The notes under the pieces are model-generated. The model was not told the origin of the DNA and made no database searches. It saw only the letters and a program-made list of their open reading frames with translations. 49,366 bases of DNA from Candidatus Zixiibacteriota bacterium (GTDB lineage Bacteria > Zixibacteria > MSB-5A5 > GN15 > PGXB01): assembly GCA_030667525.1 (NCBI GenBank), contig DAOUVS010000002.1:1-49366 (forward strand). Reading direction: 5' to 3'. The position numbers and the translations under genes are program-made. How positions within the stretch are numbered: the stretch's first letter is position 1; each line of letters opens with the position of its first letter. Shown piece after piece: positions 1-49,366 of the stretch.

Positions 1-2448
1 GTAATCACCCTGGTTCGCGTAGATGGCTCCAATGTTACCTGTTATCTTTCCCATCGTAGCTTGATCACCAATCCGGGTGGCAATCTCCAACGACTGTTCA
101 TAGTTTTGCAGGGCCTTAGCATAGTCACCCTGATATAAATAGATGTTTCCGATATTATGTAAACAGCCCGCTATCCCACTCTGATCACCAATCCGGATTT
201 GAATCTCCAGCGATTGTTCATAGTTTTGAAGAGCCTTATCATAATTGCCCTGACTTTTGTAGACGATTCCGATATTAGACAACGACCCTGCTATCCCACT
301 TTGATCACCAATCCGGGTGGCAATCTCGAGAGCCTGTTCGAAGTTTTGCAGGGCCTTTTCGTAATCACCCTGATAAAAGTAGACGACTCCCATATTGTTT
401 AATACCGCTGCCAATCCATTTTGATCACCAAGCCGGGTGAAAATCTCCAGCGCTTGTTCGAAGTTTTGAAGAGCCTTATCATAATTGCCCTGTCTCACAT
501 AGATGCTGGCCATGCTACTTAATGATTTTGACAGCGCCTTTTGGTCATTCAGTTGATGGTTTATTTCAAGCACCCGGTCGAACAGAGCCACAGCCTCATT
601 ATACATCCCGCGTGCTTCATATATACCAATAATCTGCGTAAGTGCCCTCACCTCACCATCAAGATTACCAAGCTCTTTTGATATCTCCAGAGCCTTCTCA
701 ACATACTCCTGAGCCTCGTCATAGAGCGACTGGTTTAAATGCGTCCAGGCCAGAGATTGCAGAGCTTCTGCCTCGTCGGATCGAAGGTTTCGTTGCCGTG
801 CCTCTGAGAGCGCCGTCGTCAATTCTTCGTTGGCCTCATCATACTCCCCCCTGAGCTCCAGCACGTCCGCGACTCCCCGCCGCGCCGCCAGAAGAGATGG
901 CTCCAGTTCCAGCGCCTTGCGGTACAACCCCAGGGCCACTTCAACATCGGCTTCGTCGGATTTGTTTTCGAAGGTGTACTTGCCCCGAAGATAGTGGTCA
1001 TAAGCCACCGGGTTCTCGGCGTCCGGAGTCCCGATCTGGGCGGCCTGCATAACCGTGGTATTGATCTCCAGCGCCTGGCTGATTCCCTGCGCCAGTGATT
1101 CTTTGATGCGCGGGAGGTTTTCAAACGTTTCTTCCCAGCGATCGGCCCACAGATTCAATCCGGTTTCCACATCAATAAGCTGAGCCGAAACGCTGATCAG
1201 ATCACCCGACTTGTGAATTGAACCGTTAAGTAATAAAGTCACTTGCAGATGCTGAGCGATCGCATTGAGTTCCTCGTCCGAGTCTTTGTACTTGAGAATC
1301 GATGGCATCGGTGCGACGCCCATCGTGCCGACCCGCGTAAGATCGACAATCAAATCCTCGGTAATGCCATAACTCAGATATTCATCATCAACAGCACCAC
1401 GATTTTTCAAATACAAAACCGCGAGACGACGGGGTGCGGCGATGGCGGGATTATCGGACGTTATCTCAAACTTCCAGGGTTTGATGACTAAAACAATTAC
1501 TATAATCAGCGCAACTATAATAGATGGAGTTAGTATCCGGCGCAATTTCGTTTTGGGCTTGGAGGCTGTGGCCATATGATCCTGTGATCCAGAAGTGACC
1601 AACTGCTTCAAATCAGGGACGACCCCCTCAGCGCTCTGATAACGCAAAGCCGGGTCCTTCTCAAGCAATTTGGAGACAATCCGCTGAAGAGCATCGGAAA
1701 CACCAGATTTGTACCGCGCCAGCGGTTCCGGTGTTTCGTGCAAAATAGAGTTCATGGTGGCAGCATCATATTCTTCAGTAAAAGGAGCCTTGCCGGTAAC
1801 CATTTCATAAATAATAACACCAAGAGAAAACAGGTCTGAACGCCGATCGGTTTTTCCACCCAACACCTGCTCTGGAGACATATAACCAACTGTCCCCAAG
1901 GTGGATCCGGTTTTGGTCAACTTCTCTGCTCCCTTCACCGTCGCCAGACCGAAATCGAGTAGTTTGGGGTGATTATTCTTATCGAGAATTATGTTCGACG
2001 GTTTAATATCACGGTGAATGACACCTGCCTGATGAGCTTCATGAAGGCCTTCACACAACTGAATGGCCAGATTTACCACCTGGTCCGGGATCAGTTCCTT
2101 GCTTTTAATAACATCATTCAATGACTGCCCCTCCAAATGCTCCATAGCAAAGAACGGTCGTCCCTTAAATTCAGAGACTTCGTATATAGTAACAATATTG
2201 GGATGTTTCAAAGCGGCTGTTGCCTGAGCCTCTCGTTTGAAACGAGCGCGGCAATCTTCATCCTGACAGAGACTGGGCGGAGGAAATTTGAGCGCGACCA
2301 TACGCTTCAGCTCGGTGTCTTCCGCAAGATAAACCTCACCCATCCCGCCGGCACCGATTTTGGAGATTATTTTGTAATGTCCAACGATAGTGTCTTTTGT
2401 CAGAAGAGTAAAGGACTGAGTCTTATCATCATCATGATTCCCAGACAT
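1..2448 (-). CDS. Serine/threonine protein kinase with C-terminal TolB/FlgO-like domain and 40-aa TPR repeats (C-terminus cut by window edge)
   Basis: Minus-strand reading from ATG at 2448 gives MSGNHDDDKTQSFTLLTKDTIVGHYKIISKIGAGGMGEVYLAEDTELKRMVALKF (kinase glycine loop and VALK). Further on it reads RLAVLYLKNRG...YGITEDLIVDLTRV, then ALQNYEQALEIATRIGDQ-type TPRs. Not in the ORF track because it is open to the edge. Confidence 0.88.
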   Translation of the reverse strand, partial: MSGNHDDDKTQSFTLLTKDTIVGHYKIISKIGAGGMGEVYLAEDTELKRMVALKFPPPSLCQDEDCRARFKREAQATAALKHPNIVTIYEVSEFKGRPFFAMEHLEGQSLNDVIKSKELIPDQVVNLAIQLCEGLHEAHQAGVIHRDIKPSNIILDKNNHPKLLDFGLATVKGAEKLTKTGSTLGTVGYMSPEQVLGGKTDRRSDLFSLGVIIYEMVTGKAPFTEEYDAATMNSILHETPEPLARYKSGVSDALQRIVSKLLEKDPALRYQSAEGVVPDLKQLVTSGSQDHMATASKPKTKLRRILTPSIIVALIIVIVLVIKPWKFEITSDNPAIAAPRRLAVLYLKNRGAVDDEYLSYGITEDLIVDLTRVGTMGVAPMPSILKYKDSDEELNAIAQHLQVTLLLNGSIHKSGDLISVSAQLIDVETGLNLWADRWEETFENLPRIKESLAQGISQALEINTTVMQAAQIGTPDAENPVAYDHYLRGKYTFENKSDEADVEVALGLYRKALELEPSLLAARRGVADVLELRGEYDEANEELTTALSEARQRNLRSDEAEALQSLAWTHLNQSLYDEAQEYVEKALEISKELGNLDGEVRALTQIIGIYEARGMYNEAVALFDRVLEINHQLNDQKALSKSLSSMASIYVRQGNYDKALQNFEQALEIFTRLGDQNGLAAVLNNMGVVYFYQGDYEKALQNFEQALEIATRIGDQSGIAGSLSNIGIVYKSQGNYDKALQNYEQSLEIQIRIGDQSGIAGCLHNIGNIYLYQGDYAKALQNYEQSLEIATRIGDQATMGKITGNIGAIYANQGDY

Positions 2449-2657
2449 AAAAATTCTCCTGCCTTACTGATTGATAAAAATAATATATGAAGATATTAGC
2501 GTCGAAACAACTTAAAATGTGTTTGAAGATATTAGAATTAAACAACGAAGAATAAAAGACTGTAAATTAATGACAACTAAACGGATACAAAAATTGGCGT
2601 CCCCTAGTTGATGAACTTCGAACTTTTTTGAGAGAAACGGCATGAATATAATCAGGA

Positions 2658-4922
2658 TTACGAGCTGCTTTTAAGTTTCGCCAATCTTTCTTTGGCATCT
2701 TCCACCGATTCCAATTCTTCATCGGCATTTTTCCAGATATTAAGAAACGCCTCATATTGTTCAACTGCCTTCTGATATTTACCTGTTTTTTCATAAGCGA
2801 GACCGAGATAATAGTACAATTTCGTTGACATAATAGGGAAATATGAGCGCTGGGCCCCATATTCATGTTGTATTCCCTCAAATCCGGAGATTGCCTTATC
2901 ATATCGTTCGGCCAGATAGTACGCCTTAGAAAGCATATACATTACGACAAATTCATCATTGTGATCTCGCGACTTTTCAAAACTGAGACAGGCTTTTTCA
3001 TAGTTCCCTTCGGCGATGTCAATGGCGCCGACTGCATACCAGTAGGTATATTGCATACTATTAGTTTCTTCAACGTGAGCTTTCAGATCCTTTAGTTTAT
3101 TTTTTGTTCCATTAAGATCGCCGCTCTCAGCTAGAGTCTGAATGCCAAGATAGACATAGTAAGCTTTGCTAACAGGGTTGGTAGCCTGGTATAGCTCAAC
3201 GGTCTTGTCGGTTTCATCAAGAGCCAAAGCCCAATTTTTCTGCTCAATATATATTCTTGATTTATAATAATGGTTAATGGTATAGTCTATATCGGAAGCA
3301 CCAATTGCATCATCAAATCTTTTTAGAGCTTCGTTGAATTTTCCTTGAAACAATGGAATGAATGCCCTTAATTTCAAAGCCTCCGACTTCTGACTTTCTA
3401 TTCCCTGCAGAATATTTATGCAGCTGTCGGCTTTGTCATACTCCTGTTCAAAAATATACATCAGGCAAAGCTTCCTCAGTGAGGCATAAAAATTTGGCTT
3501 GACGGTCAATGCTCTTTTATATGAATCAATGGCATTATCCAGCATCCCATTTAGGCCATATATTTCAGCCTTAGTATCAAGTGGGTTGGCTTCATCGGGG
3601 GCAAGTTCAATGTACTTATCAATGGCCCGGAGCGATTTTTCAAAATCTCCAATATTATTATAGATATAGGCCAGTTGATTATAAGCCATTTTAAATAATG
3701 GGTCTAACTCAATTGCCTTATAAAGAAAAACAATGGCGGAGTCAAATCGCTGAAAGCGATTATAATAAACTCCCAATTGATAATAGGCATCTTTTTCATC
3801 TGGGTATCTCTTTATAATCTTGTACAATTCCCCCAAAGAACTATCACACTCATTATTGATCATTGCCTCAAGACTTCGGATATATAACTTTTCCTTCTGG
3901 GTCACATTCTCAGAATACTGCAGCACTTTGGAGATCAGCGAAGCATCTTTGAGTGTGGTTAAGGCATAATAAGCCATCGCAAAGGTCGAATCATACTCAA
4001 TCGCCTTTTCATAATATTTAACTGCTTCATCGCTATAGTACTTGCTCGAATACTCATCACCCATCAAATAGTACCGATATGCCTCAGCAGAATGGGTGGT
4101 GACATCGGCCACAGCCGGATCAGGCTCTTCGTAGGCCTCGGCCGGAAGTGCAAGATCAGATTTTATCTCAACTGAGAGTTGGTCAACAAGAGAAAATATA
4201 TCCTGAGATTCTTTTCCGGTAACTTTCTGGGTTGCGACAACATCACCATTCGAAGCATTTATTATCTGAGACGTCAAAATCAAATGCGGTTCAATTTGTA
4301 AAATACTACCAGTCAGAAGCCATCTCGATCCTGATTTTTGTGCTACTTCGGAAGCGATACTTCTATCAATTATTTTGGTTCCTTCTTGACCGAGAAATTT
4401 TAGTATATCATATAGACGTTGACTGGATACGACTTGCATATATTGAGATTCGGCCAGATCGGTAATTAGAAGATTTGTGGCAATCTCCCCATATTGTAAG
4501 GAGTCGTCCGGTTCGGCTAAATTCTCAAAATACATAATTGCCAATCGATTTTCGGCCGCGATTGCTTCTTTGGAAGGACTTATATCAAATTGCCAATCTT
4601 TCAAAACAAGAACCAAAAACAATGCCGCAGCGGCCGCTATTGGAATAAAGGTTTTCCAGAGTTTTTTTGATCTGATTGGTATTATCTGCGTAGTAGATTT
4701 TTCGACTTCGATATAATCTTTTTCAATGAACTGCTTTACCGATTCCTGCACATCCGGATCATTTCTTAAAAGAAAAGCTTCCTGTTTGAATTTATTCAGT
4801 TCTTCAAAACATGAATCGCACTCCAGCAAATGAATTTCAAATTCATTCCGGCTTTCTTCAGGTAATAGCCCCAATTCATAGGCATATATCATATCACTGA
4901 AATGTTTTTCTCTGCAACTCAT
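2658..4922 (-). CDS. Putative zf-HC2-like anti-sigma/TolB-FlgO-like domain/TPR protein
   Basis: N-terminal MSCREKHFSDMIYAYELGLLPEESRNEFEIHLLECDSCFEEL (H..C..C zinc-finger pattern), one TM segment, AIMYFENLAEPDDSLQYGEIATNLLITDLAES TolB-like region, then many TPRs. Sits 4 bp downstream of the sigma factor gene. Confidence 0.75.
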   Translation of the reverse strand: MSCREKHFSDMIYAYELGLLPEESRNEFEIHLLECDSCFEELNKFKQEAFLLRNDPDVQESVKQFIEKDYIEVEKSTTQIIPIRSKKLWKTFIPIAAAAALFLVLVLKDWQFDISPSKEAIAAENRLAIMYFENLAEPDDSLQYGEIATNLLITDLAESQYMQVVSSQRLYDILKFLGQEGTKIIDRSIASEVAQKSGSRWLLTGSILQIEPHLILTSQIINASNGDVVATQKVTGKESQDIFSLVDQLSVEIKSDLALPAEAYEEPDPAVADVTTHSAEAYRYYLMGDEYSSKYYSDEAVKYYEKAIEYDSTFAMAYYALTTLKDASLISKVLQYSENVTQKEKLYIRSLEAMINNECDSSLGELYKIIKRYPDEKDAYYQLGVYYNRFQRFDSAIVFLYKAIELDPLFKMAYNQLAYIYNNIGDFEKSLRAIDKYIELAPDEANPLDTKAEIYGLNGMLDNAIDSYKRALTVKPNFYASLRKLCLMYIFEQEYDKADSCINILQGIESQKSEALKLRAFIPLFQGKFNEALKRFDDAIGASDIDYTINHYYKSRIYIEQKNWALALDETDKTVELYQATNPVSKAYYVYLGIQTLAESGDLNGTKNKLKDLKAHVEETNSMQYTYWYAVGAIDIAEGNYEKACLSFEKSRDHNDEFVVMYMLSKAYYLAERYDKAISGFEGIQHEYGAQRSYFPIMSTKLYYYLGLAYEKTGKYQKAVEQYEAFLNIWKNADEELESVEDAKERLAKLKSSS

Positions 4923-4926
4923 TATT

Positions 4927-5457
4927 TTACTTATCCATTTCCAAACAGGTTTTCAATTTTGCTCTGGCCCGAGATAGCAGAATATATGCGCCGTTTCGAG
5001 TCAATTTTAATTTCTTGCAAATCTGTTCCATATCATAACCCTGATATGAGAAATTAAGAATTCGGGCATGCCTTATATTGGCCTCATTTATTTTCTTCAG
5101 ACAATTGAGTAATCGGCGCTTGAGCTCAGGATTCGGCATAAAAACGGCCGAATCGTTTTTCTGCTCGGCTAATTCCTCAAGTTTGTCCTTATGGCGCCCC
5201 TTTGTCCTGTAATAGTTTAAGGTATTAAACTCCAACACTTTATGGGCCCAGGCAGAGAAGCTTAATTCAAAATCAATATTCAGATACTTGCGCGCTATCA
5301 CTATCAGCGTATTTTGTAATACATCCTCAATATCTGTTTCATTCATTATCTTATGCTGTAAGATTAACTGAAATCTTTCACGCAACTTATCAAATAATTG
5401 TTTTTCCGCAGATTTGTTGCCATCGCGAACTATGTCATAAAGCTCATTTATGTTCAA
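4927..5457 (-). CDS. ECF-type RNA polymerase sigma factor
   Basis: 176 aa; DIEDVLQNTLIVIARKYLNIDFELSFSAWAHKVLEFNTLNYYRTKGRHKDKLEEL (region 2) and YDMEQICKKLKLTRNGAYILLSRARAKLKTCL (region 4 HTH). Confidence 0.85.
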   Translation of the reverse strand: MNINELYDIVRDGNKSAEKQLFDKLRERFQLILQHKIMNETDIEDVLQNTLIVIARKYLNIDFELSFSAWAHKVLEFNTLNYYRTKGRHKDKLEELAEQKNDSAVFMPNPELKRRLLNCLKKINEANIRHARILNFSYQGYDMEQICKKLKLTRNGAYILLSRARAKLKTCLEMDK

Positions 5458-5635
5458 GATTGCCTCATACTCCCATTGTAATCAATATAATATGCAAAAA
5501 TACGGCTATTTGCAATTGGCAAACATATTAATAATTATTTTTCTCCCTTTTTGAAAGACCTTGCCAGTTCCGACAGCATACTTAATGAATTATAGGATTG
5601 GCCTTGTTAAAACATTAATAGGAGGTTTATACAAT

Positions 5636-7072
5636 ATGAAATTTTTCGCAAGATATTTTATTGGCCTGCTTTTAATTATCAGCCTGCCAGTGTTAACTCT
5701 TGCGCAGGGAGGTTATTGGTTTGATCGGGCCGATCTTCCGACACCGCGACAAGAAATCCTGCCCGGAGAGTTGGACGGTACAATTTATGTCATCGGCGGC
5801 TGGTTGGATGGATACTCAATAACCAACATAGTCGAAGTGTATGACCCGGCCACAAACTCATGGTCAACGGCACCGCCACTGCCAACCAACCGTCATCACT
5901 GTGCGGCTGTTGCGATTGATGAGATTCTCTATGTCATTGGCGGATATGCCAATACCACCTGGAAATCATGGATGCCAACTAATATAACTCTGGCATACGA
6001 TCCTGATACTGATGAATGGACCGAACGGGCGCCGATGATTGTCGGCCGTGGCGAACATAGCGCGGTCGTATATGACGGTAAAATCTATGTTACCGGTGGC
6101 AATAAACAGTTGGATTCGGTAACTCCGGTTGTCGAGGTCTATGATCCATCAGCCGACAGCTGGACCCAGGTGGCATCTATGATTACTCCCCGGCATCATC
6201 ATGCCTCAGCCGTGGTTGATGACACCCTCATCTATGTAGTAGGCGGGAGACAGGGATTTTTGGGTGATCCCTACATAATGATAAGTGCAGTTGAGGCGTA
6301 TGCACCGGCGAGTGATACCTGGTACACTATTACAGATATGCCCAATCCTCGAGGAGGCCTCTCCGCCACCGGCATCGATGGTAAATTATATATTTTTGGC
6401 GGAGAGATTCCGGGGATATTTGAAGAGGTCGAAGAGTACGATCCAGATTTGGATAGTTGGACAGAGTTAACAACAATGCTGACTCCGCGTCATGGAACAG
6501 CGGCGGTTATTGTCGGCGATACTGTTTATATTATTGGCGGTTCATATTGTGAAGGTATGTGTACCGATAATTCCAATCAGGGATTCGTTCTTGGTGCATG
6601 CACCGATACCGATTTTGACGGTTATGGCGACACCGATGATCCGACCTACAGCTGCCCTCCGGATAATTGCCCTGATATTTATAACCCGGATCAATTAGAC
6701 ACAGATGAAGACGGCGTTGGTGATATCTGCGACGGCTGCCCAAATGATTTTAACCCGGGAGGCGAAGATACTGATACTGATGGGATTCAGGATGCCTGCG
6801 ATAATTGCCCCGATCATTATAACCCTGGGCAGGAAGACAGCAACGGCAACGATGTCGGTGATCTCTGCGATTATACCTGTACCGATGCCAATGGTGATCT
6901 TCTGGTCAATATCCTCGATATCGTTTATCTGATAAATTATAAGTATAAAAGTGGACCAGCACCTGACCCACTTGAATCAGTCGATGTCAATCATGATATT
7001 TTAATCAATATCCTCGATATAGTATATCTGATTAATTACAAGTATAAGAGCGCCCTGAACCGGAGTGCATAG
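5636..7072 (+). CDS. Secreted kelch-repeat beta-propeller protein with TSP3 repeats and C-terminal dockerin-like domain
   Basis: AGGAGG upstream of ATG 5636 (the ORF track starts at 5561); signal peptide MKFFARYFIGLLLIISLPVLTLAQ; YVIGGW/YVIGGY/YVTGGN kelch repeats; DNCPDIYNPDQLDTDEDGVGDIC TSP3; duplicated NILDIVYLINYKYKSG dockerin-like segments. Confidence 0.85.
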   Translation: MKFFARYFIGLLLIISLPVLTLAQGGYWFDRADLPTPRQEILPGELDGTIYVIGGWLDGYSITNIVEVYDPATNSWSTAPPLPTNRHHCAAVAIDEILYVIGGYANTTWKSWMPTNITLAYDPDTDEWTERAPMIVGRGEHSAVVYDGKIYVTGGNKQLDSVTPVVEVYDPSADSWTQVASMITPRHHHASAVVDDTLIYVVGGRQGFLGDPYIMISAVEAYAPASDTWYTITDMPNPRGGLSATGIDGKLYIFGGEIPGIFEEVEEYDPDLDSWTELTTMLTPRHGTAAVIVGDTVYIIGGSYCEGMCTDNSNQGFVLGACTDTDFDGYGDTDDPTYSCPPDNCPDIYNPDQLDTDEDGVGDICDGCPNDFNPGGEDTDTDGIQDACDNCPDHYNPGQEDSNGNDVGDLCDYTCTDANGDLLVNILDIVYLINYKYKSGPAPDPLESVDVNHDILINILDIVYLINYKYKSALNRSA

Positions 7073-7149
7073 TCTGGGTAATATAATTAAAAGCAAAATG
7101 AATAGTATATATGAAATATCAAACAGTTACAAAATTCATAGGAGAAATC

Positions 7150-8406
7150 ATGCAAAAGCAAATTATTAATCTGATTGCATTAACCGTTTTATTATTGCCG
7201 GTTTTATCAAGTGGGCAGGTTACAGTCGGCAGTCCGGAACATGCTACATATGATGTGGCCAACGATCGTTACCTTGTCTGTAATTTTTATGGCAGAAAAG
7301 TTGTTGCGATTGATAACGAGGGGACAGCATCTGATTTTGTCACCAATATAGGCTATGCATACGGTAATCATATTGTCGGTAACACCCTTTTTGTAACATG
7401 CGGAAATTTATATGTAAGAGCCTTTGATCTGACCACGGGAGATCTATTATGGGTCAAATATGTTGCCGGCGCAAATCAACTGGACGGGTTGACCGCCGAC
7501 AACGATGGTTATTTATACCTTGTCGATGCCGTCAATGGGGCCGGAGAGATTTTCAAGTTAAAAATTAGCGATCAGACCGTTGAAACTTTTGTCGGCAGTG
7601 GCCTTCCGGGATGGCCCCAGGATGTAATTTTTGACGAAGCCAATAATCGTTTGCTCTTGGTTGGGATTGGGACCAGTACACCAATTGTGGCAGTAGATTT
7701 GACTGACGCTTCTTTAACGTCATTGGTGACAACTCCGTTTGGAAATATGGATGGAATCGCTATGGCCAATGATGGTAATGTCTATGTTACAAGTTATTAC
7801 GATGGAACTATCTATAAGTATGACCAGACTTATACCAATCCGCCAGTTCTAATATCAAGCACGCATTCAGGACCGGCCGGACTTGGATATAATCCAATCG
7901 ATAATATTCTGGCCGTACCAAATTTTAATGCCAACAGGATCGATTTCATTCCTCTTGACGATAATGATGATGATGATGTTTTGGATTATATTGATAACTG
8001 TCCCCTCGTTCCCAATACTGATCAAAGCGATGTTGACGAAGACGGAGATGGTGACCTTTGTGATGGATGTCCGGATAATTATAACCCTCTTCATGAAGAT
8101 GCTGATTTAGATGGTGTTGAAGATGCTTGTGATAATTGCCCTGAGCATGCTAACCCGGGACAGGAAGACAGCAATGGGAATGATGTCGGTGATTTGTGTG
8201 ATTATCTATGTGGCGATGCCGATGGCGTACCACCAGTTAATATTTTGGATATAGTTTACCTTATTAATTTCAAATATAAAAGCGGTCCCGCTCCTGACCC
8301 GCTTGAATCAGCCGATGTAAACCATGATCTGTTAGTAAATATCCTCGATATAGTTTATCTAATTAACTACAAGTACAAAGCTGGCCTCGAACCGATTTGC
8401 CCATAA
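7150..8406 (+). CDS. Secreted NHL/SMP-30-like beta-propeller protein with TSP3 repeats and dockerin-like domain
   Basis: Likely start at 7150 after AGGAGAA; signal peptide MQKQIINLIALTVLLLPVLSSGQ; propeller-like repeats; TSP3 plus a C-terminal dockerin nearly the same as in the preceding gene. Confidence 0.8.
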   Translation: MQKQIINLIALTVLLLPVLSSGQVTVGSPEHATYDVANDRYLVCNFYGRKVVAIDNEGTASDFVTNIGYAYGNHIVGNTLFVTCGNLYVRAFDLTTGDLLWVKYVAGANQLDGLTADNDGYLYLVDAVNGAGEIFKLKISDQTVETFVGSGLPGWPQDVIFDEANNRLLLVGIGTSTPIVAVDLTDASLTSLVTTPFGNMDGIAMANDGNVYVTSYYDGTIYKYDQTYTNPPVLISSTHSGPAGLGYNPIDNILAVPNFNANRIDFIPLDDNDDDDVLDYIDNCPLVPNTDQSDVDEDGDGDLCDGCPDNYNPLHEDADLDGVEDACDNCPEHANPGQEDSNGNDVGDLCDYLCGDADGVPPVNILDIVYLINFKYKSGPAPDPLESADVNHDLLVNILDIVYLINYKYKAGLEPICP

Positions 8407-8559
8407 TAATTCTATAATAGCGGATTTATAGAAGGATTGATTTAATTTTATAAATTCCATTGCCAGTTTGCGGAATAATTGGTAATGGAAGAAAGGCGAA
8501 ATGCAGCTATATATTTATAAAAATATTTTGTGTGCCTAAACAAAGGTAACGAAATTGCC

Positions 8560-8719
8560 ATTTCTATTTGTTCATCAAAAAGTGTTTTCGAAATTTTATA
8601 AAGCGTTGTTGCTTTAGTACTTATTAAACAATTTTGAAAATCATCACTTTGGGGTGGATTTGTAACTTATTGAAATACAACAAGATAAAATTGGTGTTCC
8701 CTAATTGATGAACTTCGAA
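8560..8719. repeat. Dispersed/direct repeat copy B ending in a tRNA-3'-end-like sequence
   Basis: Shares atttctatttgttcatcaaaaagt...caattttgaaaatcatcactttgggg...ata-caaca-ggata with 18381-18514. Right end attggtgttccctaattgatgaacttcgaa matches 2593-2622 at 27/30. Confidence 0.8.
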
Positions 8720-8852
8720 ATTATTTAATACGTGTTGCATAAGCCAAAGACATTTGAGATCATTGCTATCGCGTTGCAATTCAACGTGTTGTAATTGACC
8801 AATAACTCACATTATATATCGATTCCTGCATTATTAATCTTAACTAAACAAA

Positions 8853-8883
8853 TATAAGGGTGTACCTACAGTACACCCTTATA
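8853..8883 (-). terminator. Terminator-like hairpin downstream of the response regulator
   Basis: tataagggtgtac-ctaca-gtacacccttata, a perfect 13-bp stem just past the 8900 stop of the minus-strand gene. Confidence 0.65.
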
Positions 8884-8899
8884 GGTATAAATAGCTGAT

Positions 8900-9349
8900 T
8901 TAGGAACCAATGAGATCCCTGACTTTTTCTATCACCAGTTCCGGGTCGATCGGCTTATCAATAAACAGGTCAGGTTTGACCAAACCCTCATCCCTCATGT
9001 CCATAATCGATTTGCGCATTGCCTCGCGAAGACTATCATACGGTCTTTCGTGCGTGTCACCGCTTTCAGCGTCCAGATCTTCCAAAACTTCTGCCACTCC
9101 GGTTAGCATAATTACCGGCATGTTTTTCAAATTCTCGTCCCGTCTTAATTGTTTGAAAAGTACAAAACCGGTCTTCTTCGGCATCATAACATCCAGTATT
9201 GCCAAATCCGGCCTTTCACTCTGAATCTTTTCAAGTCCATCCTTCCCGTTATACGCCGAAATCACTTCATAACCATTTTCTTCGAGAGCGGCGGTAAGGA
9301 ATTTTACTGTCTTTTCATCATCATCAACTACCATAACTTTTTTGGCCAT
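8900..9349 (-). CDS. Single-domain response regulator (CheY-like receiver)
   Basis: MAKKVMVVDDDEKTVKFL...LAILDVMMPKKTGFVLFKQLRR...PVIMLTG...DKPIDPE. Start chosen at MAKK with AAGGAG upstream; overlaps the kinase 3' end by 26 bp. Confidence 0.9.
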   Translation of the reverse strand: MAKKVMVVDDDEKTVKFLTAALEENGYEVISAYNGKDGLEKIQSERPDLAILDVMMPKKTGFVLFKQLRRDENLKNMPVIMLTGVAEVLEDLDAESGDTHERPYDSLREAMRKSIMDMRDEGLVKPDLFIDKPIDPELVIEKVRDLIGS

Positions 9350-10817
9350 TGCTTTTCTCCTTATTTTTGCCGGGTCCACTTAGAGGAAGAACTATTTTAA
9401 ACTTAGATCCGCGCTCTGGTTCGGATTCTACCACAATATTCCCGCCGTGAACACCAATCATTCTTGCAGATATTGATAAGCCAAGACCGGTCCCGGCCCG
9501 ACTTTTCGTGCTAAAAAATGGAGTGAAGATATTAGATTTCACATCTTCGCTCATTCCTATTCCATTATCATTTATTTCAATAATAAAATCTTCATTATTT
9601 TCATCCGGATAGGCACGCATAGACACATGCGGTTTTTCGATGCCATTATAATTTTTCCAGGCGCATGCATCCAGGGCATTGGAAACAATATCCATTATCA
9701 CCGAATGTATCATTCTGGCATCCCACATCACTTTGGGAAGTTCCGATGAAATAATAAGCTCGAGAGATATTCCTTTGTTGCCAGCAGTTTTTTCGATAAC
9801 ACGATAAATCTCGGATAAGGCATCGCTCAGATCGACCTGATCAAGTTTTGGTTTGTACTCTTTAACATACCGCAGCATATCCATCGACATCTCGGTCAGA
9901 CCGTTAATGCCCTCCTGCACAATCTCCCAACCCTCTTCAAGCATTGTTCTTTTGTCTTTTGCCAAACCAATTTTGACCATATATGCCCCGCCTTTAAGGG
10001 CGTTGAGCATATTTTTCATCGAGTGCTGAATTCCGGTAAATACCTGACCAATAGCTGCGTAGCGCTGCGATTGTAATAGTTGAGTCTGTAATCTTTTTTC
10101 CTCGGTAATATCTTTGCTTATTCCAATTGTACCGATTATTCCTCCGGTGGGGTTGCGAAGTCTGGATAATGTAAGCAGGACATCACGTATCTCCCCGTCT
10201 TTGGTTTTAAACTGAGTTTCGAAATTGACAACACTATCGGCATATTTCAGTTTATCAATCGCCTTATCTCGTTCTTTAACATCAGCAAACAGCAGCTTTA
10301 TCGGTTTGCCGACGATATCAAAGCGTCGGTAACCTAACGCAGCTTCCGCCCCGGTATTTATCATTTGAATTTTCCCTGAAGCACTTACTGTGATAATTAT
10401 ATCAGCCGAACTTTCCAGAATACTCGACAGATAATCTCTATTTTTTTTAAGTTCAATCATTGATGAAGAGAGCATCGAGGCCATATCATTAAAAGATGCT
10501 GATAATAGGCCAAATTCATCTTTCTCATCTTCACTGAGTCTGAAATCGAACTCTTTATCGGCCAAATTATTCATTCCGTTTATTAATCTGTTGAGAGGAT
10601 GATATATAAAGTACCGAACAAAAATCCAGGCGAATCCGGCAGAGACAGCAATAGCCAGAACTATAATGAATATGAATTGTAAAATATTATCAAAAATAGA
10701 TTCGGCCAAACTAAAATTAAGGGCACTGCCGATATACTGGATAATCAGCAAAAAAAGTAGGATAGTAATTAAGAAAAAGCCGCTGAGTTTCCAGAATATT
10801 TTAATATTTACTAGCAT
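9324..10817 (-). CDS. HAMP-PAS sensor histidine kinase
   Basis: TM segments, HAMP, PAS (ESSADIIITVSASGKIQMINTGAEAALGYRR), GIQHSMKNMLNALKGG H-box, EINDNGIGMSEDV and TGLGLSISARMIGVHGG ATPase motifs. Confidence 0.92.
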   Translation of the reverse strand: MLVNIKIFWKLSGFFLITILLFLLIIQYIGSALNFSLAESIFDNILQFIFIIVLAIAVSAGFAWIFVRYFIYHPLNRLINGMNNLADKEFDFRLSEDEKDEFGLLSASFNDMASMLSSSMIELKKNRDYLSSILESSADIIITVSASGKIQMINTGAEAALGYRRFDIVGKPIKLLFADVKERDKAIDKLKYADSVVNFETQFKTKDGEIRDVLLTLSRLRNPTGGIIGTIGISKDITEEKRLQTQLLQSQRYAAIGQVFTGIQHSMKNMLNALKGGAYMVKIGLAKDKRTMLEEGWEIVQEGINGLTEMSMDMLRYVKEYKPKLDQVDLSDALSEIYRVIEKTAGNKGISLELIISSELPKVMWDARMIHSVIMDIVSNALDACAWKNYNGIEKPHVSMRAYPDENNEDFIIEINDNGIGMSEDVKSNIFTPFFSTKSRAGTGLGLSISARMIGVHGGNIVVESEPERGSKFKIVLPLSGPGKNKEKSNGQKSYGS

Positions 10818-10895
10818 GGTTGAACCAATTTTCTACTTTCACCTCAGCCAAAAACCACACTCATATCCAATGCAGAAGTTCATTCTGCTTTTTAA

Positions 10896-12110
10896 TCACT
10901 TTTCTTTCGAAGTAATTTCGGTGGTTTCATAATGTTTGAGAATTCGTGCCTCAGTTGGAAGCAATTTCAAATATTTTAATCCCCAGCCAAACAGGAATCC
11001 GATGACACCAAAAACGCCCAGAGCCTGTAGGATTTCCAGAAAACTTAAGGAATAAGAGGCGATTCCTTCCTGCAGAACAGATTCGGTAATCTCCATGCCG
11101 GGAAATAACTCAGGCGGATGAGTGAGTCCCGGAAGAACAATTACATACCTTTCACAAAGAACGCCAAAAACGACGAGAGCGGAGGCAATAACTATCCCGC
11201 GTACAGTTTTTCCGGTTTTTCGATAGAAAAGCAGAAAGATTGGTATAAAGCAGCCTATAACTATAAGTCCGACCCAGAAAAATAAACTATGCAGCCCGCC
11301 AAAAAGATAATACATAGCTGCGTCACGCAGTTCGACGACATAAGCGCGATACGCATTTTCAACAAACATAAAATAGACGACAACAAGCAAACAAATTGCC
11401 AGAAACCGTCCCAGCCATATAATCAGCTCATCGTCAAGTCGCCTTTTTGTAATCCTGAACAGACCAACGATCATTAAAATCATCAGAGCCGTTCCGGAGG
11501 CCATTGCCGCCGCGACAAAACTGGCCGGTAAAAGTGGCGACTCATAAAGCACTCGCGCCCCAAATCCGAAAATAGCGCCGGTGCCGGTATGGACGCAAAA
11601 TGCCCAGCCAAATGCCAGAGTAGCCACCACTGATGTCAATTTTTTTCTCTCATAAAACAGCGCCCAAAGGTAGAGCAGACAGATAAGGATATGTCCTATA
11701 TATAGAATTGGGTTTATTGAAAACATCGATTGAAGATTAAAATAGACAAACGGCTCAACAAACACTCGATCGATCCTGCCCTGGTCGGTTAGAATCGATA
11801 GCAGACCGGCAATCAAAAACAGCGTGGCCAAATAAACGGCTATTCGTGCAAACGGTTTATATTCCAGTTTTCCGAAGACTCCATACAAACCGGAAATAAC
11901 AAGTGAGCCGGCCGAAAGTCCGATATAATAAACCGCCATAACGATTTGAAGCCCCCATGGCACTCGATTATTCATCCCAGTAACCCAGAGTCCATGTTCG
12001 ATCACATACCAGGTTGCAATAAATCCGGCAATGGCAAAAGATGCAAATGTTATCATCATCAGACGATACTGAGTTGAATCACCTTCAATACTGTCGAATT
12101 TTAAATCCAT
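10896..12110 (-). CDS. dsrP: NrfD/PsrC-family membrane subunit, DsrP-like
   Basis: 404-aa polytopic protein (PWGLQIVMAVYYIGLSAGSLVISGLYGVFG, FRPPELFPGMEI-type tail), immediately downstream of the DsrO-like ferredoxin. Confidence 0.8.
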   Translation of the reverse strand: MDLKFDSIEGDSTQYRLMMITFASFAIAGFIATWYVIEHGLWVTGMNNRVPWGLQIVMAVYYIGLSAGSLVISGLYGVFGKLEYKPFARIAVYLATLFLIAGLLSILTDQGRIDRVFVEPFVYFNLQSMFSINPILYIGHILICLLYLWALFYERKKLTSVVATLAFGWAFCVHTGTGAIFGFGARVLYESPLLPASFVAAAMASGTALMILMIVGLFRITKRRLDDELIIWLGRFLAICLLVVVYFMFVENAYRAYVVELRDAAMYYLFGGLHSLFFWVGLIVIGCFIPIFLLFYRKTGKTVRGIVIASALVVFGVLCERYVIVLPGLTHPPELFPGMEITESVLQEGIASYSLSFLEILQALGVFGVIGFLFGWGLKYLKLLPTEARILKHYETTEITSKEK

Positions 12111-12132
12111 ACTGTTCCTATTTTAATAAGTT

Positions 12133-12873
12133 CTATAGGCCCAAATAGTACACCTTTGGTTCGGTTCCAAGGTCCTCTCTTATTCTTTTGACAGACAGAG
12201 TGGACGTTATCCTGTTGATCTCACTTACGGGGTCATTGAGATCACCAACTAAAATAGCATTAGCTCCGCACTTTTGGCAGGCCTCGACACAGGCCGGCAT
12301 CTGTCCGACATCCAAACGATGAGCACACAGGTTGCATGCTTCGGCAACACCATGTGATCGTTTGGGACGCTCCTCGTTTGGCCAATCCTCATCATTTTTA
12401 AAATTAAATTGGCGGGCATTGTACGGACAGGCGATCATGCAGTAGCGACATCCGATACAGCGGTGATGATCAACAATCACGATCCCATCATCCCGCTTAT
12501 ATGTAGCCTTGACCGGACAGACCTGGGCACAGGGCGGATTGTCACAATGATTGCAAAGAAGCGGAACCATTTTCTCAACTTTGGTGTGTCCAACTTCACC
12601 CTCAATTTTGACTTTTCTGATCCAATGATTATCCCAGCGTTTATCACCATGAAAAGAAACATTGTTCTCGGTGCGGCAGGCGGTCAAACAATCGGTGCAA
12701 TCTGGTCGGCATTTGGTGAGATCGATCACCATTCCCCATTTTTTCCCAATCAGGGGATTGTCGGTGTCGCTGACACTGACACCGGTAGCTGATAAGATTC
12801 TAAAAGCGTATGTCCCCGAACCGACAGTTAGTATCAGTCCTCCGGTCGTTTTTATAAAATCTCTTCTATCCAT
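12133..12873 (-). CDS. dsrO: Tat-exported 4Fe-4S ferredoxin-like iron-sulfur subunit, DsrO-like
   Basis: MDRRDFIKTTGGLIL Tat-like leader; CRPDCTDCLTAC, CNHCDNPPCAQVCPVKA, CIGCRYCMIACPYNAR, CNLCAHRLDVGQMPACVEAC cysteine motifs. Confidence 0.85.
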   Translation of the reverse strand: MDRRDFIKTTGGLILTVGSGTYAFRILSATGVSVSDTDNPLIGKKWGMVIDLTKCRPDCTDCLTACRTENNVSFHGDKRWDNHWIRKVKIEGEVGHTKVEKMVPLLCNHCDNPPCAQVCPVKATYKRDDGIVIVDHHRCIGCRYCMIACPYNARQFNFKNDEDWPNEERPKRSHGVAEACNLCAHRLDVGQMPACVEACQKCGANAILVGDLNDPVSEINRITSTLSVKRIREDLGTEPKVYYLGL

Positions 12874-12896
12874 TTTTTATCTCATTTGTTTTATCA

Positions 12897-13265
12897 TTAT
12901 GGATAATTATGGCATCCGAAACAATCGGGTGACATACTCACCGCATTATGACATTGATCGCAAAAATTTACACGACTTGTATGACATTCCTTGCATTTGT
13001 TTATATCTTCTTCGCCCCGCTTGCCATACCTGACGACATTTTCCCTTATTTCTCTCAAAAGTTCCCAATGATGAAAACGCATATATTCGGTATCTCTGAC
13101 ACATTTGTCATATTTTGAATCAGGCCGTTCCAATAAGACCTGAGGCGGTTCGCTTCCGATTGCAACAACATTGGAAATCACACCATACAGAATAAGAATC
13201 AGAATAATCAAAATGGGAATGGCGACGAAAACGGCGGTTTTATTATTTCCAATATTTATTTTCAT
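12897..13265 (-). CDS. dsrJ: DsrJ-like membrane-anchored triheme cytochrome c
   Basis: 122 aa; N-terminal TM; KYDKCVRDTEYMRFHHWELLREIRENVVRYG (DsrJ-type conserved Cys region); three CxxCH sites CKECH, CDQCH, CFGCH. Confidence 0.85.
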   Translation of the reverse strand: MKINIGNNKTAVFVAIPILIILILILYGVISNVVAIGSEPPQVLLERPDSKYDKCVRDTEYMRFHHWELLREIRENVVRYGKRGEEDINKCKECHTSRVNFCDQCHNAVSMSPDCFGCHNYP

Positions 13266-14497
13266 TTATTTTCCCCCTTATCCAAAGATACGTCATCGTT
13301 GCGTCCGGTATGTTCGGCATATACCATCGCCACGGTTCGATAAATAACATGAGCAAATTTTGAATATGGCAGATATACAATCAGAGTAAAAACAAACACC
13401 AGATGAACAAAGTAGGCAATATGGCGGTGCGGTTCCAGTCGCACATAGTGCAAAGCTTCAGTAAAGAATCCGGTCGCAACAACAATAAAAATGGTTGTCA
13501 GAAAGGCCCAGTCATAATAATTACCGGCACCGGCCTGTGCGTCGTGCCGCATCCGATCCCGAATTATTAAACCAATCCCTCCGATCAGCGCCAGACCGCC
13601 CAGATTGGCAAGTATTTTCCATGGGCTCCAAAATCCAAACGGATATACAAAGCTACCGCTTATCAACGGATTAATCCCCAGGGTTATTATCCAAAGAGTT
13701 ACACAGGACAAAGCTATAAAACCAAAAAATATCGCTATATGCGAAAACTGGCGCGTTCTCTCGGCAGTGCATTTTGAGAAATTTTCATGGGTGATAATAT
13801 TTTTTACCGCAGAGAATATACTTGGCATCAGACCCTTGACCGGAGTGATGCTCCCGTCCGGATTATCGAAGGCTTTTAAACTTGACCAAAATCGTTTCAC
13901 ACCAACAATCAAAGCAATTATAACCAGGGCTGTAAAAAACAGGAAAAAACTATTCAGAAGCCAATGTGGGAATATACTGGAATAGGAATAGAGTATTTGA
14001 TCGCCGACCTCTTTAGTAATTCCGAGAGCCTCTTCAATTGAATCACGCAATATTAGCGCCAGAGAAAGCAAGATTATTGGAATACTTAGCAGAAGTAGAA
14101 TAGACTGCGGTTCGTTGACCCACCTGCTTAAAAAACGTGGAAAGGCATGTTGCACTATACTTTCCTGTCTAACGGCGGCCAACAGATCACCCGGACGGGC
14201 ACCACGAGGGCATCTGGTCGAACAATCGTTGCACTGGTAGCAAAGCCAGACGTCAGGATCGTTCATTAGTCGATCCTTTATTCCCCATGAGGCCCAGGCC
14301 ATTTCTTTACCGGGAAACGGAGCTTTATCGGGTGCAATGTTGCATGTAGCCGAACAGGTGCCACACTGCATACATTTCAAAAAATAGTCGCCACATCGAT
14401 TGCGCAAAGCTTCTATAAAATCAAGATCAGATTTTATAGTCAACGGATCGTTGTTACTTACCACTTGGCCCTGCACTGTCTCTTCATTGGTATCCAT
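13262..14497 (-). CDS. qmoC: Quinone-interacting membrane-bound oxidoreductase subunit C (HdrC-like plus cytochrome b-like membrane domain)
   Basis: CMQCGTCSATCNIAP and CYQCNDCSTRCPRGARPGD 4Fe-4S motifs fused to a polytopic region with HYVRLEPHRHIAYFVHLVFVFTLI. ATG-overlap with the next gene. Confidence 0.85.
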   Translation of the reverse strand: MDTNEETVQGQVVSNNDPLTIKSDLDFIEALRNRCGDYFLKCMQCGTCSATCNIAPDKAPFPGKEMAWASWGIKDRLMNDPDVWLCYQCNDCSTRCPRGARPGDLLAAVRQESIVQHAFPRFLSRWVNEPQSILLLLSIPIILLSLALILRDSIEEALGITKEVGDQILYSYSSIFPHWLLNSFFLFFTALVIIALIVGVKRFWSSLKAFDNPDGSITPVKGLMPSIFSAVKNIITHENFSKCTAERTRQFSHIAIFFGFIALSCVTLWIITLGINPLISGSFVYPFGFWSPWKILANLGGLALIGGIGLIIRDRMRHDAQAGAGNYYDWAFLTTIFIVVATGFFTEALHYVRLEPHRHIAYFVHLVFVFTLIVYLPYSKFAHVIYRTVAMVYAEHTGRNDDVSLDKGENK

Positions 14498-14559
14498 TAT
14501 CGTTTTTCCTCAGTACATCCCAGCTCTTTTATATTTCTTCAATATTTCTTTATTTTATT

Positions 14560-16821
14560 CTACATCCCCTTAAATGGATTCATGCCGTACTTTTCAATCA
14601 CCTCTGCGAAGTTATTAAAGATCTCCTGCAATTGACCATATTCAGATATCTGAAGTTGGTGCAGTTCCACTCTCTCATTTTCAAGCGCCATCTGCTCCAG
14701 TTTCTCCCGGATATTTTCTTCGCGGGATGCCGCCAATTCACTCCCTTTACAAAAATGACACTGATAGTCATCACCATACTTACAGCCAATCAATAATATC
14801 CCGTCAAATCCGGCCGAAATTGCTTCCGATATCCAGACCACGTTGACCGAACCGAGACATCGAACCGGAATGACACGGACAAACGGATTGTACTGCAACC
14901 GATGTTGTCCCATCAGATCCATCGCCGGGTAAGCATCATTTTCGCAAAGTAAGGCGAGTATTCTCGGTTTTTCATCGAACTCTTCCGGCACTTCAACCGC
15001 TCTGATCATTGAGGTAATGATTTCCACAGAATAATCCTTAAAGGAAACTATCCTCTCAGGACAAGCACCAAGACAAATACCACAACGCCGACAGCGTGTT
15101 GTCTGGAGAAGTGGGGTTCCCTTTTCATCTTCGTTAATGACACCAAAAGGACATTCTTCTGTACATCGTTTACATTGGGTGCATCTTTGCAAAAAGAAAT
15201 CGGGATAAGACTTATCTCCTGCTCGCGGATGAACCGCTTCACCGCGTGAGGTCATCTCAATGCATTGAATTGCTTTTAATGCCGCGCCGGTTCCATCCTC
15301 TTTACTGCTGAGTCCATCCATTGGCTGACGAACAGCACCGGCCGGATAAATTCCTGTTCTTCTGCTTTCATAAGGAAAACAGATAAAATGCGAATCTGGG
15401 AAACCATATTGTAAAGCTGGCAAATCAGGTCCCTGACGATAATCGAGATTGAGTATCTGTGTACCTTCATGCTGTTTTAGTTCTTCAATTTTCTTTGCGG
15501 CCGCATCGCGCTGGATTTCGGAATCACCTTTTTCAGCGGCGATTTTGGCATCTTCATAGAGACGAATTGCCTCACCATCGGCAGCGTTTGGAACCATCCC
15601 GGCGGCCAGAACAACCAGATCAACTTCTACCTGAATATTTTCACCCTGCATCGTGTTTTTGGCGGAAACGGTGAGTTTGCCATCAGTACCGCGGGTAACA
15701 TCGGCGACATCACCACGAGTCAGGAAAATACCGGTATCTTCCTGTGCCCGGCGGTAAAAGTCTTCGTAATGTCCCGGTGTCCGTAAAAATTCATAGAAAA
15801 TATAGGCCTTACTGTTTTCATCCAACTCCCGCAGATATAACGCCTGCTTAAGCGATGTCAGACAGCATATTGATGAACAAAAAGAGTGATGTTTTTTATC
15901 GGGCGAACCGCCACATTGAATAAAGGCGATGCTTTTTACTTCTTTGCCATCAGAGGGGCGAATAATGCGGCCATTGGTTTTTACAATCTCCTCCAGCTCC
16001 ACATTTCTTATAACATCTTCAACTTTGCCATAAGGTAAGCTGTCTCTTGGTTCAGCAGGTTTCCAGCCGGTCGCCTGAATTATCGAACCAACCCGGAAAC
16101 TGTCTACTGAATCACCATTGTCGATTGAGGTCACTGTGACGTCAAACAAACCGGGCGCTCCGGTGATTTTGCTTGTCGCTGCAGATTTATAAATGGCTAT
16201 TTTGGAATTATTTTCAATCTCAGATATTAATAGATCAATCCCTGTTTCTTCCAGATCACGATATGGTGGTTTGGTCGGTGTCGATTTATATTGCTTACCC
16301 AACCAGCCGCCAAGCTTATCGGTTTTTTCCACCAATTTAACATCATACCCGGCCCGGGCCGTCTCCAGCGCGGCAGTTATACCGGTTATACCGCCGCCAA
16401 CAACCATCACAGTTTTATTAATTTCTTCTTCAGATTGAAACGGTTCCGGAACAGACATTTTTTGCACTTTGGCAATATACATGCGGAGATAATCTTCAGC
16501 CATCATCTGGGTATCTTCTTCATTTGGCGGCTGACACCAGACAACCTGTTCCCGAAGAGGGATATGCTCAACAATCACGTCATCCGGAAAACTGTTTTTT
16601 GTATAGTAGCGGGGAGAAACCCCGGCAATAACAATTTTATTGAGTCCTTCGCTTTTGATATCATCGATTACTGACTGTATATCAGGTTCTTCGCAGGCAC
16701 TGATTGATTTACAGAATGAGACATGATATTCGTCATTGGCAACTTTAGTAAGAGCCTCAATATCGAGAGCCTCAGCAATTCCATAACCGGTACAAATAAA
16801 AACACCTACTTTATTTTCCAT
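14560..16821 (-). CDS. qmoB: QmoB-like HdrA/MvhD-type flavin and iron-sulfur subunit
   Basis: 753 aa; VMVVGGGITGITAALETARAGYDVKLVEKTDKLGG FAD motif; CTQCKRCTEECPFG, CRRCGICLGACPER; MvhD-like C-terminus GCKYGDDYQCHFCKGSELAASR. Confidence 0.9.
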   Translation of the reverse strand: MENKVGVFICTGYGIAEALDIEALTKVANDEYHVSFCKSISACEEPDIQSVIDDIKSEGLNKIVIAGVSPRYYTKNSFPDDVIVEHIPLREQVVWCQPPNEEDTQMMAEDYLRMYIAKVQKMSVPEPFQSEEEINKTVMVVGGGITGITAALETARAGYDVKLVEKTDKLGGWLGKQYKSTPTKPPYRDLEETGIDLLISEIENNSKIAIYKSAATSKITGAPGLFDVTVTSIDNGDSVDSFRVGSIIQATGWKPAEPRDSLPYGKVEDVIRNVELEEIVKTNGRIIRPSDGKEVKSIAFIQCGGSPDKKHHSFCSSICCLTSLKQALYLRELDENSKAYIFYEFLRTPGHYEDFYRRAQEDTGIFLTRGDVADVTRGTDGKLTVSAKNTMQGENIQVEVDLVVLAAGMVPNAADGEAIRLYEDAKIAAEKGDSEIQRDAAAKKIEELKQHEGTQILNLDYRQGPDLPALQYGFPDSHFICFPYESRRTGIYPAGAVRQPMDGLSSKEDGTGAALKAIQCIEMTSRGEAVHPRAGDKSYPDFFLQRCTQCKRCTEECPFGVINEDEKGTPLLQTTRCRRCGICLGACPERIVSFKDYSVEIITSMIRAVEVPEEFDEKPRILALLCENDAYPAMDLMGQHRLQYNPFVRVIPVRCLGSVNVVWISEAISAGFDGILLIGCKYGDDYQCHFCKGSELAASREENIREKLEQMALENERVELHQLQISEYGQLQEIFNNFAEVIEKYGMNPFKGM

Positions 16822-16824
16822 AAA

Positions 16825-18081
16825 TCAATCACCTCCCCCCAAACATTGAATCGCCTTGAGCGTTGCCGCCGTTGATTCTTTGACCGCGCGAGAAACATCG
16901 CACGGGCCTTTGGCACAACCGACCGCATATATTCCCTCTATATTTGCAGACCTGTCAATAAAGCCATACATATCATATTTTAATTCAAAAGGTATTTTTA
17001 AATCGGCTGTATTTGGTACCATTCCGGTGGCAAGAACTGCCATGTCGAATTTATTATGAAGTTTCTCGCGATTAATCGTATCCTCAACATCCAATATTAG
17101 ATTGCCGGAATCCTCACTTATTCCGGCTACCTTACCTTTTATAAATGAAATTTTATCATCTTCAAGTAGATCGTAGTAAAACTTTTCTTCGCTACCGACT
17201 GTACGAATGTCAATGTAGAAAACAGTGGCCCTGGCGTTCTCGTTTTTCTCTCTGAGATACCTGACCTGCTTTAATGAAGCCATACAACAGACAGCCGAGC
17301 AGTATGGCAGGTGGTTTTCATCTCTTGAGCCGGCACAATGTACGAAGGCAACATTCTCCGCTTTTTTACCATCGGATGGCCGAATTATCTCACCTCCGGT
17401 GGGGCCGGATTTGGCCGCCAATCTCTCCATCATTACGTTAGTAATCACATTAGGAAATTGTCCGTATCCCAAATTATCAAGCTTGTTGGCATCATAAGGC
17501 CGCCATCCGGTAGCGATAATTACGGCTCCGACATTGATTTCGATTTCCTCCTCCTGCATCTCAAAATCAATGGCACCTTCAGGACAGATTTTCACGAGAG
17601 TTTCGGCGTCGGAATCCGACAAAACATCACGGTCAAGAACATAACCTCTGGGGTAGGCCATATCATGAGGTTGATAAAGCGCCTTGGTTTTATTCATGCC
17701 ATAATTGAAGTCATTGTCTCTTTCGGATGTTATATGTTCGGTAATCGAATCATCCAGAGGCTTTTGACCGGTGACATATTTAGGGTGTTTTTTAACTTTT
17801 ACCACAAAATTGCCGGCTTTACCGGTAATTTCTTCAACGGTGGTAAAAGTATAAACGGCTATACGTGAGTTTTGTCTTATCCTGCGTGTATTTATCTCAA
17901 ATCCGCAGGTAGGTGGACACATTTTAGGAAAATAGCGGTGCATACGAATGATACGTCCGCCGAGGTAAGCCTCTTTTTCCACCAGGATAACTCGATAGCC
18001 AACTTCGGCAGCTTCCGCAGCCGCCGTCATTCCTGCAATTCCCCCGCCGATTACAAGAATAGGCTTTGCACTTACATTCAT
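16825..18081 (-). CDS. qmoA: QmoA-like HdrA-type flavoprotein
   Basis: 418 aa; ILVIGGGIAGMTAAAEAAEVGYRVILVEKEAYLGGRI; MHRYFPKMCPPTCGFEINTRRIRQN; start of a colinear run qmoA-B-C. Confidence 0.9.
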   Translation of the reverse strand: MNVSAKPILVIGGGIAGMTAAAEAAEVGYRVILVEKEAYLGGRIIRMHRYFPKMCPPTCGFEINTRRIRQNSRIAVYTFTTVEEITGKAGNFVVKVKKHPKYVTGQKPLDDSITEHITSERDNDFNYGMNKTKALYQPHDMAYPRGYVLDRDVLSDSDAETLVKICPEGAIDFEMQEEEIEINVGAVIIATGWRPYDANKLDNLGYGQFPNVITNVMMERLAAKSGPTGGEIIRPSDGKKAENVAFVHCAGSRDENHLPYCSAVCCMASLKQVRYLREKNENARATVFYIDIRTVGSEEKFYYDLLEDDKISFIKGKVAGISEDSGNLILDVEDTINREKLHNKFDMAVLATGMVPNTADLKIPFELKYDMYGFIDRSANIEGIYAVGCAKGPCDVSRAVKESTAATLKAIQCLGGGD

Positions 18082-18380
18082 AGGCTCTCTCTTAATTTAA
18101 TCAAAGATACTTATTAGCTTTGCAACGCAAATCTCTGTTGACAGATTACTGCATTAAGAGATTTTTTATTCAATTGTACTGAACTGTTGTCAATCTCGTC
18201 GTCATTCCGGAGTGAATCGGACTTGTTTATCGACGATGTCTTGGTTTTTATTGTAATAAAAGATACAAAATTTTGAATATTTGTCAACATAAAATAGGTT
18301 CTCAATACACCGTCTATTTCCATAATCGCTGCAATTTATGGTAATAAGTGTCGAACAATTCAGCAACGGAATCGGAATAT

Positions 18381-18514
18381 ATTTCTATTTGTTCATCAAA
18401 AAGTACTTTCGAATTTTTATAAGGTATTGCTACTTCAATCATTATGAAGCAATTTTGAAAATCATCACTTTGGGGTATGTTTGATATCTGCTTGATATAC
18501 AACAGGATATAAAA
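18381..18514. repeat. Dispersed/direct repeat copy C, directly adjoining the tRNA-Glu 3' end
   Basis: atttctatttgttcatcaaaaagtactttcgaa...caattttgaaaatcatcactttggggta...atacaacaggatataaaat aligns over its length to 8560-8690 in the same orientation. Confidence 0.8.
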
Positions 18515-18592
18515 TGGCGTCCCCAAGGGGATTTGAACCCCTGTCGCCGCCGTGAAAGGGCAGTGTCCTAGACCTAACTAGACGATGGGGAC
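18515..18592 (-). tRNA. tRNA-Glu (anticodon UUC), CCA encoded
   Basis: Minus strand GTCCCCATCGTCTAGTTAGGTCTAGGACACTGCCCTTTCACGGCGGCGACAGGGGTTCAAATCCCCTTGGGGACGCCA. Full cloverleaf with anticodon loop CTTTCAC; resembles the canonical bacterial tRNA-Glu. Confidence 0.97.
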
Positions 18593-18690
18593 GCAATCTG
18601 TGCCGCTCAGTATAATAAAATATATTAAACTGTCAAGCCAAATAATCGACCTGTTTTTATTTCCTTAAATCGCCCGTTATACTGAAATAT

Positions 18691-21683
18691 TTACTTCAAA
18701 AGGATCATTTTGCGGGTAAAAGAATTATCCTCAACTGATAATCGATAAAAATAGATTCCGCTGGCGACCGGGTTATTATTGAAATCAACCCCGTTCCACT
18801 CAAACGAATGATATCCGGCCGGTAGCTTTTCTTCAATCAGATTTATTACTTTTTTGCCAAGAATATTATATACCGATAGATTAACCTTTTGGCTCGATTT
18901 CAGGCTAAAACCTATTGTCGTTGACGGATTAAACGGATTAGGAAAATTCTGGAACAGATTAAAATTATCCGGGAGTTGATCGTTTTCCGAAAATGAAATA
19001 TCAGTTGTATTATTATACTTATTCGTTGCCCCGATTGCCGCCAGTTTTAAACTGTCAAATTTGTTCGACGCTACAACAGCAAAAACAGCCGTATCTGATT
19101 GCCCGGGACCAAGATTAAACGGACCGGTCGATAAAATTTGCGATAGATCGACCCTGGAGGTATTAGTAATATCAACCAAACCTTCTGACAGGGCCGCAAA
19201 TTTGTCCATTTCCGACCAGATATAATGTTCGGAAAGATCATGTACTCTCAAGCGATATGAGGCGACCCCTTCAGAATTTAAAACTGTCAAACCACGATAG
19301 TCACTATCAACTTCAGAGCTATTAAGAAGATATATATAACCCAGATTTTCATCAGGTGAAAAACCACCGGCATTTTGCCAGGTGACGACATCCCAGTCAA
19401 AGAACAGCCCGGCATAAAGATTATTGATTGCAGCATCGCTATTATTTTTTATTGAATATTCCAGAATAATAAAGTCGTTATCAGGGACGCTGTTCCAGCT
19501 ATATGTTTGTTGCCGAATCTCAAGTCCCAGCGAATTTTCTGCAAAGTTGTCATTAAATATTGAGACTGTTTCCTGATCTGCTTTCTGCCCCGGTTCCGAT
19601 ACAATTAATCCACCACCTTCATTAACGGCAAAATCATTATCAGCATCTTCAGCAAAATTTCTCGCCCCGTCGGAAATATGATCGGCATCAACCCCAATTA
19701 AAAAGGCAGCTTCAAAAAGTTGATTGCTACCGCCATTAAAAGAAAATCCAGCCTCATCCAACGGAATAAAACTGTTTGGCCCAAAACCGTACTGACCAAA
19801 ATTAGTAATTGTAAATGATATGGCCCCGGTTTCATGTGTAAAAAACTGCGGTTGCCCCAATTGGTCTTTTTCGCCCACTCTGATTGAAACCTTCACATTT
19901 TTTGAATAATCACCATCGCCACTTAAGGTCAAATTTATTGTCAGAATTTGTCCCGTACTGACCGTATCATCGACCGCAACCTGAAACTGAATGTCTCCGA
20001 TTACAATCTGACCACTGTCGATATTTCCAAAATTAATAGTTGGTGTCAAAACTGAAAGCTGATGATCCCAACTTGTCACATTGCCTGATACGTTGTTAAC
20101 TATCTGGCCCATATTCGTAACTGCAAGATCACCAATTGTCGTTTCGCCCGGATTAGCCAACGACCCTCCAAAATAGCTGATCCTTAGATCTGAATCAAAA
20201 GCAGGGGTCAGATAAGCAATTGCTGCCGGAATATTAATTAACCCCCAACCATAATTGTTATTTGGCGAGGTCCCGGCATCGGGGTATGGTACACACGAGG
20301 TCAATAACGCTTCCTTGATTTCAGCCGGGTAGAGTTGGGTGCATATTGCCGCAGTATTGCCACCGCGCCGGAAACGTGCGGTGCCGCCATTGATGTTCCG
20401 GTAAAAGACTCGTAGTCTCCATTGGGGATCGATGAAAAAATGGCAAGTCCTGGTGCCACAACATTTGGCTTTATTGAAACTCCATCGCAGTCTGATGGTC
20501 CTCGTGCTGAAGTCGACACAATTTTATTATCTGAAGTAGTTATATGATTAAAGTTGCCAACCGCGAAACAATCGAGCGAATCATTGGCGCGATTGGCCGG
20601 ATTAGCTATTGTCTGATCATGCGGCCACTCAGTATAATTACCGGCGGCAAAAATATTAACAATCCCAAGAGCTTCAGTATTATCGATCAGTTCCCAAAGA
20701 AAATCATCACATCCAACGATTTCATTAAGTGTTCCCCAACTGTGATTGATAACATCAGGAACATCATCAAATGTATTCGGGTCACCGTCAGGATCGGCGG
20801 CCCATTCAAAGGCATCGATTATTGAAGTATACGGCAGATCGATCACTGCTGCTGAAATCCATTTGGCATCTGGCGCCACGCCGATCGTATCGCCGGTATT
20901 ATCATCATGTCCGACCATTATCCCCATTGTATGGGTGCCATGTTTCTGAAGAAATGCAGGTAATGTCGGTGTCGTATGAGGGAATACTGCTTCAGGTAAA
21001 GTATGCGGGAATGGTTGTTTTCCGAGGGGATCATACCATGCTGCCGATGAATCACCATCGTGCCCTTTCCAGTTATCGAAAAGAGCCGGGTGAAGACCAT
21101 CAACGCCGGTATCAAAGGAACAGATTAAACTTCCTTTACCTGTCAGTTCCTGCGCCCAGGCTTGCGGTGCTCCGATTGCTTCCAGATTAGGCTCAACCGA
21201 AGTAGCCAAATTGGCAGAAAGAGAAGAGCTTGTTTCTTCTGATTTTATAGATTCAATTTTTGGTATTATCTGGATCGATATAACATCAGGATGCCCCGCC
21301 AGCGACTCCAGTTCAGAAACCGCGATTTGGGTGGTTATTCCATTGATCAACCAATGCCCTTTGGTGTGGGCTGATAGACCTGCCGATTCATGATTTTTGA
21401 GAATTTCCATCAGACCTTTTTGAGATCGTGCTGATTCTGTCCTCAGCCTGCCGATTCCGATTCGATGAGACTCGGCAATACTTTTGTACTTGTTCGCCAG
21501 CTCTTTTCGAAGTACAAACGGCCCTTGAGAATTTTTGACCAGAATGAGAACATCTATTTTATCAGATTGATTTGTATTCTTGATTTTTTTGGCCAATCCT
21601 TGAGATAACGACCCGGCAAAACCGGAAACCGATAGCAAAAGAATTATAATCGTCAGAGCTTTAATTATTAATAATTTTCTCAT
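18691..21683 (-). pseudogene. Subtilisin-like S8 protease with C-terminal T9SS/FlgD-like tail, split by a frameshift into ORFs 20301-21683 and 18691-20304
   Basis: First ORF has the catalytic region (FDTGVDGLHP, HGTHTMGIMVG, GTSMAAPHVSGAVAILRQYAPN) and then runs off frame. The other frame continues as LYPAEIKEALLTSCVPYPDAGTSPNNNYGWGLINIPAAI and ends with QNFPNPFNPSTTIGFSL...GIYFYRLSVEDNSFTRKMILLK. Confidence 0.85.
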
Positions 21684-21876
21684 ATTTCTACCTATATATT
21701 AGTTCAATATATACAAGCGAGTTCCGTGCCACCTGGCAGTCTCTTGTAGTAATTTTAATCTATTGATTCATAATCACTTACAATATAATGAAAATAGCAT
21801 CAAAGAGCAAGTATGAAATATGACAACCACTGGTTTGCATAATAATTCACTCCAAACAAATATCTGAAAATAAAAA

Positions 21877-21902
21877 AGCCGCCGTGAAAATTCATAGCGG
21901 CT
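21877..21902 (-). terminator. Intrinsic-terminator-like hairpin
   Basis: Minus strand AGCCGC-TATGAATTTTCACG-GCGGCTTTTTTATT. Confidence 0.6.
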
Positions 21903-22043
21903 CTCTGGTGCCGGTTAAACCGGCTTCTATTATCCTTACCGTCCATCTTTAAAAACGAATTAATCCTTATTAATGTTTAAAAATTGAATCAATTATTCTA
22001 GAGAAAATTGAGATATAATATCATTAATCTATCCAATAAAAAA

Positions 22044-22068
22044 GACGCCCGCAACCACAACGGGCGTC
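22044..22068 (-). terminator. Intrinsic terminator downstream of rex
   Basis: Minus strand GACGCCCG-TTGTGGTTG-CGGGCGTCTTTTTT, perfect 8-bp GC-rich stem plus T-run. Confidence 0.8.
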
Positions 22069-22146
22069 CAATTCAAGATGACACTTAAGAGAAGTAATAC
22101 AGTTTCAATCCCTTGAAACTGCTTTATTAAAAAACTATCTAATTAT

Positions 22147-22821
22147 CTACTCCTTGGTTGCTGTTATGCTTTCTCTATTAACGAGTGAAAATGAAATATG
22201 TTCCAATTCCATTGACATATTTTCATTTCTGAGGATAACATTTTCAGGTACTTTCAGATTAATTGGAGCAAAATTAAGTATCCCGCTGACACCTGCTTCA
22301 ACAATATCATCAACAATGTACTGCGCCACCGTTGCCGGAACAGCGATAATCACAATATCAATATTATTCTCTCTCAAACCTTCTTTCAGGTTGGCAATAT
22401 CTGAAACCAATATTCCCTTATGATTCGAACCGATTTTTCTCTGATCGTTGTCGAAGATCATATTGATGCTAAATCCATGCCGCTGAAATTCTTTATAGCC
22501 GACCAAAGCCGATCCGATATTGCCGACTCCGACCATTGCAACTTTCCATTCACGATCCAGACCGAGAATAGTGGCAATTCTATTTTTCAGCTCTGTGACC
22601 GGATAACCTAATCCCCGGGTTCCAAATGAACCAAAGAAAGAGAGGTCTTTTCTGACCTGGGCAGGAGTTAGTTTTTCATGTTTAGCTAATTCTTTTGAGG
22701 AAATTGTTTTAATATTCTCTTTTTCCAGAATTGAGAGAACCCGGTAATATAGAGAGAGTCTCTGAATAGTCGATTCCGAAATTTTCTTTTTACCGTCGTC
22801 TGCTGCCAAAATATTCCCCAA
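22147..22821 (-). CDS. rex: Redox-sensing transcriptional repressor Rex
   Basis: STIQRLSLYYRVLSILEKENIKTISSKELAKHEKLTPAQVRKDLSFFGSFGTRGLGYPV...VAMVGVGNIGSALVGYKEF; canonical Rex sequence. Confidence 0.95.
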   Translation of the reverse strand: MGNILAADDGKKKISESTIQRLSLYYRVLSILEKENIKTISSKELAKHEKLTPAQVRKDLSFFGSFGTRGLGYPVTELKNRIATILGLDREWKVAMVGVGNIGSALVGYKEFQRHGFSINMIFDNDQRKIGSNHKGILVSDIANLKEGLRENNIDIVIIAVPATVAQYIVDDIVEAGVSGILNFAPINLKVPENVILRNENMSMELEHISFSLVNRESITATKE

Positions 22822-22846
22822 GCAAAATTATCCGTCCTAACGGACT

Positions 22847-22864
22847 ATGTGAATTCATTCACAA
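22847..22864 (-). promoter_or_regulatory. Putative Rex operator upstream of rex
   Basis: Minus strand TTGTGAA-TGAA-TTCACAT; one mismatch to the Rex consensus TTGTGAA-N4-TTCACAA, about 26 bp upstream of the rex start. Confidence 0.7.
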
Positions 22865-22987
22865 GTTACTATCTGTAGGCAAAACTGTCAAGTGAAAATA
22901 ATCACAAAAGCTGACACCTTTGCTTACCTTACAAATATCGATATAATACGCAGATTATTAATAATAAATTGTAATCTTTATATTTTT

Positions 22988-24139
22988 TCAGATAATAATT
23001 CTTGGGATATTTTCATTAATCCGGCTTACTATCTCATAGTTGACCGTATTGGCCAGTCCAGCCAGCAATTCGGCAGAGATTGATTCTTTGTCGTTTTTAC
23101 CGATAAGTGTAACCGGTTCTTCAAGTTTAACCCCTGGGATATCAGAAATATCGACCATCATTAGATTCATACAGATTCGTCCGCGAACCGGCGCCCGTTT
23201 CCCTTTTATTAACACATAGGCGAGATTGGAAAGCGAGCGGTCATATCCATCGTAATATCCGACCGGTAAAACGGCCAATTTTGTTTTGGAAGTGGTCCGA
23301 TAACTGCATCCATACCCAACAAAAGAATCAGGCAAAATATCCTTTATCTGAATAATCCGGGTAAACCAACTCAAGGCAGGTTTCAGTATCTTATTGGATC
23401 GACCCTGCAGACGATATGAAAGATAGGTCTCTTTTGACGGCCATAATCCATAAAATGCGATCCCGGGCCGAACCAAATCAAATTTGGTTTTTTCAAATAG
23501 AAGCAAAGCAGCCGAGCTGGCAGTATGCAGAAGTTCGGGCTTCAGACCAATCTTTTTTATGTTTGCCACCGCCTCATTAAAATTATTTAACTGACTCTCA
23601 GCAAACGAATGATCGGTTGTATCTTCAATATTGGCAAAATGAGTCGAAACCGCTTTTAATTTCAGATGTGAATATTTTTTAATTACCTCGACCGCTTTTT
23701 TAATTTTACCAGGTTCAATGCCCTGTCGATTAGTCCCGGTTTCAATTTTCAAATGAACAAAAACCGCCCTTTTAAACTTTTCGCTAAGTTTTCCCAGTTG
23801 CGAAATAGTTTCGATATTGTAAACGGTTGGTTCCAGATTATAGTCAAAAACGGCCGACAGGTCATTTAATGCGATATAGCCGACAATTAATATATTGCGA
23901 TCCCAGCCGAATTTCCGGGCCAAAATCGCCTCATCCAAAGAATGCAATGCAATATATTGAATGTCTCCCTTTTTATTTTTCAAAAGAAGTGAAATAATCT
24001 CGGCCAGACCATGTCCATAAGCATTCGCTTTCAGAGCAACGGCGATCTGTCGTTTTCCGGCCAGCTTCCGAATCGTATCGATATTCTTTTTTATCGCCCC
24101 GGAATCGATCTCAAGCCAGTTTAGTAATTTCTTTTCCAT
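22988..24139 (-). CDS. alr: Alanine racemase
   Basis: WLEIDSGAIKKNIDTIRKLAGKRQIAVALKANAYGHG (PLP lysine); GYYDGYDRSLSN; GRICMNLMMVDISDIPGV. Confidence 0.95.
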   Translation of the reverse strand: MEKKLLNWLEIDSGAIKKNIDTIRKLAGKRQIAVALKANAYGHGLAEIISLLLKNKKGDIQYIALHSLDEAILARKFGWDRNILIVGYIALNDLSAVFDYNLEPTVYNIETISQLGKLSEKFKRAVFVHLKIETGTNRQGIEPGKIKKAVEVIKKYSHLKLKAVSTHFANIEDTTDHSFAESQLNNFNEAVANIKKIGLKPELLHTASSAALLLFEKTKFDLVRPGIAFYGLWPSKETYLSYRLQGRSNKILKPALSWFTRIIQIKDILPDSFVGYGCSYRTTSKTKLAVLPVGYYDGYDRSLSNLAYVLIKGKRAPVRGRICMNLMMVDISDIPGVKLEEPVTLIGKNDKESISAELLAGLANTVNYEIVSRINENIPRIII

Positions 24140-24314
24140 ATCATGGGAATTTATAAGAAAACTGTAGACACAGCAATTAAAAAAAGGTTTGTCGACTTAT
24201 CAAAATTTATTGTTAAAAAGATTTTTATTGAATTTATCATGTATAGATTCATATAATTATCATGGAGTGAAATGCTTGATGGAAAAAAATGATTAAAATG
24301 TGCAAAAGGAATAA

Positions 24315-25004
24315 ATGATAAATATTGAAGCGAACATAAAGATTATAAAAGAGAAAATAAAAATCGCTGCCGAAAAATCAGGAAGAAAAAGCGATGAGAT
24401 CACATTGGTTGCGATCTCAAAAAGATTTCCTGCCGAGTTTATCAAAGCTGCAGTCGAACACGGTATAACCGATATCGGTGAAAGCCGTTTACAAGAGGCG
24501 GGGCCAAAAATTGATGAGCTTGGTAATATCGCTCGCTGGCATTTGATTGGTCATCTGCAAACAAATAAAGTAAAAAGAGTGATTTCACTTTTTGATCTGA
24601 TCCATTCGCTTGATTCGCTTAAACTGGCCAGTGAGATCAGCCGCCGGGCCGAACCTCTGGATAAAAAAATTAATTGTTTAATTGAGGTTAACTCATCGTG
24701 GGAAGATTCAAAACATGGATTCAACCCCGACAAAGTTTTGGAAGCTATAAAAATAATAAAAGATTTTAAATTTATTGATCTATGCGGACTGATGACAATC
24801 GGACCAAACACTAATGATTCAAAATCTATCCGTTCCGCATTTGTTTTAACGAGGAAGCTATTTATTGAGGGACAGAAAATTGTCGGCGACAGTTTTTCAA
24901 TTCTTTCGATGGGAATGTCGTCCGACTATGAATTGGCGATCGAGGAAGGTTCAACGATGATCCGGATTGGAACAGGTATTTTTGGTGATCGCCCGCCGCT
25001 TTAG
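24315..25004 (+). CDS. yggS: YggS/PLPBP-family PLP homeostasis protein
   Basis: ITLVAISKRFPAEFIKAAVEHGITDIGESRLQEAGPKIDEL...WHLIGHLQTNKVKRV...LSMGMSSDYELAIEEGSTMIRIGTGIFG. Confidence 0.93.
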   Translation: MINIEANIKIIKEKIKIAAEKSGRKSDEITLVAISKRFPAEFIKAAVEHGITDIGESRLQEAGPKIDELGNIARWHLIGHLQTNKVKRVISLFDLIHSLDSLKLASEISRRAEPLDKKINCLIEVNSSWEDSKHGFNPDKVLEAIKIIKDFKFIDLCGLMTIGPNTNDSKSIRSAFVLTRKLFIEGQKIVGDSFSILSMGMSSDYELAIEEGSTMIRIGTGIFGDRPPL

Positions 25005-25050
25005 ATAATATTGTATCGTACAAAATAAAATGTAATAGATAGGAAAAAAA

Positions 25051-25587
25051 ATGGGACTGACGCCAAACGAAATCAGAAATCAGGAGTTTTCCTCATCGAT
25101 GAGAGGATACACTCGCTCCGAGGTGGAGGCTTTTAAGGAAGCGGCCGCCGCCGCCCTCGAAGAGGCCAAAGTCGAATTGCTTAAGCAAACCGAGAAGAAC
25201 AAGGGTCTAAACGAAAAATATCAGGATCTTAAAAATCTTGAAGAAACACTGAAATCATCGGTTATCGAAGCGCAAAAAGGGGCAGAACAGACACTCGCAA
25301 ATTCCAAAAAAGAGGCGGAACTGATAATCACCGATGCCAAACAGAAACGGGATGGAATCATCGAGGATAAACATCGTAAACTGGCCGAGTTGGAAACGCG
25401 AATTCATGAACTTGAATTTACCCGTAAAAGTTTTTACGCCAGATTAAAAAGTGAAATTGAAAGCTATCTGAAACTAATTAGTCAGGCCGAGTCTGATTCA
25501 TCGGTAAAAATTGAATACCCCGACGATTTAAATATGAATCGTATTGCCGAGCATGTTCATCACGATAACAATGGGCAGAACGATTAA
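25051..25587 (+). CDS. DivIVA-domain coiled-coil protein
   Basis: MGLTPNEIRNQEFSSSMRGYTRSEVEAFKEAAAAALEE, followed by coiled coil. Confidence 0.8.
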   Translation: MGLTPNEIRNQEFSSSMRGYTRSEVEAFKEAAAAALEEAKVELLKQTEKNKGLNEKYQDLKNLEETLKSSVIEAQKGAEQTLANSKKEAELIITDAKQKRDGIIEDKHRKLAELETRIHELEFTRKSFYARLKSEIESYLKLISQAESDSSVKIEYPDDLNMNRIAEHVHHDNNGQND

Positions 25588-25610
25588 AAGTAATTTAAAG
25601 GAAGATATAG

Positions 25611-26435
25611 ATGTCAAACGATCTCAAACAAAAAATAGCAGAATCAAAAAAATATATTACCAGTCAGGTCGCTTTTGAGCCAAAAATCGGCATTATTTTG
25701 GGCACCGGATTAGGCTCGCTCGCCGATGGTATCGATGTTGTCGGTACGGTTGATTACAGTAATATCCCTCATTTCCCGGTCTCAACCGTTGAATCACATG
25801 CCGGGCGCTTGATCTTTGGCAATCTGCGGGGAAAACCGGTGGTGGCGATGCAGGGTCGATTCCATTTTTACGAAGGGTACACTCTTCAAAAAGTGACCTT
25901 TCCGATTAGAGTCTTACAAGCACTCGGAATTGAAACTTTGATAGTCTCCAACGCCTGCGGAGGTCTCAATCCGTTGTTCAACAAAAAAGATATTATGATC
26001 ATCACCGATCATATCAATCTGCTTGGACAAAACCCGCTGATTGGTCCCAATGATGACAGCATCGGTGATCGCTTTCCCGACCTGTACAACTGCTACGACA
26101 AAGAATTGGTGAAGCTGGCCGAGTCGGTTGCTCTTGAGCAGAAACTGCCGGTCAAAAAGGGTGTTTATGTTGCAGTCTCCGGACCGAACTTGGAGACGGC
26201 GGCTGAGTATCGTTTCCTGAGGATCATCGGTGCCGATGTGGTTGGAATGTCAACTGTCCCAGAAGTTCTTGCAGCCCGACATCAGGGAACCAAGGTGATG
26301 GCTTTTTCGATCATTACCGACATGGGTCTGCCCGATGCCATCAAACCCTGTTCACTCGATGATGTTATCGGTGCGGCCAAAGCGGCCGAACCGAAACTTC
26401 GGGAGTTAATAGCAGGATGTGTTGAAAAAATGTAG
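25611..26435 (+). CDS. Purine-nucleoside phosphorylase (PNP, type I inosine/guanosine-like)
   Basis: IGIILGTGLGSLADGIDVVGTVDYSNIPHFPVSTVESHAGRLIFG...VVAMQGRFHFYEGYTLQKVTFPIRVL...VSNACGGLNP...VGMSTVPEVLAARH. Confidence 0.93.
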   Translation: MSNDLKQKIAESKKYITSQVAFEPKIGIILGTGLGSLADGIDVVGTVDYSNIPHFPVSTVESHAGRLIFGNLRGKPVVAMQGRFHFYEGYTLQKVTFPIRVLQALGIETLIVSNACGGLNPLFNKKDIMIITDHINLLGQNPLIGPNDDSIGDRFPDLYNCYDKELVKLAESVALEQKLPVKKGVYVAVSGPNLETAAEYRFLRIIGADVVGMSTVPEVLAARHQGTKVMAFSIITDMGLPDAIKPCSLDDVIGAAKAAEPKLRELIAGCVEKM

Positions 26436-26473
26436 TTTTGGAATTTTTGAATGCTGATTGATATGGAGAAAAG

Positions 26474-27535
26474 ATGTCTTTTGATTTAACCTGGCTAAAA
26501 GATTATTTGGTACCGGTGACAACTTTGGTTGCATCAGTCATCATTGGTTTGGTACTTCAGCACTTGATTAATAATAGACTGTTCAAGGCGGCCCAAAAAA
26601 CGAAATGGCGTGGGGATGATATTATTCTCGAAGGATTAAAAGGTAAGATTATTCTCTGGTCAGTAATAATCGGACTATATTCTGTTTTACCGATGTTGAA
26701 TCTTGAGCCGGAGTATAATGCATTGGCTCGAAAAATCCTTTTGGTGCTGGTAATATTTTCGATCACGATGGTTGCCTCATCGGTTCTGGGCGGATTTATG
26801 CGGCTTTATTCCGATGATGGCAAATCGGGCGTCTTATCAACTTCAATTTTTTCGATAATCACAAGAATTGTAATTATCCTCATTGGCGTTATGATAATTC
26901 TGCAAACTCTCGATATCTCTATTACTCCGATGCTAACTGCTCTCGGTGTCGGTGGTTTGGCAGTAGCGCTCGCTCTGCAGGATACTCTTTCAAACTTGTT
27001 TTCCGGATTCCATTTGTTATTAACACGCAAAGTAAGAATTGGCGATTGGATCGAACTTGACTCCGGTCAAGCCGGAGAGGTGATTGATATCACTTGGCGT
27101 AATACGACTTTAAAACAAAGACGAAACAATATTATTATTATCCCCAACTCGACAGTTGCCTCCTCAATTACCACCAACTACAATCTCCCCAAACAAGAAT
27201 TGGCGTTCCGGGTTGAATGCGGAGTAGCCTATGACAGCGATCTCGAACATGTTGAAAAAGTATCAATAGAAGTAGCCCAGGATGTTATGAAAAATGTCAG
27301 GGGTGCCGTACCGACCCACAAACCGTTTGTTCGTTTCTCCTCTTTTGGCGATTCAAGTATAGATTTTTATGTTAATCTTAGAGTCGAAGATTACCCTAAG
27401 CAGTTTCGGATCAGGCACGAATTTATAAAAAGACTCCATAAGAAATTCAACGAGGAGGGAATTGTCATTCCGTTCCCGATTCGAACTCTTGATATTCCCA
27501 AAGACAGCAAATTAATTATAAACAAAAGCGAGTAG
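26474..27535 (+). CDS. Small-conductance mechanosensitive channel family protein (MscS)
   Basis: TM helices then MLTALGVGGLAVALALQDTLSNLFSGFHLLLTRKVRIGDWIELDSGQAGEVIDITWRNTTLKQRRNNIIIIPNS. Confidence 0.92.
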   Translation: MSFDLTWLKDYLVPVTTLVASVIIGLVLQHLINNRLFKAAQKTKWRGDDIILEGLKGKIILWSVIIGLYSVLPMLNLEPEYNALARKILLVLVIFSITMVASSVLGGFMRLYSDDGKSGVLSTSIFSIITRIVIILIGVMIILQTLDISITPMLTALGVGGLAVALALQDTLSNLFSGFHLLLTRKVRIGDWIELDSGQAGEVIDITWRNTTLKQRRNNIIIIPNSTVASSITTNYNLPKQELAFRVECGVAYDSDLEHVEKVSIEVAQDVMKNVRGAVPTHKPFVRFSSFGDSSIDFYVNLRVEDYPKQFRIRHEFIKRLHKKFNEEGIVIPFPIRTLDIPKDSKLIINKSE

Positions 27536-27547
27536 AGGGAATCGGTT

Positions 27548-28438
27548 TTGTCTAAAGATATAACAGATGAGATGGTCCAGGGTCAGATCGATTTGGCACT
27601 GATGGAAGATATTGGACCGGGCGATATTACAACTTTAGCCTGTATCGCCAAAGAAACTGTCCCGGCCGAAATTATTGCCAAATCATCGGGCGTGCTGGCT
27701 GGCCTGTCGGTTGCCGCGGCTGTCTTTCAAAAACTCGATAAAAAGGTTACAATAATAACCAATAAAAATGATGGTGATTCCTTCTCGCCGGGTGACAAGA
27801 TTCTGTCGATGAATGGAAACTCGCAAGCTATTCTGACCGGAGAAAGAACCGCCTTGAATTTTCTGGGACATCTCTCTGGCGTCGCCAGTCTCACCGCCAA
27901 ATTTGTCGAGCAGGTCAAAGGAACCAAAGCCAAAATTCTCGACACCAGAAAAACTATTCCGGGAATGAGATTTCTTGATAAGTATGCAGTCACTTGCGGC
28001 GGTGGCGAAAATCACCGTTTTGGTCTTTATGATATGGTGCTGATAAAAGATAATCATATCACCGCTGCTGGTTCGATAACCAATGCTATAAAAAAGGTGA
28101 AAGAGTATGCAGCCCGTGATGATTTTCAGGATCGCTTTTATCTGACTTCTGATGAACTCGAAATCGAAGTTGAAATTGAAACTGTCGAACAACTGAAAGA
28201 AGCAATCAAAGCCGGTGCCGAAAGACTTTTGCTTGACAATCAATCAATCGAGCAACTTGCCGAACTGGTAAAAACGGCGCGGGAATTAAAAGAGAATATT
28301 TTGCTGGAAGCCTCGGGCAATGTAAATCTTGATAATGTCGCTGCGATTGCCAAAACCGGCGTTGATTTGATCTCAATCGGCAGTTTAACTCATTCGGCAC
28401 CAACGTCGGATTTTTCATTAAATATCATAGAGAAATAA
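27548..28438 (+). CDS. nadC: Nicotinate-nucleotide pyrophosphorylase (carboxylating)
   Basis: EDIGPGDITTLA...GERTALNFLGHLSGVAS...ILDTRKTIPGMRFLDKYAVTCGGGENHRFGLYDMVLIKDNH. TTG start at 27548. Confidence 0.95.
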   Translation: MSKDITDEMVQGQIDLALMEDIGPGDITTLACIAKETVPAEIIAKSSGVLAGLSVAAAVFQKLDKKVTIITNKNDGDSFSPGDKILSMNGNSQAILTGERTALNFLGHLSGVASLTAKFVEQVKGTKAKILDTRKTIPGMRFLDKYAVTCGGGENHRFGLYDMVLIKDNHITAAGSITNAIKKVKEYAARDDFQDRFYLTSDELEIEVEIETVEQLKEAIKAGAERLLLDNQSIEQLAELVKTARELKENILLEASGNVNLDNVAAIAKTGVDLISIGSLTHSAPTSDFSLNIIEK

Positions 28439-28575
28439 TCTTTTCAAGACAATCAACCTGTTATCGTTGTTTTTGCTATAGATTTATATCTCGGATACTA
28501 AAATCTGGTCTACTAAATTGCTTTCAAACCCGTATTTATTAATGAAACTAAGGAGGATTGTGCCCAAAATGATAA

Positions 28576-28593
28576 ATGTGAAAAATTTCACTT
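28576..28593. promoter_or_regulatory. Candidate Rex-like operator upstream of the iscU-like gene
   Basis: ATGTGAA-AAAT-TTCACTT; inner GTGAA-N4-TTCAC matches the Rex consensus; outer bases deviate. Confidence 0.35.
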
Positions 28594-28656
28594 GATGATT
28601 TGAAGCGACATATTATATTAAATGGGTAAATTAAGTAGATTATTTTTTGAGGATAT

Positions 28657-29031
28657 ATGTATAGTCAGAAAGTTATAGAGCATTTCCAGTCCCCCCAGAA
28701 TGTTGGTGAGATCAAAGATGCCGATGGAGTCGGCACCGTTGGTAATCCGTCTTGGGGGGATATTATGAAAATGTATATCAAAGTTGAAAACAATGTTATC
28801 GTTGATATAAAATTCCAGACTTTTGGGTGCGGGGCAGCTATTGCGACCAGCTCCATTACCACGGAAATGGCTAAAGGCAAAACAATCGAAGAAGCGATCA
28901 AGTTGACCCGTAACGATGTTGCCGATGCCCTTGGCGGTCTGCCGCCGATTAAGATGCACTGCTCAAATCTGGCTACCGACGCCCTCGCTGCGGCTATTGA
29001 AGATTATCGTGCCAAACAAAGTGGGAAATAA
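28657..29031 (+). CDS. IscU/NifU-N-like iron-sulfur cluster scaffold protein with Trp at the first ligand Cys
   Basis: MYSQKVIEHFQSPQNVGEIKDADGVGTVGNPSWGDIMKMYIKV...FQTFGCGAAIATSSITTEMAKGKT...ALGGLPPIKMHCSNLATDALAAAIEDY. Confidence 0.92.
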   Translation: MYSQKVIEHFQSPQNVGEIKDADGVGTVGNPSWGDIMKMYIKVENNVIVDIKFQTFGCGAAIATSSITTEMAKGKTIEEAIKLTRNDVADALGGLPPIKMHCSNLATDALAAAIEDYRAKQSGK

Positions 29032-29043
29032 ATCGGAATAAAT

Positions 29044-29688
29044 ATGTCCAAAAAAGCAGTTCTTTTAATATTTGCTTTGTTTTTATTTGTTGGTTGTATT
29101 CAAAAAATCGAACGTCCCTCCAGAATTGATCCTTCCCGATATTTTCCGTTAAATGTCGGCGACGAGTATATTTACAATGGCGAAGTTCGCAAAGTAGTGA
29201 CATCTAATGATATTGAGCATCTGTTTACCAGAACTTTCCTTGACAGTACCGGCAATGTAATAAGACGGGAAGATGTTATTAAAACCGATGACGGCATTAT
29301 GTTAAAAAGCCGGTTCTCTGTTTCCTCAAAAATTCCTATTATTAATTTTGATCCCCCTCTGCCGTATTCGCCACGGACAAGTCTAATAGGTGACACTTTG
29401 CTGTTAACTACGGTTGAAATCAGGGCAGATTCAATCAACAGTCACCTGCGGGCGCAGGTAAAATACGAAATAATGGCGATTGATACTGTTTGGACACCAT
29501 CAGGAAATTTTCCTGATTGCATAAAAATAAAAATGATCTACCGCCTTCTTGATAAAGCCGAATCAAGCTTTATCGATGGTGAAACTATTCTCTGGTTTGC
29601 CCGGGATATCGGGATTGTGAAATATGAGTCACCGTTGGAAAGCGGAGAACTCCTGCAGGCGACTGTTGCAGGAAAATCTTACCCATAA
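29044..29688 (+). CDS. Hypothetical lipoprotein
   Basis: MSKKAVLLIFALFLFVGCIQ lipobox-type signal; no recognised domain. Confidence 0.75.
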   Translation: MSKKAVLLIFALFLFVGCIQKIERPSRIDPSRYFPLNVGDEYIYNGEVRKVVTSNDIEHLFTRTFLDSTGNVIRREDVIKTDDGIMLKSRFSVSSKIPIINFDPPLPYSPRTSLIGDTLLLTTVEIRADSINSHLRAQVKYEIMAIDTVWTPSGNFPDCIKIKMIYRLLDKAESSFIDGETILWFARDIGIVKYESPLESGELLQATVAGKSYP

Positions 29689-29694
29689 ATTATT

Positions 29695-30516
29695 ATGCCG
29701 GAACTTCCTGAAGTTGAAACCGTTGTCAGGGGACTGCGAAAAGTAATTCTTGGCAAAACAATCGGCTCGGCAAATTGCCTCTCTCCCAAAATTAATCAAG
29801 ATAATTATCCCGGCTGGCTCGATGATATACAGAGGAAGCAGATTATTTCTATCGGTCGGCGCGGCAAAAATATTCTGATAAACCTAAGCGGCAACAATAC
29901 TCTTTGGGTGCATCTTAGAATGACCGGCCATTTTTTCTATCTGCCTAAAAAAAATCTGATTGAAAAACATGACCTGGTACTGTTGGAACTGAAAAATGAT
30001 AAAAACAATCTTCGCTTCAATGATTACCGCCGTTTTGGACGGGTACGTCTTTTCCCAACCGATACCGTGATGCTTCAAAAAGGCCTGTGCAATCTTGGCC
30101 CGGAACCGCTTGAAATAGCAGTTAATGATTTTATTGATTTGTTTAACAAATCATCACGGATGATGAAACCGGCTCTGCTCGATCAAACATTTCTGGCTGG
30201 GCTGGGGAATATCTATGCCGATGAATCTCTTTATTCCACCCGAATTCATCCGCGCAAACAAACCAACCGTATCTCAAAAAAGAAGCTTACCGAACTTCAC
30301 GCCGTCATTCAAAAGATGCTAAAAAAATCAATCAGTCTTATGGGAACCACCGTTGATTCATTTTCCGGAGTTAATCGTAAAACCGGGCAGTACCAAAACT
30401 ATCTCCTCGCTTATGGACGTGAGGGAGAAAAATGTCAAAGATGCGACGGTACAATCAAGCGGGAAAAAATCGGCTCACGTTCGGCGCACTTCTGCCCACG
30501 CTGCCAGAGAATGTAA
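29695..30516 (+). CDS. mutM: Formamidopyrimidine-DNA glycosylase
   Basis: MPELPEVETVVRGLRKVILGK; QTFLAGLGNIYADESLYSTRIHP; C-terminal zinc finger CQRCDGTIKREKIGSRSAHFCPRCQRM. Confidence 0.96.
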   Translation: MPELPEVETVVRGLRKVILGKTIGSANCLSPKINQDNYPGWLDDIQRKQIISIGRRGKNILINLSGNNTLWVHLRMTGHFFYLPKKNLIEKHDLVLLELKNDKNNLRFNDYRRFGRVRLFPTDTVMLQKGLCNLGPEPLEIAVNDFIDLFNKSSRMMKPALLDQTFLAGLGNIYADESLYSTRIHPRKQTNRISKKKLTELHAVIQKMLKKSISLMGTTVDSFSGVNRKTGQYQNYLLAYGREGEKCQRCDGTIKREKIGSRSAHFCPRCQRM

Positions 30517-30532
30517 TATTTTTGAATTTATT

Positions 30533-31639
30533 TTAGGTCAATTCCGATTGATCGGAATTGATACTTACTTCGAATACTTTCAAAAGCGATAGAAATACTG
30601 CCGTAATTAGCGGCCCAAGGACTATCCCCAAAAGTCCGAAAATGATAATACCGCCCATAATTGAAAAGAACAACAACAGTGTATGCATTTCAGTTTTTCC
30701 GGCAAAAAGATGCGGCCTCAGGAAATTATCGGTCTGACTGATAGCCAAGCCAACAACAATAATTATAATACCTTTAACGGCCGAGCCGCTCAAAAGCAAA
30801 ATAATTCCGGCCGGGATATAGATCAACGATGGTCCCACCACTGGAATAAAGGCCAGAAAAGCCATGACAGATCCCCATAATACCGGTGATGAAATGCCGA
30901 CAATGGCAAAAAGAATGCCGCCCAAAACACCTTGAATAAGAGCAATTACAAGACCGCCATACATTGTGCCTTCGATAACCTCTTTCATATGCGAGTACAA
31001 AATGCTGATCTGTTCACGTTTCAGCGGTGTGATTTTCTTCAACGATTCCACAATCTGATCACCATCACGGAAGAAGAAAAACATTGTAAATAACATCAGT
31101 AGAAAATAGAAAAAGGTTTTAGTGATATTGGCAATAACCGTTGTCGCCTGCGAGCCTATCGCTTTGGTTATGGTCGTGACTGCGTCTTTGATAATTGTTT
31201 CAAAGTCAACGTCGGCCAACTGCGGATAATCGGTCAATTTATTTTTTACCGCATCTAAAAACGGAATATTTAAGGTCAAATATTCTTTCAGATTTCCGCT
31301 TTTGTAGGTTTCATTGACAAGCTGAACCGCATTAGCCGCTTCGCCCGCCAGCGAGGCCAAAAGATAAATAGCCGGACCGATAATAATAATAAAAAGCAGA
31401 ATACAGGCGACCAGCGAGGCTAACCAGGATTGTTTTATTCTGATACTTAGCCAGCCATACACCGGATAAAATACAATAACCAGTATCGCCGCCCAGGCAA
31501 TCGGCGTAAAAAACGGCACCATCAACTGATAAAACATGTAGAAAAAGACAGCTACAATAAGAAAAAACAGCGCCGTGAGAATATATTCTTTTTTCATACC
31601 TTTTAAATTACCTCTCAACTCCAAGATTGGAAATTGCAA
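30533..31639 (-). CDS. AI-2E family transporter (PerM-like)
   Basis: Polytopic; FFRDGDQIVESLKKITPLKREQ...YGGLVIALIQGVLGGILFAIVGISSPVLWGSVMAFLAFIPVVGPSLIYIPAGIILLLSG. Start may be internal (MKKEYIL). Confidence 0.88.
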   Translation of the reverse strand: MQFPILELRGNLKGMKKEYILTALFFLIVAVFFYMFYQLMVPFFTPIAWAAILVIVFYPVYGWLSIRIKQSWLASLVACILLFIIIIGPAIYLLASLAGEAANAVQLVNETYKSGNLKEYLTLNIPFLDAVKNKLTDYPQLADVDFETIIKDAVTTITKAIGSQATTVIANITKTFFYFLLMLFTMFFFFRDGDQIVESLKKITPLKREQISILYSHMKEVIEGTMYGGLVIALIQGVLGGILFAIVGISSPVLWGSVMAFLAFIPVVGPSLIYIPAGIILLLSGSAVKGIIIIVVGLAISQTDNFLRPHLFAGKTEMHTLLLFFSIMGGIIIFGLLGIVLGPLITAVFLSLLKVFEVSINSDQSELT

Positions 31640-31700
31640 TTATGGAATCAACAAATATTTAATTCTTTTTTTAGTTAAAAAATGAGAAATCTCAGCCAAT

Positions 31701-31735
31701 AAAAAAGGCGGAAGTTTTATACTTCCGCCTTTTTT
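31701..31735. terminator. Bidirectional-type intrinsic terminator
   Basis: AAAAAAGGCGGAAGT-TTTAT-ACTTCCGCCTTTTTT. Confidence 0.85.
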
Positions 31736-31753
31736 GCCAAAATCAAAAAATCT

Positions 31754-34588
31754 CTACATACAAACCGGCTCCGGTCCACCTTTATATTTGTAGCTTATTA
31801 AATATACAATATCCAGGATGTTTATTAATTGATCATTGTTAACATCAGCCGCTTCTAATTCGGGTGGCGGTGGACCACCTTTGTATTTGTAACTAATGAG
31901 AAAAACAATATCGAGAATATTAATGACATCATCGCCGTTGGTATCACCACAAACATATTGGCATAAGTCCCCGACTCCGTTTTCGTCGACATCAATTTGA
32001 TCGGGATTATAAAGGTCCGGACAATTATCACAAATATCACCGACTCCGTCAGCGTCCCCGTCGGCCTGATCAATATTGGATATTTCAGGACAGTTATCAA
32101 CGGGACATTGATTGGCTGTATAACCAGGATTGCCAAAACCGTCATCGTCGGTATCAGTGCAAGGGTCGCAGGCATCACCAATACCATCGGCATCAACATC
32201 AGACTGATTACTGTTTGCATCATCGGGACAGTTATCACAAAGATTGCCCACATTATCAGAATCATTGTCCGCCTGATCAGTATTATCTATGGCGGGACAA
32301 TTATCGCAGGCATCACCAATACCGTCAACATCGCCATCGTCCTGATTATTGTTTGCATCATCGGGACAATTATCACACAGATTACCATAATTATCCTGAT
32401 CATTATTGGCCTGATTGGTATTGCTTATATCTACGCAGTTATCACATACATCTCCAACATCATCGGTATCACCATCTGCCTGATCGTTGTTTGCATCATC
32501 GGGACAATTATCACAGAGATCACCATAGTTATCCTGATCATTATTGGCCTGATTCGTATTGCCTGTGGTAGGACAGTTATCACAGAGATCACCGACATTG
32601 TCGGTATCACCATCCGCCTGATCATTATTATCTATCTCAGGGCAATTATCGCAGGCATCGCCATAACTATCAGGATCAGAGTTTGTCTGATTAGTGTTAC
32701 TGGTTGATGGGCAATTATCACAGACATCTCCCACATTATCTGAATCACCATCCGCCTGATCATTATTATCTATGGCGGGGCAATTATCGCAAACATCGCC
32801 AATACCATCATCGTCATTATCTAATTGATTGAGGTTGGAAACTGTCGGACAGTTATCGCACAGATTGCCAATTCCATCACCATCGGAATCAGCCTGATCT
32901 GTGTTGGATATGTCCGGACAATTATCACATACATCACCGACTCCATCGGTGTCCGCGTCGGCTTGGTTAATATTGGAAATATCAGGACAGTTGTCATTGG
33001 GACATTCATTGGCTGTAAAACCAGGATTGCCATAAGTATCATTATCGGTATCAGTGCAAGGGTCGCAGACATCACCAATACCATCGGCGTCGGCATCAGC
33101 CTGATTTGTATTTGCATCATCGGGGCAGTTATCACAAAGATTACCAACATTATCTGCATCACTGTCAGCCTGATCAGTATTACTTATAGCAGGGCAATTA
33201 TCACAGACATCACCCACATTATCGGTATCACTATCAGCTTGATTTGTATTTGCATCATCAGGGCAATTATCACAGACATTTCCTACATTATCGGTATCGC
33301 TGTCGGCCTGATCAGTATTGCTCAAGGTTTCACAATTATCGCAGGCGTCACCAACACCGTCAACATCGCCATCGTCCTGACTATTATTAGCATCGTCGGG
33401 ACAATTATCACATAGATTACCATAATTATCCTGATCATTATTAGCCTGATTTGTATTGCTTATATCTATGCAGTTATCACAGACATCTCCCACATCATCG
33501 GTATCACCGTCCGCCTGATCATTATTATCTATCTCAGGGCAATTATCGCAGGCGTCGCCATAACTATCAGGGTCAGAGTTTGTCTGATTAACATTACTGG
33601 TTGATGGGCAATTATCACAGACATCACCCACATTATCGGTATCACCATCCGCCTGATCACTATTATCTATCTCAGGGCAATTATCGCAGGCGTCGCCGTA
33701 ACTATCAGGGTCAGAATTTGTTTGATTAGTATTACTGGTTGCTGGGCAATTATCACAGACATCTCCGACATTATCTGAATCACCATCCGCCTGATCATTA
33801 TTATCGATATCGGGGCAATTATCGCAGAGATCGCCAATACCATCACCATCACTATCTGATTGATCGAAGTTGGAAACAGTTGGACAGTTATCACATACGT
33901 TTCCAACATCATCGCCATCAGAATCTTGCTGATTCGTGTTGGCGGTAAGGCGGCAATTATCTGTGGCGTTCGCAATTCCGTCACAATCAGTGTCACCCAC
34001 ACAAGATGTTGTATACCAGCAATAAGGGCCGGCAAACTCAACATGATACTGTTCCCAGAAAATCCAGTCCCAGGTATCATCATATCCGGCCGGATAATCC
34101 AGCGAATCAATACAGAATATTCCCTCCTGATCAATATTCATATTAAATCTGATATAGGCCTGATTTGGCAAAGCTACTGATATGCAGCCGGAACCGGCCA
34201 GATTAAAATTAATCGAATCAGGAAGAAGACCATCATTCCAGCCAAATTCTGCTATTTCCCGAACATAGTTAAACATTGTTGTATAGCCATTAAGATACTC
34301 AATACTATTTGAACTGCCCTCCCCGCCAACATCAACATGAGTAACATCGGTGATTGATTCATCGGGACTGTAAAAAATAAACGAAAAACCGCCCCCACAC
34401 CAATCTTCAGCAGGATCAATTTCGTTATCAATATAGATATCAATATTGAAATCCGTTGATATTTCAATATCCCCATCGATTGCCTGCGGGCAATCGGCAG
34501 ATATAGTGAAATTTGTTTGGGCGGATGTTATCCCAAAGGAAAACACAAAAAACACCGCCAACAAGGTCAAAACTCTACTATGGCGCAT
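31754..34588 (-). CDS. Large secreted thrombospondin type 3-like (Ca-binding) repeat protein with C-terminal dockerin-like domain
   Basis: Signal peptide MRHSRVLTLLAVFFVFSFGITSAQ; about 29 tandem 23-aa units of the type DNCPxxxNxxQADxDxDxxGDxC; C-terminal duplicated (N)ILDIVYLISYKYKGGP. Confidence 0.93.
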   Translation of the reverse strand: MRHSRVLTLLAVFFVFSFGITSAQTNFTISADCPQAIDGDIEISTDFNIDIYIDNEIDPAEDWCGGGFSFIFYSPDESITDVTHVDVGGEGSSNSIEYLNGYTTMFNYVREIAEFGWNDGLLPDSINFNLAGSGCISVALPNQAYIRFNMNIDQEGIFCIDSLDYPAGYDDTWDWIFWEQYHVEFAGPYCWYTTSCVGDTDCDGIANATDNCRLTANTNQQDSDGDDVGNVCDNCPTVSNFDQSDSDGDGIGDLCDNCPDIDNNDQADGDSDNVGDVCDNCPATSNTNQTNSDPDSYGDACDNCPEIDNSDQADGDTDNVGDVCDNCPSTSNVNQTNSDPDSYGDACDNCPEIDNNDQADGDTDDVGDVCDNCIDISNTNQANNDQDNYGNLCDNCPDDANNSQDDGDVDGVGDACDNCETLSNTDQADSDTDNVGNVCDNCPDDANTNQADSDTDNVGDVCDNCPAISNTDQADSDADNVGNLCDNCPDDANTNQADADADGIGDVCDPCTDTDNDTYGNPGFTANECPNDNCPDISNINQADADTDGVGDVCDNCPDISNTDQADSDGDGIGNLCDNCPTVSNLNQLDNDDDGIGDVCDNCPAIDNNDQADGDSDNVGDVCDNCPSTSNTNQTNSDPDSYGDACDNCPEIDNNDQADGDTDNVGDLCDNCPTTGNTNQANNDQDNYGDLCDNCPDDANNDQADGDTDDVGDVCDNCVDISNTNQANNDQDNYGNLCDNCPDDANNNQDDGDVDGIGDACDNCPAIDNTDQADNDSDNVGNLCDNCPDDANSNQSDVDADGIGDACDPCTDTDDDGFGNPGYTANQCPVDNCPEISNIDQADGDADGVGDICDNCPDLYNPDQIDVDENGVGDLCQYVCGDTNGDDVINILDIVFLISYKYKGGPPPPELEAADVNNDQLINILDIVYLISYKYKGGPEPVCM

Positions 34589-35119
34589 AGCGACCTCCGG
34601 TTAAATATTTATAAAATTTATTTACTTTCAGTTTATTAATACAAATTGGTCAACCCAAAGTGATTATCAGGGCGATTAAAATGTGGAAAACCAATTGAAA
34701 GATTAGGATTTATTTAATATGGGACTTGTTTGGCGTATATAATTCGCTTGCGTCACTTTCATCCGCGCTAGAATAGTAAGTATCCTCCGATTATGAAAAG
34801 ACCTATCTTTCATTAATAAATATACGCCGATATGGAATTCTTGTCAATCTTTTTATTCCTAATTCCTATAACATCATGTACCAAATAGGCATCTCTTTCC
34901 CAATTGACAATTGAATAAATTGATATATATTTATTATAGTATGGAATATATCTTTATAATTAAGTCCTGTTACAGCAGGATGTCGGTTGTCGCTTTGACT
35001 AATGTGTCATCTTATCAGCCGAAAAGTTCATCCGGCTTGCAGGATGAATAGATTTTAGATTCGCATATATTTAATTAAACCCGTTAAAATTTAAGGCTTT
35101 AATATAAAGCAAAAAATAT

Positions 35120-36655
35120 TTGGAGGCAGTTATGACTATCAAATTAAGCGGTGCCGATTTAACCATTGAAAAATTGGTTAAGGTTGCCAGAGATAATGAA
35201 AAAGTGGAGCTTCATCCCAAAGCTATCGAGCGGATCAAGAAATGCCGCAAAATGCTGGAAGACAAAATCGAAGCCGGTGAGATCATGTATGGCGTCAATA
35301 CCGGCATTGGTGAATTCTCCGAGCTTGTTCTCAATGACGATCAGGTCAAAGATTTTCAGAAATATCTGATTTATAATCATTCGGCCGGCATTGGTGACCC
35401 GGCCCCGATAGAATATGTCCGCGGCGCGATGGCCGGAAGAATCAATGTCCATGCTCATGGTCAATCGGGTGTCCGCCTGGAGATTACTCAGACCTTGGTT
35501 GATATGCTAAACAAAGGCGTGACCCCCTTTGTTTGCCAGAAAGGTTCGGTCGGTGCTTGCGGTGATCTGGCCCCGATGGCTCAGGTTGCTCTCCTGATGA
35601 TGGGCGAGGGCAAAGCCTACTATAAAGGCGAGCTTCTTCCCGGCAAAGAGGCGATGGCCAAAGCCGGAATTCCGATCCCCGGTTTAAAAGCAAGAGACGG
35701 CCTCGCTACTATCAACGGCTCCAATGTTCTAACCGCCATGAGCGCTATTTTGTTGTATGATGCCGAAAGATGGCTCAAACAGGCCGAGATCGCAACCGCC
35801 ATGTCACTCGAAGCGCTCAAAGCAAATATGAAACCTTACAGCGCAAAACTCCATGAAGCGCGCGGTTTCACTGGCGCAATCAGAACCGCCAAAACCATTG
35901 CCGATCTTGTCGCCGGAGGTGATCTGGCCGAAAATAAGATTAAATGCAAAATACAGGATGCCTACTCAATGCGCTCGACCCCACAGGTCATTGGTGCCGC
36001 CTTTGATGCCCTCAATTACGCCCGCTCTCAGGTGGAGATTGAACTCAATGGCGTCGGTGATAATCCGGTCTTTTTCCCCGATGATAACCTGCAGATCTCA
36101 GGCGCAAATTTCCAGGGAACACCGGTCGCTTTGCCGAGGGATATGGTCGGCATTGCTATCACCATGGTCAGCGTCATGTCCGAACGGCGAATGAACCGCC
36201 TGAACAATCCTGCTTTGTCGGTTGGTCTGCCGGCCTTTTTGACCAAAGGAGCCGGGATGTTTTCCGGTTTGATGCTTTCGCAATATACCGCCGATTCGTT
36301 GATTGTTGAGCAACGGATTCTATCGGCACCAGCCTCGATTCAATCGATACCGGCTGCCGCCGATCAGGAAGATTTTGTCTCGATGGGCATGAACACCGCC
36401 ATCAAAAATTTCCAGATTTATGACAACGCCTGTGGAGTTTTGGGAATAGAATTTATGGCCGCGGCGCAGGCGCTTGATTTCCGTGATTACAAATTTGGTC
36501 TTGGTGTCACCAAAGCCCATGAGGTTATCCGCCGCCATGTTGAATTTCTTGATATTGACCGACCGCTTTATGAGGACCACACTAATATGCAAAAATTGGT
36601 CAGATCGTGCGAAATTCTGGAGGAAGTCGAAAAAGCTATCGGCCCGCTTGAGTAA
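35120..36655 (+). CDS. Aromatic amino acid lyase/aminomutase family (HAL/PAL/TAL) with ACG MIO triad
   Basis: MYGVNTGIGEFSELV; VGACGDLAPMAQVALLMMGEGKAYYKG; QDAYSMRSTPQVIGA; GDNPVFFPDD...SGANFQGTPVA; TNMQKLVRSCEILEEVE. The likely start is MTIKLSG at 35132. Confidence 0.92.
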   Translation: MEAVMTIKLSGADLTIEKLVKVARDNEKVELHPKAIERIKKCRKMLEDKIEAGEIMYGVNTGIGEFSELVLNDDQVKDFQKYLIYNHSAGIGDPAPIEYVRGAMAGRINVHAHGQSGVRLEITQTLVDMLNKGVTPFVCQKGSVGACGDLAPMAQVALLMMGEGKAYYKGELLPGKEAMAKAGIPIPGLKARDGLATINGSNVLTAMSAILLYDAERWLKQAEIATAMSLEALKANMKPYSAKLHEARGFTGAIRTAKTIADLVAGGDLAENKIKCKIQDAYSMRSTPQVIGAAFDALNYARSQVEIELNGVGDNPVFFPDDNLQISGANFQGTPVALPRDMVGIAITMVSVMSERRMNRLNNPALSVGLPAFLTKGAGMFSGLMLSQYTADSLIVEQRILSAPASIQSIPAAADQEDFVSMGMNTAIKNFQIYDNACGVLGIEFMAAAQALDFRDYKFGLGVTKAHEVIRRHVEFLDIDRPLYEDHTNMQKLVRSCEILEEVEKAIGPLE

Positions 36656-36679
36656 AGTTTATTGAACGTTTATTTGGTA

Positions 36680-36743
36680 GGATAGACATTCCTGTCTGTC
36701 CAAAATAGCACCCGACATTGTGCGCGGCAGACACTTGTCTGCC
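36680..36743. repeat. Pair of intergenic REP-like hairpins
   Basis: GGATAGACA-TTCC-TGTCTGTCC (36680-36701) and GGCAGACA-CT-TGTCTGCC (36726-36743). Confidence 0.6.
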
Positions 36744-36857
36744 GTGTAAGAATCACCAAATAGCGAAGAAATTATATGCCCACAAATTTGTAACCTTATT
36801 CTCAAAATTACGTCTATTTATATAGATAATTATTTTTCCTAAGGAAAGGATGTCTGT

Positions 36858-37796
36858 ATGAGGACAATTAAATTTCTGATTTCACTGATTTTGCTTCTTG
36901 CCGTTTCCACTTTCGCCGATTATGAGGATACCAAAATTCTCAGTCTTTCGGCCGATGGTATCGAACAGTTTGAAATCGATTGCAGCGCCGGTTATTTGCA
37001 AATTAGGGGAGTCGAGGGCCTTGCCACTATTGAAGTTGAGGCTGAAATTTATATTGAGGGGATGAAAAAATCCAAAGCGCAAGATTTTATCGAAGACAAT
37101 TTGAATCTGTCGCTTCGGGAAAGAGGCAAAACAGCCCGATTAATCAGTAACTTTGACAATTCCGGTTTTTCATTCGGTCTCTTTACAGGTTTTAGATCAG
37201 CAGGAATAAATCTGACCATCAAGGTGCCCAAAAATCTGCTTATTGATATTAAAGATGGTTCCGGCGACATCATGATCGAGGATATCGAAAACGAAATAGA
37301 TATAAACGATGGTTCCGGTGACATTGAAATTGAAAATATTATAGGACGGCTGGATATTTCGGACGGATCCGGAGATCTAAGACTGACCGATATCGAAGGT
37401 GACATTCGTCTTGAGGATGGTTCCGGGGAAATTACTTTTGATAATATCAAAGGTAATATCGATATCGACGATGGCTCAGGCGATATTGAATTTGAGCAGA
37501 TTATCGGTTCGATTGAACTTGATGACGGCTCTGGTGAAATTGATGCCAACGAGATTGAGGGAGATTTCTTTATTGATGATGGTTCCGGCAATATTGATAT
37601 AAGAGCCGTTACCGGTGATGTGGAAATTGACGATGGTTCCGGAGATATAGAAGTGGCCAAAATCGGCGGGACAGTGATTGTCGATGATGGTTCCGGGAGC
37701 ATTCGGATTGACGATGTCAGAGGTGATGTTGAGATTATCGACGATGATTCAGGACGTTGCCGCATTACCAATGTTGATGGCCGCGTCAAAGACTAA
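36858..37796 (+). CDS. DUF4097-like secreted repeat protein (predicted beta-solenoid)
   Basis: Signal peptide; from 37254 onward about nine strict 18-aa repeats of DGSGDIEIENIxGxIDID. Confidence 0.85.
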   Translation: MRTIKFLISLILLLAVSTFADYEDTKILSLSADGIEQFEIDCSAGYLQIRGVEGLATIEVEAEIYIEGMKKSKAQDFIEDNLNLSLRERGKTARLISNFDNSGFSFGLFTGFRSAGINLTIKVPKNLLIDIKDGSGDIMIEDIENEIDINDGSGDIEIENIIGRLDISDGSGDLRLTDIEGDIRLEDGSGEITFDNIKGNIDIDDGSGDIEFEQIIGSIELDDGSGEIDANEIEGDFFIDDGSGNIDIRAVTGDVEIDDGSGDIEVAKIGGTVIVDDGSGSIRIDDVRGDVEIIDDDSGRCRITNVDGRVKD

Positions 37797-37900
37797 AATA
37801 TTATGTGCGCGGCAGATAGCCAAAAAAATCCACATCTGCCCGGATGTATTGTTGATGATTGCGTTAGATTAAATTAGCCCGCTTCTTATTTTACCATAAA

Positions 37901-37922
37901 GGCGGGAGCTTCGGCTCCCGCC
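37901..37922. terminator. Strong terminator hairpin between convergent genes
   Basis: GGCGGGAGC-TTCG-GCTCCCGCC followed by TATTTTA. Confidence 0.85.
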
Positions 37923-37999
37923 TATTTTAATGCCATAACCAACTAAGCTTATCAAAAATTATACAGTGATTTGGTGGGGAAAGTGAATTATTACTTCAC

Positions 38000-39700
38000 T
38001 TATTTTTGTCGAAACAACTTATCTGATTGAGATAAAGACAATATCTCATATCGATCAACTTCTATATCATCAGGAAGCTTATCCCTGAGAACAGGTAATA
38101 TGTACTGGCAATTAACTTCAGCAACTATTTCGGTAAGAAGGCTATTGATTTGATTGCCGTGAATATTTTCAAACTGATCCTGAAGAATAAAATGCAAACA
38201 TTTAATATCATATGCATCAGCAAATTGAATATAGGCCAGATCAAAAGCCGCAATCTGACCCTTTTTCTTGCCCGTACCAAGGTTTCCGCTTAGGCTACTT
38301 ATCCTGAGTTGATATCCTCTATCCTCCTTATCTGCACTAAGAACAAATTGTTCTCCATAAAGTTTATTCGACATCTCAGAAAAATATTTGTTAAACTCCG
38401 CAACTCTTTTTTGTATTATGCCATCTTTGGATGCAATTCCGGCATTGATTTCATTCAATTCTGTACTAATTTCATCCAATCGAGCTTCCGAATATTTCCA
38501 CAATCTTCTTTGTTCTTCAATAGTACCCTTCTTCTCATGAGCCTTGCTTATGTCAGCGATAATTCCTTGTAGTTCATCTACAACGCCTAATTTGTTAAGC
38601 TCCCTAGCAAGTTTCTTCTCTTGTGCCAAAAGCTCTGAAACTTTCCTTTTTGTGGCCGCAAGTTCTGACTCAAGAGTCGGGATTTCATTTGTAATATATT
38701 CCATTTTCATTTTTATCATTAGATTGTGAAACTTTATTGTATCTTCAAATGACTTTTGAAGTTCAGGAATTAAAAATTTGGCTTCCTTATACATTGCCAT
38801 AATTTGTTGGCCCTTAACCGAACTTACTTCATTTTCGAGTTCTGTCTTGCTCGCTGCTATTAAGTCTCTACGAAGTTCCATGCTGCTCAAAGATGTAGAC
38901 AGTTTGTTAATTTGAAATTTTATCCGGTTAAGTTTTTCAAAATCTTGCTCGTATTTCTTATTAACACAAAAACTATTTTTTTTCTCCGTTAAATCATCGA
39001 TGGTTCTTTTCACAACGATTAATGATTGCTCCAATTGAGAAAGTGTCACCTCTCGTTTTAGTCTATTAAGAAGATTATTTTCTATCGTTTGATCTCGAAG
39101 AAGCTGTTGTTTTCGCGCACTAGTATCTAATTCGATACCAAGCCAAAATAAATAAAGTGATTCATATTCTTCAACTGTTGTGAATGGATTCAGTACCTTC
39201 ACTGCAAAAGCAATCCTATTATTTTCATCTCTAATATTCTTTGCTATTATTTGTTTCAGTTTTGGTTTCTCATGAGTTGATGCGAAAATGAGTTCTTTAA
39301 GATTATTTTGAAACTCACTTACTTTCTGCTTTTCACCATTGATTTCAAGTATTTTGTCCTTTTGACTGAGGAAATTCCTTCTTATTTCAATCTCACGCGA
39401 TCTTGGCGACTCCAAATCATCCTTTAACGTCATGGAGATTATGATATTATTATTCTTAAGGAACCGCTCTATTTGAGTATTGGTTTTTTCCTTAAACTCG
39501 GGATCCTTATATATGTTCTTACCGTCACCACCAAAGCAATAGTAGATAAGCCTCAACACTGTTGTTTTGCCTACATTGTTCCCAGACTCCCTTCTGTCGA
39601 TAGTTTTGGTTTCATCGATGATAAGATTAAGGCCTTTGTGAAATTGAATATCCCTTATTAGTTCAAGTCCATTACTAATTGTTAGTTTTTTTAGAAACAT
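38000..39700 (-). CDS. SMC/RecN-like P-loop ATPase, DUF2326-type; putative ABC-3C system ATPase
   Basis: KGLNLIIDETKTIDRRESGNNVGKTTVLRLIYYCFGG Walker A near the N-terminus; long coiled coil; C-terminal IAAFDLAYIQFADAYDIKCLHFILQDQFENIHGNQINSLLTEI Walker B/D-loop-like region. Confidence 0.78.
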   Translation of the reverse strand: MFLKKLTISNGLELIRDIQFHKGLNLIIDETKTIDRRESGNNVGKTTVLRLIYYCFGGDGKNIYKDPEFKEKTNTQIERFLKNNNIIISMTLKDDLESPRSREIEIRRNFLSQKDKILEINGEKQKVSEFQNNLKELIFASTHEKPKLKQIIAKNIRDENNRIAFAVKVLNPFTTVEEYESLYLFWLGIELDTSARKQQLLRDQTIENNLLNRLKREVTLSQLEQSLIVVKRTIDDLTEKKNSFCVNKKYEQDFEKLNRIKFQINKLSTSLSSMELRRDLIAASKTELENEVSSVKGQQIMAMYKEAKFLIPELQKSFEDTIKFHNLMIKMKMEYITNEIPTLESELAATKRKVSELLAQEKKLARELNKLGVVDELQGIIADISKAHEKKGTIEEQRRLWKYSEARLDEISTELNEINAGIASKDGIIQKRVAEFNKYFSEMSNKLYGEQFVLSADKEDRGYQLRISSLSGNLGTGKKKGQIAAFDLAYIQFADAYDIKCLHFILQDQFENIHGNQINSLLTEIVAEVNCQYILPVLRDKLPDDIEVDRYEILSLSQSDKLFRQK

Positions 39701-39921
39701 TTTACTATACGTCCTTTGTCATTAGTAACCGCACCAAGAAGAAATAGCCAGTCGAGAGTAAGAATAAACGCATTCATAGAGATGGTCTTATGTTTATTCA
39801 TTTGCTCAAATACATCAAACACATTAATGGGCCCGTCAGGTGAGTATTTCAGGACTTCAAGAAGTAAAGCGCCCAAGTGGTAAATTTGTCTCTCAGGCTT
39901 AATGTCTTTTCCTATTATCAT
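39691..39921 (-). CDS. Small ABC-3C middle-component-like protein (MC6-like, 76 aa)
   Basis: MIIGKDIKPERQIYHLGALLLEVLKYSPDGPINVFDVFEQMNKHKTISMNAFILTLDWLFLLGAVTNDKGRIVKCF; overlaps both neighbours. Size, position and winged-helix-like sequence fit MC6; name by recollection. Confidence 0.65.
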   Translation of the reverse strand: MIIGKDIKPERQIYHLGALLLEVLKYSPDGPINVFDVFEQMNKHKTISMNAFILTLDWLFLLGAVTNDKGRIVKCF

Positions 39922-40745
39922 ACCGACGGAGGCTCTTCTAGTATCTTACACCGCATGAAAGCATCAACCATTATAACGGTTACGCCAAACGAAATATCGT
40001 CTGATGAATTATTATTACTTTTTTCAGCCATGATTAATAACTTTTCCTGAACATCTTCAATAATATTGTCAGCATTATCCCTAATTATTTGCATGGGATT
40101 TTCATGGTTCTCGATATACTTCCCCTTTGTTTCAATATATATACGCTCTATGTTGCGCAATAGATTTGCCTTTTTGAACGATCCTTGTTCTTCCAGTGTC
40201 TGATACAAAGAATTGACTTTTGTATAGAATACTTTGTAGTCATCAATTAGCGCCTTATTTCGCTTTATGTCGTTATGGTTGATTTTCGCATTTATATCGA
40301 ATGCTACCATACCAGTTGATGGGCTTATCTCTTCAGAATCAAACTCAATTTCTGAAATAGCGGTGATTACAGTATTTAACAATAACGGGTGTTCATTGAA
40401 GAAACTGTAAGTTATTGTCGATTCGTGTTGCTTTTTCCAATCTTTAAGAACCTTAACAGGATATTTGGTTTCGTTATCTTTATTGTCAAACATTCTATGG
40501 CATTCGTCGCAAAGCAAAATAAGATTGTCAAAATGTCTTCGTTGATCATCATCCATATTAGGATTCCATCTCAAGCCATCCGCGGAAGCGGCTTCAATAT
40601 GGCAAATCTTGCTGATAATAGTTTTGCCATCTCTTGCTATTAAGGGCCGATTACAATCGGGTGCCGCACACTGATTGCCTGAAAGGGTGTGAAGCCTTTT
40701 AATTGTAGAAGGTTTATATTGTCTTGCTTTAGATTCTGAAGCCAT
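39918..40745 (-). CDS. HNH nuclease-fused third component of a putative ABC-3C system (CTD10-like)
   Basis: SGNQCAAPDCNRPLIARDGKTIISKICHIEAASADGLRWNPNMDDDQRRHFDNLILLCDECHRMFD HNH motif at the N-terminus; C-terminal region of about 150 aa is helical with no obvious nuclease motif. Confidence 0.72.
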   Translation of the reverse strand: MASESKARQYKPSTIKRLHTLSGNQCAAPDCNRPLIARDGKTIISKICHIEAASADGLRWNPNMDDDQRRHFDNLILLCDECHRMFDNKDNETKYPVKVLKDWKKQHESTITYSFFNEHPLLLNTVITAISEIEFDSEEISPSTGMVAFDINAKINHNDIKRNKALIDDYKVFYTKVNSLYQTLEEQGSFKKANLLRNIERIYIETKGKYIENHENPMQIIRDNADNIIEDVQEKLLIMAEKSNNNSSDDISFGVTVIMVDAFMRCKILEEPPSV

Positions 40746-40899
40746 GCAATTTTAATCCTATAGATTGCCGATTTCAGATAAATTAATCTTTATATACCGA
40801 ACACTAATCAATATCTATTGACGGCAATTTACCCTATCAAATAGCCAATGTCAATAAGAACAATGGTCATGCAGCAAAAATGTGATATTGTAAGCCAAA

Positions 40900-41560
40900 T
40901 GGGCTGCGAAAATTCTATTATTTTCCCTACCAAACCAATGTTGATTCTATCCGCACCTATCTGTATATGACCGATTATGAAAATACAGGAAATTATCGAC
41001 GAGGTTCAACCGATTAGCCAAAAAACTTTTTATAGGCAAAACGAACCCATTTTCGTTGTAATTATATGAGAGTGTTTAGGCCGGGTGGCCCACAATTTAT
41101 TGTGGGTTTCTAAACAATTTCTCCACCAAACCAATGTTGATTCTATCCGCACCATTTCGTATATGAGTGATTATACGAATATTAGAATTGCATTTTCGCT
41201 ATCAACTTGATAGTCAAATGTCAAAAAAAACGGAACGAACCCATTTTTGTGATTCTGTCAGGAATCGGTTCCAAATGCTACGGAAAATGCGAAAAAACAT
41301 AAAAACGGAAAAGCGCCTGTCCTTCGAAGGAGGGAACCCATTTTGCTGTAACGAATAGTGGTGAAACCACTTATATCGGATTTTTGTCCTCATAAAAGCC
41401 TCTCGGTACAAAATTTTGTAGTAAATTTGTCGAAACCCTGCGGGATTTCGACCTACGGGAATTGTCAGGAGCGCAGGGCTCCTGACCTACTGGAAAATAA
41501 AAATATGACGAAACACCCGTCCGCCGTAGGAGGAAAGCCATTTTGCTGGATCGCTTGAAA
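40900..41560. repeat. Degenerate intergenic repeat region (direct repeats and hairpins)
   Basis: 29-bp identical accaaaccaatgttgattctatccgcacc at 40929-40957 and 41125-41153; four (gaac)ccatttt boxes at 41047, 41241, 41338 and 41538; hairpins at 41089-41106, 41429-41452 and 41464-41486. Confidence 0.75.
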
Positions 41561-41712
41561 GTAGATAACTTACAAAGAAAAATTGGCAAATTTAATACTC
41601 AGGGAACCATCTGGCTTGGATAATTGTTTAACAACAAAAGACCTTAAAAAATTGTTTTTGTTGACTTCGGAGCCAATAAATTACTTTCTTTTGAAAGTAT
41701 CGGGGAAATTAA

Positions 41713-41967
41713 ATGGAAATTAATATCTTATACCCAAAAGGCAAGTCCGGAAACCTCAAGACAGCTACTTTTGTCAAAAAAGCGGTGCAGAATCTTGGTA
41801 TCAGTGCCAGAATTACGGAGCAGAAGACAGGGACGTCTGTTCCCCGTATTGTTGTTGACGGTTTTGATCTGATGACCGGTTTTGAACCCGAAAAAAACGG
41901 CACAATCGAATTGTCATACGAAGTAATTGAAAAAGCTTTGGAACGTTCCGCCTGGACCAACTATTAA
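41713..41967 (+). CDS. Small hypothetical protein
   Basis: 84 aa MEINILYPKGKSGNLKTATFVKKAVQNLGISARITEQKTGTSVPRIVVDGFDLMTG; possible thioredoxin-like fold but no CxxC. Confidence 0.6.
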   Translation: MEINILYPKGKSGNLKTATFVKKAVQNLGISARITEQKTGTSVPRIVVDGFDLMTGFEPEKNGTIELSYEVIEKALERSAWTNY

Positions 41968-42029
41968 TCGATTTTGATACACCGCTTTATTTTTGCGATT
42001 GTACCTAAAGAAAAATATTGTCTTTGGTT

Positions 42030-42509
42030 TTAATCGTCGATCTTGAATTTTATGTCAGATTTTTCTTCATATCTGATTTCGTCAACCGCTTCTTCGCGAT
42101 TAACTCCGGCATAAAGTCTATCAGGTGCATTAAATATAATGCCTTCAACTTCACCTATATTTTTATAAGCATGCACCACCCCGGGCGGAATGATTATTTT
42201 CACAACCGCATTTTCTTCGGTTTCAAAAGAGAAAAAATCGCCATACGTTTCTGATTCCGGACGATTGTCCCATAAGTACATTTTAAACTTAGACAAACCA
42301 AAAAAACAGATATAGTCGGTTTGGAACCGATGTTCATGCGGCCCGCGTGCCACTCCCGGTTTGGTCATCGAGAGATAACTCATCACCGGATATTTTCCGT
42401 CTTTGATCTCATCCTGACGGAAAAACTCACAGAGCCAGCCCCGCTCATCAGAAAACTTTTGAGGTTCTCTGATCTCGACATCCTTTATGTTACATTTAAT
42501 CTGTATCAA
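42030..42509 (-). CDS. dTDP-4-dehydrorhamnose 3,5-epimerase-like cupin protein
   Basis: FSDERGWLCEFFRQDE...GVARGPHEHRFQTDYICFFGLSKFKMYLWDNR...IIIPPGVVHAYKNIGEVEGIIFNAPDRLY; ATGA overlap with rmlD. Confidence 0.78.
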   Translation of the reverse strand: MIQIKCNIKDVEIREPQKFSDERGWLCEFFRQDEIKDGKYPVMSYLSMTKPGVARGPHEHRFQTDYICFFGLSKFKMYLWDNRPESETYGDFFSFETEENAVVKIIIPPGVVHAYKNIGEVEGIIFNAPDRLYAGVNREEAVDEIRYEEKSDIKFKIDD

Positions 42510-43390
42510 TCTTCCTTATGCACCATCAAAAATTCTCTAATCGCCTCTTTATAGCTGCGCATCTCCGAAAGTCCCAACTCGTTTAATCGCTTATTTTCAA
42601 GATCGGTTCTTTCGGGACGTTTCGCTTTCATCGGGACATCTGATCTTTTAACCAAATTCATCTCTATATCCCAGGAAAGCTCCTCAAAAATATTTTCAGA
42701 CAGTTTATATTTTGAAGCCTGTCCAATTGAGGCGGCATGAATAATTCCGGTAAGCTTTTTTTCTATGATAACTTTTGTCTGATCGGCAATATCAACTGTC
42801 CAGGTTGGACAACTGAACTGATCCCCGACAACTTTTAGAACTTCGTAAGGTTCATTTTTAAGTTTAGCTCGATGTTGCGTCAATGCGGAGTGAATCACGC
42901 TGGTGACAAAACAATCTTTGGCGGTTCCATACAGCCATGAGATTCGCATAATAGCGGCATTGTCAAGAATATCGAGAACATGCTGTTCACCTTCAAGTTT
43001 GCTGCGGCCATAGTTGTTTATCGGATTCGGCTTATCATCCTCGGTATAGGCCGAACCTTTGGTTCCGTCAAAAACATAATCGGTGGAATAAAAAATCATT
43101 TTTGCACCGATATTTTTGCAGACGGTCGCGATATTTTTTGTGCCGATAGCATTTACGGCAAAAGCTTTCTCTTTTTGTTCCTCGCACCCGTCAACATCAG
43201 CCCAGGCGGCAGCGTGAAGAACCACCTCCGGTTTCATGCGATCCAAGAAAGAGGCGGTCTCATCATAATTCTGTATGTCAAAATTGGCCGTTGCGACTCC
43301 CATCGCCCGGTAATCCTGTTTTAAAACAGCCATTAAATCGACGCCCAAAAGTCCGGTTGCCCCGGTTATCAATATTTTATCGTTCACCAT
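42506..43390 (-). CDS. rmlD: dTDP-4-dehydrorhamnose reductase
   Basis: ILITGATGLLGVDLMAVLKQDY...KMIFYSTDYVFDGTKGSAYTEDDKPNPINNYGRSKLEGE. Confidence 0.92.
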   Translation of the reverse strand: MVNDKILITGATGLLGVDLMAVLKQDYRAMGVATANFDIQNYDETASFLDRMKPEVVLHAAAWADVDGCEEQKEKAFAVNAIGTKNIATVCKNIGAKMIFYSTDYVFDGTKGSAYTEDDKPNPINNYGRSKLEGEQHVLDILDNAAIMRISWLYGTAKDCFVTSVIHSALTQHRAKLKNEPYEVLKVVGDQFSCPTWTVDIADQTKVIIEKKLTGIIHAASIGQASKYKLSENIFEELSWDIEMNLVKRSDVPMKAKRPERTDLENKRLNELGLSEMRSYKEAIREFLMVHKED

Positions 43391-44252
43391 CTACCTCTTT
43401 TATAATCTCAAGGAGATACTCCTTGTATGAATTATTTGCCATCTCATCGGCCAGTTTTGTAATTTGTGTTCTATCAATAAATTTCATTCGATAGGCGATT
43501 TCCTCAAGGCAGGCAACTTTTAATCCCTGACGCTTTTCAATCGTCGCGATAAAATTACTGGCCGCCAGCATACTTTCGGATGTCCCGGTGTCGAGCCAGG
43601 CCAAACCTCGCCCAAGTTTGACTACTTGAAGTTTGTTTTTTTCCAAATATTTCCTATTAACATCGCTGATCTCATACTCACCCCGTTTTGACAGTTTCAA
43701 TTCCCGGGCGAATTTGGGGGCCTCGCTGTCAAACATATATAATCCAGTTACCACATAGTTTGATTTGGGAACATCCGGTTTTTCTTCGATAGAGATAGCA
43801 TGACCCTTATTATCAAATTCTAGGACTCCATACCGTTTGGGGTCATTGATATAATAACTGAAAATTCTGGCACCGTTTTTAAAATTATAAGATTTCTTTA
43901 GAAATCGATAATCACCATAGAAAATATTATCACCCAAAATTAACGTAACATTGCCGTCACCTATAAAATCTTCGCCAATAATCAGTGCCTGCGCGATACC
44001 TTCCGGCTTTTCCTGTACCGCATAACTGATAGTTAATCCCAACCTGGATCCATCGCCAAAGAGACTTTTAAACTGCGGTAGATCTTTTGGAGTTGATATC
44101 AGCAAAATTTCTTTGATACCGATAAGCATCAAGGTTGACAGCGGATAATATATCATCGGTTTATCATAAATCGGCAAAAGCTGCTTGCTGATGATCTGCG
44201 TAATCGGAAAAAGCCGACTGCCATTTCCTCCGGCCAGAATAATACCTTTCAT
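43377..44252 (-). CDS. rmlA: Glucose-1-phosphate thymidylyltransferase
   Basis: MKGIILAGGNGSRLFPITQIISKQLLPIYDKPMIYYPLSTLMLIGIKEILLISTP. Confidence 0.95.
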   Translation of the reverse strand: MKGIILAGGNGSRLFPITQIISKQLLPIYDKPMIYYPLSTLMLIGIKEILLISTPKDLPQFKSLFGDGSRLGLTISYAVQEKPEGIAQALIIGEDFIGDGNVTLILGDNIFYGDYRFLKKSYNFKNGARIFSYYINDPKRYGVLEFDNKGHAISIEEKPDVPKSNYVVTGLYMFDSEAPKFARELKLSKRGEYEISDVNRKYLEKNKLQVVKLGRGLAWLDTGTSESMLAASNFIATIEKRQGLKVACLEEIAYRMKFIDRTQITKLADEMANNSYKEYLLEIIKEVDGER

Positions 44253-44279
44253 CGTTGCACCATAATAAATAGCAGGCCT

Positions 44280-45371
44280 TTAGCGATTTGTATAGGTCTC
44301 TTCATAATATTTAAGATAGCGGCCGTTAATACAGCTTTCCATCCATTCCAGATTGTTAAGATACCATTTGACCGTTTTTACTAAGGCATCGTCGAAACTA
44401 TATTCTGTTTGCCAGCCTAATTGAGTCTCGATAAAACTCGGGTCAATTGCATACCGCCGGTCATGTCCGGGACGATCCTTAACAAACGCAATCAATTTTT
44501 CCCGCGGTTCGCCCGGTTCGTCGCTATGAGTATCATCGATAATACGGCAGATTCTTTTTACCAAATCAATATTTTTGATTTCATTACGGCCGCCGATATT
44601 ATAAGTTTTACCAGATAACCCGTTATGAAAGGCGAGATCAATCGCGCGGCAATTATCTTCCACATAAAGCCAATCGCGAATATTTAACCCGTCTCCGTAC
44701 ACCGGAATCGGTTTCCCGGCCAAAGCGTTCCTTATCACCAGCGGAATTAGTTTTTCCGGAAATTGGAATGGCCCAAAACAGTTAGCGCTATTAGTGACGA
44801 TGCTATTTAAGCCATAAGTTTTATTGTAGGCTCTAATCAGATAATCGGCTCCCGCTTTGGTGGCAGAATAAGGAGAATTTGGTCGATATGGCGATTCCTC
44901 GGTGAACTTTCCGGGTCCATCAAGAGTTCCGAAAACTTCATCGGTGGAGACATTATGAAATCGGAGGCATCGCCTCTTTTCCATTTTTGTTCGGACTAAT
45001 TCCAATAAGTTGAAAGTGCCACAAATATTAGTAGCAACAAACTTGGCTGGATTGGAAATTGATTGATCAACATGGGTTTCGGCGGCGAGATGAATAATAT
45101 CGGTGATATCATATTTATTAATGCAGTTTTCAACCGCGTTATAATCACAGATATCTATTTTTTCAAAACGGTAATTTTGGTCGCTTTCGATTGATTTAAG
45201 TGATAAAAGATTACCCGCATAAGTCAAACAGTCAATATTAACAAAAAGATATTGAGAATATTTAGGGACCATATACAAAAGCAGATTGGCGCCGATAAAT
45301 CCGGCCCCGCCGGTTACCGCGATTCTTTTTTCAAATTTGTTAAAATCGTCTTTTATCATTTTATTATCCAA
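44280..45371 (-). CDS. rmlB: dTDP-glucose 4,6-dehydratase
   Basis: IAVTGGAGFIGANLLLYMV...HLAAETHVDQSISNPAKFVATNICGTFNLLE...VSTDEVFGTL...PYSATKAGADYLIRAYNKTYGL. Confidence 0.95.
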   Translation of the reverse strand: MDNKMIKDDFNKFEKRIAVTGGAGFIGANLLLYMVPKYSQYLFVNIDCLTYAGNLLSLKSIESDQNYRFEKIDICDYNAVENCINKYDITDIIHLAAETHVDQSISNPAKFVATNICGTFNLLELVRTKMEKRRCLRFHNVSTDEVFGTLDGPGKFTEESPYRPNSPYSATKAGADYLIRAYNKTYGLNSIVTNSANCFGPFQFPEKLIPLVIRNALAGKPIPVYGDGLNIRDWLYVEDNCRAIDLAFHNGLSGKTYNIGGRNEIKNIDLVKRICRIIDDTHSDEPGEPREKLIAFVKDRPGHDRRYAIDPSFIETQLGWQTEYSFDDALVKTVKWYLNNLEWMESCINGRYLKYYEETYTNR

Positions 45372-45480
45372 TAAATCTGGCCTAATATAAGATAATAACA
45401 GGTCTGGCGGGACAAGTCAATATCTGTTGCGAACAGATTGAACGATAATAATTTAATAATAATGCGCTAATTTGGGATAA

Positions 45481-46569
45481 TCAGTCTGAGGCTTGTTCTG
45501 AAACTGATGGATCTGCCGGAATTCTATTTTTTCTTTTGAGCAGAAGTCGATTAACCGCCGGAAAAGCTTTTGCAAGATCATCACTCAGCGTTCCAAAAGA
45601 ATCCTGGGTTGATTGATCGCTTACTCTTTTGAAGGCATCGGAGATAATAACAAAACCAAATGACAATATAAATGCGACCATACCTGATAAAATTATAATA
45701 AGTGATCGTTTGGGACCGCTTTTTAAAGTCGGCAGGGATGGTTGGTCAAGGACGCGAACAATCGGAACATCTTTCTGGACTGTCAGCCTGGCCATTTCAT
45801 ATTGTTCGCGTAGCAGCAGATATGTCTGGGAATTGATTTCGATATCCCGTTTATGGCGGCCGAGTTGCATCAATATTTCCGGGTCATTGCTGCCATACCA
45901 ATCCCGATTCGCTTTTTGAAACTCCTCGAGCGCTTTTTCTGATTCGGCCAGTATTTCGGCGCGGTCATTTAATTCACGTTCGAGATAAAGCTCACTTTCT
46001 TTAGCGTTGGAGCGGCGTATATTAAGGTTATAGTTTTCCAGTTCGGCCAATGTCTGGGTCAGTATTTGCTGTGAAAATTTTGGATACTCGGTGGTTATTG
46101 AAATATAAATTATGCCGGTTTCATTATCGGTGTTTACTTTTGTAATTTCGTCGAGAGCATCGCGAAGTCTTTCCGGTTTATCCTGATCAAAATATTCTTT
46201 CAACGTTATTTTTTCCGGACCATCTCCAAAATCGACCGTATATTGCTGCGTTATAATCGCGTCACGGACCTGATTGGAAATTAATACTTCAGGGAAAAGA
46301 GCCGATGAATTTTCATCCATATCCATACCGGAGCCACTAAAGCCGGCCAGCATTTTTAGAGCCGAAATATTGTCTTGCTTACCGGTAGGAAGAATTGAGG
46401 CATCGGAGCGGTATTGATTTGGTATTATCAAAACAATAATCAGGGACAGAATCATCACGCTGCCAACAATACCGGCGACCCAGCGGATATTTTTTACCAG
46501 GACGCGGCTGATATAAATCAACCCATTAATTATTTCATACTGATCAGAATTGTTATTTCTGTTATCCAT
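45481..46569 (-). CDS. Wzz/LPS chain-length determinant-like polysaccharide biosynthesis protein
   Basis: N- and C-terminal TM segments flanking coiled coil; IIVLIIPNQYRSDASILP; VPIVRVLDQPSLPTLKSGPKRSLIIILSGMVAFILS. Confidence 0.88.
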   Translation of the reverse strand: MDNRNNNSDQYEIINGLIYISRVLVKNIRWVAGIVGSVMILSLIIVLIIPNQYRSDASILPTGKQDNISALKMLAGFSGSGMDMDENSSALFPEVLISNQVRDAIITQQYTVDFGDGPEKITLKEYFDQDKPERLRDALDEITKVNTDNETGIIYISITTEYPKFSQQILTQTLAELENYNLNIRRSNAKESELYLERELNDRAEILAESEKALEEFQKANRDWYGSNDPEILMQLGRHKRDIEINSQTYLLLREQYEMARLTVQKDVPIVRVLDQPSLPTLKSGPKRSLIIILSGMVAFILSFGFVIISDAFKRVSDQSTQDSFGTLSDDLAKAFPAVNRLLLKRKNRIPADPSVSEQASD

Positions 46570-46673
46570 ACTATGTTTGAAACAGGTTTCTTTTTCTTTT
46601 CAAAATTACATTAATATAATTTAGTAAAATATGGCCTAAAGACCAGCATTATTTTTTCTGACTAATCAGAACC

Positions 46674-47903
46674 TTATTCGATAGATGCTTTTTTTTTGGC
46701 TTTCTCAGCGCTTGGATTCTCCGCTTTTCCGACTTCTCTGTCTTTTCTTAATCTGTACAAATCGTCAGGAGGAGAATTCTTCCGGCTCTTATTTTTGAAA
46801 TAGTTTTCATATTTATCGTCAACATACGATTTAAATTCGGATCGGAATCTATCAGCAGAAAATCTCAGAGCGTTCGCGCGAATCTCTTCAGGATCAAACT
46901 GATGTCTTATACTTTCAAAGCGCTCAACGATATCGACAATATCAGAAACAGTACGCTCATAAAAAAATATGCCGCTTTTACCTTCAACCACCGTTTCAAG
47001 TGCTCCACCGCGACCATAGGCAATAACCGGCGTTCCGCAAGCCTGAGCTTCAACCGGGACAATTCCAAAATCTTCCTCAGCGGCATAAATCAATGCTTTT
47101 GCCTGCTGCATATATTTTTTCAGTTCTGCACATGGCTGATAACCTAAAATAGAAACATTTGATCCCGCATTTTTTTTCACTCTGGCCATATCGGGACCAT
47201 CACCTATCACCACCAGTTTTTTATCAGGCATTTTTGAAAATGCTTCAACCACCAAACGGGTATTTTTGTAAGGTACCATCCGGCTAGCCATCAAATAAAA
47301 ATCTTCCTTATCAGTGTAAAGTGAATAGCATTCGGTATCAACCGGAGGGAAAATAACGGTTGAATTGCGCCGATAGGTCTTCTTGATACGGCTTGCAATA
47401 TAATCTGAGATAGCAATAAACTCGTCGACACCATTGGCGGTTCGACAATCCCACATTCTTATTTTATGCAAAATATATTTTGCGATCCAGCCTCTGAGAC
47501 CTTTGGTCAAACCTGCTTCCTGCAAATAGTGATGAGTCAAATCCCAGGCATATCTTATTGGTGAGTAGCACATGCATATATGAAGTTGATTGGGACCGGT
47601 AATAACTCCTTTGGCTACCGCATGATTGCTGGATATAATAAGGTCATATTCAGACATATCAAACTGCTCAATAGCAAGAGGCATAAATGGTAGAAAACTG
47701 CGATATTTTGTTTTGGCAAACGGGAATTTTTGTAAAAATGATGTCTTGACCGTTTTATTCTGGATAAAATCTCTTTTGCCCGCAGGAATAAAATCAAGCA
47801 GCGAATACAGATCTGCATCAGGATAGAGCTTGATAATCTCTTCCAGGACCCGCTCGGCACCAGAATATGTAATTAGCCAGTCATGTACTATCGCCGTTTT
47901 CAT
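46674..47903 (-). CDS. GT4-family glycosyltransferase
   Basis: MKTAIVHDWLITYSGAERVLEEI...YLMASRMVPYKNTRLVVEAFSKMPDKKLVVIGDGP...IYAAEEDFGIVPVEAQACGTPVIAYGRGGALETV. Confidence 0.92.
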   Translation of the reverse strand: MKTAIVHDWLITYSGAERVLEEIIKLYPDADLYSLLDFIPAGKRDFIQNKTVKTSFLQKFPFAKTKYRSFLPFMPLAIEQFDMSEYDLIISSNHAVAKGVITGPNQLHICMCYSPIRYAWDLTHHYLQEAGLTKGLRGWIAKYILHKIRMWDCRTANGVDEFIAISDYIASRIKKTYRRNSTVIFPPVDTECYSLYTDKEDFYLMASRMVPYKNTRLVVEAFSKMPDKKLVVIGDGPDMARVKKNAGSNVSILGYQPCAELKKYMQQAKALIYAAEEDFGIVPVEAQACGTPVIAYGRGGALETVVEGKSGIFFYERTVSDIVDIVERFESIRHQFDPEEIRANALRFSADRFRSEFKSYVDDKYENYFKNKSRKNSPPDDLYRLRKDREVGKAENPSAEKAKKKASIE

Positions 47904-47995
47904 AAAATCACAAAATCCCCACTAAATCATTATTATTCAGGTAATAAATGGCTCAATTGAATAAGGTCAAGCCCAAATCGTAGATTATTTTAATT

Positions 47996-49093
47996 TCACT
48001 GTTTTGTGATAATAGCTTTTTCGACATTAAAGAGAAATATTTTGGCTGTTTTTTCCCAATTAAAAAGCTTGATCCGCTCATATCCTTTTGAGATAAGCTC
48101 AGCTTGTAATTGTTTGTCTTCCAAAATTGTATAAATTTTCTCCGCTATATCACTGACATCATAAGGATTACAATATAAGGCGGCATCACCGCAGATCTCC
48201 GGGAGCGAGGCGGCGTTGGAGACAACACAGGGGCATCCGCAGGCCATCGCCTCCAGGGGAGGTAATCCAAAACCTTCGTAAAGCGACGGCAACACCAGAG
48301 CAGCGGCATTTTCATACTGATTTCTAAGTTCATCATCATCAACCCAGCCGGTAAATTTAATCGATTCGGACCATGATGATTCTGAAATTTCCTTTTTTAA
48401 TTCCGGCATACCGGTAATAAAATTATTTTCCTCACCAACAATCCGCAGCGGAATATTTATTTTATTTTGCAGATGCAGTTGCTTGTAGGCATCAATAAGT
48501 TTTTTGAGATTTTTATGAGGTTTGACATTGCCGACATAAAGGAGATATTTTTTCTTTTGACCATTAGTTTCGGCCGGTTTTATTTCATGTCCCCCGAACC
48601 CGAGATAAGCGACCCTGACCTTATCGAGACATGGCAATCGGTACTTACGCATTTCGCTATATGTAAATTCGGAATCGGTCATTACTATTATTGATTTTTT
48701 CAGAGCCTGGCGAAACATGAAGCGGGCATACAAATATTGAAAAATTGTTCTTTGTTTATTCTCATCTGACAGGTGAAATATATCATGGATAATACAAATC
48801 ATTTTGCCCGAATAAAAAACCGGGATATTATAATGCGGCGAGATAAACAGATTGTTTGGCGGGATAATACCGGGCAATTTTAGCTGTTCTTTGATACTGT
48901 ATATAGGAATGTTACAATCAATTATATCGACATTCTTTTTATCGGCCCAACCTGTTTTTTGCAGCTTCTCTTTATCTCCTAATATTATAAATTTGATATC
49001 GGGACGTTTGTCGATAATTATCGGAATCAGATTTTTAAGATATGTACCTATGCCTGAAGCATAGTACATTCTTGCATCAATTACCAGCCGCAT
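47996..49093 (-). CDS. GT4-family glycosyltransferase
   Basis: [26 protein letters not shown]...[23 protein letters not shown]...[42 protein letters not shown]. Confidence 0.93.
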
Positions 49094-49366
49094 AACTTTG
49101 TTTTTCTTTTTTTATCAGGTAGAAGTAACTTACAAATGGGAATACCCAGATGACCCAGTAAACATAAAACAGCAAATTATTAAAATTGCAAATCACTAAT
49201 GAAACAAACAGATATACCAGAAAAACCCGTTTATAAAAAGCCAGATGCAGTGAATCAACCGGACGGATCTATCTGAATAGTTTGACAAATAAAGTCATTA
49301 CCGCCAAACATAAAGGCAGACCGAGAGTACCGACAAGCGTTAAAATCGAGGAATCAATTGTCGAAA
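49077..49366 (-). pseudogene. C-terminal part of a polytopic membrane protein (O-antigen polymerase/ligase-like?), interrupted by in-frame TAG; runs off the window
   Basis: Minus frame: [94 protein letters not shown]. Confidence 0.5.

What the first reader, a model, noticed from the sequence alone, without database searches (positions are those of the whole stretch)
38000..40745. Putative ABC-three-component (ABC-3C) conflict system with HNH effector
Three overlapping minus-strand genes: an HNH-fused protein, a 76-aa protein, and an SMC-like ATPase with early Walker A, long coiled coil and late Walker B. This matches the described ABC-3C layout (DUF2326-like ATPase, MC6-like middle component, CTD10-like third component carrying the effector). 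These systems are predicted to be anti-phage or conflict systems and most are uncharacterised experimentally. Flanking genes are unrelated to defense and the cassette sits beside a repeat-rich spacer, consistent with an accessory insertion.
Basis: partly seen in the sequence, partly recalled or inferred. Interest (0 to 1): 0.74.

Follow-up and report, generated by a model that had tools for sequence, protein, structure and literature searches.

The report
HNH-nuclease ABC-3C (Lamassu-like) defence operon
Three overlapping bacterial genes encode a probable virus- or plasmid-sensing machine that releases a DNA-cutting enzyme; it is a good, intact example of a catalogued but experimentally untested family, and its relatives show that the cutting part is swappable and sometimes seems to be replaced by an amyloid-style trigger for a membrane protein.

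Summary
The minus-strand operon 40745-38000 encodes HNH-CTD10 (275 aa), MC6 (76 aa) and a DUF2326 SMC/Rad50-like ATPase (566 aa). All four assignments (HNH_2, CTD10, MC6, DUF2326) pass Pfam's curated cut-offs. PADLOC calls two of the proteins PDC-M68A and PDC-M68B. It is a new member of a catalogued, experimentally untested kind. Gene order, and usually the exact gene overlaps, are conserved in about 78 related loci from about 20 phyla. The operon is absent from close relatives, so it is horizontally moving. Catalytic and zinc residues are intact; the Walker B site is D-Q, not D-E, as in Lamassu LmuB. Best mechanism: Lamassu-like. ATPase+MC6 hold the HNH protein silent, sense foreign DNA structure, then release a Cap5-type HNH that oligomerises and cuts DNA. 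The repeats beside the cassette are a genome-wide host repeat, not part of the system. Relatives reveal effector swapping: HNH, SMEK nuclease, or, in six loci, no enzyme at all. In those six a short motif at the N-terminus of the docking protein matches the C-terminus of an adjacent single-TM protein, the signature of amyloid signalling, which I found nowhere reported for ABC-3C/Lamassu.

The parts
39918..40745 (-). HNH-CTD10 protein, 275 aa: Cap5-type HNH nuclease domain (about residues 1-115) joined to an all-helical CTD10 docking domain (about 143-270); first gene of the operon
   Evidence: Pfam CTD10 1.8e-11 and HNH_2 1.1e-4, both above cut-off; PADLOC PDC-M68A 7e-33; C26, C31, H49, N74, C79, H83 invariant in 30 aligned homologues, position 82 always Cys or His; AF2 model pLDDT 89.4; Foldseek HNH = CBASS Cap5
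39691..39921 (-). MC6 middle component, 76 aa; possibly winged-helix-like (weak)
   Evidence: Pfam MC6 3.1e-17, cut-off passed; alignment A4; only a weak sequence match to winged-helix 1tbx, E 0.18
38000..39700 (-). DUF2326 SMC/Rad50/LmuB-like ATPase, 566 aa: split ABC head, coiled coil without zinc hook, Walker A GNNVGKTT (40-47), Walker B D508-Q509, invariant E511
   Evidence: Pfam DUF2326 1e-18; PADLOC PDC-M68B 3.9e-43, LmuB 1e-6; AF2 pLDDT 85.3; Foldseek YydD 6e-22, LmuB 5e-13; no CxxC in the coil of any of 81 homologues
37900..37923 (.). strong GC hairpin with TTCG loop between the convergent plus-strand gene 36858-37796 and the operon; probable terminator (shared or plus-strand)
   Evidence: terminator-like scan hit, 10 pairs, 8 GC; pattern match only

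Best explanation
This is a complete ABC-3C (Lamassu-superfamily) anti-invader operon with an HNH effector, the type catalogued as PDC-M68. Inferred working: a dimer of the DUF2326 ATPase with MC6 binds the CTD10 domain and so holds the HNH protein monomeric and silent. When the ATP-bound heads and coiled coils clamp an abnormal DNA structure (free end, hairpin or replication intermediate of a phage or plasmid), the HNH-CTD10 protein is let go, assembles through its HNH domain as Cap5 does, and cuts DNA without discrimination, stopping replication of the invader or killing the cell. Because Walker B lacks the usual catalytic glutamate (D-Q), hydrolysis is probably slow and firing close to one-way. 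Shown here: gene order, domain identities, intact catalytic residues, conservation, horizontal spread, and co-divergence of CTD10 with the ATPase. Inferred from Lamassu and Cap5: sequestration, release, oligomerisation, DNA trigger and cell death.
For: Profiles. HNH residues C26/C31/H49/N74/C79/H83 invariant. ATPase model resembles YydD in the YydD-YydB crosslinking model 9a6c (E 6e-22, TMq 0.54) and LmuB in LmuACB-DNA and 'nuclease sequestration state' structures (9uxh, 9hqx, 9hqu, 9nyg). The HNH model resembles Cap5 activated tetramers (8fmf, 9dih), and profile A2 finds them at 1e-6 and 9e-5, with other SAVED-HNH chains down to 5e-16. The CTD co-diverges with the ATPase (r 0.86), the HNH domain less so (0.62). 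In L033/L036 the ATPase (89%), MC6 (95%) and CTD (86%) are nearly unchanged while HNH is 50%: a docking domain with a swappable warhead. Distribution: no full-length ATPase in 59 relatives, MC6 in 3 of 134 genomes of the phylum, 74% identity to Ca. Electryonea and 66% to an Acidobacteriota MAG, phyla interleaved on the tree. GC is 35% against about 41% around it. Relatives' flanks carry type I R-M subunits, ResIII, YhcG and Fic proteins and integrases. Literature: Lamassu includes ABC-3C, LmuB E-to-Q, HNH among effectors (PMC10586767); LmuA liberated into a tetramer (PMC12409362).
Against: No phage or plasmid assay exists for an HNH-CTD10/MC6/DUF2326 system in anything I could read. CTD10 has no confident structural match to LmuA's C-terminal part (LmuACB rank 11, E 1.5). 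MC6 is not shown to be LmuC-like. The ATPase has no zinc hook, unlike many LmuB proteins, and sequence similarity to PADLOC LmuB models is weak (1e-6). The window's own flanks, as far as examined, hold no other defence genes. The R-M enrichment of relatives' flanks has no matched control. No complex could be modelled here.
Confidence: 0.72

Rival explanations
1. The operon defends mainly against plasmids and other mobile DNA, in the manner of DdmABC/Wadjet, rather than against lytic phage; the HNH cuts the plasmid instead of killing the cell.
For: DdmABC (type II Lamassu) eliminates plasmids (PMC12409362). Structural similarity to LmuB in DNA-bound complexes. Homologues sit on plasmids themselves, which fits competition between mobile elements.
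Against: Cap5-type HNH acts as an abortive effector in CBASS (established knowledge). Nothing in the sequence tells plasmid from phage targets.
Confidence: 0.35
2. A DNA-repair or stress-response ABC complex (Rad50/RecN-like) that has been put to housekeeping use, with HNH as a processing nuclease.
For: The fold is SMC/Rad50-like. Single copy in the genome.
Against: Patchy distribution, 0 of 59 relatives with the full ATPase. Phyla interleaved on the tree. The effector domain is exchanged for SMEK, another HNH type, or none. SMC_N is below its cut-off.
Confidence: 0.05
3. A selfish addiction module: HNH-CTD10 is the toxin, MC6 with the ATPase the antitoxin, kept because loss is lethal, with defence as a by-product.
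For: Compact overlapping operon, carried on plasmids in several hosts. The effector is kept inactive by its partners in the Lamassu model.
Against: The size and DNA-binding fold of a 566-aa SMC-like ATPase are excessive for an antitoxin. Many homologues are chromosomal.
Confidence: 0.1

Closest known systems
PADLOC candidate system PDC-M68 (PDC-M68A + PDC-M68B)
   Same: HNH-CTD protein and DUF2326 ATPase match at 7e-33 and 4e-43
   Different: PADLOC has no model matching the MC6 middle gene; the candidate is listed, not characterised in anything I could read
ABC-3C systems (Pfam CTD10 / MC6 / DUF2326; Krishnan et al. 2020, not held in the library, cited from PMC10586767 and PMC12137116)
   Same: exact three-part layout with the effector fused to the CTD; same overlaps as many homologues
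   Different: nothing essential; effector is a Cap5-type HNH instead of SMEK or others
B. subtilis YydBCD (PDB 9a6c, YydD-YydB crosslinking/deep-learning model)
   Same: best structural match of the ATPase (E 6e-22); B. subtilis also carries matches to MC6 and DUF2326; operon silenced by Rok, the xenogeneic silencer (PMC8894471)
   Different: B. subtilis has no CTD10 match, so the docking domain of YydB differs; function also unproven as far as I could read
Lamassu / DdmABC (LmuA-LmuC-LmuB; PDB 9uxh, 9hqx, 9hqu, 9nyg, 9ux7)
   Same: SMC/Rad50-like ATPase with degenerate Walker B, small middle protein, effector with N-terminal enzyme and C-terminal dock (PMC10586767)
   Different: no zinc hook, HNH instead of Cap4, CTD10 fold unlike solved LmuA, MC6 not shown to be LmuC
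CBASS Cap5 (SAVED-HNH)
   Same: same HNH nuclease type
   Different: no SAVED domain and no cyclase; control by the ATPase complex instead of a cyclic nucleotide

Membership tests
ABC-3C system | ABC/SMC-like ATPase with DUF2326 | tested here: met
   PF10088 1e-18, 67.8 bits against cut-off 28.7
ABC-3C system | small middle component (MC family) | tested here: met
   PF20293 MC6 3.1e-17, 62.8 bits against 27.2
ABC-3C system | third protein with a CTD family domain fused to an effector | tested here: met
   PF20275 CTD10 1.8e-11, 45.1 against 28.1; HNH_2 22.4 against 21
ABC-3C system | three genes in one operon, conserved together | tested here: met
   order kept in 78 of 80 fetched loci; in the other two no effector ORF was found next to the middle gene or the contig begins at the ATPase
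PDC-M68 (PADLOC) | both M68A and M68B match | tested here: met
   7.4e-33 and 3.9e-43
Lamassu (strict sense, LmuABC) | ATPase belongs to LmuB models | tested here: inconclusive
   LmuB profile 1e-6 only, PDC-M68B far better; structural matches to LmuB E 5e-13
Lamassu (strict sense, LmuABC) | LmuA C-terminal dock | tested here: inconclusive
   Foldseek LmuACB rank 11, E 1.5
Lamassu (strict sense, LmuABC) | zinc hook in the coiled coil (many, not all members) | tested here: not met
   no CxxC in the coil of the window protein or 80 homologues
Lamassu (strict sense, LmuABC) | Walker B Glu replaced | tested here: met
   D508-Q509; Q, K or R in 53 of 53
Lamassu / ABC-3C | phage or plasmid defence activity | not testable with these tools
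   needs an experiment
CBASS Cap5 | HNH fused to a SAVED sensor, with a cyclase gene | tested here: not met
   the C-terminal half is CTD10, not SAVED; no cyclase among the neighbouring ORFs examined
housekeeping RecN/SMC | scores as SMC_N above cut-off and is universal in relatives | tested here: not met
   14.4 bits against 40; absent in relatives

The most novel reading that the evidence does not exclude
The CTD10-MC6-DUF2326 chassis to which the window operon belongs is a general plug-in alarm. Its docking protein may carry a nuclease (as here) or, instead, a short amyloid-signalling motif that templates the matching motif of a neighbouring small membrane protein, making an SMC-triggered, NLR-independent amyloid cell-death pathway. 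Six loci in four phyla show this (L039, L041, L043, L074, L008, L111): an enzyme-less dock whose N-terminus matches the C-terminus of an adjacent single-TM protein better than any other locus's partner does.
Probability: 0.6. Interest if true: 0.8.

Novelty: new member of a known kind. Interest (0 to 1): 0.45.

Why it matters
The operon is a compact, intact and clone-ready representative of an ABC-3C subtype for which I found only database entries. Its nuclease belongs to a well-studied class (Cap5), so the key question, how an SMC-like sensor silences and then fires an effector, can be tested directly by point mutants. The family comparison shows that the sensor and dock stay constant while the warhead is swapped, and points to amyloid adaptors in place of a warhead, which would answer an open question in the field (whether bacterial signalling amyloids exist outside NLR pathways, posed in PMC7889193).

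Tried and rejected
Repeat-rich spacer as part of the cassette: rejected, it is a dispersed host repeat (77 matches in its own genome; also in the same-genus genome). Proof of an empty site in the same-genus genome G001: failed, because both flanking contigs break at this point (C86 ends at window about 37817, C289 at about 41511), although no operon DNA was found there. Housekeeping RecN/SMC: rejected. Cap5/CBASS membership: rejected, no SAVED domain. NCBIfam gave only sub-threshold hits. Phage records held no ATPase homologue. Viral-contig scans failed three times for machine reasons, so prophage carriage was not tested. Krishnan 2020 and the 2025 Lamassu structure papers are not held, so details from them are second-hand. 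In L004 and L006 (same class) the HNH+MC6 genes exist but CTD10 scores below cut-off. L075 looked enzyme-less but its gene runs off the contig end, so it was not counted as an amyloid type. The Acinetobacter plasmid locus has a split ATPase and no clear motif pair and was left out.

Full report
What is there. Pfam assigns HNH_2 and CTD10 to the first, MC6 to the second and DUF2326 to the third, all above the curated cut-offs. PADLOC names the first and third PDC-M68A (7e-33) and PDC-M68B (4e-43).

Intactness. The zinc and catalytic positions of the HNH domain, C26, C31, H49, N74, C79 and H83, are invariant in 31 of 31 homologues by one alignment and 30 of 30 by another, and position 82 is always Cys or His. 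Which of these bind zinc and which are catalytic is my inference from the HNH fold. In the ATPase the Walker A residues, D508 of Walker B, E511, G477 and K479 are invariant in 53 homologues. The residue after the Walker B aspartate is Q, K or R in all of them, not E, as reported for LmuB (PMC10586767). None of 81 homologues has a CxxC hook in the coil.

Structure. The HNH-CTD10 model is confident (pLDDT 89.4, pTM 0.87). Its best matches are the Cap5 effectors of CBASS, for the HNH part only (E about 1e-3, rmsd 2.2 over 106 columns), with B. subtilis YydB at rank 9 and LmuACB only weakly at rank 11. A profile of the family finds SAVED-HNH effectors and another HNH endonuclease (9om4) in the PDB at E down to 2e-21. 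The ATPase model (pLDDT 85.3) matches first YydD from the YydD-YydB crosslinking model 9a6c (E 6e-22, TMq 0.54) and then LmuB in several Lamassu complexes, including DNA-bound and 'nuclease sequestration' states. Experimental evidence of contact between ATPase and effector therefore exists for a relative (9a6c) and for Lamassu, not for this subtype.

Distribution. The ATPase is single-copy in the assembly. Among 60 genomes (its own and 59 of the same family or order) only the window's genome has a full-length match, and MC6 is in 3 of 134 genomes of the phylum, all with an HNH-type gene upstream. Yet a protein 74% identical occurs in a Ca. Electryonea MAG and one 66% identical in an Acidobacteriota MAG. 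On the tree the phyla are interleaved (32 label changes, least possible 20). The operon is 35% G+C in a region of about 41%. The neighbouring aromatic-lyase gene is universal in the family. These facts show an accessory, horizontally moving cassette. The adjacent repeats do not: they are a host-wide repeat.

Conservation of layout and modularity. In 78 of 80 fetched loci the order effector-MC6-ATPase is kept, and the 10-nt overlap is kept in 76 of 79. All 79 effector proteins, the window's included, match the window's CTD. Thirty relatives carry an HNH and about 43 carry a longer N-terminal domain, which is Pfam SMEK in all seven SMEK-type proteins that I scanned. The ATPase tree separates the HNH side from the SMEK side with full support. 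The CTD diverges in step with the ATPase (r 0.86), the HNH less so (0.62). In L033 versus L036 the ATPase, MC6 and CTD are 89, 95 and 86% identical while the HNH is 50%; L040 versus L064 gives 98, 99, 98 and 70%. The simplest reading is that CTD10 is the dock and the HNH is an exchangeable warhead. Flanks of 34 related loci most often encode type I R-M subunits, then ResIII, integrases, YhcG and Fic proteins; I had no matched control set, so this is supporting only.

Mechanism. I favour a Lamassu-like switch: the ATPase and MC6 hold the HNH-CTD10 protein apart and silent; recognition of an abnormal DNA structure releases it; the HNH assembles and cuts DNA. The release and tetramer steps are taken from reports on LmuA (PMC12409362) and from Cap5 tetramer structures (titles). 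They are inferred for this system. The trigger proposed for Lamassu is DNA ends or hairpins (PMC12904381).

A variant found on the way. In six related loci the CTD protein has no enzyme domain. In each case its first about 25-35 residues match the C-terminus of a tiny, single-TM protein encoded directly upstream, overlapping or a few bases away. Examples are QTSSGSGSNYASGRDINV / QTSSGLGDNFAALGDINI (Hymenobacter), KQKQKIGKEGTGYQTGSGGTININ / KQKQNIGKEGTGYQTGDNGVININ (a Bacteroidota MAG), SQTATGKVATNVVGSNN / SQSAIGKVATNITGDSN (Collinsella) and NNKLISKGNNNLQQVGGKNSNG / NNKLSAKGDSNVQQVGTTNING (Lacticaseibacillus plasmid). None of 20,000 shuffles reached any of the six scores, and of all 720 ways to pair the partners the true pairing scores best. 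In Collinsella most matched codons in the GKVATN core differ synonymously, so the peptide, not the DNA, is conserved. In Collinsella the deposited start codon lies downstream of the motif and hides it. CTD10 is recognised by Pfam in four of the six, below cut-off in Collinsella and not at all in Lacticaseibacillus, where MC6 and DUF2326 are clear. Matched motifs at the ends of adjacent receptor and membrane-effector genes are the published signature of bacterial amyloid signalling, so far described with NLR receptors (PMC7889193; PMC8086366). I found no held paper joining it to Lamassu or ABC-3C. Amyloid formation itself is untested.

Verdict. The finding is real and correctly read; it is a new member of a known, experimentally open kind. 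The more novel element is in the relatives, not in the window.

Noticed in passing
L039:3012-3775, L041:2862-3736, L043:3036-3775, L074:301-1046, L008:3987-4788, L111:2736-3546: Enzyme-less CTD proteins of the same MC6/DUF2326 systems whose N-terminal motif matches the C-terminus of an adjacent single-TM protein: probable amyloid-signalling (BASS/RHIM-like) variant of ABC-3C, not found described.
   Followed up: yes
L033, L034, L036; L040, L064: Recent exchange of the HNH warhead on a nearly unchanged ATPase/MC6/CTD chassis (HNH 50-70% against 78-99% for the rest).
   Followed up: yes
window 40918-41600: Dispersed intergenic repeat family, 77 matches in the assembly and many in a same-genus genome; both genus-mate contigs break at this site.
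   Followed up: partly
window 35120-36655: Aromatic amino acid lyase (histidine/phenylalanine ammonia-lyase type) whose MIO motif reads Ala-Cys-Gly instead of the usual Ala-Ser-Gly; the same Cys is in all five relatives checked (L094-L098).
   Followed up: partly
window 36858-37796: Protein with about ten degenerate repeats of the type [I/L]DDGSGDIEI, a probable right-handed beta-helix / adhesin-like surface or secreted protein; the opposite strand is also open (246 aa) as a by-product of the repeats.
   Followed up: no
L008:4183-4788 (NZ_OY725717.1): The RefSeq start of the Collinsella CTD gene (locus position 4336) appears too far downstream; the ORF starts at 4183, overlapping the TM gene, and contains the shared motif.
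   Followed up: yes
L112 (Acinetobacter seifertii plasmid pAS78-1): A DUF2326 system beside blaOXA-58 and type I R-M genes with the ATPase split into two ORFs, probably a decayed copy.
   Followed up: partly
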